A stretch of DNA of 64,000 bases from Guptibacillus hwajinpoensis (GTDB lineage: Bacteria; Bacillota; Bacilli; Bacillales; Guptibacillaceae). Made by a program: the position numbers and the translations under genes. Below are positions 1 to 64,000 of the stretch, one piece after another. The DNA lies in NCBI RefSeq assembly GCF_020171785.1, contig NZ_JAIVAE010000002.1, forward strand, positions 496,001 to 560,000, written 5' to 3'. Numbering within the stretch: position 1 is the first letter of the stretch; each line of letters starts with the position of its first letter. The notes under the pieces were generated by a model. It made no database searches. It saw only the letters and a list, made by a program, of their open reading frames with translations, and had not been told where the DNA came from.

Positions 1-200
1 TGCCGGGCGTAACGGCAAAAATTGTCGAGTCATTAGCGGTGGAAAACATTGATATTTTGCAATCAGCTGATTCTCATACCACAATCTGGGTGCTCGTGAG
101 ACAGCGTGATCTTTCAGCAGCTGTGAACGCCCTCCATGAAACGTTTAACCTCCATCTGGATCCAGCGCAAGAAGTGGAACAGATGATGGATCAGCTTTAA
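1..200 (+). CDS. dapG: Aspartokinase I, C-terminal fragment (gene cut by window edge)
   Basis: Open frame from base 3 to a TAA at 198-200 gives 65 codons that read as the last ACT domain of a diaminopimelate-sensitive aspartokinase; the stretch LQSADSHTTIWVLV is typical of DapG. The enzyme phosphorylates aspartate at the start of the lysine/diaminopimelate pathway, and the ACT domain binds the feedback ligand. The kinase domain lies outside the window. dapA follows 23 nt downstream, so the two are very probably co-transcribed, as in B. subtilis asd-dapG-dapA. Confidence 0.88.
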   Translation, partial: PGVTAKIVESLAVENIDILQSADSHTTIWVLVRQRDLSAAVNALHETFNLHLDPAQEVEQMMDQL

Positions 201-223
201 GTGAAAGGCAAGGAGTGAACGAG

Positions 224-1090
224 ATGAATTTTGGAAAAGTACTTACGGCAATGGTAACCCCATTTGATCGTAAAGGATACGTTGATTTTGCTAAAACAGA
301 GCAACTGATCAACTATTTAATCAATAATGGAACAGATGGACTTGTTGTAGCAGGTACTACTGGTGAATCACCAACGCTTTCTTCCGAAGAGAAAGTAGCT
401 CTTTTTAAGCATTCGGTGAAAGCGGCAGACGGCAGAGTACCAATTATTGCAGGAACTGGAAGTAACAATACACATGCGTCGATCGAATTGACGAAAAAAG
501 CAGAAGCTGTAGGTGTCGATGCGATTATGATCGTAGCACCTTACTACAGCAAACCTGGCCAAAAAGGTCTTTATGAGCATTTTAAAGCGATTGCTGAGTC
601 AACGAAGCTTCCCGTTATGATCTATAACATTCCAGGTCGCTCTGTTGTGAACATGACGGCCGACACGATTGTTGAGCTTTCAAAAATCAGCAACATTGTC
701 TCAGTAAAAGAATCGAGCGGTGATCTTGATCAAATTACTGACATCATTACCCGTACAGAAGCGTCTTTCTCTGTTTATAGCGGAGACGATGGCTTAACGT
801 TACCGATCTTATCAGTAGGTGGAGATGGCGTCATTTCAGTCGCTTCACACGTTCTTGGCAATGAAATGCAACAAATGGTTTCAGCTTATGAATCTGGTGA
901 GGTGAAAGAAGCAGCATCAATCCATCAACGAATTTTACCAATTATGAATGAACTCTTTAAGGCACCAAGCCCTTCTCCTGTAAAAACAGCCCTTCAATTA
1001 AAAGGAATGGATGTTGGGAGTGTTCGTTTGCCGATGGTTCCTCTAACAGCAGAAGAACGCTCATCGCTCGCGGCAGCGCTAAATAAGTAA
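224..1090 (+). CDS. dapA: 4-hydroxy-tetrahydrodipicolinate synthase
   Basis: Condenses pyruvate with aspartate semialdehyde in lysine, diaminopimelate and dipicolinate synthesis; cytosolic. The 288-residue protein matches the family length. Visible are the pyruvate-binding GTTGE loop (residues 44-48), Tyr134 and Arg139 in MIYNIPGR, and the Schiff-base Lys162 in VKESSGD. An in-frame GTG at 215 lies on top of the AAGGAG ribosome binding site, so ATG 224, eight nt after it, is the better start and gives the family N-terminus MNFGKV. It is preceded by dapG and closed by a strong hairpin terminator. In B. subtilis rnjB follows; here tepA does. Confidence 0.95.
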   Translation: MNFGKVLTAMVTPFDRKGYVDFAKTEQLINYLINNGTDGLVVAGTTGESPTLSSEEKVALFKHSVKAADGRVPIIAGTGSNNTHASIELTKKAEAVGVDAIMIVAPYYSKPGQKGLYEHFKAIAESTKLPVMIYNIPGRSVVNMTADTIVELSKISNIVSVKESSGDLDQITDIITRTEASFSVYSGDDGLTLPILSVGGDGVISVASHVLGNEMQQMVSAYESGEVKEAASIHQRILPIMNELFKAPSPSPVKTALQLKGMDVGSVRLPMVPLTAEERSSLAAALNK

Positions 1091-1098
1091 GGAAATGA

Positions 1099-1127
1099 AA
1101 CGGACGCAGCTGCGTCCGTTTTTTTTA
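1099..1127 (+). terminator. Rho-independent terminator after dapA
   Basis: Arms AACGGACGCA and TGCGTCCGTT form a fully paired stem followed by a run of eight T residues. It ends the dapG-dapA transcript and separates it from tepA. Confidence 0.9.
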
Positions 1128-1230
1128 TAAAACAGTAAATCGAATTACTCATTGTTTCGCTTTTTCGGATGAATGGTAAAATCACCTATCGTTCATACTA
1201 CTAGTACCAGAGTAAGGAAGGGGTACCAGT

Positions 1231-1980
1231 ATGAACAGTGACTATCGTAATGAAAACCCGGGTCAGGAGCCTGATCCGAAAAAAGATGATCAATCAAAAT
1301 CAACGTTAGTGGATAAAATCCAGCAGCTAGGACAAACGAACGTCCCTAGTATGGATCAGTCAAATATTCATTGTTTAACGATCATTGGTCAAATAGAAGG
1401 ACACGTACAGTTACCGCCTCAAAATAAAACAACGAAATATGAGCATCTCATCCCGCAAATTGTTGCCATCGAGCAAAATCCGAAAATTGAAGGCGTGTTA
1501 ATTCTTCTAAATACAGTAGGGGGCGACGTGGAAGCAGGACTCGCCATATCTGAGATGATCGCCTCTCTCTCAAAACCGTCTGTATCCATTGTTCTCGGCG
1601 GTGGACATTCGATAGGCGTTCCAATCGCTGTTGCGGCGAACCATTCTTTTGTTGCTGAAACGGCAACGATGACGATTCATCCTGTGCGTTTGACCGGCTT
1701 AGTGATCGGTGTCCCCCAAACATTTGAGTATTTAGATAAGATGCAAGAGCGTGTGGTAAGTTTTGTTACGAGGCATTCGAATATTACTGAAGAGAAGTTT
1801 AAAGAACTCATGTTTTCAAGAGGGAATTTGACGAGAGATATTGGAACAAACGTCGTCGGAGATGATGCGGTAAGCTACGGTTTAATTGATGAGGTTGGTG
1901 CCGTAGGACCAGCGATGAAAAAGCTAAATGAATTAATTGAAGAATACAAAGGCAAACAAGAGGGTGACATTGTCCAATGA
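1231..1980 (+). CDS. tepA: ClpP-fold serine protease TepA (translocation-enhancing protein)
   Basis: A 249-residue cytosolic ClpP/crotonase-fold protein of the TepA (YmfB) family. In B. subtilis TepA was linked to protein export and degradation of small acid-soluble spore proteins. The sequence shows the oxyanion-hole segment [10 protein letters not shown] near residues 94-103, the nucleophile Ser127 in GGGHSIG and the partner His150 in MTIHP. The first 40 residues are polar and low complexity, as in other members. The ribosome binding site is AAGGAAGGGG. It overlaps ylzJ by 4 nt (ATGA), so translation is probably coupled. Confidence 0.88.
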
Positions 1981-2204
1981 TTCTTTACACCATTCTTCCG
2001 AACGAAGCGGTTTTCCCACCGGACCAGAGCGTGTATGAGCAACAAAAGATCATCGAATGGAATGGCGTACAGTTACTCGTTGAGAGAACGTCGCTTACCG
2101 AGTGTCGCGTCGTTCAGGTGCTGAGCACAGATCCACAAGACTATTTAAATGACGCGACACAGCCAGGGCAAATGTTAACGTTATCGACCTCTCCCCTGAA
2201 ATAG
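1977..2204 (+). CDS. ylzJ: YlzJ-like family protein
   Basis: A 75-residue protein of the YlzJ family, found next to tepA and spoIIIE across Bacillaceae. No catalytic motif or membrane segment is visible and the function is unknown. It starts at an ATG that shares 4 nt with the tepA stop. The central part, [12 protein letters not shown], and the closing ending in STDPQDYLN are the recognisable family stretches. Identification rests on size and position as much as on sequence. Confidence 0.8.
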
Positions 2205-2228
2205 AGCCTATAGGACCACGGGAAGATG

Positions 2229-2237
2229 TGGTATACT
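2229..2237 (+). promoter_or_regulatory. Extended -10 promoter candidate upstream of spoIIIE
   Basis: TGG-TATACT matches an extended -10 element (TGnTATACT). No good -35 is seen. It sits 79 nt before the spoIIIE start and only about 20 nt before a hairpin terminator, so a transcript starting here would meet that hairpin first. Confidence 0.4.
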
Positions 2238-2255
2238 AGGAATAGATTGGTGAAC

Positions 2256-2285
2256 AAAAAGCAGCCGGAAATGGCTGCTTTTTTC
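2256..2285 (+). terminator. Hairpin terminator or attenuator between ylzJ and spoIIIE
   Basis: AGCAGCC and GGCTGCT pair around a GGAAAT loop, with A residues before and six T residues after. It can end the tepA-ylzJ transcript. Because a promoter-like element lies just upstream, it could also attenuate spoIIIE. Confidence 0.75.
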
Positions 2286-2315
2286 TCCAGCTATGGCTTG
2301 TATAGAGGTGAGAAA

Positions 2316-4661
2316 ATGGCAAAACGTAAAAGAAAAAAAGCAACGAAGAAACAGGCCGCCTGGCAGTCGCAGGTCAAAATTGAATTTATCGGTTTAACCG
2401 TTCTGGCGTTTACCGTTTTAGGTGTTTTGAAAATGGGAGTAGTTGGACGAGCCATTTACCATATGTTTCGTTTTTTTGCAGGAGAATGGTATGGCCTTAT
2501 TATTGCAGGTCTCGTTCTGTTCGCAGGTTATTTAATTGTGAAGAGGAAGATCCCGTCGTTCTGGTCAAGGAGATTGGCTGGATTTTATTTGCTTGGAACG
2601 TCCTTTTTATTGTTAAGTCACGTGGGTTTATTTGAAACGCTGTCTCGTGAAGGGCAGTGGGATAGTCCATCGGTTATCGCCAATACATATGAACTCTTCC
2701 GAATGGATGTTAGCGATCCCTCAGTATCTAGCCCGCTCGGCGGTGGCATGATCGGTGCGCTTCTCTTTGCTTTTTGCTACAGACTATTTGACGCAACAGG
2801 AACGCAGCTGATGGCATTTCTAATGATTTTACTTTCCTTCGTTCTCATTACAGGAAAGTCTTTCAGCGATGTGTTAGGAAAAGCGCTCGACTGGGTAAAG
2901 AATTTTGTCCTGAACACATATGATGAAACGAAATCTCTTCTATCTGAAAGCAAGAATGCTAGAAGAGAAAAGAAAGAACAGCGTGCTGCTTTAAGAGAGC
3001 AAGAATCCTCGATTGAGCCAGAAGAAACGTATGATGTTTCTGAAGCGCCAAAGAATAGTCAAGAAGAAGAAGCCCCATTTGAACCTGAAATACGAACTTT
3101 TACAGAAAGTGCTTATCCAACGCAGACCGAACCACCTGTTGAGAAAGAAGCGACAGAAAGAAGCGAGTCGAATAAGGAAACAGAAGATGGTACGCCAATT
3201 CAATCGTTAACGGTAGGAGAATTGGAAAACAAGGATTATCTTCTTCCATCCCTTTCATTACTTCAGCCGCCAAAGAAAGTATCACAGGACAATGAACGTC
3301 AGCAAATTTCTGCAAACGCACGTAAATTAGAAAAGACGTTTGAGAGTTTTGGTGTAAAAGCGAAAGTGATGAAAGTTCATTTAGGACCAGCCGTTACTAA
3401 ATATGAAGTTTACCCTGATACGGGTGTGAAGGTAAGTAAAATTGTGAATTTAACGGATGATCTTGCCCTTGCTCTTGCAGCAAGAGACCTTCGAATTGAA
3501 GCGCCGATCCCAGGTAAATCGGCCATCGGAATTGAAGTGCCGAATTCCGAAGTGGCGATGGTGACCTTAAGGGAAGTGCTTGAATCAAAGGAATACCAGT
3601 CTCATGCTTCAAAAGTGGCGATTGGATTTGGTCGCGATATTTCTGGAGAAGCCGTCGTTTCCGATTTATCAAAAATGCCTCACTTACTTGTAGCGGGCGC
3701 AACTGGTAGTGGTAAAAGTGTTTGTATTAATGGCATTATCGCAAGCATAATGATGAAAGCGAAACCGCATGAAGTGAAGATGATGATGATTGATCCTAAG
3801 ATGGTAGAGCTAAATGTCTATAATGGCATCCCCCATCTTTTAGCGCCGGTTGTAACAGATCCGAAAAAAGCTTCACAGGCGTTGAAGAAAGTTGTAAGTG
3901 AAATGGAGCGCCGTTATGAGCTGTTTTCCCATACCGGTACTAGGAATATTGAAGGCTATAACAATCATATTAAGCGCCATAATGAAACGTCAGAAGCGAA
4001 GCAACCTTCTTTACCTTATATCGTTGTGATCGTCGATGAGCTAGCAGATTTAATGATGGTAGCTTCTAGTGACGTAGAGGATGCTATTACAAGACTCGCT
4101 CAAATGGCGCGTGCAGCGGGTATCCATTTAATTATTGCAACACAGCGACCGTCTGTAGACGTCATCACCGGAGTCATTAAAGCAAATATCCCGTCACGTA
4201 TTGCGTTTAGCGTTTCTTCAATGACGGATTCTCGAACTATTCTCGATATGGGTGGTGCTGAGAAGCTGCTAGGAAAAGGAGATATGCTCTTTCTTCCTGT
4301 TGGAGCCAATAAACCGAAGCGTGTGCAGGGTGCCTTTTTATCAGATGAAGAAGTAGAAGAGCTTGTTGACTTTGTCATCGCCCAGCAAAAAGCGCAGTAT
4401 CAGGAAGAAATGATTCCGACGGATAAACCTGAAGAAGCACAGCCTGAAGTGCACGATGATTTATATGATGATGCGGTTCAGCTCATTACAGAAATGCAAA
4501 CGGCATCGGTTTCAATGCTACAAAGAAGATTTCGAATCGGCTATACCCGAGCAGCTAGACTAATTGATGCGATGGAAGCTCGTGGAATCGTTGGACCATA
4601 TGAAGGCAGTAAGCCTCGTGAAGTACTCGTAAGTAAGGAAGAAGAAGCGCAATCTAGCTGA
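2316..4661 (+). CDS. spoIIIE: DNA translocase SpoIIIE (FtsK family)
   Basis: Membrane-anchored ATP-driven pump that moves the chromosome into the forespore. The start ATG 2316 follows AGAGGTGA and gives the N-terminus MAKRKRKK, like B. subtilis SpoIIIE; an upstream in-frame ATG at 2226 would run through the terminator hairpin and is rejected. The 781 residues comprise four N-terminal membrane segments (roughly 20-170), an acidic linker rich in E and K, and a RecA-like motor with Walker A GATGSGKS near residue 460 and Walker [10 protein letters not shown] near 570. The C-terminal winged-helix gamma domain (about 715-775) reads the orienting DNA sequences. Confidence 0.95.
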
Positions 4662-4676
4662 TTGCGCTTCTTTTTT
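4644..4676 (+). terminator. Terminator overlapping the spoIIIE stop codon
   Basis: GAAGCGCAAT pairs with ATTGCGCTTC, followed by six T residues. The left arm lies inside the last codons of spoIIIE. The remaining gap to the next gene (4677-4974, about 300 nt) is AT-rich; I see no tRNA, purine-riboswitch core or convincing promoter in it. Confidence 0.88.
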
Positions 4677-4974
4677 ACGTTAAGACAAATAGCTGTTCTA
4701 ATGTAAAGCAAAAAGCCTTACAATGTTAGAAATTCTATCATTTAAAATATTGGTAATCGAGCTTTTTTTCAAAAAACTATTTCCTTATCTCCTTGAAAAT
4801 GGTATAGTTATTGTCGAAATATGACTATTTTTTCAAAAATATTTCAAGCGTGTTTCAAGCCCGATTTTCATTTATATTATTTTTTTGGTGCCTTGAAAAC
4901 GCAACCAAACAAAGCATAGCTCAATAGAGAGAAGAGAGAGCGGGCGGCGTTTAAAAAACATGAGGGGGATTAAG

Positions 4975-6072
4975 ATGAAGAAGAAGTACGGTTTTATGTT
5001 GTCAGCTGTTTTAGCTGCTGGAACGCTTTTATCTGCTTGTGGGACAAACGATGCGAACAATGAAAGTTCAGGCGGCGGGAGCAGTGAAGGTGAAAGCAAC
5101 AATTTTAAAGTAGCTATGGTAACAGATACTGGCGGTGTAGATGATAAATCATTTAACCAATCTGCTTGGGAAGGTCTTCAGCAGTTTGGTAAAGATAACG
5201 GCCTTGAGGAAGATAAAGGCTACAAATATGTGCAATCCACTGCAGCAAGTGATTACCAACCAAACCTATCAGGTTTAATTCGTGAAGACTATAACTTGAT
5301 CTTTGGTATTGGCTTCCTTATGCAGCAAGATATTCAAACGATTGCGACGCAAAAGCCTGAAGCGCAGCTAGCACTTGTGGATAGTGTTGCGGTTAATGAG
5401 AATGATGAGCCGATGGAAAACGTTGCGAGCATTACATTTAAGGAACATCAAGGGTCTTTCCTAGTAGGTGTTATTGCAGGGATGCAGTCTGAATCAAATA
5501 AAGTTGGCTTCGTTGGCGGAGTTGACTCTGAATTAATTAAAAAGTTTGAAAGTGGATTTAAAGCAGGAGTGAAATCGGTTAATCCGGATGCAGAGATATT
5601 CACACAGTATGCAGATGATTTCAACGCAGCTGAAAAAGGTCAGCAAATTGCGGCAACGCTTTATGACAAAGGCGCAGATATCATCTATCACGCAGCTGGC
5701 GGAACAGGAAACGGCGTGTTCACAGAAGCGAAGAACCGTGCGAAAAATGGTGAGAAAGTTTGGGTAATTGGTGTAGACCGTGATCAGCACGAAGAAGGTA
5801 TGCCTGAGAACGTAACGCTTACTTCTATGGTAAAGCGCGTTGATACAGCGGTTATGGAAGTTTCCAAGCAGACAATGGATGGTAATTTCCCAGGCGGACA
5901 AGTAACGGAGTTCGGTCTTGAAGAAGACGGTGTAGGTATTGCTGAAACACAGGAGAACGTTTCTGAAGAAGCACTACAAAAAGTAGAAGAGTATAAAGAG
6001 CAAATCCAGAGCGGCGAATTGGAAGTGCCGAGCACTGACGAAGAGTACAAAGAATTCGAGAGCTCTCTATAA
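4975..6072 (+). CDS. nupN: BMP-family nucleoside-binding lipoprotein (NupN-like)
   Basis: Substrate-binding lipoprotein of a nucleoside ABC importer, anchored outside the membrane. The start chosen is ATG 4975 after GAGGGGGA. A lipoprotein signal peptide ends in the lipobox LLSAC with the acylated Cys22, followed by a Gly/Ser/Glu-rich linker. The rest is a PnrA/BMP domain with the characteristic VTDTGGVDDKSFNQSAWEG near residues 48-66. The 365-residue length is normal. Neighbours are an ATPase and two permeases in NupNOPQ order; in B. subtilis that system imports guanosine. The exact nucleoside is inferred. Confidence 0.88.
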   Translation: MKKKYGFMLSAVLAAGTLLSACGTNDANNESSGGGSSEGESNNFKVAMVTDTGGVDDKSFNQSAWEGLQQFGKDNGLEEDKGYKYVQSTAASDYQPNLSGLIREDYNLIFGIGFLMQQDIQTIATQKPEAQLALVDSVAVNENDEPMENVASITFKEHQGSFLVGVIAGMQSESNKVGFVGGVDSELIKKFESGFKAGVKSVNPDAEIFTQYADDFNAAEKGQQIAATLYDKGADIIYHAAGGTGNGVFTEAKNRAKNGEKVWVIGVDRDQHEEGMPENVTLTSMVKRVDTAVMEVSKQTMDGNFPGGQVTEFGLEEDGVGIAETQENVSEEALQKVEEYKEQIQSGELEVPSTDEEYKEFESSL

Positions 6073-6152
6073 GGGATCGTCGAACACATTTCCTCTAGCA
6101 GGAAAGACGAACTACTGGAATTCTCACCTACATTATAGCCAAATATGGGACG

Positions 6153-6185
6153 AAGGCTAGTATTTTCATAGACTAGCCTTTGTTT
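6153..6185 (+). terminator. Hairpin between lipoprotein and ATPase genes
   Basis: AAGGCTAGT pairs with ACTAGCCTT around a 10-nt loop, followed by a short T-rich tail (TGTTT). It lies inside an operon, so it probably works as a partial terminator or 3' stabiliser that gives more binding protein than ATPase. Confidence 0.6.
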
Positions 6186-6214
6186 CATGTTTTGGATAAG
6201 GGAGTGGCATCTAC

Positions 6215-7744
6215 ATGGAATACGTCATTGAAATGAGGAATATCCGTAAAGAATTTCCTGGTATTGTTGCAAACGACAATATTACGCTTCAGCTAAGAAA
6301 AGGAGAAATCCATGCCCTTCTTGGAGAAAACGGCGCTGGGAAATCTACTTTAATGAACGTGCTATTCGGTCTCTATCAACCTGAAAAAGGTGAAATCCAC
6401 GTTCGAGGTAAAAAAGTAAATATCACAGATCCCAATGTGGCAAATGAGCTTGGGATTGGGATGGTTCACCAGCACTTTATGCTTGTTGAAAAATTCACAG
6501 TTACTGAGAACATTATCTTAGGGAATGAACCGACTGCTAAAGGTCAGGTTGACGTTAAGAAAGCTGCAAAAGATGTTGAGGCAATATCGAAGCAATATGG
6601 CTTGTCGGTAGATCCGAATGCAAAGATTGAAGATATCTCCGTAGGGATGCAGCAGCGTGTGGAAATTTTAAAAACGCTATATCGCGGTGCAGATATTTTG
6701 ATTTTTGATGAACCAACTGCTGTACTAACTCCGCAGGAAATCAAAGAGCTTATTGCGATCATGAAAAAGCTGATTTCAGAAGGGAAATCAATTATTCTGA
6801 TCACTCATAAATTAAAAGAAATTATGGAAGTAAGCGATCGATGTACCGTTATTCGTCGAGGTGTAGGTATCGGAACAGTAGATGTTGCGGACACGAACCA
6901 GGATGAACTAGCATCCATGATGGTCGGTCGTGAAGTGAACTTTTCAATTCAGAAAAAACCTTCAGAGCCTTCTAATGAAACGCTTGAAATTAGTAGTCTA
7001 GTTGTAGAAGATGCGCGAAAAGTTTCTGCTGTGAACGGTATGAACTTATCGGTGCGTGCAGGTGAGATTGTTGGTATAGCAGGTGTTGATGGAAACGGAC
7101 AATCTGAGTTAATTGAGGCTATTACAGGGTTGCGAAAAGCGAAGTCAGGGAGCATTAAACTGAATGGAAAAGACGTAACAAATTGGAAACCGCGACGTGT
7201 CACTGAAAGCGGTATAGGACATATTCCTCAGGACAGGCATAAACACGGGCTTGTTTTAGATTTTTCGATTGGCGAAAACATGGTCCTTCAGACCTATTAT
7301 AAAAGACCTTTCTCAAGGAACGGCATTTTAAACTTTTCTACGATTATGGATAAAGCAAAATCGTTAATTAAAGAGTATGATGTGCGTACCCCAAGTGAGA
7401 TGACACCTGCACGGGCCCTTTCTGGTGGTAATCAGCAGAAGGCGATTATTGCGCGTGAAATCGATCGGAGTCCGAATCTATTGATTGCAGCTCAACCAAC
7501 ACGGGGGCTTGATGTTGGGGCGATTGAATTTATTCACTCAAAACTCGTTGAAGAACGTGACAAAGGAAAAGCGGTTCTTTTAATTTCATTTGAACTTGAA
7601 GAGATCATGAATGTAAGTGATCGCATTGCGGTGATCTATGAAGGGAAAATTGTTGCTATTGTGAGGCCGGAAGAAACGACAGAGCAAGAGCTTGGTCTCT
7701 TAATGGCTGGCGCAAACCGCAAAAAGGCAGGTGAGACAACATGA
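6215..7744 (+). CDS. nupO: Nucleoside ABC transporter, double ATPase subunit (NupO-like)
   Basis: The 509 residues hold two ATP-binding cassettes in one chain, the arrangement of simple-sugar and nucleoside importers. The first has Walker A GENGAGKST, signature VGMQQR and Walker B LIFDEPTAVL. The second has a degenerate Walker A (GVDGNGQSE), an intact LSGGNQQK signature and IAAQPTRGLD in place of a standard Walker B. Such asymmetry is usual in the family. The ribosome binding site is AAGGGAGTGG. The stop overlaps the start of the first permease by 4 nt, so translation is coupled. Confidence 0.92.
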   Translation: MEYVIEMRNIRKEFPGIVANDNITLQLRKGEIHALLGENGAGKSTLMNVLFGLYQPEKGEIHVRGKKVNITDPNVANELGIGMVHQHFMLVEKFTVTENIILGNEPTAKGQVDVKKAAKDVEAISKQYGLSVDPNAKIEDISVGMQQRVEILKTLYRGADILIFDEPTAVLTPQEIKELIAIMKKLISEGKSIILITHKLKEIMEVSDRCTVIRRGVGIGTVDVADTNQDELASMMVGREVNFSIQKKPSEPSNETLEISSLVVEDARKVSAVNGMNLSVRAGEIVGIAGVDGNGQSELIEAITGLRKAKSGSIKLNGKDVTNWKPRRVTESGIGHIPQDRHKHGLVLDFSIGENMVLQTYYKRPFSRNGILNFSTIMDKAKSLIKEYDVRTPSEMTPARALSGGNQQKAIIAREIDRSPNLLIAAQPTRGLDVGAIEFIHSKLVEERDKGKAVLLISFELEEIMNVSDRIAVIYEGKIVAIVRPEETTEQELGLLMAGANRKKAGETT

Positions 7745-8799
7745 AGTTATTAAAAGGGAAATGGGCGAGCATTACTGTACCGTTGCTTTCGGTAGCTCTT
7801 GGATTACTCGTCGGTGGGATCATCATGCTTGTGAGTGGCTACAATCCCATTGTAGCGTATGCAGCACTGTTTAACGGGATATTCTCAAACACGTATGTGT
7901 TAGGTGAAACTGTTCGGCAGATGACTCCACTCATTTTGTCTGGGTTAGCCGTGGCTTTTGCTTTCCGGACAGGGCTTTTTAATATTGGAGTAGAAGGGCA
8001 GCTGCTTGTCGGCTGGCTAGCATCTGTCTATATCGGGCTTCAATTTGAAGGGTTAAGTCCAGTCGTTCATATACCTCTTGCGATTCTTGCAGCAGCATTG
8101 GCTGGAGCGATTTGGGCCTTTGTACCTGGATTCTTGAAAGCAAAGTATCAAGTTCATGAGGTAATTACAACGATTATGATGAACTACGTTGCTCTTCATG
8201 TCGTTAACGCGATTATTCGGACGTATTTACTCGCTCCTGGTGAGCGTACGGATCAAATTAATGCTTCAGCATCTCTTCAATCGCCGTTCTTAGAAACCAT
8301 TACTGATTTCTCACGTCTTCACTACGGTTTTGTTGTGGCGATTATTGGAGCGATTATTATGTGGTTCCTTTTATGGAAAACGACGACAGGGTATGAACTT
8401 CGCTCTGTTGGATTTAACAAATATGCGTCAGAATATGCTGGAATTAATGTGCAACGAAATATCGTTCTTTCCATGGTCATTTCGGGTGCATTTGCTGGAG
8501 CAGCAGGAGCGATGGAAGGGCTTGGAACATACGGTTATATGACCGTTATGGCTGACTTTACTGGCGTTGGATTTGATGGAATCGCAGTTGCGCTTTTAGG
8601 TGCAAATGGAGCGCTTGGTGTTGTCCTTGCTTCTGCACTGTTTGGTGGGCTTAAAATTGGTGCGCTTAATATGCAGTCAGTTGCACAGGTGCCAACACAG
8701 CTTGTTGAAATCGTCATTGCGATGATTATTTTCTTTGTCGCATCCAGTTACTTGATTCACTGGATCAGCAACAGGGTGAGCAAAAGGGGGAAAATTTAA
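7741..8799 (+). CDS. nupP: Nucleoside ABC transporter permease 1 (NupP-like)
   Basis: A 352-residue integral membrane permease with about eight to ten hydrophobic segments, of the branched-chain amino-acid/simple-sugar permease superfamily. The family signature NIGVEGQLL lies near residues 81-89, and the cytoplasmic coupling region contains ELRSVGFNKYASEYAGI. It starts 4 nt inside the end of the ATPase gene and shares 1 nt with the next permease. With that permease it should form the heterodimeric channel of the importer. Confidence 0.9.
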   Translation: MKLLKGKWASITVPLLSVALGLLVGGIIMLVSGYNPIVAYAALFNGIFSNTYVLGETVRQMTPLILSGLAVAFAFRTGLFNIGVEGQLLVGWLASVYIGLQFEGLSPVVHIPLAILAAALAGAIWAFVPGFLKAKYQVHEVITTIMMNYVALHVVNAIIRTYLLAPGERTDQINASASLQSPFLETITDFSRLHYGFVVAIIGAIIMWFLLWKTTTGYELRSVGFNKYASEYAGINVQRNIVLSMVISGAFAGAAGAMEGLGTYGYMTVMADFTGVGFDGIAVALLGANGALGVVLASALFGGLKIGALNMQSVAQVPTQLVEIVIAMIIFFVASSYLIHWISNRVSKRGKI

Positions 8800-9761
8800 T
8801 GGATTTCATGCAGATTCTTCAGCTCATTATTCCTGCCGCTATCTTTTCAGCAGCTCCCCTGATTTTCACGGCTCTTGGAGGGGTATTCAGTGAAAGGTCA
8901 GGCGTTGTAAACATTGGACTTGAAGGGTTAATGTTAATGGGTGCTTTCACAGGCGCGCTGTTTACAATCCTTGGCGAACAGTGGGGAATGGGGGCTGCTT
9001 CTCCCTGGTTTTCACTAGTCGTTGCGATCATTATCGGTATGCTGTTCTCTTTGCTTCATGCAGTGGCAAGTATTTCGTTTCGAGCCGATCAGGTTGTTAG
9101 TGGTGTGGCCCTTAACTTTCTTGCGGCTGGACTTGCCATCTTTCTTGTGAAGAAAATCTTTGATGCAGGGCAAACGCCGATTATTCAAGAACGTATTTAT
9201 AAAACGGATGTTCCATTTTTAAGCGATATCCCGTTTATTGGACCTTTGTTTTTTTCAAGCGCGTATTATACATCCTACATTGCGGTTGCGCTCGCCTTCC
9301 TCGTATGGTGGGTTCTCTATAAAACACCATTCGGATTACGACTCCGTTCGGTAGGAGAGCATCCTATGGCGGCAGATACGATGGGGATTAATGTGACGAA
9401 AATGCGCTATGTAGCGGTTATGCTAAGTGGTGGATTTGCCGGTCTCGGAGGTGCGGTTTACGCGACGTCGATCGCAGGGAACTTCAGCCATGCAACGATT
9501 TCTGGACAGGGCTTTATGGCACTGGCTGCGATGATATTTGGTAAATGGCATCCTCTTGGTGCGATGGGAGCAGCGTTATTCTTTGGTCTTGCTCAATCGC
9601 TAAGTATAACTGGCCAACAAATTCCGGGATTAAAAGAAATCCCAGAAGTTTATCTTCTTATTTCCCCTTACGTGTTAACGATTCTTGCTCTTGCAGGACT
9701 TGTTGGACGAGCGGATGCGCCAAAAGCCATTGGTCAGCCGTATGAAAAAGGGAAGCGATAA
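8799..9761 (+). CDS. nupQ: Nucleoside ABC transporter permease 2 (NupQ-like)
   Basis: A 320-residue membrane permease paralogous to its neighbour, with the signature NIGLEGLMLMG near residues 38-48 and the coupling-loop sequence LRLRSVGEHPMAADTMGI. It starts inside the TAA stop of the preceding gene and ends the four-gene operon. A 12-bp hairpin with a T tail follows. Together the four genes make a complete importer with no separate regulator in the window. Confidence 0.9.
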   Translation: MDFMQILQLIIPAAIFSAAPLIFTALGGVFSERSGVVNIGLEGLMLMGAFTGALFTILGEQWGMGAASPWFSLVVAIIIGMLFSLLHAVASISFRADQVVSGVALNFLAAGLAIFLVKKIFDAGQTPIIQERIYKTDVPFLSDIPFIGPLFFSSAYYTSYIAVALAFLVWWVLYKTPFGLRLRSVGEHPMAADTMGINVTKMRYVAVMLSGGFAGLGGAVYATSIAGNFSHATISGQGFMALAAMIFGKWHPLGAMGAALFFGLAQSLSITGQQIPGLKEIPEVYLLISPYVLTILALAGLVGRADAPKAIGQPYEKGKR

Positions 9762-9770
9762 CGTTTAGAG

Positions 9771-9808
9771 AAAAGCTCTTCGTGCAAACGGAGGGCTTTT
9801 TGTTTTTG
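9771..9808 (+). terminator. Terminator of the nucleoside importer operon
   Basis: AAAAGCTCTTCG pairs with CGGAGGGCTTTT (two G-T pairs), then TGTTTTT. It closes the four-gene operon just before the repeat array. Confidence 0.8.
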
Positions 9809-9843
9809 GGTAGTGTTTTGTGGTGAAAGAAGGAGGGGAATCA

Positions 9844-10520
9844 AGAGTATAAAGACCGTGTTCAATTTATAGGGCTCCAGCGCTTGTCGAGGCTAAACGG
9901 GCGCTTCCGCTTTTCATGATCCAGCTGCGTGGGCCAAATCCTCCGGCTGTTTCACCCAATCGAATGAGACAAAAAGCGTCTCACTCTCATGGGTTCCAAC
10001 ATCCTACGGATTTAAACAGGCCCGCTCCGCTTTTCATGAGATCCAGCTGCAGTGGGCAGACACTCGGTCACTTCACCCTATAACTCGAACACAAAGACCG
10101 TGTTCAATTTATAGGGCTCCAGTGCCTACCGTGTCTAACCGCCCACTTCCGCTTTTCATGATCCAGCTGCGACTCGCAGAAACTACGATATTTCGCTCTT
10201 TCACCAGAACACAAAAAGCGTGTTCTAGTTCAAGCGCTCCAATATCTCCGTTTCTAAACGCTCGTCTCCGCTTTTCTTTAGATCCAGCTGCAGTGGGCAG
10301 GGTCTCGATCGCTTCAGCATTTTAAATGAACACAAAGACCGTGTTCTTTTGAAATGCCTCCAGCGCTTGTCGAGGCTAACCGCCCACTTCCGCTTTTCGT
10401 GATCCAGCTGCAGCGCCCAGCCTCTCGATCGCTTCAGCATTTCATCCGAACACAAAGAACGTGTTCAAATGAAATGCCTCCAGCGCTTGTCGAGGCTAAT
10501 CGGGCGCTTCCGCTTTTCTT
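9844..10520. repeat. Tandem array of ~120-bp units with covarying hairpins
   Basis: The gene-free stretch between the importer and ymfF is almost entirely this array. The marker GATCCAGCTGC recurs at 9918, 10040, 10160, 10281 and 10401, a period of 120-122 bp, alternating with CTTCCGCTTTTC and CCAGCGCTTGTCGAGGCTAA. Each unit carries a hairpin: 9954-9994, 10076-10116, 10194-10236, 10317-10357 and 10437-10477, with a half copy near 9845. The inner stem is usually GAACAC/GTGTTC (GAGAC/GTCTC in the first) and the loop is 7 nt beginning AAA. Outer arms differ but stay complementary, for example CCCTATAA/TTATAGGG and GCATTTCAT/ATGAAATGC. No ORF with plausible coding character is present. Confidence 0.9.
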
Positions 10521-10627
10521 TTAAAAAGTACTAATTGCTTACACTATGACACATACTATGGTATAAAGGGGGTAAGTTTTACTTTCCTCTAATGGTAGGT
10601 AATGGATTTAAAAAAGGAGTGAGGTCA

Positions 10628-11905
10628 ATGGCGATTATCCCTCATGAGAAAACCTCGTGCGGCGGTTTGACGCTACATAGGATCCAGACGGATAAATATA
10701 AAACAACGACGGTTGTGGTTCAATTTAAAGCGCGTTTGACGAAGGAGACCGTGACGAAAAGGGCTCTTTTGCCTTATGTGTTGCAAAGCGGTACGAAAAA
10801 CTATTCTTCTTCGAAAGCGGTTCGTACAGAGCTTGAGAAGCTCTATGGGGCGACGCTTGGTGTGGATCTTGCCAAGAAGGGTGATTTTCATGTGATGACG
10901 TTCCGGATGGACTTCGCGAATGAAAAGTTCCTTTCTGAAGATGAGCCTTTGTTTAAGAAAGCCCTTTCTTTACTTTCAGAGGTGATCATGAATCCAAAGA
11001 CGGATGGATCTGGCTTCGATTCTTCCATCGTTGATAAAGAAAAGCGGACGATGAAACAGCGTATTCAATCGATATATGATGATAAAATGCGCTATTCAAA
11101 CATGAGACTAACGCAAGAAATGTTCCCTAATGAGGCTTTTGGATTGCATATTTACGGAGAAAAAGAAGAAGTGGATGGCGTGACAGCGCAGTCTCTTTAT
11201 GATTACTATAAAAAAGTTTGTGCAGAAGATGAAATTGACCTTTATTTAGTTGGTGACTTAGAAGGCGTTCATGCTGAAGAAGTTGTGAAGGAGCTTTTCC
11301 CGTTTCAAGAACGTAGCGATCGAAAGTCCGAAACAACTGAAAAAGCATCTCTTGATGTAGAAGAAAAAGAGATCCTTGAAACACAGGAAATCAAGCAAGG
11401 AAAGCTTCATATGGGCTTTCGCTCTGGCGTTGGGTATGCGGATGATGAATACTTCGCCCTTCAAGTATTTAATGGCATGTTTGGAGGCTTCTCACACTCC
11501 AAGCTTTTTCGGAACGTACGGGAAAAAGAGAGCCTTGCTTATTACGCCGCGTCCCGCTATGAAAGTCATAAAGGCTTAATCATTGTGATGTCTGGCATTG
11601 AGTTTAAAAACTTTAAAAAGACTGTGGATATTATTAAAGAGCAGCTTACGGCTATGAGAGAAGGCGACTTCAACGAGGAAGAAATGAAGCAAACAAAAAC
11701 CATGATTCGCAATCAGCTCCTTGAGACGGTCGATGACGCAAAAGGAATGGTCGAGCTGCTCTATCACGGTGTTGTCTCTCAAAAGCTACGTACAATTGAA
11801 GAGTGGCTTGATGGTGTGGAAGCTGTGACTAAAGAAGATATTTTAGCGGTTGCGGATAAGGTTAAGCTTGATACCGTTTATTTCTTAAAAGGCGAGGAGG
11901 CTTAA
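10628..11905 (+). CDS. ymfF: YmfF-type inactive M16 peptidase homologue
   Basis: A 425-residue protein of the pitrilysin (M16) superfamily. ATG 10628 follows AAAGGAGTGAGG and is preferred to an upstream in-frame ATG at 10592. The place where active members carry the inverted zinc motif HxxEH reads ALLPYVLQSGT here, so this subunit has no metal site, as in other YmfF proteins. The next gene encodes the zinc-binding partner, 2 nt downstream. By analogy with M16 alpha/beta pairs, the two probably form a heterodimeric protease; the substrate is unknown. Confidence 0.87.
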   Translation: MAIIPHEKTSCGGLTLHRIQTDKYKTTTVVVQFKARLTKETVTKRALLPYVLQSGTKNYSSSKAVRTELEKLYGATLGVDLAKKGDFHVMTFRMDFANEKFLSEDEPLFKKALSLLSEVIMNPKTDGSGFDSSIVDKEKRTMKQRIQSIYDDKMRYSNMRLTQEMFPNEAFGLHIYGEKEEVDGVTAQSLYDYYKKVCAEDEIDLYLVGDLEGVHAEEVVKELFPFQERSDRKSETTEKASLDVEEKEILETQEIKQGKLHMGFRSGVGYADDEYFALQVFNGMFGGFSHSKLFRNVREKESLAYYAASRYESHKGLIIVMSGIEFKNFKKTVDIIKEQLTAMREGDFNEEEMKQTKTMIRNQLLETVDDAKGMVELLYHGVVSQKLRTIEEWLDGVEAVTKEDILAVADKVKLDTVYFLKGEEA

Positions 11906-11907
11906 TC

Positions 11908-13194
11908 ATGAAAACTATTCCATTTAATCAGTTGCAAGAAACGCTATATCACCAAACGATGGATAACGGACTTGACGTGTATGTTCTCCCGAAGAAGGGT
12001 TTTAATAAAACGTACGCAACGTTTACAACCAAATACGGTTCAGTAGACAATCACTTTGTTCCTTTAAACGGTTCAGAGAATGTGCAAGTGCCAGATGGCA
12101 TTGCTCACTTTCTTGAGCATAAAATGTTTGAAAAAGAAGACCGTGATGTCTTTCAAGATTTTAGTAAGCAGGGTGCGTCTTCGAATGCATTTACATCGTT
12201 TACAAGAACCGCTTACTTGTTTTCAACAACTCAGAACGTGATGCAGAACCTTGAAACGCTTGTGAACTTTGTTCAAGATCCGTACTTTAGCGACCAAAGT
12301 GTTGAAAAGGAAAAGGGTATTATCGGTCAAGAAATTGAAATGTATAATGATAATTCTGATTGGCGTGCGTATTTTGGTGTCATTGAAAATATGTTTCACC
12401 ACCATCCGGTTAAAATAGATATTGCTGGAACAATTGAATCGATCGCAAAAATCACGAAAGAATCACTCTATACGTGTTATGAAACGTTCTACCATCCTTC
12501 GAACATGGTGTTATTTGTAGTAGGTGCTGTGGAGCCGAATGAAATTATGTCATTTGTAGAGGAAAACCAGGCAGCAAAATCGTATAAAGACCAGCCACCA
12601 ATTGAACGTTTCTTTGATTCAGAACCAAAGACAGTAGCAGAGAAGAAGAAAGTGTTGCCGATGTCGGTTCAAGTGGCAAAATGCCTTGTTGGATTTAAAG
12701 AACCAAATCCAGGACGCCAGGGCAAGGATCTTCTTAAACATGAGCTATCCATTAATCTCGCACTCGATTTAATGTTTGGCCAGAGTTCAGAGAACTATGA
12801 GAAGCTTTATAATGAAGGGCTCATCGATCAAAGTTTTTCATATGATTTTACTGAAGAAGAGAATTTTGGTTTTTCGATTGTCGGAAGTAACACAAGCTCA
12901 CCTGATGAGCTTGCGAACCGATTATATGAGATGATTCAATCATTTAGAAATGAATCAGTGGATACCGATCAGCTTGAGCGCATCCGTAAGAAAAAAATCG
13001 GTAGTTTCTTAAGAGCGTTAAATTCACCAGAGTTTATTGCAAACCAATTTACTCGCTATCGTTTTAACGACATGGATTTATTTGAAGTTGTCCCAATGCT
13101 TGAATCCATAACGGCAAAAGACATTGAAGAGGCAATGAAAGGGCACTTTGCAGAAGATTCATTTACTGTCTGTCAAGTCGTTCCAAAAGGTTAA
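11908..13194 (+). CDS. ymfH: YmfH-type zinc M16 peptidase
   Basis: A 428-residue M16 metallopeptidase. The inverted zinc motif HFLEH is intact (His67, Glu70, His71), and a third ligand is expected among the acidic residues of GQEIEMYND (140-148). It starts 2 nt after ymfF, with ribosome binding site GGCGAGGAGG inside the end of that gene, so the pair is translated together. The cell role is not established. A terminator begins at its stop codon. Confidence 0.9.
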   Translation: MKTIPFNQLQETLYHQTMDNGLDVYVLPKKGFNKTYATFTTKYGSVDNHFVPLNGSENVQVPDGIAHFLEHKMFEKEDRDVFQDFSKQGASSNAFTSFTRTAYLFSTTQNVMQNLETLVNFVQDPYFSDQSVEKEKGIIGQEIEMYNDNSDWRAYFGVIENMFHHHPVKIDIAGTIESIAKITKESLYTCYETFYHPSNMVLFVVGAVEPNEIMSFVEENQAAKSYKDQPPIERFFDSEPKTVAEKKKVLPMSVQVAKCLVGFKEPNPGRQGKDLLKHELSINLALDLMFGQSSENYEKLYNEGLIDQSFSYDFTEEENFGFSIVGSNTSSPDELANRLYEMIQSFRNESVDTDQLERIRKKKIGSFLRALNSPEFIANQFTRYRFNDMDLFEVVPMLESITAKDIEEAMKGHFAEDSFTVCQVVPKG

Positions 13195-13218
13195 AAAGCA
13201 CCCAATCGGGTGCTTTTT
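13193..13218 (+). terminator. Terminator after ymfH
   Basis: AAAAAGCACCC pairs with GGGTGCTTTTT around a 4-nt loop. The hairpin reads well on either strand. Confidence 0.88.
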
Positions 13219-13252
13219 CATTGAAAGATTTAACGGGAGAGGAAGAATAGGA

Positions 13253-13963
13253 ATGAAAGAAATATTAATCACTGGAGCGAGTGGGGGTATAGGAAGAGCG
13301 GTAGCAAAGAACTATGTCAAAAACGGTAACCGTGTTTACGCTCATTACAATACAAATGCTGCCTCTATACAGGAGCTACAAAAGAATCATCCAGAAGCAG
13401 ATATTTTCCCGGTTCAAGCAAACTTATCGGAAAAAGATGGCGTAGAAGTTTTAACCGAGAAAGTTGTGGATGTTGATACGCTTATTCTTAATGCTGGAAA
13501 TAGTTACTTTGGTTTATTAACCGATATGGCAGGAGATGAAATTGATGCAATGGTTCAACTCCACCTCACATCGCCCATTAAACTTGCGAAGCACTACATT
13601 TCCTCGATGGTGCAAAGAAAACAAGGGTCCATAATCGTTGTTTCATCTGTCTTCGGGTTAACAGGAGCTTCTTGTGAAGTGGTTTATTCTTCTGTAAAAG
13701 GTGGTTTAAATGCTTTTGTGAAGGGGTTAGCGAAAGAGCTCGGACCGAGTGGTATCCGAGTCAATGCGGTGGCGCCAGGGTATATATCCACTGAAATGAA
13801 CGCACGGCTGACAGCGGACGATGAACACGATTTGATGAACGAAATTCCGATGGGACGATCTGGAACGCCTGAAGAGGTAGCTTCTTTGATTTCATTTTTA
13901 GATTCCAATCAAGCTTCTTACATAAGCGGTCAAATTATTTCCATTGATGGGGCCTGGCAATAA
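13253..13963 (+). CDS. ymfI: Short-chain dehydrogenase/reductase YmfI (FabG-like)
   Basis: A 236-residue Rossmann-fold oxidoreductase. The cofactor loop is TGASGGIG near residues 7-14, NAG follows the fourth strand, and the catalytic Ser and the YSSVKGG motif (Tyr and Lys) are present. The C-terminus GQIISIDGAW is typical of 3-oxoacyl-ACP reductase-like enzymes. ATG 13253 follows GGGAGAGGAA; the longer frame upstream would run through the ymfH terminator. B. subtilis YmfI sits in the same gene order. The substrate is not evident; FabG itself is normally encoded with the fatty-acid genes. Confidence 0.87.
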   Translation: MKEILITGASGGIGRAVAKNYVKNGNRVYAHYNTNAASIQELQKNHPEADIFPVQANLSEKDGVEVLTEKVVDVDTLILNAGNSYFGLLTDMAGDEIDAMVQLHLTSPIKLAKHYISSMVQRKQGSIIVVSSVFGLTGASCEVVYSSVKGGLNAFVKGLAKELGPSGIRVNAVAPGYISTEMNARLTADDEHDLMNEIPMGRSGTPEEVASLISFLDSNQASYISGQIISIDGAWQ

Positions 13964-14032
13964 AAAACGATGCATAATGTCCACTCCTTCGAGACAACAT
14001 ATAGGTGATGACTTGATAAAGGAGGGACATAG

Positions 14033-14284
14033 ATGTCTGTACTAGATAATTTTGAATCATGGAAAGGGTTCTTGCATGACCGCTTAACTCAGGGCGAGCA
14101 GCAAGGGCTTTCTCAAGAAGTTGTCTCAGATGTTGCTTATCAGATCGGCGGATACCTTGCTGATGGCGTGAAAGCGAAGAATGAGCAAGAACAGCTTCTT
14201 GCCGACCTATGGCATGTAGCAAGTCAAGAAGAACAGCACGCGATCGCAAATATGATGGTTAAGCTTGTTCAAAACGAAAGATAA
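14033..14284 (+). CDS. ymfJ: DUF3243 protein YmfJ
   Basis: An 83-residue soluble, acidic, mostly helical protein of the DUF3243 family, which is confined largely to Bacillales and lies between ymfI and ymfK. The family start MSVLDNFESWKGFL is clear. The ribosome binding site is AAAGGAGGGA. No function is known. It is closed by its own terminator, so it is probably expressed apart from ymfK. Confidence 0.87.
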   Translation: MSVLDNFESWKGFLHDRLTQGEQQGLSQEVVSDVAYQIGGYLADGVKAKNEQEQLLADLWHVASQEEQHAIANMMVKLVQNER

Positions 14285-14299
14285 ATGTCGCTTCTAAAG

Positions 14300-14329
14300 A
14301 AGAAGGGTGGACCAACACCCTTCTTTTTC
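14300..14329 (+). terminator. Terminator after ymfJ
   Basis: AGAAGGGTG pairs with CACCCTTCT, followed by a T-rich tail. Confidence 0.87.
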
Positions 14330-14451
14330 TATGAAAATGTTCAAAAGTTGTAAGAAAAGTAAACAAAATCCCTATTCATCTCTTTTAACCTTTATGAAAA
14401 TCATTTATGATTAAAGGAACATAGGAAATTTGTGGCTAAAGGAGTTGGCGT

Positions 14452-15234
14452 ATGGAGAAGAAGGAATGGTATTTGGAGTATGAAATACATAAAAATAGGC
14501 CTGGTCTTTTAGGCGACGTCGCTTCCCTACTAGGGATGCTCGGTATTAATATCATTACGATCAATGGTGTTGACGATATGCGAAGAGGCCTGCTTCTCCT
14601 CGTTGATGAAGTTGAGCAAATCGAGCGACTTGAGTCCATTTTAAATACAATGGATAACATTACAGTAACAAAAATGAGAGAACCAAAGTTACGCGATCGC
14701 CTAGCAGTACGACACGGAAGATATATTCAGCGTGATGCCGACGATAAAAAAACGTTTCGATTTATTCGAGATGAGCTTGGTTTGCTTGTTGATTTTCTAG
14801 CTGAAATTTTTAAACAGGATGGCCACAAACTCGTTGGAATCCGTGGTATGCCACGAGTTGGAAAAACAGAATCAATCGTTGCTTCAAGCGTTTGTGCGAA
14901 CAAACGATGGGTCTTTTTATCCTCTACTATGCTAAAACAAACGGTTCGTACTCAAATTGCTGACGATGAATTTAATAGCGATCATATTTTTTTAATTGAT
15001 GGAATTGTATCTGCAAGAAGAGCTTCAGAGCGGCACTGGCAGGTACTTCGTGATATCATGAGACTACCGGCAACGAAGGTTGTTGAGCATCCTGATATAT
15101 TTGTTCAAGAAACAGAGTATACGATGAACGATTTTGATTATATAATTGAATTGCGAGACGATCCGGAACAAGAAATTACATATCAGGTAATTGAGAATCG
15201 ATCTTCTGGATTTTCAAACTTAGACTTTAACTAA
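14452..15234 (+). CDS. ymfK: DUF3388 protein YmfK
   Basis: A 260-residue protein of the DUF3388 family. The first 75 residues look like an ACT-type small-molecule domain (EIHKNRPGLLGDVASLLGML). The rest contains a P-loop-like stretch, GIRGMPRVGKTES, near residues 128-140, followed by LIDGIVSARRASERHW, which is reminiscent of a nucleotide-binding fold. The combination suggests a ligand-sensing NTP-binding regulator, but no activity is known. It directly precedes rodZ (17 nt gap), so a link with cell shape is possible. Family assignment is firm; function is not. Confidence 0.83.
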   Translation: MEKKEWYLEYEIHKNRPGLLGDVASLLGMLGINIITINGVDDMRRGLLLLVDEVEQIERLESILNTMDNITVTKMREPKLRDRLAVRHGRYIQRDADDKKTFRFIRDELGLLVDFLAEIFKQDGHKLVGIRGMPRVGKTESIVASSVCANKRWVFLSSTMLKQTVRTQIADDEFNSDHIFLIDGIVSARRASERHWQVLRDIMRLPATKVVEHPDIFVQETEYTMNDFDYIIELRDDPEQEITYQVIENRSSGFSNLDFN

Positions 15235-15251
15235 TTGGTAGGTGTTTTTCA

Positions 15252-16193
15252 TTGACAGAGCTAGGTCAACGTCTGAAGGATGCTCGAAATGATAAGGGAT
15301 TATCGCTCGAGGAAATTCAGTCCATCACTAAGATTCAAAAACGCTATCTTCATGCCATTGAAGAAGGAAATTACGAACTGCTTCCAGGTAATTTTTATAC
15401 GCGTGCATTCATTAAAAACTATGCGGAAGCAGTTGGCCTTCACGGAGATGAATTGCTTGAGGAGTACGCTTCTGAAATTCCAAAAGCAAACGCAGATGTG
15501 CCTGAAAGTTTACCACCAAGGAAAATGAGAAGGCCTCAAGCACCGAGTAAGTCATCTTCTGTGTCATCAAAATGGTCTTCCGTGTTTCCATCTGTTCTTG
15601 TCGTGTTACTCATTGTAGGCGTCGCAGCGTTAATCTGGTATGTTGTTCAGAGTGGTGACCAGAAGACGAATCAGAACGCAACGACGAATCAGGCGGAGGA
15701 GCAAGTGACAAGCGATGAAAACAGCGGCAGTGCTCCAGACTCAGATGAAGTAAGTAACGAAGGTGATTCTTCAAGCGAAGCAACAGCTTCGGAAGAAGAG
15801 ACAAAATCAAAGGAAGATGAAAAAGCAGAGGAAGAAAAAGCTGCTGAAGAAGAAGAGCCAGAAGAAGAAGCTCCTAAGATGGAAATTAAGAAAGTAAAGA
15901 GTGATACCGACAACTCTACGTTTGAAATCAAAAACGCAGATAAATTCGAAGTAAAGCTAGAAGCATCTGGATCTAGCTGGGTAGCTTTAACAGGGGCGAG
16001 TGACAAGAAGTATGTATACGAAAGTCTTGCTAAAGGCAAAAGCGTGACGCAAGATTTATCAAAAGAGTCTTCTGCGACGCTTCGACTCGGAAGTTCTCCT
16101 AGCATTGAAGTGTTTGTGAATGGCGAAAAAATTGACATCCCAAAAGAACCAGTTGTTCAAAATGTAACCTTTACTTTTGAAAAAGCAGAATAA
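15252..16193 (+). CDS. rodZ: Cell-shape protein RodZ (YmfM)
   Basis: A 313-residue bitopic membrane protein that links MreB to the elongation machinery. Residues 1-70 are a Cro/C1-type helix-turn-helix (LGQRLKDARNDKGLSLEEIQ), followed by a basic Ser/Pro linker and one membrane segment near 115-135. A long acidic linker of Glu, Ser and Asp comes next, and the C-terminal domain (about 215-313) is the periplasm-side RodZ/DUF4115 fold. The start is TTG 15252, supported by the TAGGTG box and by conservation from the first residues. It sits before pgsA, as in B. subtilis. Confidence 0.9.
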   Translation: MTELGQRLKDARNDKGLSLEEIQSITKIQKRYLHAIEEGNYELLPGNFYTRAFIKNYAEAVGLHGDELLEEYASEIPKANADVPESLPPRKMRRPQAPSKSSSVSSKWSSVFPSVLVVLLIVGVAALIWYVVQSGDQKTNQNATTNQAEEQVTSDENSGSAPDSDEVSNEGDSSSEATASEEETKSKEDEKAEEEKAAEEEEPEEEAPKMEIKKVKSDTDNSTFEIKNADKFEVKLEASGSSWVALTGASDKKYVYESLAKGKSVTQDLSKESSATLRLGSSPSIEVFVNGEKIDIPKEPVVQNVTFTFEKAE

Positions 16194-16199
16194 ATCCAC

Positions 16200-16229
16200 A
16201 AAGAGTCATCTTTTCAGATGGCTCTTTTC
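16200..16229 (+). terminator. Terminator after rodZ
   Basis: AAGAGTCATC pairs with GATGGCTCTT (one T-G pair) and is followed by a T-rich tail. Confidence 0.85.
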
Positions 16230-16358
16230 TTTCAATTTTCGTTGGTGAAGTTTTCCTTTCTGCATGAAGGAAACAGTGATAGAATAGAATACGATTTAGT
16301 GGAGGTGTGACGATCAGCGCACGATCAATAGGTTACATAACATTTAGGAGGAAGACAC

Positions 16359-16937
16359 GTGAATTTGCCTAATAAAATTACCGTTTCACGCATTTTTTTA
16401 ATTCCTGTTTTTCTAATTTTTCTCCTCGCGCCGCTGCCGCTTGGTGAAACTGAAATTGCAGGCACCGTCTTATTGAATTCCCAATTAATTGCAACAGCGA
16501 TTTTTATTTTCGCATCGGTAACCGATTGGATTGATGGTTACATAGCTAGAAAACATAACCTGGTTACGAACCTTGGGAAATTCCTCGATCCGCTTGCCGA
16601 TAAACTACTTGTTACTTCAGCGTTTGTTTCACTCGTTGAGCTCGGGGCCGCGCCTGCTTGGATTGTTGTGGTTATTCTTAGCCGTGAATTTGCAGTTACA
16701 GGGCTAAGATTAGTTGCTTCTTCTGAAGGAGAAGTACTTGCAGCAAGCAACCTTGGGAAATTGAAAACTTGGATTCAAATCATCGCGATCATTATGCTAT
16801 TGATTGAGAATGTTCCATTTGAATCCATTGGCTTTCCTTTTGCAACGATTTCCCTATGGGCAGCGCTCATTATCACCGTCTATTCGGGATGGGATTACTT
16901 CTCTAAGAATAAAGAGGTCCTACTTAAATCACGTTAA
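16359..16937 (+). CDS. pgsA: Phosphatidylglycerophosphate synthase
   Basis: CDP-diacylglycerol:glycerol-3-phosphate phosphatidyltransferase makes the precursor of phosphatidylglycerol in the membrane. The 192 residues include the CDP-alcohol phosphotransferase motif DWIDGYIAR followed by GKFLDPLADK, holding the metal-binding aspartates, and about five hydrophobic segments. The start is GTG 16359, seven nt after a perfect AGGAGG. Neighbours rodZ and cinA match the B. subtilis order. Confidence 0.95.
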   Translation: MNLPNKITVSRIFLIPVFLIFLLAPLPLGETEIAGTVLLNSQLIATAIFIFASVTDWIDGYIARKHNLVTNLGKFLDPLADKLLVTSAFVSLVELGAAPAWIVVVILSREFAVTGLRLVASSEGEVLAASNLGKLKTWIQIIAIIMLLIENVPFESIGFPFATISLWAALIITVYSGWDYFSKNKEVLLKSR

Positions 16938-16944
16938 CACCTTT

Positions 16945-16971
16945 AGGGAACAGATTATTCTGTTCCCTTTT
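16945..16971 (+). terminator. Terminator after pgsA
   Basis: AGGGAACAGA pairs with TCTGTTCCCT around ATTA, then a short T run. Confidence 0.87.
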
Positions 16972-17121
16972 GAGCCCTCATTAGGCAATTAAATTTAAGC
17001 GTATCTTTGTTTCTTCAGTGCGCATTCTTATACGTAAAGGCAAAACCATTGTATAATGAAAGTGGAAGAATTATGAGCTATTGAATCAGAATCTTGATTC
17101 AAATAGAGGGGATGGTTACAA

Positions 17122-18351
17122 ATGAATGCTGAAATCATTGGAATCGGTTCAGAGTTATTACTCGGACAAATCGCAAACACGAATGCACAGTTCATCTCAC
17201 AACGCCTAGCTGATCTTGGAATTAATGTTTTCTATCACACAGTTGTTGGCGATAATCATGAGCGTTTAAAACAAGCAATTGAAGTCGCTCAGACGCGCTC
17301 AGACCTACTCGTTTTCACAGGTGGACTTGGTCCGACGAAAGATGATCTTACGAAAGAAACGATCGCAGAAACGCTTAACAAACAGCTTGTTTATAACGAA
17401 GAGGCGATGAAAACGATTCAAGCTTATTATGACAAAACAGGTGCTCCTATGTCGGAAAATAACCGTAAACAGGCACTAGTCCTTGAAGGTGCTGCCGTTC
17501 TTCGAAATGATAATGGCATGGCTCCCGGTATGGCGCTTACGGAGAACAACCACACGTACATGCTTTTCCCAGGTCCTCCGAAAGAACTTTACCCGATGTT
17601 TACAAACTATGCAGAGCCCTATTTACTTGGCCAGCTGAAGCAGGGAGATACGATTGTCTCACGTGTTCTTCGGTTTTTTGGTATTGGAGAATCGAGGCTT
17701 GAAACAGAACTTGAAGATTTAATTGATCAGCAAACGAACCCTACAATTGCGCCGCTTGCAGGAGAGTGGGAAGTGACGCTTCGTTTAACCGCAAAAGCTG
17801 ACTCAAAAGAAGAAGCAAACAAGTTGATTGATGAAACAGAAAAGAAAATTCATGCACGCGTTGGAACATTTTTGTATGGGTATGGAGAGACATCACTTCC
17901 AAAAGAAGTTTTTTCAATGCTAAAGGATCGGAACTGGTCGATCTCAACAGCAGAGAGTTTAACAGGCGGGATGTTTAGTCAGGAGTTAACAGATCTCCCT
18001 GGAGTATCATCACTTTTCTACGGTGGGGTTGTGTGTTACTCTAACGAAGTAAAGCGAGAGATCGGCGTATCAAAAGAGACACTGGAAGCATACGGTGCCG
18101 TAAGTGAAGAATGTGCGATTGAACTCGCTAGAAGCGTAAAAGCGAAATATAAAACAGACGTCGGCATCAGTTTTACAGGGGTTGCAGGCCCTGATCCTAG
18201 TGAAGGGAAAGACGCTGGGACCGTTTATATCGGCGTGGCCGCACCATCTGGTGAAAATGTGGTTGCCCTGAATCTTGCTGGGAACCGCAATGCGATTCGC
18301 AAACGTACTGTGAAACATGGATTTAATACATTATTGAAGTTAGAAAGGTGA
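17122..18351 (+). CDS. cinA: Competence/damage-inducible protein CinA
   Basis: A two-domain 409-residue protein. Residues 1-170 form a MoaB-like (COG1058) domain with [12 protein letters not shown] and [11 protein letters not shown]. The C-terminal part (about 250-409) is the CinA nicotinamide-nucleotide amidase domain with [11 protein letters not shown] and [19 protein letters not shown]. The family is linked to NAD by-product repair and, in competent bacteria, to DNA uptake and recA co-expression. Here a DEAD-box gene lies 12 nt downstream and separates cinA from recA, which is unlike the usual cinA-recA order. Confidence 0.94.
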
Positions 18352-18363
18352 ATGTCCTAAGTT

Positions 18364-19932
18364 ATGAAGAATTTTGAAGACTTTGCACTATCAAACGAAG
18401 TGAAAAAAGCTGTGCTCGAGCTTGGCTTTAAAGAAGCCACTCCCATCCAGGAAAAAGCTCTTGAACCAATTTTAGAAGGAAGAGATATGATTGGTCAGGC
18501 TCAGACGGGTACAGGGAAAACAGCCGCTTTTGGTATACCTGTGATTGAGAAAGTAAAGAAAATTGGTGGTCCTGAAGCGATCATCTTAACGCCAACACGT
18601 GAGCTTGCGATGCAAGTAGCAATTGAACTGCAGAAGCTTTCAAAATACAAAGGCTTAAATGTTCTCGCAGTATATGGTGGAGAACCAATCTATCATCAAA
18701 TTCGCGCTTTAAAAAGAGGCGTTAACATTGTGGTTGGAACACCGGGCCGCATGCTTGACCATCTGAAGCGTAAGACGCTTCGCACGGATAATATTCATAC
18801 AGCGATTCTTGATGAAGCAGATGAAATGCTTGATATGGGCTTTATTGACGATATTGAATTGATTTTTAAGCAGCTTCCTGTTAAGCGTCAGTCGCTTCTA
18901 TTTTCCGCTACTATTCCTGCACCAATCCGTAAGCTTTCTAGTAAGTATTTGAAAGATCCGATTACCATTTCCGTTTCTAAAGGGGATGTCACCGCTGATA
19001 CAGTGGAGCAAGTGTATTACCGCACGTTCGAAAGTGACAAATTTGATACGCTCTGTCGCGTGATTGAAAGCGAAAATATTCGACTTGGTATTATTTTCAC
19101 TAAGACGAAAAAAGGAGCTGCGCAAGTTACAGAATCATTGAAAAAGCGTGGGTACCGAGCAGAAGAGCTTCATGGTGATCTGACACAGCAACAGCGATCT
19201 AAAGTCATGAATCTCTTTAGACGATCACAAGTGAACTTCCTTGTCGCGACAGATATCGCTGCAAGGGGCATTGATGTGGCACACGTAAGCCACGTTATTA
19301 ACTATGATATCCCTGAGGATCCGGAACGCTATGTCCATCGTATTGGACGCACGGGTCGCGCTGGAAACAAAGGGGTTGCGCTAACGCTTGTAACGCCAAA
19401 GGATATGCGCTTCCTTCAGTCAATTGAATCAAAGATCAAGTTAAACCTTTCAGCTGAGCCTCTCCAAGATGAGACGGTAGATCTTGATAACATCGTTAAA
19501 TCTGTTGAAAAGCAGCTGAAGAAACAGAAAACTGATTCAACGGCTCGAGAAACGGCTGATCTTCTACTTGCAAAATACAACGCTGAAGATCTTGTTCAAG
19601 CTTTCCTTGAAAATGCCATACAAGAGAAGCAAAACACCACGCCTTCTGAATATAACTTCGGTGAAACGGGAGGACAGAACGGAATGGTTCGTTTCTTCTT
19701 GAATGTGGGTCGTAACATTGATCTTCATCCTAAAAAACTGTTAAGTGAGCTTTCAGCTATGGCGGGTGTTGAGACAGAGTCAGTAGGTCGTATTGACATC
19801 TTTGAGAAATTCTCATTCTTTGAAGTGCATGAAGACGTGGCACCGTTCGTCTATGAAGCGCTTCGAGCTGGTGGTGTTGATGGTAAATCAATCCACTTAG
19901 AACCTGCAAAACCACAAAAAAGCAGAGTGTAA
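18364..19932 (+). CDS. DEAD-box RNA helicase with DbpA-type RNA-binding domain
   Basis: A 522-residue ATP-dependent RNA helicase. All core motifs are present: the Q motif ATPIQEKAL, motif I AQTGTGKT, Ia PTRELA, TPGR, II DEAD, III SAT, a HGDLTQQQR region and VI HRIGRTGR. Residues from about 430 on (GMVRFFLNVGRNIDLHPKKL onward) fit the RRM-like DbpA RNA-binding domain, which in DbpA/YxiN targets 23S rRNA. It may act in ribosome assembly or cold adaptation. Its position between cinA and recA, with only 12 nt to cinA, is atypical. Whether it is orthologous to DbpA, CshA or a separate paralogue cannot be settled here. Confidence 0.9.
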   Translation: MKNFEDFALSNEVKKAVLELGFKEATPIQEKALEPILEGRDMIGQAQTGTGKTAAFGIPVIEKVKKIGGPEAIILTPTRELAMQVAIELQKLSKYKGLNVLAVYGGEPIYHQIRALKRGVNIVVGTPGRMLDHLKRKTLRTDNIHTAILDEADEMLDMGFIDDIELIFKQLPVKRQSLLFSATIPAPIRKLSSKYLKDPITISVSKGDVTADTVEQVYYRTFESDKFDTLCRVIESENIRLGIIFTKTKKGAAQVTESLKKRGYRAEELHGDLTQQQRSKVMNLFRRSQVNFLVATDIAARGIDVAHVSHVINYDIPEDPERYVHRIGRTGRAGNKGVALTLVTPKDMRFLQSIESKIKLNLSAEPLQDETVDLDNIVKSVEKQLKKQKTDSTARETADLLLAKYNAEDLVQAFLENAIQEKQNTTPSEYNFGETGGQNGMVRFFLNVGRNIDLHPKKLLSELSAMAGVETESVGRIDIFEKFSFFEVHEDVAPFVYEALRAGGVDGKSIHLEPAKPQKSRV

Positions 19933-19940
19933 AAAATGTG

Positions 19941-19976
19941 ACGATCAGCTCCAATAGGGGGCTGGTCGTTCTTCTT
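19941..19976 (+). terminator. Terminator after the DEAD-box helicase gene
   Basis: ACGATCAGCTCC pairs with GGGGCTGGTCGT (12 bp with two G-T pairs), then TTCTTCTTT. It insulates recA from cinA-helicase transcription. Confidence 0.83.
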
Positions 19977-20034
19977 TCATCTTTCATTCATAGAGCGAAA
20001 GAAAAAGTCAATAGACTCTTGAAATAAAAAAAGA

Positions 20035-20048
20035 CGAATAAATGTTCG
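20035..20048 (+). promoter_or_regulatory. LexA (SOS) box of recA
   Basis: CGAATAAATGTTCG matches the Gram-positive SOS operator CGAAC-N4-GTTCG with one change (T for C in the left arm). It lies 8 bp upstream of the -35 of the recA promoter. Confidence 0.8.
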
Positions 20049-20056
20049 GTTTTCTA

Positions 20057-20085
20057 TTGGCAAATGACCTAAAAAGAGATATGAT
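20057..20085 (+). promoter_or_regulatory. recA promoter (sigma-A type)
   Basis: TTGGCA, a 17-bp spacer and TATGAT. Placed directly after the LexA box and about 34 nt before the recA start codon. Confidence 0.78.
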
Positions 20086-20118
20086 AGTGATAGCTTAATA
20101 ACGAGGAGGAATTCATTC

Positions 20119-21515
20119 GTGAGTGATCGTAAAGCTGCCTTAGATATGGCACTTAGACAAATAGAAAAACAATTCGGTAAAGGTTCAATCATGAAACTCG
20201 GCGAACAAGCTGAGCAAAGAGTCTCTACGGTATCCACTGGTTCACTGGCTCTTGATATTGCTCTTGGTGTAGGAGGGTATCCTAGAGGCCGTGTCATCGA
20301 AGTTTACGGCCCGGAATCTTCTGGTAAAACAACCGTTGCTCTTCATGCCATTGCAGAAGTTCAGCGTAATGGTGGTCAGGCCGCATTTATCGATGCTGAG
20401 CACGCACTTGATCCGGTTTATGCAGAAAAGCTTGGTGTTAACATCGATGAGCTATTGCTTTCTCAACCTGACACAGGAGAACAAGCCCTAGAAATTGCTG
20501 AAGCGCTCGTACGAAGTGGAGCAGTTGATATGGTCGTTGTTGACTCCGTTGCTGCCCTTGTACCAAAGGCTGAAATCGAAGGTGAAATGGGAGATGCACA
20601 CGTTGGTTTGCAGGCGCGTTTAATGTCTCAAGCGCTTCGTAAGCTTTCTGGTGCGATTAATAAATCCAAAACAACCGCGGTCTTTATTAACCAGATCCGT
20701 GAAAAAGTTGGGGTTATGTTCGGAAATCAACGATTAGTTGCTTAATCTTTTTCTATAATCAATTTAAAAAGAAAAGATTAAGGAGTTTACTATGGGTTTC
20801 CCTTGCTAGCGATAGCATGTTAAAAAACCTTGTGAACCTTATTGCCTGAGGGTGTGGCATTAATTATGCTGCTAACGGTGAAGCCCCCCAGTTTATGGGT
20901 AATACCGTGCCAAGCCTCTTTAAGAGGAAGGTGTAGAGACTACCGAAAAGAACTCATATAGGAGTTAACTTAGTAGGGTACGGCAGAAGATAGGCTGCTG
21001 CTGGAAGTGCAAGGCTCTCAATTTATTGAGATGAAGAGATAGTCCACACTATAGAAATGGAAAATCTATAGAAAATGCCAGAAACAACTCCAGGCGGACG
21101 TGCGCTGAAATTCTATTCATCTGTTCGATTAGAAGTTCGTCGTGCTGAGACGCTGAAACAGGGTAATGACATGGTCGGTAACAAAACGCGTATTAAAGTT
21201 GTAAAGAACAAGGTGGCTCCGCCGTTTAAACAGGCAGAAGTCGACATCATGTACGGGGAAGGTATTTCCAAGCAGGGTGAGATCCTTGATATTGGTTCTA
21301 ACCTTGAAATCGTTCAGAAGAGCGGCGCATGGTTCTCATTCGAAGGCGAACGCCTTGGACAGGGTCGCGAAAATGCAAAACAATTCTTGAAAGAAAACCC
21401 GGCAATGGAAGCTGAGATTGAAGGGCGTATTCGCGCTCATCATAATCTTGATGCCGATAAGCAAGTGGATGAAGCGGCTGCAGGTAACGAAACGCTTCTT
21501 CCTGACGAAGAATAA
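20119..21515 (+). CDS. recA: RecA recombinase, split by a group I intron (exons 20119-20727 and 21078-21515)
   Basis: The strand-exchange and SOS-activating ATPase. Exon 1 encodes residues 1-203 and exon 2 the rest, to 348 residues, the normal length. GTG 20119 follows GAGGAGGAA. Exon 1 has Walker [10 protein letters not shown] and [11 protein letters not shown], and ends MFGN. Exon 2 resumes with [15 protein letters not shown], so splicing after Asn203 restores the conserved L2 DNA-binding loop MFGN-PETTPGG exactly. Unspliced RNA would add five codons (QRLVA) and stop, giving a 208-residue truncated protein without L2 completion or C-terminal domain. The ATG at 21075 spans the intron end and is not a real start. 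Confidence 0.95.
20728..21077 (+). ncRNA. Group I self-splicing intron in recA, no ORF
   Basis: 350 nt. The exon ends in U (20727) and the intron ends in G (21077), as group I chemistry requires. The internal guide GTTTCC (20796-20801) pairs with exon bases GGAAAT (20722-20727), with the G-U pair at the splice site. P7 is formed by GACTA (20938-20942, in GTGTAGAGACTA) and TAGTC (21040-21044, in AAGAGATAGTCC), the classic R and S elements. P8 is CTCAA/TTGAG (21016-21030) and P9 is CTATAG/CTATAG (21049-21072). An extra hairpin TTAATCTTTT/AAAAGATTAA lies in the P1 loop. No homing-endonuclease ORF fits inside. The subgroup looks IA-like, but this is not proved. Group I introns in Bacillus recA have been described before (B. 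anthracis). Confidence 0.93.
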
Positions 21516-21523
21516 AAGCTTTG

Positions 21524-21554
21524 AAAAAGCCGGTCACTAAGACCGGCTTTTTCT
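21524..21554 (+). terminator. Terminator after recA
   Basis: AAAAGCCGGTC pairs with GACCGGCTTTT around ACTAA, then T residues. From here to the rny promoter (21555-21720) I see nothing that looks coding; pbpX, which follows recA in B. subtilis, is absent. Confidence 0.9.
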
Positions 21555-21720
21555 CTAACTACATAGTGTTTGTCTACTAGTCTTCTCACTATAGAACTTA
21601 CTGGATTTCCATGATCAGGCAGTGAATGACCATTCAATTACAAAGTTATCACGAGAAGTTTAAGGCGTAAAAATGAGCTAGAAAGAGATATTTAAAGGGA
21701 TTTTGCCTCTATGTGCTCTC

Positions 21721-21749
21721 TTGACAAGCTTTACGCTGAAAGATACAAT
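21721..21749 (+). promoter_or_regulatory. Strong sigma-A promoter of rny
   Basis: A perfect TTGACA, a 17-bp spacer and TACAAT. It leaves a leader of about 135 nt before rny that is very AT-rich, with short self-complementary stretches (TTAATTGTATAATTATAA) but no recognised riboswitch. Confidence 0.8.
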
Positions 21750-21892
21750 ATTAATTGTATAATTATAATTTTCTAGTAAAATTATACTTTACTCTTAAAA
21801 GATGACATGTGCTGGATTGAAATCTTGCAAGTGGTACTAAGAATTAACATGACAGCAAACCAACAAGTTGATAGCAGGAGGAGGTGAGTTCG

Positions 21893-23455
21893 ATGGATAT
21901 AGTGATCATCATCTCCACTATGCTGGTCTCTGCAGTAGTCGGAGCAGTTGTTGGATTTCTTGTTCGCAAAACGATTGCTGAAGCGAAAATCTCCAGTGCA
22001 GAAATGGAAGCGCAACGGATTATCAAAGAGGGTAAAAACGACGCTGAAGCTTTGAAAAAGGAAGCTATGCTTGAAGCGAAGGACGAGAATCATAACCTTC
22101 GTGTTGAAGCTGAGCGTGAAATTCGTGAACGCAGAAATGAGTTACAAAAACAAGAGAATCGTTTGGTACAAAAAGAAGAGGTCCTTGATCGTAAAAGTGA
22201 GACTCTTGACAAAAAAGAGGATTCCCTCGAAAGAAGAGAGGACTCTCTCACCAAAAAACAACGACAAATTGAAGAGATGGAAGGCAAAGTGGAGGAGTTG
22301 CTCCAAGAGCAACAACACGAGCTTCAGCGAATTTCCGGTTTAACAAGGGAAGAAGCGAAGCAAATCATCTTCCGTGAAAGCGAGCAGGAACTTGAGCATG
22401 AGCTTGCGCAGATGGTGAAAGAGCGCGAGAACTTTGCGAAAGAAGAAGCTGATAAGAAAGCGAGAGAAGTATTGTCGCTTGCGATTCAGCGCTGTGCAGC
22501 GGATCATGTTGCAGAAACGACGGTTTCCGTTGTTAACCTGCCTAATGATGAGATGAAAGGTCGAATCATCGGTCGTGAAGGCCGAAACATTCGAACTCTT
22601 GAAACGCTAACGGGGATTGACCTCATTATCGATGATACACCTGAGGCAGTTATTTTGTCCGGTTTTGATCCGATTCGAAGAGAGATTGCTCGTAATGCCC
22701 TGGATAAACTCGTACAGGATGGAAGAATTCACCCTGCACGAATTGAAGAAATGGTTGAGAAATCACGCAGGGAAGTGGATGAATACATTCGCGAAGTGGG
22801 AGAACAATCCACATTTGAAATTGGAGTTCACGGACTCCACCCAGATCTAATTAAGATTTTGGGCCGATTGAAGTTCCGTACAAGTTATGGACAGAATGTC
22901 TTGAAGCACTCTATGGAAGTAGCTTATCTAACCGGTCTAATGGCCGCAGAGCTTGGAGAAGATGTACAGCTTGCACGTCGCGCTGGTCTCCTTCACGATC
23001 TCGGTAAAGCAATTGACCACGAAGTTGAAGGTAGCCATGTTGAAATCGGCGTTGAGCTTGCAACGAAGTATAAAGAGCATCCGGTTGTTATTAATGCAAT
23101 CGCATCTCACCATGGTGATACGGAAGCAACATCAGTAATCTCCACGCTTGTGGCAGCAGCAGACGCTCTATCAGCTGCACGTCCAGGAGCGCGTCGTGAA
23201 ACGCTTGAGACGTACATTCGTCGTCTTGAGAAGCTTGAAGAAATTTCTGAGTCGTTTGAAGGCGTTGAGAAATCATTCGCTATTCAAGCAGGTCGAGAAA
23301 TTCGGATTATGGTAAAACCTGATCTAGTCGATGACGTTTCATCGTATCGTCTTGCACGAGAGATTACAAAGAAAATCGAAAATGAACTGGACTACCCTGG
23401 GCACATTAAGGTCACGGTCATCCGTGAAACAAGGGCAGTTGAGTATGCAAAATAA
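21893..23455 (+). CDS. rny: Ribonuclease Y
   Basis: Membrane-anchored endoribonuclease that initiates mRNA decay. The 520 residues match the family length. They comprise an N-terminal membrane helix (residues 2-25), a long charged coiled coil to about 200 ([19 protein letters not shown]), a KH domain with [10 protein letters not shown], and an HD domain with the catalytic HD pair in [13 protein letters not shown] 21893 follows AGGAGGAGGTGA; a GTG nine nt upstream overlaps that site and is rejected. ymdB follows, as in B. subtilis. Confidence 0.96.
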
Positions 23456-23484
23456 AGCGATGCCGCGCGCATCGCTTTATTTAA
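23450..23484 (+). terminator. Weak terminator after rny
   Basis: ATAAAGCGATG pairs with CATCGCTTTAT around CCGCGCG; the T tail is interrupted (TTAATTT). The left arm overlaps the rny stop. Confidence 0.65.
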
Positions 23485-23560
23485 TTTCACCAAAAACTTA
23501 CGAACGATACTTTCTTTTGATAAACTGATAAAGACTGAAAAAAGAGATTGGAGCATTCAT

Positions 23561-24355
23561 ATGAAGATTTTATTTATTGGAGACGTTGTCGGGTCCCCGG
23601 GACGCAATATGGTTTCAACTTATTTACCTCGCTTAAAGAAAAAGTATAAACCTACCTTTACGATTGTAAATGGAGAGAATGCTGCAAGTGGGCGCGGCAT
23701 TACAGAGAAAATTTATCGTGGCTTCCTTGAGTCAGGTGCTCAAGTCATTACAATGGGGAACCATACGTGGGATAACCGGGAGATTTTTGAATTTATTGAT
23801 CGAGCTCCGAAACTCGTCAGACCTGCAAATTATCCAGAAGGAACACCTGGTAATGGATCAACGATTGTAAATATAAATGGCATTGAAGTTGGCGTCATTA
23901 ACCTCCAAGGTCGAACGTTTCTTCCTGCAATGGATGATCCCTTCCGTAAAGCGGATGAACTGATTGAAGAAATGAGAGAAAGGACACCGGTTATCTTTGT
24001 TGATTTTCATGCAGAAACAACAAGTGAAAAACAAGCGATGGGCTGGTACCTTGATGGAAGAGTAACTGCGGTTGTTGGAACGCACACTCATGTGCAAACG
24101 GCTGATGAGCGTATTTTACCTGGCGGAACAGCTTACTTAACAGATGCAGGGATGACGGGACCTTACGATGGCATTCTAGGTATGGAGCGAGAAGCTGTTA
24201 TCAATAAGTTCCTGACAACGATGCCTGTGAGGTTTGAAGTAACGAAAGGGCGGGAACAACTTAGTGGGGTCTTTTTAACACTAGATCCAAAAACTGGTAA
24301 GGCCACTAAGATTGAACGGATTGCCATTAACGACGACCATCCATTCTATGATTAA
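23561..24355 (+). CDS. ymdB: YmdB-type metallophosphoesterase
   Basis: A 264-residue dimetal phosphodiesterase. In B. subtilis YmdB hydrolyses 2',3'-cyclic nucleotides and affects RNase Y-linked mRNA turnover and the choice between biofilm and motility. Metal ligands are visible in FIGDVVGSPGR (residues 4-14), NGENAASGRG, MGNHTWDN and GTHTHVQTAD. The ribosome binding site is only modest (AGAGATTGGAG). Its position between rny and spoVS is conserved in Bacillales. Confidence 0.93.
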   Translation: MKILFIGDVVGSPGRNMVSTYLPRLKKKYKPTFTIVNGENAASGRGITEKIYRGFLESGAQVITMGNHTWDNREIFEFIDRAPKLVRPANYPEGTPGNGSTIVNINGIEVGVINLQGRTFLPAMDDPFRKADELIEEMRERTPVIFVDFHAETTSEKQAMGWYLDGRVTAVVGTHTHVQTADERILPGGTAYLTDAGMTGPYDGILGMEREAVINKFLTTMPVRFEVTKGREQLSGVFLTLDPKTGKATKIERIAINDDHPFYD

Positions 24356-24383
24356 AGAACGTTTGGAAAAAATGGCGGAAACA

Positions 24384-24413
24384 GCAGGAATACAAGCTTC
24401 TTACAAGGAATAT
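24384..24413 (+). promoter_or_regulatory. Sigma-H promoter of spoVS
   Basis: GCAGGAATA matches the sigma-H -35 pattern RnAGGAwWW. A 12-bp spacer and AAGGAATAT, matching the -10 pattern RnnGAATww at all fixed positions, follow. spoVS is a known sigma-H gene in B. subtilis, and the element sits 44 nt before the start codon. Confidence 0.82.
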
Positions 24414-24456
24414 AGTCTAGAGTGGTAATGGATGATCAAATTAAGGAGGGGCTATA

Positions 24457-24717
24457 ATGGATATATTAAAAGTTTCAGCAAAATCCAATCCTAATTCTGT
24501 AGCTGGTGCACTTGCGGGCGTCCTTCGGGAACGCGGAAATGCCGAGATTCAAGCGATTGGAGCAGGTGCACTAAATCAGGCTGTGAAGGCAGTAGCCATC
24601 GCAAGAGGGTTTGTAGCACCTAGTGGCGTTGACCTCATTTGTATCCCTGCTTTCACCGATATACTAATTGATGGTGAAGAGCGTACCGCAATTAAGCTAA
24701 TTGTAGAGCCTCGCTAA
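24457..24717 (+). CDS. spoVS: Stage V sporulation protein S
   Basis: An 86-residue, highly conserved Alba-like protein needed for septation control and coat assembly at stage V. The sequence MDILKVSAKSNPNSVAGALA and the C-terminal KLIVEPR are nearly invariant in Bacillales. The ribosome binding site is AAGGAGGGG. It has its own sigma-H promoter and terminator, so it is expressed as a single-gene unit at the onset of sporulation. Confidence 0.95.
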   Translation: MDILKVSAKSNPNSVAGALAGVLRERGNAEIQAIGAGALNQAVKAVAIARGFVAPSGVDLICIPAFTDILIDGEERTAIKLIVEPR

Positions 24718-24730
24718 ATAGTTCCGTCAG

Positions 24731-24763
24731 AAAAACCTGTTTGTTTTTACAAACAGGTTTTTT
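24731..24763 (+). terminator. Terminator after spoVS
   Basis: AAAACCTGTTTGT pairs with ACAAACAGGTTTT; a strong 13-bp stem with a T tail. Confidence 0.92.
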
Positions 24764-24805
24764 ATACTTTTATTTGAACCATAGGAAGCATGAAGGAGGA
24801 TCATC

Positions 24806-25729
24806 ATGAATATAGTAGATGCACATTGTGATGTGCTATGTAAAATGTGGCTTAACCCTTCTCTCTCATTTGAGAATGGTCAAAGTCTTCATACAAATCT
24901 TGAACAAATGAGGGAAGCGGGAGCAAAGCTACAGCTCTTTGCGATTTACGTTCCAGAAAGCGTACCAGATTCCGCTAAATTTGATTGTGCGCTAGAGATG
25001 GTGGATATTTTCCATGAGAAAATTGTAAAACCTTATGATGACGTCATCGCAGTCTATTCGAAAAAAGAAGCAGAGCAACTTCCTAAAGGGAAAATAGGTG
25101 TGATGCTAACACTAGAGGGTGTGGATGCAATTGGAAGAGAAGCAACTAGACTAAAAACGCTGATCAGACTTGGCGTGCGATCCGTTGGTTTAACATGGAA
25201 CTATGGGAATGCAACGGCTGACGGGATCCTTGAATCGCGCGGTGCAGGATTAACCGATTTTGGTAGAAGCGTTGTTGATTTACATAACCAGCATCGGATT
25301 TGGACAGATGTTTCCCATCTTTCTGTACGGGCCTTCTGGGACGTCGTCGAACATGGACGTTATGTTATCGCAAGTCATTCTAACGCAAAAGCCATTTGCA
25401 CGCATCCAAGGAACCTTGATAACCAGCAGTTAACGTCTTTAATCGAAAAGAATGCCTTAATCGGCGTTACTTTTGTACCAAAGTTTTTGCGCAATGACCG
25501 CAATGCTAGTGTTTCGGATATTATCCATCATATTGAACACATTTGTAGCCTCGGGGGTGCGGAAAATATAGGGCTTGGCTCTGATTTTGATGGGATTGAT
25601 CAAGTGCCGAAAGATCTAACATGTTACAGCGACTATCCTCGACTTATTGAGGAGCTACATCGCTATTACAATGACGACCAGGTAAAGGGCTTTTTAAGTG
25701 AAAATTTGATTGCTAGAATCCCTAGTTAA
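24806..25729 (+). CDS. Membrane dipeptidase (peptidase family M19)
   Basis: A 307-residue zinc dipeptidase of the renal-dipeptidase family. The HxD metal pair is seen in VDAHCDVLCK (residues 4-13), further ligands in VIASHSNAKAIC, and the terminal metal/substrate motif in GLGSDFDGID. No signal peptide is present, so despite the family name the enzyme is probably cytosolic. The ribosome binding site AAGGAGG lies six nt before the ATG. Family M19 genes commonly lie between spoVS and the oxidoreductase pair in Bacillaceae. The substrate, an L-Xaa-D/L-Xaa dipeptide, is not specified by the sequence. Confidence 0.88.
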   Translation: MNIVDAHCDVLCKMWLNPSLSFENGQSLHTNLEQMREAGAKLQLFAIYVPESVPDSAKFDCALEMVDIFHEKIVKPYDDVIAVYSKKEAEQLPKGKIGVMLTLEGVDAIGREATRLKTLIRLGVRSVGLTWNYGNATADGILESRGAGLTDFGRSVVDLHNQHRIWTDVSHLSVRAFWDVVEHGRYVIASHSNAKAICTHPRNLDNQQLTSLIEKNALIGVTFVPKFLRNDRNASVSDIIHHIEHICSLGGAENIGLGSDFDGIDQVPKDLTCYSDYPRLIEELHRYYNDDQVKGFLSENLIARIPS

Positions 25730-25838
25730 GTAAGAATTTAGGAATTGTCAGTTTTAAGAGCAGGGAATTATCATCCTATTTCGAACTAGTAATATAAGCA
25801 AGCGGTTTCAGGTACTAGATTAGAAAGGGTGGGACGTT

Positions 25839-27590
25839 ATGATCGAACAACTTTCGTGGAAAGTTGGAGGACAGCAGGGTGAAGGAATAGACAGTACAGG
25901 AGAAATATTTGCAATCGCATTAAATCGACTTGGCTACTATTTATACGGTTACCGGCATTTCTCGTCCCGTATTAAAGGCGGGCATACGAATAATAAAATT
26001 CGGGTTAGCACGAAAGAAGTTCGAGCGGTTTCAGATGACCTCGACATGCTGATTGCGTTTGATCAAGAAACGATCGACGTCAATGCGCATGAACTTCATA
26101 GTAGAGGAATCATTATAGCCGATGCCAAATTTAAACCAGTTAAGCCTGATCATTGCCAGGCGACACTTGTTATCATTCCCTTTACTGAAATCGCGACTGA
26201 ACTAGGCACTTCTTTAATGAAAAACATGGTAGCAATCGGTGCTACGAGTGCTGCTCTTGGTATAGACACTGCAACGTATCAAGCCGTTGTAGAAGAAATT
26301 TTTGGCCGAAAAGGCGAAAAGGTCGTCAACAATAACATGGAAGCTATTCAGCGTGGTGCCGATGCTTATACAGCTTCTGCTGGGGAAAGTGTCCAAACGC
26401 TTTCTCTTAAAAAAGCAGATGGGAAAAATCGCCTGTTCATGATTGGCAATGATGCGATTGCACTAGGGGCGCTTGCAGGTGGAGCAAGGTTAATGGCAGC
26501 TTACCCAATCACCCCAGCATCAGAAATCATGGAATACTTAATTAAGAAGCTTCCGGAATTTGGTGGCACCGTTGTGCAAACAGAGGATGAAATCGCTGCG
26601 GCAACGATGGCCATAGGTTCAAACTATGCGGGGGTTAGAACGTTAACAGCTTCGGCTGGACCGGGGTTATCGCTCATGATGGAAGCTATTGGGTTATCTG
26701 GTATTACCGAAACGCCGCTCGTCATTGTCGACACTCAGCGCGGTGGGCCAAGTACTGGACTTCCAACAAAGCAGGAGCAGTCAGATTTGCTGGCGATGAT
26801 TTACGGCACGCATGGGGAGATTCCTAAGATTGTCATTGCGCCGAGTACCGTTGAGGAAGCATTCTATGATGCGATTGAAGCGTTTAATCTCGCAGAGGAA
26901 TATCAGTGTCCCGTTATTTTACTCTCAGATCTTCAATTATCTCTTGGCAAGCAATCCGTTGAGCCGCTCGATTACAATAAAATCAACATTCGAAGGGGTA
27001 AGCTGAACGATCAAGAAATCGCTGAAAGAGAAGATAAGTCGTACTATAAACGTTTTGAACTTACGGATGATGGCGTTTCAAATCGTGTCATTCCAGGGAC
27101 GAAAAATGGTATTTTTCACGTAACCGGTGTTGAGCACGATGAAACAGGTAAACCGTCAGAAGTTCCGCAAAACCGAAAAGATCAGATGGAGAAAAGACTT
27201 CGTAAAATTCAAAACATCTCCTTTCAAAATCCGATTTATACAGTAGCGCCGCATGAAGCGCCCGATTTGCTGCTAATTGGTTTTAACTCGACGAGAGGAA
27301 GTATCGAAGAAGTTATCCCAAGACTTGAAGCGGATGGCTTAAAAGTCAATCATGCTCAAATTCGTCTTGTACATCCATTTCCAGCAGATGAGCTTAAGCC
27401 ATTGTTACAAGCGGCGAAGAAAGTGATTGTGGTTGAACACAATGCAACGGGCCAGCTGGCAAGTCTCGTGAAAATGAACGCAGGCTACGGTGAAAAGATT
27501 GAAAGTATATTAAAATACGACGGCAATCCATTCTTACCAGGTGATATCCATCAACAATGTAAGGAGATGTTCGCGAATGGCCACATTTAA
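25839..27590 (+). CDS. korA: 2-oxoacid:ferredoxin oxidoreductase, fused gamma-alpha subunit
   Basis: A 583-residue subunit of a two-subunit CoA-dependent 2-oxoacid dehydrogenase. Residues 1-190 are the gamma-type domain (WKVGGQQGEGIDSTGEIFA) and the remainder the alpha-type pyrimidine-binding domain (AAYPITPASEIMEYL, QTEDEIAA, RGGPSTGLPTKQEQSD). Such fusions usually act on 2-oxoglutarate or pyruvate with ferredoxin as acceptor. It overlaps the beta-subunit gene by 14 nt. The name follows common usage for Bacillus; the substrate is not proven. Confidence 0.9.
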   Translation: MIEQLSWKVGGQQGEGIDSTGEIFAIALNRLGYYLYGYRHFSSRIKGGHTNNKIRVSTKEVRAVSDDLDMLIAFDQETIDVNAHELHSRGIIIADAKFKPVKPDHCQATLVIIPFTEIATELGTSLMKNMVAIGATSAALGIDTATYQAVVEEIFGRKGEKVVNNNMEAIQRGADAYTASAGESVQTLSLKKADGKNRLFMIGNDAIALGALAGGARLMAAYPITPASEIMEYLIKKLPEFGGTVVQTEDEIAAATMAIGSNYAGVRTLTASAGPGLSLMMEAIGLSGITETPLVIVDTQRGGPSTGLPTKQEQSDLLAMIYGTHGEIPKIVIAPSTVEEAFYDAIEAFNLAEEYQCPVILLSDLQLSLGKQSVEPLDYNKINIRRGKLNDQEIAEREDKSYYKRFELTDDGVSNRVIPGTKNGIFHVTGVEHDETGKPSEVPQNRKDQMEKRLRKIQNISFQNPIYTVAPHEAPDLLLIGFNSTRGSIEEVIPRLEADGLKVNHAQIRLVHPFPADELKPLLQAAKKVIVVEHNATGQLASLVKMNAGYGEKIESILKYDGNPFLPGDIHQQCKEMFANGHI

Positions 27591-28443
27591 AGATTTTCGT
27601 AATCAGGTAAAGCCAAACTGGTGCCCTGGCTGTGGAGATTTCTCCGTACAAGCAGCCATTCAACGAGCAGCTGCGAATGTGGGGCTAGAACCAGACGATC
27701 TTGCCGTCATTTCTGGAATTGGCTGCTCGGGGCGTATTAGTGGCTACATTAATGCGTATGGTTTCCATGGGATTCATGGGCGCTCGCTACCAATTGCACA
27801 GGGCGTGAAAATGGCAAATCGCGATTTAACCGTAATTGCGTCCGGGGGAGATGGCGATGGCTTTGCGATCGGAATGGGGCACACGATCCATGCGATGAGG
27901 CGAAATATAGACATCACGTATATCGTGATGGACAATCAAATCTATGGTTTAACAAAAGGGCAGACTTCTCCAACGAGTGCAGAAGGGTTTAAAACGAAAA
28001 GTACGCCTTCTGGATCCATTGAATCTTCTCTTTCCATCATGGAACTCGCGCTCTCAAGCGGCTGTGGTTTTGTAGCACAAAGCTTTTCAACCGATTTAAA
28101 GGACCTCGTAGCGATCATTGAACAAGGCATTCAACATAAAGGATTTTCATTGATTAACGTGTTTAGCCCGTGCGTGACGTTCAATAAGGTGAATACGTAT
28201 GACTGGTTTAAACAAAACCTTATTAGTTTAAATGATATTGAAGGGTATGATCCACACAATCGGATGATGGCGATGCAAACGTTAATGGAGCACAATGGAC
28301 TTGTGAAAGGACTGATTTACGAGAATCCAACTCGTCCATCTTACCAAGAATCAGTTCGAGGCTATAGTTCTAGTGCGTTATCAAAACAAGACTTAAATCT
28401 TCCTGAAGAAAAATTTACAGAGTTAATGGCTGAGTTTATGTAA
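27577..28443 (+). CDS. korB: 2-oxoacid:ferredoxin oxidoreductase, beta subunit
   Basis: A 288-residue thiamine-diphosphate-binding subunit. The cysteines WCPGC, GIGCSG and SPCVTF should hold a 4Fe-4S cluster. GGDGDGFAIGMGH with DNQIYGLTKGQTSPTS is the ThDP/Mg site. ATG 27577 follows AAGGAGATG inside the end of the alpha gene; the frame open further upstream lacks a ribosome binding site. It is closed by a terminator, so the two subunits form a dicistronic unit. Confidence 0.92.
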   Translation: MATFKDFRNQVKPNWCPGCGDFSVQAAIQRAAANVGLEPDDLAVISGIGCSGRISGYINAYGFHGIHGRSLPIAQGVKMANRDLTVIASGGDGDGFAIGMGHTIHAMRRNIDITYIVMDNQIYGLTKGQTSPTSAEGFKTKSTPSGSIESSLSIMELALSSGCGFVAQSFSTDLKDLVAIIEQGIQHKGFSLINVFSPCVTFNKVNTYDWFKQNLISLNDIEGYDPHNRMMAMQTLMEHNGLVKGLIYENPTRPSYQESVRGYSSSALSKQDLNLPEEKFTELMAEFM

Positions 28444-28450
28444 GGCGACG

Positions 28451-28478
28451 AACCCTTCAAGTAGTGAAGGGTTTTTTT
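28451..28478 (+). terminator. Terminator after korB
   Basis: AACCCTTCA pairs with TGAAGGGTT around AGTAG, then seven T residues. Confidence 0.9.
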
Positions 28479-28629
28479 ATGCTGAAAAGGATGAACGAAT
28501 TTTTCCATAAATAAAACTATAAGTGTCCTTGTATGGAGGACAGATCACCTTTACGTTAGAAGTGATAAATGATACGATGTTTGTGATAACAGTGTTTGAA
28601 GAACGTTTTGAAAAAGTGAGGTGTACGCT

Positions 28630-29670
28630 GTGGAAGGAAAAATGAAGGCGATTGTGAAACATGAACGTAGCAAAGGTGCTCAGCTGCAAACCGTCGATAT
28701 TCCACAAATTAATGATAATGAAGTATTAATTCAAGTAAAAGCAACTTCGATTTGCGGTACAGATGTACATATTTATACGTGGGATGAATGGTCTCAGAGT
28801 CGCGTCAATCCTCCATATGTTTTTGGACATGAGTTTGCGGGAGTTGTCGTAGAAAAAGGAAAGAACGTAACGAACTTGGAGGTTGGAGACCATGTTTCAG
28901 CAGAAACACATATTGTTTGCAACCAATGTCCACAATGTTTAACAGGGAAGTTTCATATTTGCGAAAATACGAAAATTATTGGTGTCGACACGGATGGCTG
29001 CTTTGCAGAATACGTCGCGCTCCCTTCTCAAAACATCTGGAAAAATCCTGAGTCACTATCATTTGATGTGGCTTCTGTACAAGAGCCGATGGGCAACGCA
29101 GTACATACTGTACTCGCTGGAGATGTAGCAGGAAAAACCGTAGCGATCATTGGCTGTGGGCCAATCGGTATTATGGCTGTAGGTGTAGCGAAAGCAGCTG
29201 GTGCTTCACAAGTTATCGCACTTGATTTAAATGATTATCGTCTGAACCTTGCGAAAGAAATGGGCGCAACGACTGTCATTAATTCTCGAAATGAAGATCC
29301 ACTTCACGTTGTGAAAGAGCTGACTAACGGTCACGGTGTTGACGTTGTCTGTGAAATGTCAGGACATCCAATCGCGATGAACCAGGGCTTTAAAATGGTA
29401 ACAAACGGTGGACGTGTTTCCATCCTAAGTTTGCCAGTCCGTCCTGTTGAAATTGATGTGACGAATGACATTGTTTTTAAAGGCATAACCGTTCAAGGTA
29501 TCACAGGAAGAAAAATGTTCGAAACTTGGCGCCAGGTGTCCGGGCTTTTGCAGTCAGGACAGGTCGATGTGGAGCCGATGATTACGCATCACTTCCCGCT
29601 TGAAGACTTTGAAAAAGGCTTCGAATTAATGATTGAAGGTAAATGTGGTAAGGTAGTATTACATCCATAA
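28630..29670 (+). CDS. tdh: L-threonine 3-dehydrogenase
   Basis: Oxidises threonine to 2-amino-3-ketobutyrate with NAD. A 346-residue zinc alcohol dehydrogenase family member: catalytic zinc in SICGTDVHIY and FGHEFAG, structural-zinc cysteines in CNQCPQCLTGKFHIC, and the NAD loop GCGPIGIMAVG. Three starts compete: GTG 28621, GTG 28630 and ATG 28642. GTG 28630 has GTGAGGTG at proper distance and gives MEGKMKAI, like B. subtilis Tdh (MQSGKMKAL), so it is preferred. kbl follows 43 nt downstream and completes the pathway to glycine. Confidence 0.92.
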   Translation: MEGKMKAIVKHERSKGAQLQTVDIPQINDNEVLIQVKATSICGTDVHIYTWDEWSQSRVNPPYVFGHEFAGVVVEKGKNVTNLEVGDHVSAETHIVCNQCPQCLTGKFHICENTKIIGVDTDGCFAEYVALPSQNIWKNPESLSFDVASVQEPMGNAVHTVLAGDVAGKTVAIIGCGPIGIMAVGVAKAAGASQVIALDLNDYRLNLAKEMGATTVINSRNEDPLHVVKELTNGHGVDVVCEMSGHPIAMNQGFKMVTNGGRVSILSLPVRPVEIDVTNDIVFKGITVQGITGRKMFETWRQVSGLLQSGQVDVEPMITHHFPLEDFEKGFELMIEGKCGKVVLHP

Positions 29671-29713
29671 GGCTCACACGTGAGCCATTACATACTAATG
29701 AGGAGGCCGATCA

Positions 29714-30889
29714 ATGAAAGGTTTTGAATATCTCCAAGAAGAGCTTGATCAAATGCAGGAGGAAGGCGTTTTTCGTAACTTGATTCCACTAGAGTCTGCT
29801 CAAGGATCACGCGTTACGATTAAAGGAAAAAACGTTATTCAGCTATCATCAAACAACTATCTCGGACTGACGGACCACCCGAAAATGAAGCAAGCAGCGA
29901 TTGAAGCCGTTGAAAAATACGGTGCGGGAACAGGCTCTGTTCGAACCATTGCTGGAACGCTCTCCATGCACGAACAGTTTGAAGAAAAGCTTGCTGAGTT
30001 TAAGCATACGGAAGCGGCACTCGTTCTTCAATCAGGATTTGCTACGAATCAGGCGGTCCTTTCAGCGATTCTAACAAAAGAAGATGTCGTCATTTCTGAT
30101 GAATTAAACCACGCTTCGATTATCGATGGCATTCGCTTAACAAAAGCGGGACGTCGTATTTACAAGCATACGGACATGGAAGACCTCGAGAGCGCATTGA
30201 AAGAAACGCAAGATTATCGCACGCGTCTTGTTGTCACAGATGGCGTCTTCTCAATGGATGGAAACATTGCGCCGCTAACTGAAATTGTCGAGCTATGTGA
30301 AAAGTATGATGCGCTTGTCATGGTTGATGACGCTCATGCAAGTGGTGTACTTGGTGAGAACGGACGTGGAACGGTTGACCACTTCGGATTAAACGGACGC
30401 GTTCATATTCAGGTTGGGACACTTAGTAAGGCGATTGGCGTTCTTGGTGGTTACATTGCAAGTACGAAAACACTTCGCGATTACCTGATTCATAAAGGTC
30501 GTCCGTTCTTATTTAGTACCTCTCATCCTCCTGCAGTAACAGCAGCTTGCTCAGCCGCAATTGATGTTCTTGTGGAAGAGCCTGAATTGATTGAGAAGCT
30601 TTGGGACAACACAAAATTCTTTAAAGCGGGGTTAAAAGACCTTGGTTTTGATACAGGGATTAGTGAAACGCCAGTAACACCTGTTATCATCGGTGATGAG
30701 GCACTTACGCATAAGTTTTCCGATAAGCTATTTGAAAACGGTGTGTTTGCGCAGGGTATTGCGTTTCCAACTGTTGCAAAAGGGAAAGGCCGCGTGCGTA
30801 CGATCGTAACGGCTCAGCATTCAAAAGAAGACCTTCAAGAAGCGCTAGACGCATTTGAAAAGTCTGCGAAAGAACTTGGAATTCTATAA
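29714..30889 (+). CDS. kbl: 2-amino-3-ketobutyrate CoA ligase (glycine C-acetyltransferase)
   Basis: A PLP enzyme that cleaves the Tdh product with CoA to glycine and acetyl-CoA. The 391 residues belong to the alpha-oxoamine synthase family: [12 protein letters not shown] at the N-terminus, [11 protein letters not shown] as the pyridine-nitrogen site, and the PLP lysine in [13 protein letters not shown]. The ribosome binding site is AGGAGG. It is translated from the tdh transcript and ended by a hairpin immediately after the stop. Confidence 0.94.
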
Positions 30890-30892
30890 TTG

Positions 30893-30924
30893 AAAGAGAG
30901 GGGGGCTGATCCTCCTCTTTTTTT
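30893..30924 (+). terminator. Terminator after kbl
   Basis: An AAAGAGAGG-type arm pairs with CCTCCTCTTT, followed by T residues; the stem is slightly imperfect. Confidence 0.8.
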
Positions 30925-30987
30925 CGGCTAATGGGATCATTCTTTATTTGTTCACCTAATCGTGCTCGGAGGCTTTTCCAGGTTTTA

Positions 30988-31016
30988 TTGATTAAATACT
31001 CTGAACCCCTTATAAT
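30988..31016 (+). promoter_or_regulatory. miaB promoter (sigma-A type)
   Basis: TTGATT, a 17-bp spacer and a perfect TATAAT. The resulting leader is about 165 nt long and contains only a short GAGC/GCTC hairpin with a T run near 31124-31141, which might attenuate. Confidence 0.72.
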
Positions 31017-31186
31017 AAAGGAATGTCCATTAGTTACACATTTCTTAATTGACGATAAAGGATAACAAATAAAACGGAAGCTTTTATAGAATTTATTTCT
31101 ATTAGCGAGGTTTTTCTAAGTTTAGGAGCATTGCGCTCTTTTTCATAGCAGGGTCATCCTTTTTAATTAGAAAGGAGTCGAACGAC

Positions 31187-32719
31187 ATGAACGAACAGCA
31201 ACGCCTGGATTCGCAAATCAATGTAAAGAAAACAGAGAAAACGACCGAAGATTACGCGAAGTATTTCCAGACAACGTACCAGGCACCTAACTTAAAAGAT
31301 GCCAAGCGCAGAGGAAAAGAAAATGTAAACGTTCATTACGATTTTGAAATTCCAGAGAATATTAAAAACCTTGGAAAAGATAAGAAGTTTTTGATACGCA
31401 CGTACGGATGTCAAATGAATGAACACGATACAGAAGTAATGGCAGGGATTTTTGAAGAAATGGGTTTTGAAGCTACAACAGAAGTGACAGAGGCAGATGT
31501 CGTTCTCCTCAATACGTGTGCCATTCGTGAAAATGCGGAGAACAAAGTATTTGGTGAGCTTGGCCATTTAAAACCATTAAAGATGGAAAATCCGGATCTG
31601 ATCATTGGTGTATGTGGCTGTATGTCCCAGGAAGAATCTGTGGTCAATCGCATCATGCAAAAGCATCAGTTCGTTGATTTAATCTTTGGTACACATAACA
31701 TTCACCGCCTTCCAGAACTGATGGAACAAGCAGTCTTTGGAAAAGAAATGGTGATGGAAGTATGGTCAAAAGAAGGTGACATTATTGAAAACCTTCCGCG
31801 TACAAGAAAAGGCGAAATCAAAGCATGGGTTAACATCATGTACGGCTGTGATAAATTCTGTACATATTGCATCGTGCCTTATACACGAGGTAAGGAAAGA
31901 AGCCGTCGCCCTGAAGATATCATTCAGGAAGTACGCCACTTAGCAGCAAAAGGCTATAAAGAAGTGACGCTCCTCGGACAGAATGTAAACGCCTACGGAA
32001 AAGATTTAGAAGATATTGAGTACGGCCTTGGTGATCTTATGAACGAGATTCATAAGATTGATATTCCTAGAGTTCGTTTCACAACGAGTCACCCACGTGA
32101 CTTTGATGATCGTCTTGTAGAAGTACTTGGTCAGGGAGGCAATCTTGTCGATCATATCCATCTTCCTGTTCAAAGTGGAAGCAATGAGGTTCTGAAGTTG
32201 ATGAACCGTCGCTATACGCGCGAGACGTATTTAGAGCTAGTTGGTAAGATTAAAAAGGTAATGCCAAACGCAACCTTTACGACGGATATTATCGTTGGTT
32301 TCCCGAATGAAACGGACGAACAGTTCGAAGAAACGATGGAACTCGTAAAAGAAGTCGAGTATGACAGTGCGTATACGTTCATTTACTCTCAGCGTGATGG
32401 TACGCCAGCGGCTAAAATGGCGGATAACGTACCAATGGAAGTGAAGAAAGAACGTCTTCAGCGCTTGAATGCCCTTGTGAATGAAATGGCTGCGAAAAAC
32501 AACGCTGTTTTTGAAGGGCAAATCGTGGAAGTTCTCGTAGAAGGTGAAAGTAAGAAAAATGCGGATGTTCTTTCTGGCTATACGAGCAAGAACAAAGTAG
32601 TTAACTTTAGAGGTCCTAAATCATTAGTTGGTCAAATTGTCCAGGTGAAAATCACAAAAGCAAAAACTTGGTCACTTGATGGCGAATATATTGAAAAAAC
32701 GGCTGAGGTGAATGCATAA
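31187..32719 (+). CDS. miaB: tRNA-2-methylthio-N6-dimethylallyladenosine synthase
   Basis: A radical-SAM methylthiotransferase modifying A37 of tRNAs, acting after MiaA. The 510 residues show an N-terminal extension of about 65 residues, then the UPF0004 domain with cluster cysteines in [18 protein letters not shown] and GVCGCMSQ. The radical-SAM CxxxCxxC is in GCDKFCTYC, and a C-terminal TRAM domain ([12 protein letters not shown]) follows. The ribosome binding site is AAAGGAG. It shares 1 nt with the following ymcA gene. miaA, the preceding enzyme of the pathway, lies 7.5 kb downstream in this window. Confidence 0.95.
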
Positions 32720-33135
32720 TGGTATCAAGAATGGAAGTTATTGCAAAAGCAAAAGATCTTGCGAAGCTCGTTTCAGAAACAGAAGAAGTCGATTTCTTCA
32801 AACGTGCAGAAGAAAAGATCAATGAAAATAAAAAAGTGCAAAGCTTGATTGCGCGAATTAAGTTAGAGCAAAAAGAAGCGGTAAATCTCCAACACTATAG
32901 CAAGCATGAAGCGTTGAAAGAGAAAGATGAGCGGATTGATAAGCTCATGCAGCAGCTTGATGAAATTCCTGTCGTGCAGGAATTCAAACGCTCGCAGTCT
33001 GATGTAAATGACCTTCTTCAGCTTGTCGCTAACACGATTTCGAATACAGTGACAGATGAAATTATTGAATCAACTGGTGGGAACGTGCTTGAAGGAACAA
33101 CAGGCTCAACCCAGCAGGGACCTGGTTGTAAGTAA
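32719..33135 (+). CDS. ymcA: RicA/YmcA regulatory protein
   Basis: A 138-residue helical protein of the YlbF/YmcA family. In B. subtilis RicA forms a complex with YlbF and YaaT that works with RNase Y in mRNA processing and promotes biofilm, competence and sporulation. Typical stretches are EEKINENKKVQSLIARIKLE and VVQEFKRSQSDVNDLLQLVA. Only one Cys (GPGC, near the C-terminus) is seen, of interest because the complex binds iron-sulfur clusters. It starts within the miaB stop codon. Confidence 0.9.
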   Translation: MVSRMEVIAKAKDLAKLVSETEEVDFFKRAEEKINENKKVQSLIARIKLEQKEAVNLQHYSKHEALKEKDERIDKLMQQLDEIPVVQEFKRSQSDVNDLLQLVANTISNTVTDEIIESTGGNVLEGTTGSTQQGPGCK

Positions 33136-33154
33136 TAGGGGCAAGATGAATACG

Positions 33155-33191
33155 AAAGTCTTCCAATCGTGCATTGGAAGACTTTTTTTTT
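33155..33191 (+). terminator. Terminator after ymcA
   Basis: AAAGTCTTCCAAT pairs with ATTGGAAGACTTT, then T residues; a strong 13-bp stem. Confidence 0.93.
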
Positions 33192-33342
33192 GCCAAGGGA
33201 CCTCTTTTTTCGTAATATTCTCTTAATTAATTAGGATATTATGCTACTATAAGCAAGAAGAGTTTGACGTGTGAACTCATTACATAACGAAAGAAGTTCA
33301 AGCCAACTTGGTAAGCCAACTGAAACGTAAAGGGGTGATCGT

Positions 33343-33861
33343 TTGCGTATTTTTCATGTTAGTGAAGAAGACGAAATTCATGAATTTCAGCCAAGGATTC
33401 CTACGCGTCAAGATCTTGACCAATCAAAAGGACTTGTATGGGCGGTTAACGAAACCTGTTTACCGAACTTTCTAACACCTCGTAATTGTCCCCGCATTTG
33501 CTTTCACGTCGGGCCAAATACTTCAAATGCAGATAAGCAAACATATCTATCATCGAGCTGTCAGCATGTGATCGTCCTCGAAAACAGCTGGTTTGAAACG
33601 ATGACTCGAACTAAACTCTATTTGTATGAGTTTGATGCGATGCATTTTAAACTCCAAGACGAGAATGCCGGCTATTATGTAAGTGAAACCACTCAAGTTC
33701 CAAAGAATAAGATTAAGATTGATCACCCCATTCAGGAGCTATTCCGTCGTCAGGTAGAAGTGAGGTTTGTTGATCAGCTGTGGGATATCTATGATGAGAT
33801 CCAACAAACCACACTTCAATGGTCCATGTGCCGGATGAGATTTGCTCGCTCAAGAAACTAA
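33343..33861 (+). CDS. DUF6886-like protein of unknown function
   Basis: A 172-residue soluble protein starting at TTG 33343 after AAAGGGGTGA. It resembles small Bacillus proteins now grouped as DUF6886 (RIFHVSEEDEIHEFQPR, GLVWAVNETCLPNFLTPR, PRICFHVG). It is rich in aromatic residues and has four cysteines. No catalytic motif is recognised. It lies 18 nt upstream of a phosphotransferase gene and probably shares its transcript. Family assignment comes from memory of the sequence pattern and needs a profile search. Confidence 0.65.
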   Translation: MRIFHVSEEDEIHEFQPRIPTRQDLDQSKGLVWAVNETCLPNFLTPRNCPRICFHVGPNTSNADKQTYLSSSCQHVIVLENSWFETMTRTKLYLYEFDAMHFKLQDENAGYYVSETTQVPKNKIKIDHPIQELFRRQVEVRFVDQLWDIYDEIQQTTLQWSMCRMRFARSRN

Positions 33862-33879
33862 AAAGAGAGGAGTAGCGAC

Positions 33880-34629
33880 ATGGAACTTGGTCATCCAATC
33901 GCTGCTGGAAATACAGCGAAAGTTTACATTGTTCAAGATAAAATTGTGAAATTGTTTCGTGAAGACCTTCCAGAAGGAACCTCTTCCTATGAAGCTGAGA
34001 AACAACGTTATGCTTTATCAAAAGGTCTTCCGGTCCCAAAAATTATGGATGTAACGAAAATAGACGGTAGACAGGCGATCATCATGGAAAAAATTAGCGG
34101 ACGCACATTAGGTGAGCGTCTTTTAGAGAATAAGAATCTAGCACATTATTATATGGAAATGTCCGTTAACATTCAACAAAACATTCATCGGATCAACGCC
34201 GATGCGTTTGAACCGATGAATGAAAAGCTAACACGCCAAATAGGTACAGCGGATCGATTAAGTCAATCTCAAAAAACAGCATTACTCTTTAAATTAAGTG
34301 AAATGCCAGTTAAGAAGCAGCTTTGCCATGGTGATCTTCATCTATTTAATCTGATCATGGGCGATAATGTGACGATTATTGATTGGGTTGATGCAAGTGC
34401 GGGGGATAGCCGAGCAGACGTTTACAGAACGTATCTATTGTATACGCAATTTTCAAGCGAATTAGCGGAACTGTATTTACAGCTCTATTGCACAAAAAGT
34501 GGCTTATCAAAAGATGAAGTCATGGAGTGGGCTCCGATTATTGCGGGGGCACGGTTATCAGAAGGAGTACTATCAGAAGACAGCGATCGTCTATTAGAGA
34601 TTGTAAATAAGTTAAGCCTGAGAGGATAA
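33880..34629 (+). CDS. APH/choline-kinase-like phosphotransferase
   Basis: A 249-residue kinase-fold small-molecule phosphotransferase. The N-lobe has GNTAKVYIVQDKIVKLFRED, the Brenner catalytic motif is HGDLHLFN, and the metal-binding Asp lies in IIDWVDA. These are the hallmarks of the aminoglycoside phosphotransferase superfamily, but nothing shows the substrate or that it confers resistance. The ribosome binding site is AGAGAGGAG. A 21-bp perfect inverted repeat begins within its last codons. Confidence 0.85.
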   Translation: MELGHPIAAGNTAKVYIVQDKIVKLFREDLPEGTSSYEAEKQRYALSKGLPVPKIMDVTKIDGRQAIIMEKISGRTLGERLLENKNLAHYYMEMSVNIQQNIHRINADAFEPMNEKLTRQIGTADRLSQSQKTALLFKLSEMPVKKQLCHGDLHLFNLIMGDNVTIIDWVDASAGDSRADVYRTYLLYTQFSSELAELYLQLYCTKSGLSKDEVMEWAPIIAGARLSEGVLSEDSDRLLEIVNKLSLRG

Positions 34630-34654
34630 AACGCCTCTCAGGCTTAACTTATTT
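34605..34654 (+). terminator. Long perfect inverted repeat at the end of the phosphotransferase gene
   Basis: Arms 34605-34625 and 34634-34654 are perfectly complementary over 21 bp (core GTTAAGCCTGAGAGG) with an 8-nt loop. No strong T run follows, so it may act as a terminator aided by AU pairs at its base, or as an RNA stabiliser. The rest of the gap to cotE (34655-34878) is AT-rich; CATACCATA at 34670 looks like a sigma-K -10, but no matching -35 is seen. Confidence 0.75.
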
Positions 34655-34878
34655 CTATAAATAATTTCACATACCATACTTTTTTAAGAAAAATACGAAA
34701 AGGTTGTAAAGCATTGGACATTCGAGACATAGACTGATAGTGGAACAGCCTTTATATATAAAAAAACTTTTATTCTATGGTGTTGGTTATGTTCTTTTGC
34801 TGCGAAGAAAAAAAGAGGAACACTGGTCGTTTGTCTTGCATAGGATGAGAATGAAGATTGGAAGAGGAGGTATGATCG

Positions 34879-35430
34879 ATGTCAGAGGAATATAATTACA
34901 GAGAGATATTCGCCAAAGCTGTTTGCGGAAAAGGGCGTAAATTTACACAGGATACAAACACAGTAACACCAACCCATAAGCCTTCTAGTATTTTGGGTTG
35001 CTGGATTATTAACAATCAATTCACTGCCAAGAAGCGTGGTGACGTTGTCCAAGTGGAAGGCTCTTATGACATTAATATCTGGTATTCTTACAGCCATAAT
35101 ACCAAAACAGAAGTTGTAACCGAAACAGTTAAATACCATGAAGAAATTCCTCTTCGCTACAAAGACAAAGACTGTGTTGCTGATGAAGTTGTTGCAAAAG
35201 CGATTCAGGAGCCTAACTGTCTCGAAGCTACCATTGCGCCGAGCGGTCATAAGGTGATTGTACAAGTGGAAAGAGAATTTCTAGTTGAAGTTATCGGCGA
35301 AACGAAGATTTGCGTTTACGTGAATCCAGATGGCTGTGAAGACGATGACGATGATTGGGATTATGATGTAGATGATGAAGAGTTTGAAGATTTAGATCCG
35401 AACTTCTTAATTGGTGATCTAGAGGAATAG
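34879..35430 (+). CDS. cotE: Outer spore coat morphogenetic protein CotE
   Basis: A 183-residue protein that organises the outer coat around the forespore. It opens with [20 protein letters not shown], has a conserved core ([26 protein letters not shown]) and ends in a very acidic tail of Asp and Glu (about residues 153-183), all typical. The ribosome binding site is AGAGGAGG. It precedes mutS, as in B. subtilis. Sporulation-sigma control is expected, but the promoter is not certain. Confidence 0.95.
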
Positions 35431-35435
35431 TACGT

Positions 35436-35468
35436 CCAGGGAGAAGCAATCCTTCTTCCTGGTTTTTA
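35436..35468 (+). terminator. Terminator after cotE
   Basis: CCAGGGAGAAG pairs with CTTCTTCCTGG (one G-T), followed by a T run. Confidence 0.87.
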
Positions 35469-35483
35469 TTTTGTTATAAAGTA

Positions 35484-35640
35484 CGTCTGTTCGATTTAAA
35501 CAGAGGCTTCCGCTTTACTGATCCAGCTCCAACCTCCAGACACTCGGTCACTTCACCTTTTCCTCTGAATACAAAGAGCGTATTCAAATGAAAAGGTTCC
35601 AGTCCCGTGTCTAAACGGAGGCTTCCGCTTTACTGATATG
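35484..35640. repeat. Second locus of the 120-bp hairpin repeat family
   Basis: One and a half units of the family seen at 9844-10520: CTTCCGCTTTACTGATCCAGCTCC, the CACTCGGTCACTTCACC stretch, the hairpin 35556-35596, then CCAG-GTCTAAACGGAGGCTTCCGCTTTAC again. The inner stem is GAATAC/GTATTC, not GAACAC/GTGTTC, and the outer stem CCTTTT/AAAAGG, both kept by paired changes; the loop AAAGAGC is again 7 nt. It fills the gap between the cotE terminator and mutS. Confidence 0.88.
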
Positions 35641-35684
35641 CTATACTGTTAGGTGACTAGATTTAAGATTGGTGGAGAAGAAAC

Positions 35685-38288
35685 ATGGCTCGATATACCC
35701 CGATGATGGAACAATATTTGCGAATTAAGGCAGAGTATCAGGATGCCTTTTTATTTTTTCGTTTAGGCGATTTTTATGAAATGTTCTTCGATGATGCGAT
35801 GCGTGCATCGAAGGAATTGGAAATTACATTAACGAGCAGAGATGGTGGGGGAGAAGACCGCATTCCGATGTGTGGTGTGCCTTATCATGCTGCTGAAAAT
35901 TATATATCACAGCTGGTAACAAAAGGATACAAGATAGCGATATGTGAACAAACGGAAGATCCGAAACAGGCAAAAGGCGTTGTTCGAAGAGAAGTTGTTC
36001 AGCTCATTACACCTGGAACGGTTATGTCAGACCATTTAATTAAAGAAAAAGAAAACAACTACATCGTTGCGATCTCATCGTTTGATGATGAGACATTTGC
36101 GCTAGCAGCAAATGATTTAACGACTGGAGAATCCATGGCAACGATTTTAGCTGGTGATCATCATGAAGTGATCGGTGAGCTTTCAAATCTTGCCCCACGT
36201 GAAGTGATTCTTGCGAGCGACAGCGAAGCGCTATCGAACGCGATTCAAGAACGCATGACCGTGACCGTATCCATTGAAGATGACGTGACGATTCCGGACG
36301 CATTAAAGACGTTAAGTGACCATATCGACCAGCCGAAGCTCCTGCAAGTGTTTGGGAGATTGCTTCAATATTTGATTCGTACACAGAAGCGAGCGATGGA
36401 TCACCTCCAGCCGCTTCGTCACTACCACGTTTCTCAATACATGAAGCTAGATGTGAACTCAAAACGAAACCTAGAGCTCGTTGAAACGATTCGCGATAAA
36501 AAGCGGACAGGCTCTCTCGTCTGGTTCTTAGATAGTTCCGTAACGGCAATGGGTGGGCGTTTGTTAAAGCAGTGGGTTGAGCGGCCGCTCTTACAGCAGC
36601 GAGAAATCGAGAAGCGTCAGGAGCTTGTTGAGACGCTTATGAAACAGTTTTTTGAACGTGAGACAATTCGCGAACAGCTTCAAGGCGTCTATGATTTGGA
36701 GCGACTTGCAGGGAAAGTGGCGTTTGGTAACCTAAATGCGCGTGACCTCGTGCAACTACGCAAATCGCTAGAGAAAATACCAGAGATCAAGCAAGCAGTA
36801 GGATCTCTAGATAATGTGTATGCGAATGAGCTTGCAGAAGAAATCCTTCCATGTGATGACCTTGTTCAGCTCCTGCAAGAAGCGATTGAAGACAACCCAC
36901 CGCTTTCTGTGAAAGATGGGCAAATGATCCGAGACGGCTATCATGCCGATCTTGATAAATACCGAGATGCAAGCCGGAACGGGAAAGACTGGATCGCGGC
37001 ACTTCAAATGCAGGAACGTGAGCGAACGGGTATCAAATCGCTTAAAATTGGCTACAACAAAGTGTTTGGCTATTATATTGAAATAACGCGATCAAACCTT
37101 GCGAACCTCCCAGAAGGTCGCTATGAGCGGAAACAGACGCTTTCCAATGCGGAGCGTTTTATTACCCCTGAATTGAAAGAAAAAGAAACGCTTATTTTGG
37201 AAGCTGAAGAAAAGATTGTTGATCTGGAGTATAGCTTGTTTACAAAACTGCGTGAAGAAGTAAAGGCCTACATCCCTGAGCTTCAGCAGCTTGCGAGAAA
37301 AATTAGTGAGCTTGACGTTCTTCAGTCATTTGCGGTTGTTAGTGAAGAGAACCGCTTCACAAAGCCCATTTTCTCAAAAGAGCGCAAAGTGGCTGTCGAA
37401 GGTGGGCGTCACCCGGTTGTTGAGAAAATGTTAAAAGGCAGAGAGTACGTCGCAAACGACGTAATGATGGATCGCGATCGTGAAATTCTCTTAATTACTG
37501 GGCCAAACATGAGTGGTAAAAGTACGTACATGCGCCAGCTTGCGCTCATTTCCATTCTTGGGCAAATCGGCTGCTTCGTTCCGGCAGAATCGGCGGTGCT
37601 TCCTGTGTTTGATCAAATCTTTACGCGAATCGGTGCAGCAGATGACCTTGCAGCAGGGCAAAGTACGTTTATGGTTGAAATGCTTGAAGCGAACTACGCG
37701 ATCACGCGTGCTACGCAAGATAGCTTAATCTTATTAGATGAAATTGGTCGCGGCACCTCAACGTATGATGGTATGGCGCTTGCGCAGTCAATCATTGAAT
37801 ATGTGCATAGCGAAGTACGAGCGAAAACACTGTTTTCCACGCACTACCACGAGCTGACAACGCTTGAGGAAGATCTTGATCGCGTAAAGAATGTACACGT
37901 TAAAGCGGTAGAAGAAAAGGGAAGAGTTGTTTTCCTACACCGCGTGCACGACGGATCGGCCGATAAAAGTTATGGCATTCACGTGGCGCAGCTTGCGAAC
38001 TTACCGGATGCGCTCATTCAGCGTGCAGAAGCCATTTTAGCTGAATTTGAGGCAGAACCTGATGTCGTGAAAGCGCCAAAAGTACCCGTAGAGAAACCTC
38101 GCATTGAAGTAAAAGAAGATGAAGCGCAGCTTGCCTTCTTCGATCAGGAAGAAGATAAGAAAAAACCCACCCGTACGTCAGGTGAAAAAGCGATTCTCGA
38201 TCGATTGAAGTCTGTCGACATTATGGAAATGACGCCGATGGATGCGATCAATACGCTATATGAATTAAAGAAGCACTTAAAGTCTTAG
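35685..38288 (+). CDS. mutS: DNA mismatch repair protein MutS
   Basis: The mismatch sensor and ATPase. The 867 residues follow the usual domain order: the mismatch-binding N-terminus with the intercalating Phe and Glu in [10 protein letters not shown] (about 26-35), a connector, the lever and clamp, and the C-terminal ATPase. The ATPase has Walker [10 protein letters not shown] near residue 606, [14 protein letters not shown] as the Walker B/signature region, and STHYHELT. Start ATG follows TGGTGGAG. A C-terminal tail with [11 protein letters not shown] resembles the beta-clamp/MutL-interacting end. mutL follows after 16 nt. Confidence 0.96.
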
Positions 38289-38304
38289 AGAAAGGGTGAG
38301 GAAG

Positions 38305-40188
38305 ATGGGAAAGATCGTACAGCTTGATGATCAGCTTTCAAACAAAATAGCTGCCGGTGAAGTGGTGGAAAGACCGGCCTCTGTTGTGAAGGAACTCGTG
38401 GAGAATGCAATTGATGCAGAAAGCAGTGAAATCACAATTGAAATTGAAGAGGGCGGTCTTTCCAAAATTCGCATCGTGGATAATGGAAGTGGCATGGATG
38501 AGGAAGACTGCAAACTTGCTTTCTTTCGACATGCGACGAGTAAAATCAAGAATGAGCGTGACTTGTTTCAAATTGAAACGCTCGGTTTCCGTGGAGAAGC
38601 TCTTCCTAGTATCGCAGCGGTTTCTCACTTAGAATTGAAAACTTCCACGGGAGAGGCGGCCGGAACGTACGTCAAAATTGAAGCAGGGAAAGTAGCTGAA
38701 TTTAAAGCGACCGACAGTCGAAAAGGAACGGAAATGACGATTACGGGTTTGTTTTACAACACCCCAGCTCGCTTGAAACACATGAAGACCGTTCATACCG
38801 AGCTTGCGAACGTGGCGGACGTCATTAACCGTCAGGCAATGGCTCATCCTGATATCGCTTTTCGCTTCTTTCATAATGGGAAGAAACTTTTATCAACGAC
38901 AGGCAATGGCGATCTTCTGCAAGTGATTGCAGCAATTTATGGCTATAACACGGCGCGTAAAATGCTCCCGTTGAAGGCAGAGACAATTGATTTTTCTGTT
39001 AGCGGCTATGCGGCAAAGCCAGAGTTAACGCGCGCTTCTCGTCAATACATTTCACTCATTATTAACGGGCGTTACATTAAGAACTTTCCGATATCAAAAG
39101 GGATACAGCAAGGCTACCATACCCTGCTTCCAATCGGACGCTATCCGATCGTTGTCCTTCATATTAAAATGAACCCAACGCTCATTGATGTGAACGTACA
39201 TCCGTCAAAGTTGGAAGCGCGAATTAGTAAAGAACAAGATTTGGCGCTCGCTATTGAAAATGCGATTAAAGCGATTTTCAAAAAAATTGAGCTCATTCCT
39301 GAGCAAGCTCCTCCAAAGAAAAAAGAGGAGGAAAGCGAGCAGCCGGCATTCGAATTTCAACACAATGTTCAGGAGAAAGGTCCGGAAGAAATACCGGTTC
39401 GGCGGGAATGGACGAAAGAGAAGGTGGAACATTCGGAAGAGCAGTCGAAGCCACAGAAAGATTTCCTTCAACCTTTTAGTATAAAGGAAGAAATTCAAAC
39501 AGATCAATACGAGTCGATCGCTCCTACAACACATTCCCCGCCACCTGAAACTCGAGACGAGCTTGAGATGGCCATGGACTATGTAAAGGAGACCAATAGT
39601 GATTCACGCATTCCGCCGCTTTATCCGATCGGTCAAATGCACGGAACGTATATCCTAGCTCAGAATGAGAATGGGCTCTACATTATTGATCAGCACGCCG
39701 CGCAAGAGCGGATAAAGTACGAGTTCTATCGGGAAAAAGTTGGTGAGATCGACCCAGTTGTACAGGAGCTTCTCGTTCCGATTACGCTCGAATACAACAC
39801 TTCAGAGTCTGCAATCATTGATAGTCGGATGGATGATCTTGCGAAGGTGGGCGTTTTCTTAGAATCCTTTGGACCGAATAGTTATATGGTGAGTGCTCAT
39901 CCAGTTTGGTTCCCTAAAGGGGCTGAACAAAATACGATTGAGGAATTGATTCAGGAAGTCGTTGATAACCGTCGAATTGATGTGAAGAAGCTACGTGAGG
40001 AAGCGGCGATCATGATGTCCTGTAAAAAGTCGATTAAAGCCAATCGTCATTTACGTGATGATGAAGTGTTTACGTTATTAGAGACGCTTAGACAATCCAT
40101 TGATCCGTATACCTGTCCACACGGACGGCCGATCATTATTCATTACTCCACCTATGAGATGGAAAAAATGTTTAAGCGGGTTATGTAA
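38305..40188 (+). CDS. mutL: DNA mismatch repair endonuclease MutL
   Basis: A 627-residue GHKL ATPase: [21 protein letters not shown] and GFRGEALPS make up the ATP site. A variable acidic linker (about 335-420) leads to the C-terminal dimerisation domain. The endonuclease motif [12 protein letters not shown] is present, with [11 protein letters not shown] and CPHGRP as zinc-site segments, so this is a nicking MutL of the Bacillus type. ATG 38305 follows AAAGGGTGAGG; a GTG nine nt earlier overlaps that site. Confidence 0.95.
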
Positions 40189-40235
40189 CGAGCACAATGA
40201 AATGAGAAAAGAATGCAGGAAAGTACGTGAGAGTG

Positions 40236-41165
40236 ATGACTAAACAGAAACTAGTAACAGTTTTAGGTCCTACAGCGGTTGGGAAAACAAAAACAAGCAT
40301 TGAACTTGCGAAGGCGCTTGACGGTGAAATTATTAGCGGCGACTCGATGCAAATTTACCGTGGCATGGACATAGGGACAGCGAAAGTAACAGAAGAAGAG
40401 ATGGAAGGCATTCCTCATTATTTAATTGATATTAAGGAGCCAACGGAAAGTTTTTCAGCTGCTGAATTTCAAAAGCTTGCCACCGAGCTTGTTACGGATA
40501 TTAATCGCCGTGGAAAAGTGCCGATTATTGCTGGGGGTACGGGTCTATACGTGAAATCCGTTACCCATCAGTACGCCTTTTCAGAAGCAAGAGAAGATCC
40601 GGCATATCGCAAGCAGCTTGAGCAACAAGCGGAAGAAGAAGGGCCGGCCATGTTTCACGCGCGACTAAAAGACGTTGATCCAGTGAGTTACGAGACAATC
40701 CATCCAAACAATGTTCGAAGAGTGATTCGAGCCTTAGAAGTGTATCACGTAACGGGTGAACCGGTCTCTGCTTCAAAAGATGCTTTACCTGAAGAGTCTC
40801 CTTACAATCTTGTCAATGTAGGTCTTACAATGGATCGCGATGTGCTTTATGAGCGCATAAACAAGCGTGTCGATCTGATGATGGAGGCTGGACTACTTGA
40901 AGAAGCTCAGCGACTTTATCATGATGGCGTTCGTCACTGTCAATCGGTACAGGCGATTGGCTACAAGGAAATCTATAATTATCTTGAAGAACGTGTTTCA
41001 TTAGAAGATGCGGTCCTCGAGTTAAAGCAGAACTCAAGGCGATATGCAAAGCGACAATTAACGTGGTTTCGTCATCAGATGGCCATGGACTGGTACAACA
41101 TGACCGCGCATCGTGAAGAAAAAATTCAAGAAATCTTGAAAGTTGTTGCAGGAAAGTTAGCATAA
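40236..41165 (+). CDS. miaA: tRNA dimethylallyltransferase
   Basis: Adds dimethylallyl to A37 of tRNAs; MiaB later adds the methylthio group. The 309 residues include the P-loop GPTAVGKTKTS, SGDSMQIYRGMDIGTAK and AGGTGLYVK, with the tRNA-binding NNVRRVIRALEV and a QAIGYKEI motif. The start is uncertain: ATG 40236 is chosen, but GTG 40227 and GTG 40233 are in frame and nearer the AGGAAAG box; all give a normal N-terminus. mutL precedes and hfq follows. Confidence 0.94.
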   Translation: MTKQKLVTVLGPTAVGKTKTSIELAKALDGEIISGDSMQIYRGMDIGTAKVTEEEMEGIPHYLIDIKEPTESFSAAEFQKLATELVTDINRRGKVPIIAGGTGLYVKSVTHQYAFSEAREDPAYRKQLEQQAEEEGPAMFHARLKDVDPVSYETIHPNNVRRVIRALEVYHVTGEPVSASKDALPEESPYNLVNVGLTMDRDVLYERINKRVDLMMEAGLLEEAQRLYHDGVRHCQSVQAIGYKEIYNYLEERVSLEDAVLELKQNSRRYAKRQLTWFRHQMAMDWYNMTAHREEKIQEILKVVAGKLA

Positions 41166-41217
41166 AGATAGAAATGTAGTTAAGGAATGCCTTTAGAGAA
41201 AAAGAGGAGGACTGACA

Positions 41218-41451
41218 ATGAAGCAGCAAATTAACATCCAGGATCAATTCCTGAACCAATTAAGAAAAGACAACGTTTTTGTAACGGTGTACCTGCTTAA
41301 CGGATTTCAGCTAAAAGGGACAATTAAAGGATTTGATAATTTCACGATTATCCTTGAGTCCGATGGAAAACAGCAGTTGATTTACAAACACGCCATTTCT
41401 ACGTTCGCTCCACAGCGATCCGTTGAAATAAATTTTGAATCTGACAAGTAA
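41218..41451 (+). CDS. hfq: RNA chaperone Hfq
   Basis: A 77-residue Sm-like hexamer-forming RNA-binding protein. Sm1 is [15 protein letters not shown] and Sm2 is [11 protein letters not shown], where YKHAIST is the Gram-positive variant of the uridine-binding motif. It lacks the long acidic C-terminal tail of enterobacterial Hfq, as usual in Bacillus. The ribosome binding site is GAGGAGG. It lies downstream of miaA, the widely conserved order. Confidence 0.96.
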
Positions 41452-41456
41452 ACACA

Positions 41457-41496
41457 TAGTCCCTCGTTCTGGTAAAAGCAGGATGAGGGACTTTTT
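41457..41496. terminator. Terminator between hfq and the convergent recombinase gene
   Basis: AGTCCCTCGTTCTG pairs with CAGGATGAGGGACT with two imperfect positions, and T residues follow on the plus strand. Confidence 0.85.
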
Positions 41497-41504
41497 CATA
41501 TTTA

Positions 41505-42485
41505 CTATGATGAAATTTGTTGTTTTTCCATATAATCGAAGTAGCGTTTCAGTGTGAGATCGGCTTTTAATCCAAACTGCATGCGCAGCTGGTCGACGGA
41601 AAGATCATTTTCAATAGCCTTAATGACGCATGTTCGTCTCATATGCTGAGCAGATACGCCTTTTCGCAAGCCGGCACGCTGAACTTCAAGGCGAATCATT
41701 TTTTGAATCGCGATTTCGGTTAGACGCTTCGGACGATCCACTTCATAACTCCAGCGATACGTTTGGCGTTGAAAATCAAATGAAACAAACAGCGGATCAT
41801 CGCTATGAAGCCTTGGTCTAACGGGCGCGGGAATCGTATGATAATAATCGAACAAAATTTTCTTGTGCTCAGGATTTAAATGAACGGTACGTTTTCCGGA
41901 AGCCGAAGTGACGACTAGTTCATTTTGTTCGAATGAAAGATCTTTCATAGAAAGAGCAGATAGCTCTTGTAACGTTAAACCATAATTGAGGAAAAGCCTG
42001 GCAATGATCAAATTCCGATCAATCAGAAATTCCCGTGCTCTTAGCTGGTTGTCCGTTAAATCTTCAAGTGACACGATCGTTTCAAGAAGTTTTTGCGCTT
42101 CTTCTTCTTGGAGAAAGTCGGTCTCGATATAACCGGCATCTTCATTGGTTGGTAGGACGACTTCTTTCATTGGATTGGTCTTTGTTCGATTTAACGACAT
42201 ATAATAACGATATACTTGATTTAGTACAGTCATAATTCTCTTTAATGTTCGTTCTGAATAGTGACGCTCAAGGTGCAAATAGCGAATATACTCCTGTAGC
42301 TGCTCCGTTGTGAGATTACGAAAATTCTCGAAATCGACCTTTCGATGGAGAGTGCGATGCCAGACGGTAAAATCAACGAGGTCATAGCGATAGCGGCGGA
42401 GTGTAGATGCCTTGCGTCCTTTTCGTTCGAGCGACTGCAGGTACGCTTCTAGAAAGTCTGGAAGCGGCTGATTAAAAAGCTCCAT
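41505..42485 (-). CDS. Tyrosine-recombinase-fold protein with degenerate active site
   Basis: A 326-residue protein with an N-terminal SAM-like core-binding domain (about 8-100) and a C-terminal catalytic-domain fold. Family residues are partly missing. The first catalytic Arg (GLRxxEL) is Thr171 in NYGLTLQEL, the first His is Gln280 in QHMRRT, and the His/Trp before the tyrosine is Leu306. Lys198, Arg283 and Tyr315 remain. It is therefore probably not an active recombinase and may be a DNA-binding relative. ATG 42485 follows GAGAGGTGG; an ATG 18 nt upstream overlaps that site. It is convergent with hfq and has no attachment-site repeats or phage genes beside it. Confidence 0.82.
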   Translation of the reverse strand: MELFNQPLPDFLEAYLQSLERKGRKASTLRRYRYDLVDFTVWHRTLHRKVDFENFRNLTTEQLQEYIRYLHLERHYSERTLKRIMTVLNQVYRYYMSLNRTKTNPMKEVVLPTNEDAGYIETDFLQEEEAQKLLETIVSLEDLTDNQLRAREFLIDRNLIIARLFLNYGLTLQELSALSMKDLSFEQNELVVTSASGKRTVHLNPEHKKILFDYYHTIPAPVRPRLHSDDPLFVSFDFQRQTYRWSYEVDRPKRLTEIAIQKMIRLEVQRAGLRKGVSAQHMRRTCVIKAIENDLSVDQLRMQFGLKADLTLKRYFDYMEKQQISS

Positions 42486-42613
42486 TCGATGACCACCTCT
42501 CATTTTGTTCCATTATAACAAAATCAGTGCACGTGTTGTTTTACTTTGGGTTACATGTTTTTGGGATAATTGGAAATACTATTGATAACCAAATCGTAAA
42601 GGAGCGGTTAGAC

Positions 42614-42799
42614 ATGGCCTTTTTTTCAAAACAGCAGCAGGAACCTATTCCAGAAGTAGATACGGACGTCTGGTCTTGTGCGAGTGGAGATTGTGCTGGC
42701 TGGATGCGAGCCGATTACTCGTTTTCTGATACACCTGCTTGCCCTTTGTGTGGCGCTGAGATGATGAGTGAAGTTCGAAACCTACCAGAAATTAAATAA
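42614..42799 (+). CDS. YdjO-like cold-inducible zinc-ribbon protein
   Basis: A 61-residue protein with CASGDC and CPLC pairs spaced like a zinc ribbon and the motif DVWSCASGDCAGWMRADYSF, typical of the YdjO/cold-inducible family. ATG 42614 follows AAAGGAGCGG. Function is unknown beyond cold induction reported for the B. subtilis relative. It shares a transcript with the next small gene, 14 nt downstream. Confidence 0.8.
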   Translation: MAFFSKQQQEPIPEVDTDVWSCASGDCAGWMRADYSFSDTPACPLCGAEMMSEVRNLPEIK

Positions 42800-42813
42800 T
42801 CATGGGGGAACAC

Positions 42814-43170
42814 ATGAATAAAATTGTTGAGAAAATTAGGGATAAAGCTGAACAAATTGTTAGCGTGACGAAAGCAGCGGGTAAAGGGAAGCACGTTGCC
42901 TCCATGCAGCACTTTTATGACGTTTTTACCGAACTTCCCGAAGTGCAACAGAAAGAGGTTTCTTATTTAAGAAGTCGTTTTGTTTTATATACGCTCCACG
43001 AGAACGATATATTCATGAAGATGCTCGAACGTTCAGATGGGCATGTGCTTGAGATTGACGTCGTTGAAAAAGGTGATGTGCTCACTCGTTACAGATCGTA
43101 TGAAGCGAAGAGAGGCGAACAGAAAATTCATATTCCTGAATCCTTTGTTGATCGGATCGGAACAAGTTAA
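42814..43170 (+). CDS. Small protein of unknown function
   Basis: 118 residues from ATG 42814, placed after GGGGGA (another ATG at 42802 overlaps that site). I do not recognise a family. The N-terminal third is basic and helical (IVEKIRDKAEQIVSVTKAAG). The rest alternates strands and turns (FVLYTLHENDIFMKMLERSD, VLEIDVVEKGDVLTRYRSYE). There is no Cys, signal peptide or membrane segment. It lies between ydjO-like and spoVK and ends at a terminator. Codon use looks like that of its neighbours, so it appears to be a real resident gene. Confidence 0.7.
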   Translation: MNKIVEKIRDKAEQIVSVTKAAGKGKHVASMQHFYDVFTELPEVQQKEVSYLRSRFVLYTLHENDIFMKMLERSDGHVLEIDVVEKGDVLTRYRSYEAKRGEQKIHIPESFVDRIGTS

Positions 43171-43194
43171 ACACTCTTAAGGAGTGTTTTTCTT
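43169..43194 (+). terminator. Terminator before spoVK
   Basis: AACACTC pairs with GAGTGTT around TTAAG, then a T run. The left arm overlaps the stop of the preceding gene. Confidence 0.8.
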
Positions 43195-43263
43195 TTGGGC
43201 GTTTGTCACGGATTCTGGGCAGGTGCGTATACTATCGTGTCAGATTAAAGCGAGGTGAGCATC

Positions 43264-44187
43264 GTGCAGCAAACCGTAACGCAACGAAAAGGTCAAATTA
43301 ATATCGTCCTTCGTCAGACGGAAGGACTACAAGAGACGGCGGATGCCGCACTAAGTCAAGCAACGAAAAAGCATATGCCGCTTGAGCGAATTCAGCAGGA
43401 AATGGAACAGCTAATCGGGTTAAAAGAAATGAAATACTTACTAAAAGAAGTGTATGCATGGCTTTATGTGAACAAGTGCAGAGAGGAAAATGGCTTAAAA
43501 CAAAATACGCAGGCACTTCACATGATGTTCAAAGGAAATCCCGGCACAGGTAAAACAACGGTAGCCCGCCTATTAGGAACGCTTTTTCTAGAGATGAACG
43601 TTCTTTCTAAGGGGCATTTGATTGAAGTGGAGCGGGCTGATCTTGTTGGGGAATACATTGGTCATACCGCTCAAAAAACGAGAGAGCTTGTTAAGAAAGC
43701 AAAAGGCGGCATTCTATTTATTGATGAAGCCTATTCACTAGCGCGTGGTGGCGAGAAAGATTTTGGTAAAGAAGCGATTGATACACTTGTGAAGGCGATG
43801 GAAGATCACCACAAAGACTTTATCCTTATTCTAGCAGGCTATTCAGATGAAATGGAGCACTTTCTTTCGCTAAATCCTGGCTTGCCGTCGCGGTTTCCAC
43901 TTGTGATTGATTTTCCGGATTATTCAAATGAGCAGCTGCTTGAGATCGCAAAAAAGATGGCCGCAGAGAGACAGTACCGGTTTTCAAGAGAGACGGAGTG
44001 GAAGCTAAAGCAAAGCTTTTTGAAGAAGCGTGAGCGGGAAACAAGTGCATTTAGCAACGGTCGCTTTGTTCGGAACATTATTGAAAAAGCAATCCGAAAG
44101 CAGGCGGTCCGTTTGCTTCAGGCAGACGTCATTGATCGCTCGGCGCTCGAGCTGCTCTTACCAGAAGACATCCCTATAGAAGATTAA
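43264..44187 (+). CDS. spoVK: Stage V sporulation protein K (CbbX-like AAA+ ATPase)
   Basis: A 307-residue AAA+ ATPase made in the mother cell during spore maturation. Walker A is GNPGTGKTT, Walker B ILFIDEAYSLARGG, and the pore/arginine-finger regions are GEYIGHTAQKT and NPGLPSRFP. The stretch QALHMMFKGNPGTGKTTVAR is nearly identical to B. subtilis SpoVK. GTG 43264 lies six nt after GCGAGGTGA; a GTG at 43255 overlaps that site. hflX follows, as in B. subtilis. Confidence 0.94.
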   Translation: MQQTVTQRKGQINIVLRQTEGLQETADAALSQATKKHMPLERIQQEMEQLIGLKEMKYLLKEVYAWLYVNKCREENGLKQNTQALHMMFKGNPGTGKTTVARLLGTLFLEMNVLSKGHLIEVERADLVGEYIGHTAQKTRELVKKAKGGILFIDEAYSLARGGEKDFGKEAIDTLVKAMEDHHKDFILILAGYSDEMEHFLSLNPGLPSRFPLVIDFPDYSNEQLLEIAKKMAAERQYRFSRETEWKLKQSFLKKRERETSAFSNGRFVRNIIEKAIRKQAVRLLQADVIDRSALELLLPEDIPIED

Positions 44188-44242
44188 ATGCGCATCTGGT
44201 ATGATGGGAACAGACTGATTGATAAAGGCAGGGAACGTACAT

Positions 44243-45505
44243 TTGAATAAAGAAAGAATTGAAGCAGCTGAACCGGCTATTTTAATCGGCATTCAGCTTC
44301 AAAATCAAACAGATGCACAGTTTGCATATACGATGGATGAACTTGCGGCATTAACCGAAACGGCAGGCGGTGTCGTGGAAGGCACGCTCTCACAAAAGCG
44401 AGAGCGTATTCATTCGGCAACCTTTATAGGAAAAGGGAAAGTCGAAGAGCTAGCCTCGTTAATCGAAGAAAAAGAAGCAACAATTGTTATCTTCAATAGT
44501 GAGCTCTCCCCAAGTCAGCTTCGAAACTTATCAGAAGCGTTAGACGCAAGAGTCATTGACCGTACACAGCTCATTTTAGATATTTTCGCACAGCGAGCGA
44601 GATCACGAGAAGGCATGCTTCAGGTTGAGCTCGCTCAGCTTCAATACATGCTGCCGCGCCTTGCAGGACAGGGAACGTCCTTATCAAGGCTTGGAGGCGG
44701 TATTGGTACAAGAGGCCCAGGTGAAACGAAGCTTGAAACGGATCGTCGTTATATCCGTAACCGGATCACAGACCTGAAGCGTCAGCTCGACAATACGGTG
44801 AAGCACCGTGATCAGTACCGGGCGCGACGAAAGCGAAACGAAACGCTTCAAGTGGCGTTAGTCGGGTATACGAACGCTGGTAAATCAACGATTTTTAATC
44901 GACTAACGAAAGCCGATTCTTATGAAGAGGACAAGCTATTTGCAACACTTGATCCGATGACGAGACAGCTGAAGCTTCCGAATGGTTACAACGTGCTGTT
45001 AACAGACACGGTAGGATTCATTCAGGACCTCCCAACAACGCTTGTCGCATCGTTTAAATCAACGCTTGAAGAAGCCACAGAAGCAGATTTAATTCTGCAT
45101 GTCATTGATGCGTCCCATCCTGATCGGGAACGTCATGAAGAAATCGTGCTAAAGCTATTAAAAGATCTAAAAGCGTCGCACATTCCCGTCCTTACCGTCT
45201 TTAATAAAATTGATCGAGCAGATCCGTCTGTGCAAAGTAGCGTGAATGAACAGATTCTCATTTCAGCTCTAAAGCAAGCAGATTTAAAGCGATTAAACGA
45301 CCGTCTACAAAGCGAAGTGTTAAAGCAGATGGAGTATTTCTCGATTTCAATTAATGCAGACCAGGGCGACAAGCTCGCTTACTTACAGCGTAATACTGTT
45401 CTAATTGAGCGTAAATGGGATGAAGAAAAAGATCACTATCGATGTAAAGGATACGCTCCTGAACATTTATACAAGCGCATTATTAACGAGTGGAACAACG
45501 ACTAG
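44243..45505 (+). CDS. hflX: Ribosome-associated GTPase HflX
   Basis: A 420-residue GTPase that splits stalled ribosomes. An N-terminal glycine-rich domain (QKRERIHSATFIGKGKVEEL, SRLGGGIGTRGPGETKLETD) precedes the G domain with GYTNAGKST (G1), FATLDPMTR (G2), DTVGF (G3) and NKID (G4). The start is taken as TTG 44243 after GGCAGGGAACG, which gives MNKERIE and the exact length of B. subtilis HflX; a further TTG lies at 44219. ynbB follows 12 nt later. Confidence 0.93.
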   Translation: MNKERIEAAEPAILIGIQLQNQTDAQFAYTMDELAALTETAGGVVEGTLSQKRERIHSATFIGKGKVEELASLIEEKEATIVIFNSELSPSQLRNLSEALDARVIDRTQLILDIFAQRARSREGMLQVELAQLQYMLPRLAGQGTSLSRLGGGIGTRGPGETKLETDRRYIRNRITDLKRQLDNTVKHRDQYRARRKRNETLQVALVGYTNAGKSTIFNRLTKADSYEEDKLFATLDPMTRQLKLPNGYNVLLTDTVGFIQDLPTTLVASFKSTLEEATEADLILHVIDASHPDRERHEEIVLKLLKDLKASHIPVLTVFNKIDRADPSVQSSVNEQILISALKQADLKRLNDRLQSEVLKQMEYFSISINADQGDKLAYLQRNTVLIERKWDEEKDHYRCKGYAPEHLYKRIINEWNND

Positions 45506-45517
45506 GAGTAGAAAACT

Positions 45518-46786
45518 ATGTTTATGAATTTTACACATCAAGAAGAACTAAAAACATTATCACAGCAGGCTGAAGAAAAAATTCAGCCAGTTTTAAGAGA
45601 AATCGATGCGCGAGTTGAAGCGAATCAATACCGCGTTCTTGAGGCATTTCACAAAAATCGCATTAGCGACTTTCATTTTACACCATCCACAGGCTACGGC
45701 TATGACGATACGGGAAGAGATACGCTTGAACAGCTTTATGCGGACGTATTCGGCGGCGAAGCAGGGCTCGTTAGGCCTCAGATCGTCTCTGGTACGCATG
45801 CGATCTCAACTGCGCTATTCGGCGTACTGCGTCCAAACGATGAGCTTCTCTATATAACCGGTGCACCGTACGATACGTTAGAAGAAATCGTTGGCACTCG
45901 TGGAGAAGGAAACGGATCGTTAAAGGATTTTCATATTGGTTATCAAGCGATTCCTTTAGCGGACGGAGCGGTGGATTTTGACGCTGTGAAGAGGGGCATC
46001 ACACCGCAAACAAAAATGATAGGGATTCAACGGTCAAAAGGATACGCGAATCGTCCGTCATTTACCATCGCAGAAATTGAAGAAATGATTGCATTTGTTA
46101 AATCAATTAAAGAAGATGTGATTGTTTTCGTTGATAACTGCTACGGTGAGTTTGTGGAAGTGCAGGAGCCATGTCACGTTGGGGCTGATCTTATTGCCGG
46201 ATCACTGATTAAAAACCCTGGCGCAGGTATCGTCAAAACGGGCGGTTACCTTGTAGGGAGAGAAGATTTAATTGAGCTTTGCGGCTATCGCTTAACGTCC
46301 CCTGGAATCGGGAGAGAAGTAGGGGCATCGCTTTATTCGCTACAGGAAATGTATCAAGGCATCTTCCTTGCACCACACACAGTAGGTCAAGCGGTGAAAG
46401 GCGCTGTCTATAGCTCAGCGCTCCTTGAAGAAGCTGGGTTCAACACAACACCTCACTGGAACAGCAAGCGAACCGACCTCATTCAATCGGTTCAGTTCGA
46501 TGACAGAGAGCGAATGGTTGCGTTTTGTCAGGCGATCCAGGCGGCATCTCCGGTCAATGCACACGTACGTCCTGAACCTGCCTATATGCCAGGGTATGAG
46601 GATGATGTCATCATGGCAGCGGGAACATTTATTCAAGGAGCGAGCCTTGAATTATCAGCTGACGGACCGTTAAGACCACCTTACGTTGCGTACGTCCAAG
46701 GCGGCCTAACGTTTGAACACGTGAAAATTAGCGTGCTTCGTGCCGTTGATGATTTGTTGAAAAAAGGTTTGATTACTGTTTCATAA
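45518..46786 (+). CDS. ynbB: YnbB-like PLP-dependent enzyme (methionine gamma-lyase family protein)
   Basis: A 422-residue fold-type I PLP enzyme of the aluminium-resistance/YnbB family. FVDNCYGEFVE holds the PLP-nitrogen Asp, and GSLIKNPGAGIVKTGGY the probable PLP lysine. The family is annotated by similarity to methionine gamma-lyase, but its substrate is unproven. The ribosome binding site TAGGAGTAG lies between hflX and this gene. In B. subtilis glnR comes next; here a terminator and the glnA control region follow. Confidence 0.9.
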   Translation: MFMNFTHQEELKTLSQQAEEKIQPVLREIDARVEANQYRVLEAFHKNRISDFHFTPSTGYGYDDTGRDTLEQLYADVFGGEAGLVRPQIVSGTHAISTALFGVLRPNDELLYITGAPYDTLEEIVGTRGEGNGSLKDFHIGYQAIPLADGAVDFDAVKRGITPQTKMIGIQRSKGYANRPSFTIAEIEEMIAFVKSIKEDVIVFVDNCYGEFVEVQEPCHVGADLIAGSLIKNPGAGIVKTGGYLVGREDLIELCGYRLTSPGIGREVGASLYSLQEMYQGIFLAPHTVGQAVKGAVYSSALLEEAGFNTTPHWNSKRTDLIQSVQFDDRERMVAFCQAIQAASPVNAHVRPEPAYMPGYEDDVIMAAGTFIQGASLELSADGPLRPPYVAYVQGGLTFEHVKISVLRAVDDLLKKGLITVS

Positions 46787-46791
46787 GGGTA

Positions 46792-46823
46792 AAAGGTAGG
46801 GATTTCAGTCCCTGCCTTTTTTT
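46792..46823 (+). terminator. Terminator after ynbB
   Basis: AAGGTAGGGA pairs with TCCCTGCCTT, followed by a T run. Confidence 0.87.
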
Positions 46824-46836
46824 GCGCGAAAAAGCA

Positions 46837-46853
46837 TGTGATATTATCTAACG
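46837..46853 (+). promoter_or_regulatory. GlnR/TnrA-type operator upstream of glnA
   Basis: TGTGATATTATCTAACG matches the 17-bp consensus TGTNANAWWWTMTNACA at every position except the last. A second, weaker inverted repeat CGTTA-N6-TAACG (46856-46871) and a -10-like TATGAT (46884-46889) follow. This is the arrangement expected for nitrogen control of glutamine synthetase. Confidence 0.72.
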
Positions 46854-47062
46854 TACGTTAACACGATAACGTAAACATTCGTGTATGATGAGAGTAAGTG
46901 AAGAAGGGAGCGGCAATTTCGAATGTTAATGCGATTCTGAATTTTAGAATTGCGTGAAACTGTCCTCAAGTGGATAGAGCAAAAGAGCGTTAAGACGTGA
47001 AGCACTCGGTTATCCAAAGCATTCACTAAATCTTTTTATTTCTTAAGGAGGATTCATTTTAC

Positions 47063-48400
47063 ATGGCGAACAAATTCACAGCAGACGATATTAAGAAAAT
47101 GGCGCAGGACGAGAACGTTAAGTTCATTCGCTTGCAGTTTACTGACCTACTAGGGATTATTAAGAACGTTGAAATTCCAGTTGATCAGCTTGAGAAAGCT
47201 CTTGATAATAAAATGATGTTTGACGGTTCTTCGATCGAAGGTTTCGTACGCATCGAGGAATCCGATATGTATCTTTACCCGGATCTTGATTCATGGGTAG
47301 TCTTCCCATGGTCATCTGAAAAAGGGAGAGTCGCTCGTCTAATTTGTGACATCTACAGCCCGGATGGCACGCCATTCGAAGGGGATCCTCGTTCAGTTCT
47401 AAAACGCGTTCTAAAAGAAATGGAAGAGCTTGGCTTCTCTGACTTCAACATTGGACCAGAGCCAGAATTCTTCCTATTCAAAATGGACGAAAACGGTGAA
47501 CCAACGCTTGAACTTAATGACAAAGGCGGATACTTCGACCTTGCGCCAACAGACCTTGGTGAAAACTGCCGTCGTGATATCGTTCTTGAGCTTGAAGACA
47601 TGGGCTTCGAAATCGAAGCATCTCACCATGAAGTAGCGCCAGGACAGCACGAGATTGACTTTAAATACGCTGATGCTCTTACAACGTGTGACAACATCCA
47701 GACGTTTAAGCTAGCAGTTAAAACAATTGCTCGTAAGCACGGCCTGCACGCAACGTTCATGCCGAAGCCACTATTCGGTGTTAACGGATCTGGGATGCAT
47801 GCGAACATGTCCCTCTTCAAAGACGGAGAAAATGCATTCTACGAGCCGAAAGATGAGATTGGTCTAAGTGAAACAGCACGTCAATTCATTGCTGGAACAA
47901 TGAAGCATGCTGAAGCATTCACAGCGATCACAAACCCAACAATTAACTCTTACAAGCGTCTAGTACCTGGATACGAAGCTCCTTGCTACGTAGCATGGTC
48001 TCTTCGTAACCGTAGCCCGCTTATCCGTGTTCCTGCTTCCCGCGGAATCAGCACACGTATCGAAGTACGTAGCGTAGATCCATCTGCGAACCCGTACCTC
48101 GCAATGGCAGCTCTACTTGCAGCTGGACTTGACGGCATCAAGAACAAAATGACGCCACCAGCGCCAACAGAGCGCAACATCTACGTGATGGATAAGCAAG
48201 AACGTGTAGAAGAAGGCATTACAGACCTTCCAGCAACACTACACGATGCGCTTGAACTTCTTAAAAAAGACGAAGTGATGATGAAAGCACTAGGCGAGCA
48301 CGCAGCCGAGCACTTCATCGAAGCAAAAGAAATCGAATGGGATATGTTCCGTACGCAAGTACACCCTTGGGAACGCGAACAGTATATGACGACTTACTAA
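47063..48400 (+). CDS. glnA: Glutamine synthetase, type I
   Basis: Makes glutamine from glutamate and ammonia; the feedback-inhibited form also controls GlnR and TnrA in Bacillus. The 445 residues are typical of GSI-alpha. DGSSIEGF, the metal-site glutamates in [21 protein letters not shown] and the ATP-site NRSPLIRVP are all present, and the adenylylation loop of GSI-beta is absent. The ribosome binding site is AAGGAGG. The gene stands alone, without the glnR cistron that normally precedes it. Confidence 0.96.
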
Positions 48401-48418
48401 GATATGAATAAGAGAGGC

Positions 48419-48449
48419 CCCTTGACACGGTTGTGTTGAGGGTTTTTTT
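48419..48449 (+). terminator. Terminator after glnA
   Basis: CCCTTGACAC pairs with GTGTTGAGGG (with G-T pairs), followed by seven T residues. Confidence 0.85.
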
Positions 48450-48542
48450 GTATTGAGGATTGATTAAATTGAATATTTTGATTAATTTGTGATGAGTAAT
48501 ATCTTTAATTCATCGATAAAAATTGAAATTGTAGACAAAAAA

Positions 48543-48569
48543 TTGAAAATAAAGTAAAATTGATACAAT
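48543..48569 (+). promoter_or_regulatory. Promoter candidate for the PUA-like/membrane gene
   Basis: TTGAAA, a short 15-bp spacer and TACAAT preceded by TGA (extended -10, TGnTACAAT). It lies 35 nt before the start codon. Confidence 0.5.
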
Positions 48570-48603
48570 TATGTATTTCAATTATGTTTGATAGGAGGCT
48601 CTT

Positions 48604-49620
48604 ATGAATAAAATACCTATAATTCCAAGAAATAAAAATTACTGGTTAGTCAGGACCCAAAGTGGTAAATACTATAATGAATTTAAAAGAGGCAATTTCA
48701 TAGGTGTGAATTGGAATGAAATAACATTCGAAGATATAGAATCTATGACAGAAGATGATATTAAATTAAAAATACTAAATAATCATCCCGAAACAAAAAG
48801 AATTGGAACCTCTATAAAACAGTTAAGGGTTTTTGCTAATGTAATTAAAAAAGGTGATTCAGTAGTAATTACTGGTCCTAACTCAAATGAGTTTTCTGTA
48901 GGTGAAATTGAAAATGATATACCTTATACTGCTGAAGTTAGCGAAGAACAGTTATTAGAAAATCCAAACCTTTGCCCATACTCTAAAAGAAGGAAAGTTA
49001 AATGGATTAATGAATACACAAAGTGGGATGTTGAAATCTCGATGTTCAAATTATTGCAACATGCTCAACACACTATTACTGATGCTGAAGACTATAAGGA
49101 TGTAATTGAAAGCATGATACATGATTTCTACATAAGAGAAGACGGTTTGGGATATATAAGTCTTGAAGTAAGAAAAGAAGAAGACATCCCTACTAGAGCC
49201 TTTTTTGCTATGGGAAATGAATTACTTGATTTGGTGGAGGAATTTGGAAGGTATTCAAGTATTGATATAAATTTAGATCAAGTGTCAACAAAAATAAATG
49301 TAAACTCCCGTGGGAAAATAAAATTGAAAGGCACTTATGTTACTATTCTTGCAATCGGCCTTATATTTGTAGGGTTGGCTGGCGGTGGAATTAACGTTGA
49401 CATTCCAGAAGCAGTTGGTGGTGGAACATATGAAATTCAAATGAATAGCTTAATTCATGAAGTATCTGATTTTCTAGATAGGCGACAGGAAAGAATTCAA
49501 GAGGACATGTTACTTGAAAAATACATACATGATTTAGATGTTAAAACTCCTGAAGAGTTGGCCAAGTTAATTGAAACTTTCGATGAAACAAGTGATATCC
49601 CAGATAAAGAAAACGAGTAG
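48604..49620 (+). CDS. Protein with Mrr-type PUA-like N-terminus and a membrane segment
   Basis: 338 residues, visibly more AT-rich than its neighbours, with codon choices such as AAA, ATA and TTA. Residues 12-135 (NYWLVRTQSGKYYNEFKRGN, FIGVNWNEI, GDSVVITGP, SVGEIENDI) fit the PUA/EVE-like domain found at the N-terminus of Mrr-type restriction proteins, which is thought to read modified bases or nucleotides. The usual nuclease does not follow. There is a helical middle part instead, then a hydrophobic segment (about 244-263, TYVTILAIGLIFVGLAGGGI) and a charged helical tail. A defence sensor-effector is a reasonable guess but unproved. The ribosome binding site is TAGGAGG. Confidence 0.6.
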   Translation: MNKIPIIPRNKNYWLVRTQSGKYYNEFKRGNFIGVNWNEITFEDIESMTEDDIKLKILNNHPETKRIGTSIKQLRVFANVIKKGDSVVITGPNSNEFSVGEIENDIPYTAEVSEEQLLENPNLCPYSKRRKVKWINEYTKWDVEISMFKLLQHAQHTITDAEDYKDVIESMIHDFYIREDGLGYISLEVRKEEDIPTRAFFAMGNELLDLVEEFGRYSSIDINLDQVSTKINVNSRGKIKLKGTYVTILAIGLIFVGLAGGGINVDIPEAVGGGTYEIQMNSLIHEVSDFLDRRQERIQEDMLLEKYIHDLDVKTPEELAKLIETFDETSDIPDKENE

Positions 49621-49685
49621 ATTTCTAAAAAATTCTTCATAATAATTTAAAGGTGTTATAAAATAAATCTAGGAGGTGTTCAAGG

Positions 49686-49892
49686 ATGGATTTGGTACTA
49701 AATGGAGTATCGGTTACTGGCACCTTTTTAGTTGTTTTCAGCATGCTTTATTTTCTTCAAAGATATACTTTAGGGTTTTTGCCATTTTTTAAGAAGGAAC
49801 TGAAGAGAACTTTTACTGTAGGTAATATATTTTTTAGTAGTACTTCTTTAATAATAATCATGTTTTATGTGGATTTTATCCGACCATATTAG
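49686..49892 (+). CDS. Small two-helix membrane protein
   Basis: 68 residues with two hydrophobic segments (about 8-25 and 45-65) separated by a basic loop (FFKKELKRTF). The ribosome binding site TAGGAGG is good. It lies 65 nt after the PUA-like gene, shares its AT richness and ends at the same terminator, so it may be its partner. No family is recognised. Confidence 0.6.
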   Translation: MDLVLNGVSVTGTFLVVFSMLYFLQRYTLGFLPFFKKELKRTFTVGNIFFSSTSLIIIMFYVDFIRPY

Positions 49893-50000
49893 AGGTGGAA
49901 AATTATTAAATACTATATGTAACTGAGAATTGAAATATCGAACTAGGAGTACGAGAATTAAAAAGAGACAAAATGTGTAGAAAATACTGAATTATTAAAA

Positions 50001-50040
50001 ACGAGTCTTAGTATAATTCTAAAGACTCGTCTTTCGTTTT
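50001..50040 (+). terminator. Terminator after the AT-rich gene pair
   Basis: ACGAGTCTT pairs with AAAGACTCGT (one offset base), followed by CTTTCGTTTT. The other intergenic bases between 49893 and 50142 show no coding or structural signal. Confidence 0.72.
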
Positions 50041-50142
50041 GCACTTTTTATTTAAATAAAGGATGATTTTTTATCTTCCGCAATATTATGATTCTGAATA
50101 CAAATGGTTTTAGTTGTATCCTTATTAATAAATTAATAATAA

Positions 50143-51792
50143 TTATTCCCACTTAACCTGCTCATAAGTCCGATACCCTCCATCGAGGTTAACCGCCTCA
50201 AACCCATTCTCTCGAAGAATACGTGTCGCAATATATCCGCGTAACCCAACCTGACAATGCACATAAATCGTTTCATCCTGTGGCAGTTCATGAAGCTTAC
50301 TCCGTAATTCGTCAACTGGAAGATTAATAGCTCCTTTTATAAAACCATTCTTAAATTCCCGAGGGCTTCGCACATCAATAAGTGTACCGCCGTTTTCCAC
50401 GATCGCATCAATCTCATGCCACTGAATGGTTTCCATCATCCCTTCAACGATGTTACTCGCCACGTAGCCCGCCATATTCACCGGATCTTTAGCTGAAGAG
50501 TAAGGAGGAGCGTAGGCGAGCTCTAAGTCAGGGAGGTCGAGAACGGTTAGGCCACCTTTAATCGCGGTTGCGATGACATCGATTCGCTTATCCACGCCAT
50601 CTTTACCGACTGCTTGAGCACCGAAGATCTTTCCGGTTTCTTTATCAAAAATGAGCTTCAAGGCAATAGGGTGGGCGTTTGGATAATATCCTGCGTGTGA
50701 ACCTGGATGAACGTGCACGACTTCATAAGCAATGGCAAGGCTTTTTAAGGTTTTTTCATTATTTCCGGTCGTAGCAACGGTGTAGTCAAACACTTTGGCA
50801 ATGGATGTCCCGAGTGTCCCTTTATACGGCTTTTTTTTGCCGTAAATGTTATCCGCAACGAGTCGTCCCTGTCTGTTTGCGGGCCATGCTAAAGGAATCA
50901 TGGTTGGTTGTTTGTTGATAAAACACTTCACTTCAATGGCATCGCCAATCGCATAAATGGAATCATCGCTCGTTTGGAGGTATTCGTCTACTTGAATGCC
51001 ACCTCGTGTTCCTACAGCTAACCCGGCATGGACAGCTAATTCATTTTCAGGGCGGACGCCGATTGACAAAATGATCAGATCCGTATCGATCTCTTTTCCG
51101 CTTACGGTGGCTACTTTCGTTCCATTGCCTTCAAAAGCCTTTACACCGTCATTTAAAATCAGGTTAATGCCTTTATCTCTAAGGTGCTCGTGAACGATCG
51201 CGGCCATTTCATAATCGAGTGGTGGCATGATTTGATTTGCCATTTCAATCAATGTGACGTTCATGCCGAGGTCGCTCAAGTTTTCTGCCATTTCAACCCC
51301 GATGAAGCCACCGCCTATAACAACAGCTTGGGATGGCTTCTCTTTATCAACATAAGCTTTGATCCGATCAGTATCAGGAATATTTCGAAGCGTAAAGAGT
51401 GCCTTTGCTTCGTTAAGACCAGGAATCGGTGGCACAATTGGACGGGCTCCTGGTGAAAGAATCAGTTGGTCATACGTTTCCTCGTAAGTTTGATCAGATT
51501 TTAAATCATGCACAGAAATAGTTTTCTTTTCGCGATCAATTCGTGTGACTTCACTCAGGGTACGAATATCAAAGTTATACCTTGCTGCCATGCTTTCTGG
51601 TGTTTGGACGAGTAGTTTCTTGCGGTCTTCAATCGTTCCACCTATATAGTATGGGAGCCCACAGTTGGCATAAGAAATATACTCACCTTTATCAAACATG
51701 ACAATCTCTACCGTTTCATCTAATCTTCTTAAACGAGCTGCTGCTGTTGAGCCACCAGCTACGCCACCAACAATGACAATTTTCTTACTCAT
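50143..51792 (-). CDS. CoA-disulfide reductase with C-terminal rhodanese domain
   Basis: A 549-residue FAD- and NAD(P)H-dependent thiol-disulfide reductase. The FAD loop is GGVAGGSTAAARLRR and the active-site Cys44 lies in SYANCGLPYY. The nucleotide-binding loop is GGGFIGVEMAENL, with AIGDA for FAD, and a rhodanese domain (about 455-549) carries Cys513 in HCQVGLRGY. The fusion is the CoADR-RHD type known from B. anthracis, which reduces CoA disulfides, persulfides or polysulfides. The ribosome binding site AAAAGGAG precedes ATG 51792. A sulfur- or copper-type operator lies at its promoter. Confidence 0.92.
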   Translation of the reverse strand: MSKKIVIVGGVAGGSTAAARLRRLDETVEIVMFDKGEYISYANCGLPYYIGGTIEDRKKLLVQTPESMAARYNFDIRTLSEVTRIDREKKTISVHDLKSDQTYEETYDQLILSPGARPIVPPIPGLNEAKALFTLRNIPDTDRIKAYVDKEKPSQAVVIGGGFIGVEMAENLSDLGMNVTLIEMANQIMPPLDYEMAAIVHEHLRDKGINLILNDGVKAFEGNGTKVATVSGKEIDTDLIILSIGVRPENELAVHAGLAVGTRGGIQVDEYLQTSDDSIYAIGDAIEVKCFINKQPTMIPLAWPANRQGRLVADNIYGKKKPYKGTLGTSIAKVFDYTVATTGNNEKTLKSLAIAYEVVHVHPGSHAGYYPNAHPIALKLIFDKETGKIFGAQAVGKDGVDKRIDVIATAIKGGLTVLDLPDLELAYAPPYSSAKDPVNMAGYVASNIVEGMMETIQWHEIDAIVENGGTLIDVRSPREFKNGFIKGAINLPVDELRSKLHELPQDETIYVHCQVGLRGYIATRILRENGFEAVNLDGGYRTYEQVKWE

Positions 51793-51812
51793 ATGATCGT
51801 CTCCTTTTTAAT

Positions 51813-51844
51813 TACCTGTAGGGGTATTTGACTCTTTCATTATA
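51813..51844 (-). promoter_or_regulatory. CsoR/CstR-like operator and -10 of the CoA-disulfide reductase gene
   Basis: Read on the minus strand, TATAAT (51839-51844) is followed, at the expected start of transcription, by the imperfect palindrome TACCCCTACAGGTA (51813-51826). TACC-rich/GGTA palindromes are the type bound by CsoR-family repressors, including persulfide-sensing CstR. The -35 is weak. Confidence 0.55.
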
Positions 51845-52117
51845 TTTCATTTTTGTCGGGGAAAATGTGATGGTTCTCACATTTAATTGAATGATGATAC
51901 ATCTAGTAACATCGTGAATGCATTTTGTAAAAGTTATCATCCAGGCTTAATCACAGTGAAACCTCATGATAGAACTTTTCTGTTAGACTGAGTAAATCGG
52001 CTCGAAGGAGTGTGGAAATCACACGGCACCTAGTTTGCTAGTAGTTACATATCTTAAATTTTCATCTATCTATCAAGTTGCAAACTTCAGCTAGAATCAG
52101 TTACAGGAGGAATTTAC

Positions 52118-52882
52118 ATGAACAAGTCTAGATTAACCGCACGAATTGCTTCATCTACTTTGGTGGCCGCGATGGTCTTTTCTCCGGTCTTGAGTGATGG
52201 GGCATTTGCTAAGGTCGATTCAAATGAGGTGAAGCAAAGTGATTCTGTTAGCTCTTCGTCAAATAATGTTCTAAATAGTGGAGATCGTAGCGAGGCTGTT
52301 ACGGCGTTGCAAACAGAACTTGAATCACTCGGTTATTATACTTATAACGTAGATGGTATTTTTGGTCAGATCACAGAAGATGCCGTTGAAGATTTTCAAG
52401 AAGAGAAGGGACTTACTGTTGACGGTATAGCTGGACCTGAGGTTATGGGTGCGCTATCTGCCAATGATAATTCCGAAGCTACAGAACCGACTTCAGATGA
52501 AGCACCTACTGAGTCCGTCTCGGAATCTGACGTCGTATCCACTGCGAAAAGCTTAATCGGAACGCCATATGTATGGGGCGGCACGACACCAGACGGGTTT
52601 GATAGCAGTGGCTTCATCCAATATGTGTTTAACGAAGCTGGCGTCGACATATCACGAACGGAACGTGATATGTGGAAATATGACGGAACAGAAGTAGAAT
52701 CTCCAGCAATCGGAGATGTTGTCTTTTTTGAAGGCACTTATGATGTAGAAGGAGCTTCACATAGCGGAATCTATATCGGCGACAACAAAATCATCCACGC
52801 TGGTAGCGGCGGTGTAGAAGTTACTGATCTTAGCTACGACTTTTGGCAAGACCATTATTTAGGCGTGAAATCATTCAAATAA
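52118..52882 (+). CDS. Secreted peptidoglycan-binding NlpC/P60 protein with Cys-to-Ser active site
   Basis: 254 residues. A signal peptide runs to about residue 31 (GAFAK). A PG_binding_1 domain (about 55-113) has GDRSEAVTALQTELESLGYY and YNVDGIFGQITEDAVEDFQ. An acidic Ser/Thr/Glu linker and an NlpC/P60 domain (137-254) follow. The catalytic stretch, normally FDCSGF, reads FDSSGF: Ser163 (codon AGC at 52604-52606) replaces the nucleophilic Cys, while His215 and His227 are kept. The protein would bind the wall but probably not cleave as a cysteine peptidase. The leader 51845-52117 has small hairpins (GTGTG/CACAC) but no recognised c-di-AMP riboswitch. Confidence 0.88.
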   Translation: MNKSRLTARIASSTLVAAMVFSPVLSDGAFAKVDSNEVKQSDSVSSSSNNVLNSGDRSEAVTALQTELESLGYYTYNVDGIFGQITEDAVEDFQEEKGLTVDGIAGPEVMGALSANDNSEATEPTSDEAPTESVSESDVVSTAKSLIGTPYVWGGTTPDGFDSSGFIQYVFNEAGVDISRTERDMWKYDGTEVESPAIGDVVFFEGTYDVEGASHSGIYIGDNKIIHAGSGGVEVTDLSYDFWQDHYLGVKSFK

Positions 52883-52886
52883 ATCC

Positions 52887-52916
52887 AAAGCCAGTGCCCG
52901 GCGCACTGGCTTTTTC
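52887..52916 (+). terminator. Terminator after the NlpC/P60 gene
   Basis: AAAGCCAGTGC pairs with GCACTGGCTTT around CCGGC, then a T run. Confidence 0.92.
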
Positions 52917-53007
52917 TGTGGAGCCATACATTTTTCGTGCTCATTTACAGTTTCTTCAACTATGAATATAGTAGTAAATGTACATAAGTATAGAATGGAG
53001 GTCATTC

Positions 53008-53472
53008 ATGGATTACATACAGCACTTACGCTCGATGGTAGGTCACGAAAAAGTGATTATGGTCGTCGCGGGAGCAATGGTTTTCGATGCGGAGAATCGC
53101 CTTTTGCTACAACTTCGTACGGATAGTGAGTCATGGGGATTACCTGGTGGATTTATGGACTTTAATGAATCGGTTCAGGAAACGGCAAGAAGAGAAGTGT
53201 TGGAAGAAACGGGACTAATGCTAAAGGAAATGTCGCTGTTTGGGATTTATTCAGGCCCGGATAAAGAAAAAATATTCGATAATGGCGATCAGGTGTCGCC
53301 GGTTCAAATTCTTTTCAGATGTCAAGATTTTGAAGGTGTGCTACGAGGGAGTGGCGAGTCATATAAAACTGCCTTTTTCTCGTTGAATGAGCTACCAGAA
53401 GATTTATTTGGTGAGCACAAACAAATGATCAATGATCTTCTAAGTGGTAAAGATCAGCCTATCATCGGGTAG
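53008..53472 (+). CDS. Nudix hydrolase
   Basis: 154 residues with a complete Nudix box, GGFMDFNESVQETARREV followed by LEETGL, the metal-binding signature for hydrolysis of nucleoside diphosphate-linked compounds. ATG 53008 follows TGGAGG. The flanks resemble the ADP-ribose/MutT-like Nudix proteins abundant in Bacillus. The substrate cannot be read from the sequence. It is a stand-alone gene. Confidence 0.88.
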   Translation: MDYIQHLRSMVGHEKVIMVVAGAMVFDAENRLLLQLRTDSESWGLPGGFMDFNESVQETARREVLEETGLMLKEMSLFGIYSGPDKEKIFDNGDQVSPVQILFRCQDFEGVLRGSGESYKTAFFSLNELPEDLFGEHKQMINDLLSGKDQPIIG

Positions 53473-53528
53473 TTCAGGAATACGAATCGAAAGCTTGTTT
53501 TTTAATCTGGGTAATAGCGCATTAATAG

Positions 53529-53557
53529 TTGAAATATTGTGATTTTTACCTTATTAT
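53529..53557 (+). promoter_or_regulatory. Promoter of the TetR-family gene
   Basis: TTGAAA, a 17-bp spacer and TATTAT; the start of transcription would fall about at 53565, against the palindromic operator. Confidence 0.65.
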
Positions 53558-53565
53558 GTTTGTGA

Positions 53566-53577
53566 CCGAACGTTCGG
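53566..53577. promoter_or_regulatory. Perfect palindromic operator CCGAACGTTCGG
   Basis: A 12-bp perfect palindrome at the expected +1 of the TetR gene, overlapping its ribosome binding site (GGAGG). Its position fits repressor auto-control. It is not a LexA box, since the arms GAAC and GTTC abut with no 4-bp spacer. Confidence 0.68.
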
Positions 53578-53583
53578 AGGGGG

Positions 53584-54210
53584 GTGAGGAAGATAGAAAC
53601 CAAGCGAAAAATCATTAAGAATTCATTGAAGTTCTTTGCTAAAAAAGGATACGAAGGTGCCTCTATATCAGAAATAGCGAATGAAACGAATCTTACAAAG
53701 TCATCCATTTACAGTTATTTCAGTGGAAAAGAAGAATTGTATCTCAGCGTACTTGATTATGTACTAGACTTTCATGATCAGTATTGGCTAGATGGGCGAA
53801 AGAATCTTCCAAAGACATTTGATAAAAACGTTTTATATCATATGCTTCTCAAAGCAAAGGATACTTCTATTCAAGAGTCGGATATTTCGATCTTCTGGAA
53901 AAAGAATCAAATCTCACCTCCCCAAGAAATTGAAAACATTGTAAATTCAAGAATCATAGAAGCGAAAGTAAGTACGCTGAACTTTCTAGAACAAATATTT
54001 AGACAGGGACAAAATGAAGGTGTAATCAAAAAAAGTTTTGACATTCCTTACTTAGCCATAACATTTTATTCTTTGATTGGTTCTGCGGCTCTTCAGCACT
54101 TATATGGAACGATTTCTAATCATGATTTACTTATTGATACGATGTTTGAGGTATTCTGGAGCGGCATCGAAAAAAGAGATGAAAAAGTACCAGCAAGTCA
54201 ATTGAATTAA
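53584..54210 (+). CDS. TetR/AcrR-family transcriptional regulator
   Basis: 208 residues. The N-terminal DNA-binding domain (about 8-55) has IIKNSLKFFAKKGYEGASI, SEIANETNLTKSSIYSYFSG and KEELYLSVL, the classic TetR helix-turn-helix. The C-terminal ligand domain is divergent, so the inducer is unknown. The start is unclear: GTG 53584 lies only 3 nt after GGAGG, while a better-spaced GGGGTGAGG would point to a non-standard ATA at 53593. A perfect palindrome over the promoter suggests autorepression. A small ORF overlaps its stop. Confidence 0.85.
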   Translation: MRKIETKRKIIKNSLKFFAKKGYEGASISEIANETNLTKSSIYSYFSGKEELYLSVLDYVLDFHDQYWLDGRKNLPKTFDKNVLYHMLLKAKDTSIQESDISIFWKKNQISPPQEIENIVNSRIIEAKVSTLNFLEQIFRQGQNEGVIKKSFDIPYLAITFYSLIGSAALQHLYGTISNHDLLIDTMFEVFWSGIEKRDEKVPASQLN

Positions 54211-54470
54211 TGATATGGGAGATGATGTTCGTGCGGGTGTTACAAAAGAGGAGTACTCAAAGAAAAGAGGAAATTTTTCAAAATCAGCTTAGATTGGGTA
54301 TTCGCTTTTACAAAAACCAATTAATGAATCCAACGATTAAAGATTTAAGCATTCTTTTGGGGTTATCGGAAGAAATGATTATTGAAATATCAGACCTTAA
54401 TTATGACCTTGCTCGAAAAGAAAGAATGTTATCCATCACCTCCCATTTTCAAAATAAAAACATTTTATAA
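54210..54470 (+). CDS. Small unknown protein coupled to the TetR gene
   Basis: Up to 86 residues. The first ATG shares a base with the TetR stop codon, but GGGAG (54216-54220) would favour ATG 54225 or GTG 54231. It is basic in its first half, and the segment IKDLSILLGLSEEMIIEISD reads like a helix-turn-helix. No family is recognised. It is coupled to the regulator and ends before a terminator, so it is probably real and may act with it. Confidence 0.55.
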   Translation: MIWEMMFVRVLQKRSTQRKEEIFQNQLRLGIRFYKNQLMNPTIKDLSILLGLSEEMIIEISDLNYDLARKERMLSITSHFQNKNIL

Positions 54471-54526
54471 CATTGTTTATAATAATGAAGTGGAACGATT
54501 TTTCGTTATACTTATTGTAAAAACAT

Positions 54527-54566
54527 GGGTTCCTGTACGTAGTTGACCACGAGGGAACCTTTTTTG
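54527..54566 (+). terminator. Terminator after the TetR operon
   Basis: GGTTCC pairs with GGAACC around a 20-nt loop, followed by six T residues. Confidence 0.7.
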
Positions 54567-54675
54567 ACGAATTTCAACTCATTAGGAGAGTCTAACAAAA
54601 GTAAAGGTATAAGTGTTATCATCATTTTATATAGTAAATATCCTAAAGAAGTAATAACATTGAGGTGTTAGTTCA

Positions 54676-55209
54676 ATGACAAACCGAAAAGTATCTGTTT
54701 ACATCGCAACAAGCGTTGACGGCTATGTAGCAACGGAAGATGACTCGCTCGACTGGCTTTTTAAAACCGAGCCTGAAGGAGACGCTGGCTATGAAGACTT
54801 TATGAAAGGTGTCGACACCATAATTATGGGACGTCGTACGTATGACTGGGTGATGGAACAAGAAAACGGAGTTAATCCGTACAAAGGGAAAATGTCCTAC
54901 GTGTATACGACTCAATCAAGAGAAAACACAGAAGATGTCACATTCACATCGGAAGATCCGACGTCACTGATTGAACGATTAAACGAGCAGGGTGGTGGAA
55001 CGATCTGGCTTATCGGTGGTGGTGTAGTCGTGCATGAATTTCTTGAGAAAAATTTGATTGATGAATTTATTATCTCGCTTGCTCCAACACTAATCGGAAA
55101 AGGGATACCGCTGTTTCAGAAAAGCGGCGTTACACATGATCTTGAATTAACCGATGTGCGCCAGTATGGACAGTTTGCACAGCTTCATTATCGCGTGAAT
55201 AAAGCTTAA
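54676..55209 (+). CDS. Dihydrofolate reductase/RibD C-terminal-like protein
   Basis: 177 residues of the RibD_C/DHFR-like family (YyaP/YwjB type): VSVYIATSVDGYVATED at the N-terminus, VDTIIMGRRTYDWVM in the middle and GTIWLIGGGVVVHEFLE as the nucleotide-binding loop. Such proteins bind NADPH and reduce small heterocycles; the true substrate is unknown in this subfamily. It is a single gene with ribosome binding site TGAGGTG. Confidence 0.88.
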   Translation: MTNRKVSVYIATSVDGYVATEDDSLDWLFKTEPEGDAGYEDFMKGVDTIIMGRRTYDWVMEQENGVNPYKGKMSYVYTTQSRENTEDVTFTSEDPTSLIERLNEQGGGTIWLIGGGVVVHEFLEKNLIDEFIISLAPTLIGKGIPLFQKSGVTHDLELTDVRQYGQFAQLHYRVNKA

Positions 55210-55227
55210 TCTAACCTAATAATAGAG

Positions 55228-55274
55228 AAAAGCCATTCTATAAATACGCATGTTGCGTCTTAGATGGCTTTTTA
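55228..55274 (+). terminator. Terminator after the RibD-like gene
   Basis: AAAAGCCAT pairs with ATGGCTTTT, enclosing a second hairpin ACGCA/TGCGT; a T run follows. Confidence 0.72.
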
Positions 55275-55358
55275 TTTGAGATCAAAACGTTTCTAAATAA
55301 ATGGTAAAAATATGGTATCGTATATTAGTAGAATCATTTTTCTTAGAAAAGTGGAAAA

Positions 55359-55613
55359 ATGAGTAATTGGAGTGGTTATTTGTATTTACTGTTAGCGATT
55401 GTATTAGCAATGATTTTAGGATTTATTTTAATGATGCTAGGTCCACTTGTAGGAGGAATTGTGGCGTTTGGAGTAGTAGCGGGATGTTTGTTTAGAGGGG
55501 TGTATTTACTTCATGACATGCATCGAAGAATCTCACGGATTACTCCTAAACCAGATCGAGCAAAAGAAGCGTATCAAAATTACATAAAAGAACGGGAAAA
55601 TGCCTCTTCTTAA
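55359..55613 (+). CDS. Small membrane protein
   Basis: 84 residues with two hydrophobic segments (about 6-27 and 30-50) and a basic, amphipathic C-terminal tail (HDMHRRISRITPKPDRAKEA). The ribosome binding site is weak (AAAGTGG). Function unknown. It lies 28 nt upstream of another small membrane protein gene and is probably co-transcribed with it. Confidence 0.6.
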   Translation: MSNWSGYLYLLLAIVLAMILGFILMMLGPLVGGIVAFGVVAGCLFRGVYLLHDMHRRISRITPKPDRAKEAYQNYIKERENASS

Positions 55614-55641
55614 ATGCTATAGTAACTGGAGGTGACGTGGA

Positions 55642-55875
55642 ATGAAATGGAAGCCGTTTTTCTATGCGGTTTTGGCTGGAATATTGGCTGTTTTTGTTGT
55701 TTTTCTTCTGAATGGCTTCGCATTCGAATGGGCACCGTCAATAGGTATATTTCTTGGGATCGCACTGAATCAATATTATGGACAGCGGATTTTAAATAAA
55801 AAAAGATATAGGTTGTGCCCACTTGTTAGAGGAGGTCATGATTCCTATGACACCCATAGTTGGTTTTCCGTTTAA
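55642..55875 (+). CDS. Small membrane protein
   Basis: 77 residues: two hydrophobic segments (about 6-27 and 31-45), then a basic stretch (YYGQRILNKKRYRL) and a polar tail. The ribosome binding site GGAGGTGACG is good. No family recognised. A terminator overlaps its end. Confidence 0.58.
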   Translation: MKWKPFFYAVLAGILAVFVVFLLNGFAFEWAPSIGIFLGIALNQYYGQRILNKKRYRLCPLVRGGHDSYDTHSWFSV

Positions 55876-55906
55876 GCGCTCACTTTCTAATGTGAGCGCT
55901 TATTTG
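55873..55906 (+). terminator. Terminator after the small membrane protein pair
   Basis: TAAGCGCTCAC pairs with GTGAGCGCTTA; the left arm overlaps the stop codon, and TTTG follows. Confidence 0.82.
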
Positions 55907-56017
55907 TGTAGTCAATATATTCTTAAATCACTTGCGTAAACTGCTTCTGTTTTTATCTATTTTGGAGGTGAAGCTCTCACTATTTTAAAAATATTTAGCT
56001 TTTTATTACTGTTTTAG

Positions 56018-56046
56018 TTGTAATGAAACTTATAATTATGTAATAA
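56018..56046 (+). promoter_or_regulatory. Promoter candidate for the GH2 operon, with a weak cre-like site downstream
   Basis: TTGTAA, a 17-bp spacer and TAATAA. At 56061, TGAAAGCCCTTACT resembles a catabolite-responsive element (TGWAANCGNTNWCA) with two mismatches, one of them in the central CG, so CcpA control is only possible. Confidence 0.4.
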
Positions 56047-56103
56047 TAGAAAATAATTAATGAAAGCCCTTACTTATAAGGTGCATTAGAGGAGGATCGT
56101 TAC

Positions 56104-57915
56104 ATGGCGATTAAGACCACATATGTTTTACAAAAGCGTGCGAGTACGGAAGAAGAGTATCCTCGACCTCAGTTTAAGCGAACGGAATGGTACGACTTAA
56201 ATGGAGAATGGCAGTTTGAATTTGATGATGAAGATCGTGGAGAACCCGAAAAATTGTTTAATCAAAAAAAAGATTTAACACAAACAATTCAAGTCCCTTA
56301 CGCTTACCAAAGCAAAAGATCTGGCATTGAGGTAGATGACAACCATGAAGTGGTTTGGTACAAGCGTGAATTCCATTGGGAGAAAGACACCGATAAAAAC
56401 CTTTTACTGCATTTTGAAGCTGTTGATTATCACACAAAAGTTTGGGTGAATGGAGAATTTATTGGTAAGCATGAGGGTGGCCATACCCCATTTAGCTTTT
56501 CCATTACGAATGCCATCTGCACCGGTGAGAACACGATCGTCGTTCGGGTGGAAGATCGCAATAGTGTGGAGCAGCCGGTTGGGAAACAGTCGTGGAAAGA
56601 TGATAACTTTTTATGCTGGTATTCAAGAACGACAGGTATTTGGCAATCGGTTTGGCTTGAGGAAGTGCCTCTTCAATATATTGAGGATGTTAAGATGACG
56701 CCTCAAGTGGAAGAAGGGAAACTCTCGATTGAAGCGAGTCTACCCCGTCAAAAGAAAAAAGCTTACTTCGAGGCAACTGTTTCTTTTAAAGGGGAGTGGA
56801 TCGATACCGTAGGCGTATGGGTAAAAGAAAATCAAACGAGTGTTGAGCTGACCGCCAACGTTGAATCGGACCTAGCTGATTTTCGCGTCTTTTATTGGAC
56901 GCCAGATACACCGAATCTATATGATGTCACGTTTCAACTATATATCGATCAAGAGATTGTGGATACGGTTGAAAGTTATTTTGGGATGAGGAGTATTGAA
57001 ATTCAGGAAGGTAGAATTCTACTTAACAGAGATACCTTTTATCAAAAACTAATTCTCGATCAGGGCTATTATAAAGATTCGTTGATGACAGGGGATTACG
57101 AGCAGATGGAGTCTGATCTTCTTAAAGTAAAGGAGATGGGGTTCAACGGCGTTCGACGCCATCAAACAATTGCGGACAGACGGTACTTAGCTCTATGTGA
57201 CGAATTAGGCTTAGTCGTGTGGGCGGAGATGCCAAGTAGTTTTAAGTTTACTAGCAAGGCGATGTTCCGCATGATGAATGAAACGAGAGAGATGGTGCAA
57301 AAACATTACAATCATCCATCCGTTATTATTTATACCCTTATGAATGAATCGTGGGGCGTGAATGAAATCTACCATCGAGAAGATCAGCAGGCGTTTGTAA
57401 ACGCTCTCTATTATCAGACAAAGGCTCAGGATACAAGTCGACTCGTAATAGGAAATGATGGATGGGAACATACGCTAACCGATATCTTGACGATACATGA
57501 TTACAATTCTGATGCGGAATCTCTTAGGAATAGCTATGAGAAGGCGGATTTTGTAAATGGTAGTCCTTCGAAAACGAGTCGAAAGCAAAATTATGCGAAA
57601 GGATATGCTTACCGTGGGGAACCGATCATGATGAGTGAATATGGCGGTATCGCTTATGGAAATGAACACAGCGATGTTGAGTGGGGCTATGGTAGTCGCC
57701 CTCAAACGGAGGAAGAGGTACTCCATCGTTTGGAAGAACTAACAAAAGCAATTATGGAGAATGACAGCATTCAGGGTTTTTGCTATACCCAGCTGACAGA
57801 TGTAGAGCAAGAAGTGAATGGCCTTCTTGACCATCATCATGACTATAAATTTGATCCTAAAAAAATTAGGAAGATCTTATTATCCAGGCAGTCCAACGGT
57901 TTTATCTTTGAATAA
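56104..57915 (+). CDS. Glycoside hydrolase family 2 enzyme
   Basis: 603 residues, cytosolic (no signal peptide). The order is the jelly-roll sugar-binding domain (about 20-185, WYDLNGEWQFEFDDEDRG, VNGEFIGKHEGGHTPF), an immunoglobulin-like domain, and a TIM barrel. The acid/base Glu lies in MNESWG near residue 415 and the nucleophile Glu in MMSEYGG near 511. Beta-galactosidase, glucuronidase or mannosidase activity is possible; the protein is shorter than LacZ and close in length to UidA-type enzymes. It is followed 17 nt later by a sugar symporter, so it should act on the imported glycoside. Confidence 0.87.
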   Translation: MAIKTTYVLQKRASTEEEYPRPQFKRTEWYDLNGEWQFEFDDEDRGEPEKLFNQKKDLTQTIQVPYAYQSKRSGIEVDDNHEVVWYKREFHWEKDTDKNLLLHFEAVDYHTKVWVNGEFIGKHEGGHTPFSFSITNAICTGENTIVVRVEDRNSVEQPVGKQSWKDDNFLCWYSRTTGIWQSVWLEEVPLQYIEDVKMTPQVEEGKLSIEASLPRQKKKAYFEATVSFKGEWIDTVGVWVKENQTSVELTANVESDLADFRVFYWTPDTPNLYDVTFQLYIDQEIVDTVESYFGMRSIEIQEGRILLNRDTFYQKLILDQGYYKDSLMTGDYEQMESDLLKVKEMGFNGVRRHQTIADRRYLALCDELGLVVWAEMPSSFKFTSKAMFRMMNETREMVQKHYNHPSVIIYTLMNESWGVNEIYHREDQQAFVNALYYQTKAQDTSRLVIGNDGWEHTLTDILTIHDYNSDAESLRNSYEKADFVNGSPSKTSRKQNYAKGYAYRGEPIMMSEYGGIAYGNEHSDVEWGYGSRPQTEEEVLHRLEELTKAIMENDSIQGFCYTQLTDVEQEVNGLLDHHHDYKFDPKKIRKILLSRQSNGFIFE

Positions 57916-57932
57916 TAGAGGGGGAATAAACG

Positions 57933-59312
57933 ATGGAAACAGCGAGAAAGTATGCTTCACCTAATATCGAAACGAAAGAGGATATTCGACCGAAAGAATT
58001 TGCTTCTTATTTTGGATATGGGTTTGGGCAGTGTATTAGCTTTGGATTGGTAGGATCTTATATTCTCTTTTTCTATACGGATATCCTCGGAATATCCGCT
58101 GCAGCAGCAAGTATTATTTTCCTTATTGCCAGAACGTGGGATGCGATTAATGATCCGATGATGGCTTCTGTGATGGACACGCTACATTCAAGACACGGAA
58201 AGTTTCGACCTTATTTAAAGTACATGCCTTTTTTCGTTGCGATTATCACGATTGTCTGTTTTCTCCCCTTAGATGGACTAAGTCCAACTGCCAAGTTAAT
58301 TTATGCGGGTGGCACGTATATCCTTTGGGGTATGATTTATACCGTTTCTGATGTACCGTACTGGTCGCTCTCCTCTGTGATGAGTCAGGATGCACAGCAG
58401 CGCACGAAATTAATTACGTTTGCGAATATGGGCGTATTCGCCGGTATTGCTTTATCGCCAGTCTTATTTGTCCCCCTTGCCGAGTGGCTGGGTGGAGACG
58501 ATATTGGACAGGGATATTTCCTTGCTACAGTGGTGCTCATGGTTTTTGCATTACCGATCATGCTGAATGGGTTTAAAAATACGAAGGAACGTGTCAAAGC
58601 TCCTAAGACAAAAGTAAAGCTCTCTGATGCAGCACGTGCCATTAAAGCAAACAAGCCAATGTTCGCCGTTTTAGTCGTTTTCTTTTGCAATGTTTTTATG
58701 AATATTACTCAAGCCTTAAACGTCTTCTTCTTCACATACAATCTTGGAAGCGCTTCACTAATGTCCATTTTCGGTATTATTAGTTTAGCGAGCTGTGTCG
58801 GGTTTTTCATTATCCCAACGCTAGCAAAGCGATTCAAGAAGAAGCATATGCTCATGGCGATTGTTTCCCTAGATATTGTCATCCGTGTCATCTGGTTTAC
58901 TGTTGGTTACTCCAGTGTATTTGTTTCCTTTGTATTTATCGCGATCACCATGCTACTTTACACGGCAACGGGGCCATTAATTTCCTCGATGCTAGCGGAA
59001 ACAATCGAATATACCGAATTGAAAACTGGGAAACGAAATGAAGCAATCATCTTCTCTGGACAAACCTTTACGGGGAAACTATCTGTAGCGATTGCTGGAG
59101 GTGCGACTGGGCTGATCCTTACATGGATTAACTATCGTCCCAATGAGGCTCAAACTGATTTTACACTTGATATGATGTTTTTCGTTATCGCGCTAGTACC
59201 TGCACTAGGTTCACTTATAAGATTAATTGTGATGTATTTCTACTCTTATACAGAAGACGAGTACAATGTAATTGTTGAAAAACTGCACGAAAGAAAATTG
59301 AGAGAGCAATAG
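57933..59312 (+). CDS. GPH-family sugar:cation symporter
   Basis: 459 residues with about 12 hydrophobic segments, of the glycoside-pentoside-hexuronide:cation symporter family (MelB/XynP/UidB type). SIIFLIARTWDAINDPMMAS near residues 58-77 holds the cation-site aspartates, and SRHGKFRPYLKY is the conserved cytoplasmic loop. The ribosome binding site GAGGGGG lies in the 17-nt gap after the GH2 gene. It should supply that enzyme with its substrate, a glycoside or hexuronide. Confidence 0.9.
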   Translation: METARKYASPNIETKEDIRPKEFASYFGYGFGQCISFGLVGSYILFFYTDILGISAAAASIIFLIARTWDAINDPMMASVMDTLHSRHGKFRPYLKYMPFFVAIITIVCFLPLDGLSPTAKLIYAGGTYILWGMIYTVSDVPYWSLSSVMSQDAQQRTKLITFANMGVFAGIALSPVLFVPLAEWLGGDDIGQGYFLATVVLMVFALPIMLNGFKNTKERVKAPKTKVKLSDAARAIKANKPMFAVLVVFFCNVFMNITQALNVFFFTYNLGSASLMSIFGIISLASCVGFFIIPTLAKRFKKKHMLMAIVSLDIVIRVIWFTVGYSSVFVSFVFIAITMLLYTATGPLISSMLAETIEYTELKTGKRNEAIIFSGQTFTGKLSVAIAGGATGLILTWINYRPNEAQTDFTLDMMFFVIALVPALGSLIRLIVMYFYSYTEDEYNVIVEKLHERKLREQ

Positions 59313-59322
59313 AATAAGTTCC

Positions 59323-59364
59323 ATAACAGTAGTAGCTTCCTTAATAGGGGGCTACTACTGTTAT
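59323..59364 (+). terminator. Hairpin after the symporter gene
   Basis: ATAACAGTAGTAGC and GCTACTACTGTTAT form a perfect 14-bp stem with a 14-nt loop. No long T run follows, so termination may be partial and the regulator gene downstream may be partly co-transcribed. Confidence 0.7.
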
Positions 59365-59420
59365 GTCGATAGTTTGTTATAATTGATCCTAGGGATAAAA
59401 GAGAGGGAGGTCTAAGTCAT

Positions 59421-60335
59421 TTGAAAAAGTTGCAGCTATCTTTTGATAACATGGTGCCAATTAATAAAGCTCTTGCGAATCAAACAAGAGTCCAAATTCT
59501 TAAGTTGTTAAGTGACAAACCATATAATGTGAACGATTTAGCAGAAAAGCTTGAATTGCCTTTTTCAACAACAGCTTCACATGTTAGTAAATTAGAAGAA
59601 GTTGATCTCATTACCACCGAGCTAGTACCGGGAAGAGGAACTCAAAAAGTGAGTGCGATGAATTATGATCGCATTGTCGTTGATTTATATACTTCGGATG
59701 AAAAAAAGGAAGAGCAGCAAGTCACCTACGAAATGCCAATAGGAGATTATCTCGACTGCCATGTAGTACCGAATTGTGGAATAGTAGATGAGAAGGGTTT
59801 TATTGGAATGCAGGATGATCCTCGTTCCTTTTATGAACCTGACCGAAAGCAAGCACAGCTCCTGTATTTTAAAGATGGGTTTGTCGAGTATCGTTTTCCA
59901 AACCGTATTCCTTATGGCTTTAGAGCAAGTGAGTTAGAAATAAGTGCTGAAATTTGTTCAGAAGCACCCAATCACAAACTAGATTGGCCATCTGATATAA
60001 CGGCATGGGTGAATCATGAAGAAGTTGGAACGTGGACCTCACCAGGTGATTTTGGTGGAGAGAGAGGTCAGTTAACACCTGAATGGTGGCGAACCAATCT
60101 AACGCAGTATGGGTTGTTAAAGCATTGGAAACTGAATAAAAGTGGTTGTTATATAGATGGAGAGAAAATATCTGATCGAACGATTGATGATTTTCAGTTG
60201 TCTAACTACCCTTACATTGCCTTTCGATTAGGGATAAAAGAAGACGCTGTCAATAGCGGTGGAATGAATTTGTTTGGTCCTAAGTTTGGGAATCATGAAC
60301 AGGGAATTGTAGTTCATATCAAATATGATTCGTGA
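59421..60335 (+). CDS. ArsR-like winged-helix regulator with a large C-terminal domain
   Basis: 304 residues, three times the usual ArsR size. Residues 8-75 form a winged helix (NKALANQTRVQILKLLSDKP, LELPFSTTASHVSKLEE). From about 100 on a beta-rich domain is predicted (DYLDCHVVPNCGIVDEKGF, LYFKDGFVEYRFPNRIPYGF, TAWVNHEEVGTWTSPGDFGG), which could bind a sugar. TTG 59421 follows GGGAGG. Its position after GH2 and the symporter suggests it senses their substrate and controls them. Confidence 0.8.
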   Translation: MKKLQLSFDNMVPINKALANQTRVQILKLLSDKPYNVNDLAEKLELPFSTTASHVSKLEEVDLITTELVPGRGTQKVSAMNYDRIVVDLYTSDEKKEEQQVTYEMPIGDYLDCHVVPNCGIVDEKGFIGMQDDPRSFYEPDRKQAQLLYFKDGFVEYRFPNRIPYGFRASELEISAEICSEAPNHKLDWPSDITAWVNHEEVGTWTSPGDFGGERGQLTPEWWRTNLTQYGLLKHWKLNKSGCYIDGEKISDRTIDDFQLSNYPYIAFRLGIKEDAVNSGGMNLFGPKFGNHEQGIVVHIKYDS

Positions 60336-60544
60336 ATAAATGATAATGCTACGGTTGAAGGTGCAAGGTAGTTGAAACTTTTAATCTAGCGCATCAAACA
60401 ATGATCCCTCTTACAAAGTGGGACTACTTCATTCAAACATTTTTACTAAGGAATACAAAGGAAGTGAAATTCCTAGTTACTTGAAATAAATATAAAAGGC
60501 CGTTGAGTAGTTAAAGAACGATCCATTAGAAAGGCGTGATTTCT

Positions 60545-60787
60545 TTGACTCATTTACGAAAAGTGAATTTATTGTTGGTATTCGTAGCAATAGGAATGGC
60601 TTTCTCTCATTTTTTTATTTTTCCTAACGCGATTTCTAGTCAAGTCTTTCTATCATTTTTGTTTGTTATGTTTCTGTTATTTGGAATAGAAATAATTAGA
60701 GAAGAAAAACAAAATAAAAAAATAGCCAATACATACATTGTTACAGCGGTCATTCTTTTCATAGTGTTAATGACTAATTTATTATAA
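60545..60787 (+). CDS. Small membrane protein
   Basis: 80 residues with three hydrophobic segments (about 10-27, 31-50 and 60-79) and little else. The start TTG 60545 lies after AAGGCGTGA; a GTG at 60536 overlaps that site. No family recognised. The upstream gap 60336-60535 shows no coding signal. It stands alone between the sugar regulator and a truncated gene. Confidence 0.55.
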   Translation: MTHLRKVNLLLVFVAIGMAFSHFFIFPNAISSQVFLSFLFVMFLLFGIEIIREEKQNKKIANTYIVTAVILFIVLMTNLL

Positions 60788-60887
60788 ATAAAGATAAACT
60801 AATGAAAAAGACTGCGCCTCAGAACACACCTTATTTCGCAAATTAGTAAACTATATTTAAGTTATGTAAATTAGAAAGGGGGATTAT

Positions 60888-60998
60888 ATGCCCGACTGGT
60901 CCTATCATGTGATATTTAAACCTTTTCTATCAAAATGTAGTCCCGAATTCTCACGAGAGTTTATTCACCAATTTATTCAGAATTACAAAGAACATAAC
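60888..60998 (+). pseudogene. Remnant resembling the N-terminus of a dihydroorotate dehydrogenase-like gene
   Basis: A 36-codon frame with a perfect AAAGGGGGA ribosome binding site six nt before its ATG. It starts MPDWSYHVIFKPFL and continues PEFSREF, which resembles the opening of quinone-type dihydroorotate dehydrogenase-like proteins (MPDWSYHPLFKPLL...). It then goes out of frame and stops at TAA 60996-60998; a terminator follows, so the rest of the gene (about 300 codons) is gone. A leftover with intact start signals is the likely reading. A functional short peptide is less likely but possible. Confidence 0.5.
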
Positions 60999-61005
60999 AA
61001 AAATA

Positions 61006-61046
61006 AAAAGACCTCACCTTCTTACTTATGAAGGTTGAGGTCTTTT
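61006..61046. terminator. Bidirectional terminator before the ferritin gene
   Basis: AAAAGACCTCA and TGAGGTCTTTT pair, continued inside by CCTTC/GAAGG; A and T runs on both sides allow it to work in both directions. Confidence 0.83.
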
Positions 61047-61066
61047 GTAGGTTTTAAGTAGAAACC

Positions 61067-61558
61067 TTATCCTGGCTGCCTTTGACCAAGTTCTTGATCG
61101 ATCAGTAAGAGTGCGGACGTGTTATCTCCTGCTAATTTCAGCCTTTCGACAATCGTAAGCGCCTGTGCTTCTTCGTCAATCTGTTCGCGTAGGAAATCCT
61201 GAACGATGACGGCCGTTTGCGGATCAATTTTTTTGATGTAGTTAAAAGCCTGTCGATAAGAATTCGTAACATACTGTTCGTGTTCTAAAACTTGCTGGAA
61301 CGTTTCGAGCGGCGTTCCAAAGTCTGTCGATTGTTCTGGGAGTGCGCCTAATTCAACAACGCCATCTTTACCAGCTAAGTAATTAATCAGAGTAAGAAGA
61401 TGCGTTCGTTCTTCAGCAGATTGAATTCTTAACCAATTGGCCATTCCAGTATAATTCTTTCGATCCAAGTAAGCAGACATCGCTAAATATAGCGTGGTTG
61501 AAATGTGTTCAATTTGAATCAGTGTGTTTAAAAGTTCTTGAACTTCTTTTTGTACCAT
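61067..61558 (-). CDS. Non-haem ferritin
   Basis: 163 residues of a four-helix ferritin-like fold. Ferroxidase ligands are visible as Glu in IEHISTTLYLAMSAYL, the EExxH-like SAEERTHLLTLINYL, and further glutamates in EHEQYV and REQIDEEAQ. It should oxidise and store iron in the cytosol. ATG 61558 follows GAGGTGAT; a start nine nt upstream overlaps that site. It is a single gene, convergent with the remnant upstream on the map and codirectional with lexA. Confidence 0.88.
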   Translation of the reverse strand: MVQKEVQELLNTLIQIEHISTTLYLAMSAYLDRKNYTGMANWLRIQSAEERTHLLTLINYLAGKDGVVELGALPEQSTDFGTPLETFQQVLEHEQYVTNSYRQAFNYIKKIDPQTAVIVQDFLREQIDEEAQALTIVERLKLAGDNTSALLLIDQELGQRQPG

Positions 61559-61654
61559 TACAATCACCTCATCATCTTCCTATCATCACAAGTTATGAAG
61601 ATGTGGATTGTCTCGTTACGATTAAGAGAGCGACCTTCAAGTCGTAATTGAGCA

Positions 61655-61682
61655 TAAAAAAAGAAGCGCAATTTGCGCTTCT
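61655..61682 (-). terminator. Terminator after lexA
   Basis: On the minus strand, GAAGCGCAA pairs with TTGCGCTTC immediately after the lexA stop, followed by a T run. Confidence 0.9.
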
Positions 61683-62301
61683 AGTGGATCGAGCGGAAAA
61701 CACCAACCACTTTACCAAGGATCGAAACAGAATCAAGAATGATTGGTTCCATCGATGAGTTTTCTGGCTGTAGTCGGAAGTAGTTACTTTCTTTAAAAAA
61801 ACGTTTTACCGTTGCTTCGCCATCGTCCGTCATCGCAACAACGATGTCTCCGTTATTTGCCGTTGGTTGCTGCTTCACGATAACCATATCACCGTTATAA
61901 ATACCAGCTTCAATCATACTATCTCCTTCGATGACAAGAATGAATGTATGCTCTTCATCCTGAGCGAACTGTTCCGGAAGAGGGAAGTACTCTTCAACAT
62001 TTTCAATCGCTGTGATCGGTTGACCAGCTGTTACTTTACCAATGACAGGAACATTCACCGTGTGCTGACGTGGGATGTCGATCGCTTCATCAAGGCCCAA
62101 CACTTCAATGGCTCTTGGCTTTGTTGGGTCTCTTCTGATATAACCTTTTTTCTCGAGTCTGGCAAGGTGGCCATGGACAGTTGAGCTTGAAGCAAGTCCA
62201 ACGGCTTCGCCGATTTCTCTAACAGACGGTGGATAACCTTTTTGTTTTACTTCGACTTTAATAAAGTCCAGAATGTCCTGCTGACGCTTTGATAGTTTCA
62301 T
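61681..62301 (-). CDS. lexA: LexA repressor of the SOS regulon
   Basis: 206 residues. Residues 1-65 form a winged helix ([35 protein letters not shown]) and the rest a self-cleaving S24 domain: cleavage site Ala92-Gly93 (VTAGQPI), nucleophile Ser128 (EGDSM) and Lys166 (TVKRF). ATG 62301 is preferred over a start 21 nt upstream because it gives the conserved N-terminus and follows GAGGTGCC. It is divergent from yneA and shares the operator region with it. It should repress itself, yneA-yneB-ynzC and recA until RecA filaments trigger cleavage. Confidence 0.97.
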
Positions 62302-62339
62302 ATTTCTGGCACCTCGTTCCAATCTATCTATTTGTTACT

Positions 62340-62368
62340 AGTATACCAGAATTTTTGTTCGCATACAA
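62340..62368 (-). promoter_or_regulatory. lexA promoter
   Basis: On the minus strand: TTGTAT, a 17-bp spacer and TATACT. The spacer contains a LexA box, so LexA binding would block polymerase directly. Confidence 0.78.
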
Positions 62369-62438
62369 ACATAAGTTCGAAGTTACTAGTTGACACGAAC
62401 AGGGGTTCTGATTATACTAAAAACAGAACAAATATTCG
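62348..62438. promoter_or_regulatory. Four LexA boxes between lexA and yneA
   Basis: Boxes of the form GAAC-N4-GTTC: AGAATTTTTGTTCG (62348-62361, one mismatch), CAAACATAAGTTCG (62366-62379, one mismatch), CGAACAGGGGTTCT (62396-62409, perfect core) and AGAACAAATATTCG (62425-62438, one mismatch). The first two cover the lexA promoter. The third exactly fills the spacer of the yneA promoter, and the fourth lies just downstream of it. Confidence 0.85.
62390..62418 (+). promoter_or_regulatory. yneA promoter
   Basis: A perfect TTGACA, 17 bp and TATACT. The spacer is occupied by the best LexA box of the region. Confidence 0.88.
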
Positions 62439-62455
62439 TATATGGGGTGATTGGG

Positions 62456-62776
62456 ATGAGAAAGCAAGCTGGGGGCTTGTCTGGAATTGATTTTCTTGTC
62501 ATTATATCTTTTGTAGCTGTGTTAATTATTGTGTTCGTATCTTTGCGAGCAGCAGCAGCTGAGGAGTATGATCGGTATACAACGATTCAACTGGAGCACG
62601 GGGATACGGTTTTAGAAATTGCTGATGAATATCGTTCCGCACATGAATTGTCTGATCAGAAATTTGTTAGCTGGGTTGAAGACGCTAATCGCATAGATGC
62701 TAATCGAATTAAAGCAGGAGATACTCTCATCATCCCTGTTGAAGCGAATGCTACCGCACTTGGGGGTACAGATTAA
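62456..62776 (+). CDS. yneA: SOS cell-division inhibitor YneA
   Basis: 106 residues: a short basic N-terminus, one membrane segment (about 12-33) and an extracytoplasmic LysM domain (about 42-98, TIQLEHGDTVLEIADEY, IKAGDTLIIPV). It delays septation during DNA damage. ATG 62456 follows GGGGTGATTGG; the longer frame from 62390 starts inside the promoter and is rejected. It is first in the yneA-yneB-ynzC group. Confidence 0.94.
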   Translation: MRKQAGGLSGIDFLVIISFVAVLIIVFVSLRAAAAEEYDRYTTIQLEHGDTVLEIADEYRSAHELSDQKFVSWVEDANRIDANRIKAGDTLIIPVEANATALGGTD

Positions 62777-63430
<654 letters not shown>

Positions 63431-63496
63431 ACTTGTCTATGGTAAAAAGATGCGTTAGCATAGAACGTACAAGTTGCAGTAAAGGAGCTTTTTTAC

Positions 63497-63733
63497 ATGC
63501 TTTCTCAAGATAAAATTCAACGAATTAACGAGCTATCTCGTAAATCAAAAGAGTCATCTTTAACAGATGCTGAGAAAAAAGAACAAAAAGATCTTCGTCA
63601 GGAATACCTGGCAAGCCTTCGTTCTTCTTTTAGTAACCAGCTTCACTCTATCAAAGTTGTGGATGAAGAAGGCACAGACGTAACGCCTCAAAAATTAAAA
63701 GAAAGCAAGAAAAATCGCGGCTTTCTTCAGTAA
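63497..63733 (+). CDS. ynzC: DUF896 protein YnzC
   Basis: 78 residues, mostly two charged helices forming a hairpin (IQRINELSRKSKESSLTDAE, EKKEQKDLRQEYLASLRSSF), then a short polar tail. It belongs to the DUF896/UPF0291 family. It is SOS-induced in B. subtilis; molecular role unknown. The ribosome binding site is AAAGGAG. It is third in the LexA-controlled group and ends at a strong terminator. Confidence 0.93.
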   Translation: MLSQDKIQRINELSRKSKESSLTDAEKKEQKDLRQEYLASLRSSFSNQLHSIKVVDEEGTDVTPQKLKESKKNRGFLQ

Positions 63734-63776
63734 AAAATAGCCTAATTTTGCATTTAGCAAAATTAGGCTATTTTTA
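63732..63776 (+). terminator. Terminator after ynzC
   Basis: AAATAGCCTAATTTTGC pairs with GCAAAATTAGGCTATTT, a 17-bp stem, then a T run. Confidence 0.93.
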
Positions 63777-63855
63777 TGGTTGCAATTTTTCAAATATTCG
63801 TTATACTGTACTATAACAAGATGTACTAATACAAAAAACGGAGAGGGCGGATAAG

Positions 63856-64000
63856 ATGTTTATTGTAACTGATTCTGCAGCGGAGTTTTACAAAAATGAA
63901 ATGGAACTTACTCATGGTGATTGCCTAAGATTGTTTGTGCGTTATGCAGGAAGCGGAGACAGCGGTGGTTTTTCCCTTGGAGTCATGTCTGACCGGCCTT
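63856..64000 (+). CDS. HesB/YneR-like protein, N-terminal part (cut by window edge)
   Basis: 48 codons up to the window end, starting MFIVTDSAAEFYKNEM and containing ELTHGDCLRLFVRYAGSGD and GGFSLGVMSD. This pattern fits the YneR branch of the HesB/IscA family, A-type iron-sulfur proteins that often lack the usual cysteine set. The ribosome binding site is GAGAGGGCGG. The C-terminus is outside the window, so ligand cysteines cannot be judged. Confidence 0.78.
   Translation, partial: MFIVTDSAAEFYKNEMELTHGDCLRLFVRYAGSGDSGGFSLGVMSDRP

Follow-up and report, generated by a model that had tools for sequence, protein, structure and literature searches.

The recA gene of Guptibacillus hwajinpoensis, as found in the 64,000-nt stretch of DNA analyzed here (the window), is interrupted by an insert of 350 nt (20728-21077) that was located from the open reading frames and the sequence and lies between Asn203 and Pro204; all coordinates refer to the plus strand of the window. 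Read from the DNA alone such a recA looks truncated, and the locus raises the question of whether it still encodes a complete RecA, what the insert is and where it came from. On comparative sequence evidence, we identify the insert with high confidence as a self-splicing group I intron of the IA type that descends from a homing intron and is itself non-autonomous; the gene is probably intact once its message is spliced. The first-pass annotation, made from the sequence alone, had placed a 350-nt intron between these two residues, and its coordinates are right to the base; it had also stated that the class is not new, and a passage in PMC3984707 does place recA group I introns in Bacillus already in print. 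The class itself being known, the main interest lies in a series of decaying copies and in a link to viruses.

Reading frame, splice sites and core

Exon 1 (20119..20727) comprises 203 codons, from a GTG start to the terminal ...VGVMFGN, and shows 97-100% identity across all 15 genomes of the family; exon 2 (21078..21515, stop included) is an open reading frame that starts with PETTPGG. In the unspliced message an in-frame stop is met five codons into the intron (20743..20745) and the frame ends after 208 residues, which agrees with the earlier reading that RecA would stop at residue 208 without splicing. A stop at 5-8 codons into the intron is found in 31 of 31 related introns; according to a passage in PMC3984707, in-frame stops occur in many group I introns, where ribosome stalling could help folding. 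Regarding exon 2, comparison with two other intron-bearing genomes of the genus yielded dN/dS values of 0.041 (G012, locus L044) and 0.045 (G003, locus L056), with 13:2 and 49:12 synonymous to nonsynonymous changes, respectively. Judged by these ratios, exon 2, downstream of the stop, is under strong purifying selection. With exon 1 as query (E 1e-20 or better), a single recA match per genome was obtained in 15 of 15 family genomes, including the source genome. A cell with the intron in this single recA should rely on splicing. Given the selection on exon 2 and the lack of a second recA match, splicing is very probably required, and efficient enough. Anatomy and exon-2 conservation suggest that guanosine-initiated transesterification would remove the intron from the recA mRNA and join Asn203 to Pro204.

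The 5' strand of P1 lies in the exon (GGAAAU, 20722..20727), with the U at the splice site, and pairs with the internal guide sequence GUUUCC (20796..20801), the 3' strand of P1, leaving a U-G pair at the splice site. This exon strand with its U-G pair is present in 30 of 31 introns; in the viral copy L077, GGAACU stands in the exon, and the guide is altered to match. The P10 strand UGG (20793..20795) pairs with the CCA that opens exon 2; 3 or more such pairs form in 29 of 31 introns and 2 in L053 and L077, and P10 covaries to AGG/CCU in two bacterial copies (L052 and L058). The final intron base is G (21077 in the window) in 30 of 31 introns, and A in L072. The guide pairing and the U and G splice-site identities named in the first-pass annotation are confirmed by these comparisons, P1 being compensated in L077.

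The alignment of the core comprised 31 introns (29 distinct). The window row served as template for a structure of 68 pairs in 13 helices, which was then checked on the alignment. Covarying pairs were found in 11 of the 13 helices, P6 and P7 being invariant. Both sides changed in 38 of the 68 pairs, compared with 17.1 +/- 2.1 in shuffles (0/500 as high), a count that kinship among the 31 rows inflates. Paired cells amounted to 95.6%, compared with 87.1% after shuffling and 33-43% with the 3' strands slid; with the window row as template, this percentage is favored by construction, the double changes less so.

P2 (20802-20808 with 20813-20819) shows both-side changes in 6/7 pairs and P3 (20828-20832 with 21010-21014; 99.3% paired) in 2/5. 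P4 (20875-20879/20904-20908) and P5 (20884-20886/20897-20899) contain one compensated pair each, P6 (20909-20911/20930-20932) is the first of the invariant helices and P6a (20915-20918/20924-20927) covaries; over P4, P5, P6 and P6a (20875..20932), 96.5-100% of the cells are paired. P7 (20938-20942 with 21040-21044), which we take to be the guanosine-binding helix, is paired in all rows and, being invariant, uninformative as to covariation. Both-side changes affect 5/6 pairs of P8 (21016-21021/21026-21031; 99.4% paired) and 4/7 pairs of P9 (21049-21055/21065-21071; 100% paired). P7, P8 and P9, described as visible in the first reading, are thus all present and paired across the 31 introns, and the P3-P9 core is found with P4, P6, P7 and P8 paired, P6 and P7 being neutral by covariation. 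Helices P7.1 and P7.2 between P7 and P3 are features of IA-type introns; the window intron has both, and both covary, P7.1 (20951-20955/20962-20966; 88.3% paired) in 5/5 pairs and P7.2 (20981-20986/20995-21000; 85.6% paired) in 4/6. Minimum-energy folding alone is unimpressive (z -1.86, 5/100 shuffles as good). Between the 5' strand of P3 and P4 lie two small hairpins (20836-20840/20849-20853 and 20854-20860/20866-20872) with both-side changes in 2/5 and 5/7 pairs, respectively; to our knowledge, they are not among the standard group I maps.

The Rfam group I model RF00028 matched the window intron over the full model length with 30.4 bits (E 7.1e-6) and, in a search of the whole source genome, again with 30.4 bits (E 1.2e-5), the gathering score being 50; no Rfam family reached its gathering score anywhere in the 64,000-nt window. 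An RF00028 search had been proposed at first pass as a check, a score below threshold counting against the intron, and formally the result does so. Among six relatives, however, the viral copy L071 scored 51.3 bits and three others 28-37 bits, L056 and L063 not being listed at E 0.01, and three further relatives scored 29-39 bits; with the window included, the cut-off of 50 was reached by 1 of 10 loci of the recA intron lineage. RF00028 is therefore judged to score this lineage poorly, and the sub-threshold score was discounted for that reason; the extra hairpins between P3 and P4 may be the cause. In control genomes, matches at E up to 1 occurred in 8 of 14, two of them over the cut-off. Annotators should be warned that RF00028 tends to score recA introns of the L2 lineage below cut-off. 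(Note that the source genome holds a second group I intron, L080, at G000:C4:60133-60451, which RF00028 scores with 81.4 bits, above gathering. It lies at the 3' end of a flagellin gene (...SSAVLQLLR) and differs from the recA intron in gene and site; flagellin-gene group I introns in Bacillus relatives are mentioned in a passage in PMC3984707.)

Occurrence and history at the recA site

The same recA site is occupied in 27 Bacillus-related genes (window included) and in four distinct viral contigs. The bacterial copies were sought in named-genome contigs with a pattern consisting of the P7 3' strand, a gap and the PETTPGG codons, which overlooks introns whose P9 is long or whose P7 differs. 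It yielded 29 matches, among them 26 introns at exactly this recA site and three uninterrupted recA genes (L042, L055 and L066); for L047, where the retrieved stretch lacks exon 1, the intron was taken from L033, a contig of equal length, exon 2 being identical over the 392 bases compared. The named hosts include Neobacillus, Anoxybacillus, Rossellomorea, Priestia, Lederbergia, Fictibacillus, Halobacillus and Pseudalkalibacillus, among others. Intron DNA was found in 6 of 299 sampled genomes of the order, three of the six belonging to the genus of the window (11 matches in total, 5 of which were dropped as AT-rich stretches of 27-35 nt), and the endonuclease of genome G003, described below, in 3 of the 299. 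Weak matches to the endonuclease profile in 299 genomes of the class were G348:C1:350521-350745 (L078, E 5e-7) and G350:C1:2309265-2309546 (L079, E 7e-6).

Regarding viruses, IMG/VR yielded L071 and L072 by the site pattern and L075 and L077 by the endonuclease profile (L075 and L076, identical over the 2.5 kb compared, were counted once). In L071, L072, L075 and L077 a recA homologue is interrupted at the corresponding codons. The phage collection gave no match to two endonucleases, nor the plasmid collection to the intron; among the viral contigs, the G003 endonuclease alone had no match and the L071 endonuclease alone recovered only itself. Since the same site is occupied in bacterial recA and in recA homologues of viral contigs, phages are plausible carriers. 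The literature matches listed include no survey of the L2 recA intron site across bacteria and phages, from which no claim of absence from print is made.

Within the family, recA is uninterrupted at exactly the insertion point in 12 of 15 genomes and carries the intron in 3; within the genus, the intron is present in 3 of 14 genomes, scattered among empty alleles. On a tree of the neighboring helicase and on an exon-1 tree the intron-bearing genomes stand among empty ones, well-supported branches forcing three changes, and on the genus trees the intron label is no more clustered than shuffled labels. In the genus, the intron would thus come and go. (Note that the wider exon trees are disturbed by further inserts in some recA genes and that one exon tree included two short exon-1 rows, L061 and L070; the genus trees were weighted more.) The introns of the window and of G012 share an identical deletion scar and agree at 345 of 350 positions, and their neighboring helicase genes agree at 1264 of 1432 bases. 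Horizontal movement of an allele that had already lost its gene is probable here; measured against the exons, the divergence of the two introns would also fit slow vertical descent and several losses. Introns of 984 nt in three Anoxybacillus species are identical except at 1-2 positions, whereas exon 1 of the same recA genes differs by 19-48 synonymous changes in 147 sites, which points to recent spread; in 2 of 3 pairs the density of synonymous changes is clearly lower in exon 2 than in exon 1, which is suggestive only. A co-conversion footprint in the genus was considered and rejected, the identity profile being alike in intron-bearing and intron-less neighbors (14 genomes). GGAAAT precedes the site in 5 of 12 empty alleles as well, so that these codons do not prove that an intron was once there.

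The endonuclease gene and its probable decay

The intron of G003 measures 964 nt and contains an ORF of 211 aa, which matched PDB 3r3p ('Mobile intron protein') with E 5.6e-16 over 92 residues; the ORF of the viral copy L071 matched the same entry with E 5.4e-16. No Pfam family was found above cut-off for the G003 ORF, the best being DUF559 (20.1 vs 20.6 bits). Five residues (E118, D144, D154, H161 and D170) are invariant in 5 of 5 aligned endonucleases, all from relatives of the window intron, and we take them to be assignable to the letters of the EDxHD motif. PDB 3r3p is presumably the catalytic domain of I-Bth0305I, the endonuclease from the group I intron that Bacillus thuringiensis phage 0305phi8-36 carries in recA. 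A passage in PMC3943268 uses I-Bth0305I to illustrate the EDxHD family and puts the length of its target at nearly 60 bp. The likeness of the present introns to that system lies in the enzyme of the same-site relatives; the window copy differs in having lost the endonuclease gene. Ko and colleagues reportedly described a group I intron in the recA of Bacillus anthracis in 2002, which shares gene and class with the window intron (the 29 site-pattern matches include no B. cereus-group records, and the collection may not include such genomes). In Staphylococcus phage Machias, the window intron core matched 132 nt at 75% under a ribonucleoside-diphosphate reductase subunit alpha; the gene is another one, and the matching stretch would be an intron by similarity.

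From this kinship, the full element would consist of the intron with a gene for an EDxHD (Vsr-fold) endonuclease inside the P1 loop. The presumed action of the enzyme is to cleave recA at the L2-loop codons where the intron is absent, whereupon repair of the cut gene would copy the intron in. The L2 codons of RecA are highly conserved in bacteria and, for that reason, a good homing target. An open endonuclease gene is present in the P1 loop in 10 of 31 introns, six bacterial (L050, L051, L056, L058, L063 and L069) and four viral. Regarding the 27 bacterial copies, 6 genes are open, 3 are broken (L060 by an internal deletion, L062 and L065 by frameshifts) and 18 copies are without a gene, retaining in-frame tails of 4-38 codons before GFP(C/Y) and a stop. 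Not all of these tails are recognizable as endonuclease; the longest, the 38-codon tail of L059, resembles the endonuclease end in its later part. For intact bacterial endonucleases dN/dS was 0.10-0.18 (estimable in 6 of 10 pairs), with dS of 1.4-2.0 being near saturation, and pairs with the broken L062 gave 0.14-0.19.

The window copy (20728..21077), with its covarying core and with the site empty in 12 of 15 family genomes, belongs to those that have lost the gene. No ORF longer than 39 aa lies inside it, and no EDxHD endonuclease is encoded there. It keeps a remnant (20768..20809), 13 codons and a stop that read like the 3' end of the G003 ORF, as if the gene had been deleted down to its last 13 codons. 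The remnant overlaps the P10 strand, the guide (P1) strand and part of P2; the terminal codons may have outlived the rest because the same bases form these strands. The first-pass label 'ORF-less' therefore holds, but the state looks like secondary loss, since 13 codons remain and relatives hold the gene. An extra hairpin in the P1 loop, singled out at the same time, is real: CUUAAUC (20741-20747) pairs with GAUUAAG (20776-20782) in a P1-extension hairpin (20741..20782) that is predicted to form in the window (z -2.69, 4/200 shuffles as good). It is not unusual, however, the 7-bp stem around the endonuclease slot being perfect in 20 of 31 introns, including 6 of the 10 with an open gene; the hairpin is the closing stem of the former slot.

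The opposite direction of change, with an endonuclease-less form as the ancestor and the endonuclease gene a later invader, is very unlikely, even though the trees alone do not polarize the change. On the intron tree, where only 6 of 26 inner branches are well supported, open versus lost endonuclease requires 5 changes, 2 of them forced by such branches; as the trees do not tell gain from loss, the direction rests on the endonuclease remnants. The deletion in L060, the frameshifts in L062 and L065 and the 38-codon tail of L059 look like decay, and both viral copies found by the site pattern, L071 and L072, carry the gene; L075 and L077 were excluded from this argument because they were found by an endonuclease search. 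The 31 copies make up a natural series from an open gene over frameshift and deletion to almost nothing, in which a homing cycle of gain, decay and loss is readable in one chromosomal gene.

The most compact copy, L033/L047, measures 307 nt and has a P1 loop reduced to 11 bases. Its unspliced exon 1 frame runs directly into GFPC* and stops only inside P2, so that ribosomes would cover the guide strand.

Retention of the intron and further inserts in recA

An infecting phage that carries the intron with an open endonuclease gene could cut the host recA at the L2 codons, and a host copy that lacks the endonuclease and still splices would hide the target and be kept as protection. We regard this as unlikely; if true, endonuclease-less recA introns would be a shield against phage-borne or neighbor-borne cutters, beyond mere relics.

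Still less probable is retention as a regulator, in which splicing would respond to temperature, Mg2+, GTP or DNA damage and set the amount of RecA. With the endonuclease gone, selfish spread alone leaves the persistence of the intron unexplained, and there are precedents, as a passage in PMC8987985 describes an endonuclease-less RadA intein that answers to single-stranded DNA and, in C. difficile, a group I intron that lacks an endonuclease and is stimulated by c-di-GMP. The absence of any Rfam family at gathering score in the window speaks against a regulator, weakly so because the intron itself is missed too; so does the patchy presence (3 of 14 genus genomes, the nearest relatives having empty alleles). 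In addition, the RecA protein of B. anthracis is called apparently functional despite its intron in a passage in PMC1475869. A box scan of the window found 3 SOS-like boxes compared with 1.72 expected, which is not commoner than chance; one of them, upstream of recA (20035..20048, 14 nt), has one mismatch to CGAACNNNNGTTCG, the consensus that we took for SOS/LexA. A DbpA-type DEAD-box helicase gene (18364-19932) precedes recA in all 15 family genomes and was rejected as a splicing partner, being equally present in the 12 intron-less ones; among the 30 other intron loci, several of which hold little upstream DNA, it was found only at L044 and L056, both of the same genus. The first-pass suggestion that splicing could tune the DNA-damage response found nothing in its favor in Rfam, in a partner gene or in the patchy presence.

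That a degenerate intron leaves recA effectively broken or yields two polypeptides, with the ATG that the last three intron bases form in frame with exon 2 (21075-21077) as the start of the second, is very improbable: 11 of 31 introns end in ATG and 8 more in GTG or TTG (19/31), endings that are favored anyway by the splice site, which fixes the final G, but 12 of 31 end in non-start triplets, with TAG in L043, L045, L057 and L063, exon 2 is conserved and the core pairs are kept.

The recA genes of the intron set carry inserts at four separate places, the L2 codons among them. In L043, L046, L054 and L067 a further insert lies just upstream of the LDP codons of exon 1 and adjoins reverse-transcriptase/HNH-like reading frames; the one of the four that was tested, L067, is a group II intron by Pfam RVT_1 and Rfam RF00029. 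The recA of Neobacillus rhizophilus (L048:3770-4867, minus strand) has an insert at the Walker A codons (IIEIYG.. / ..PESSGKTT), besides the L2 intron, with an ORF of 366 aa that contains helix-turn-helix units and ends in a Vsr-like stretch scoring below threshold (E 0.0085); a search of the PDB gave nothing at E below 0.1 for it, and Rfam does not recognize an intron there. The recA of Bacillus renqingensis (L045:4003-6273, minus strand) carries, in exon 2, a group II intron that follows ...GGRALKF.
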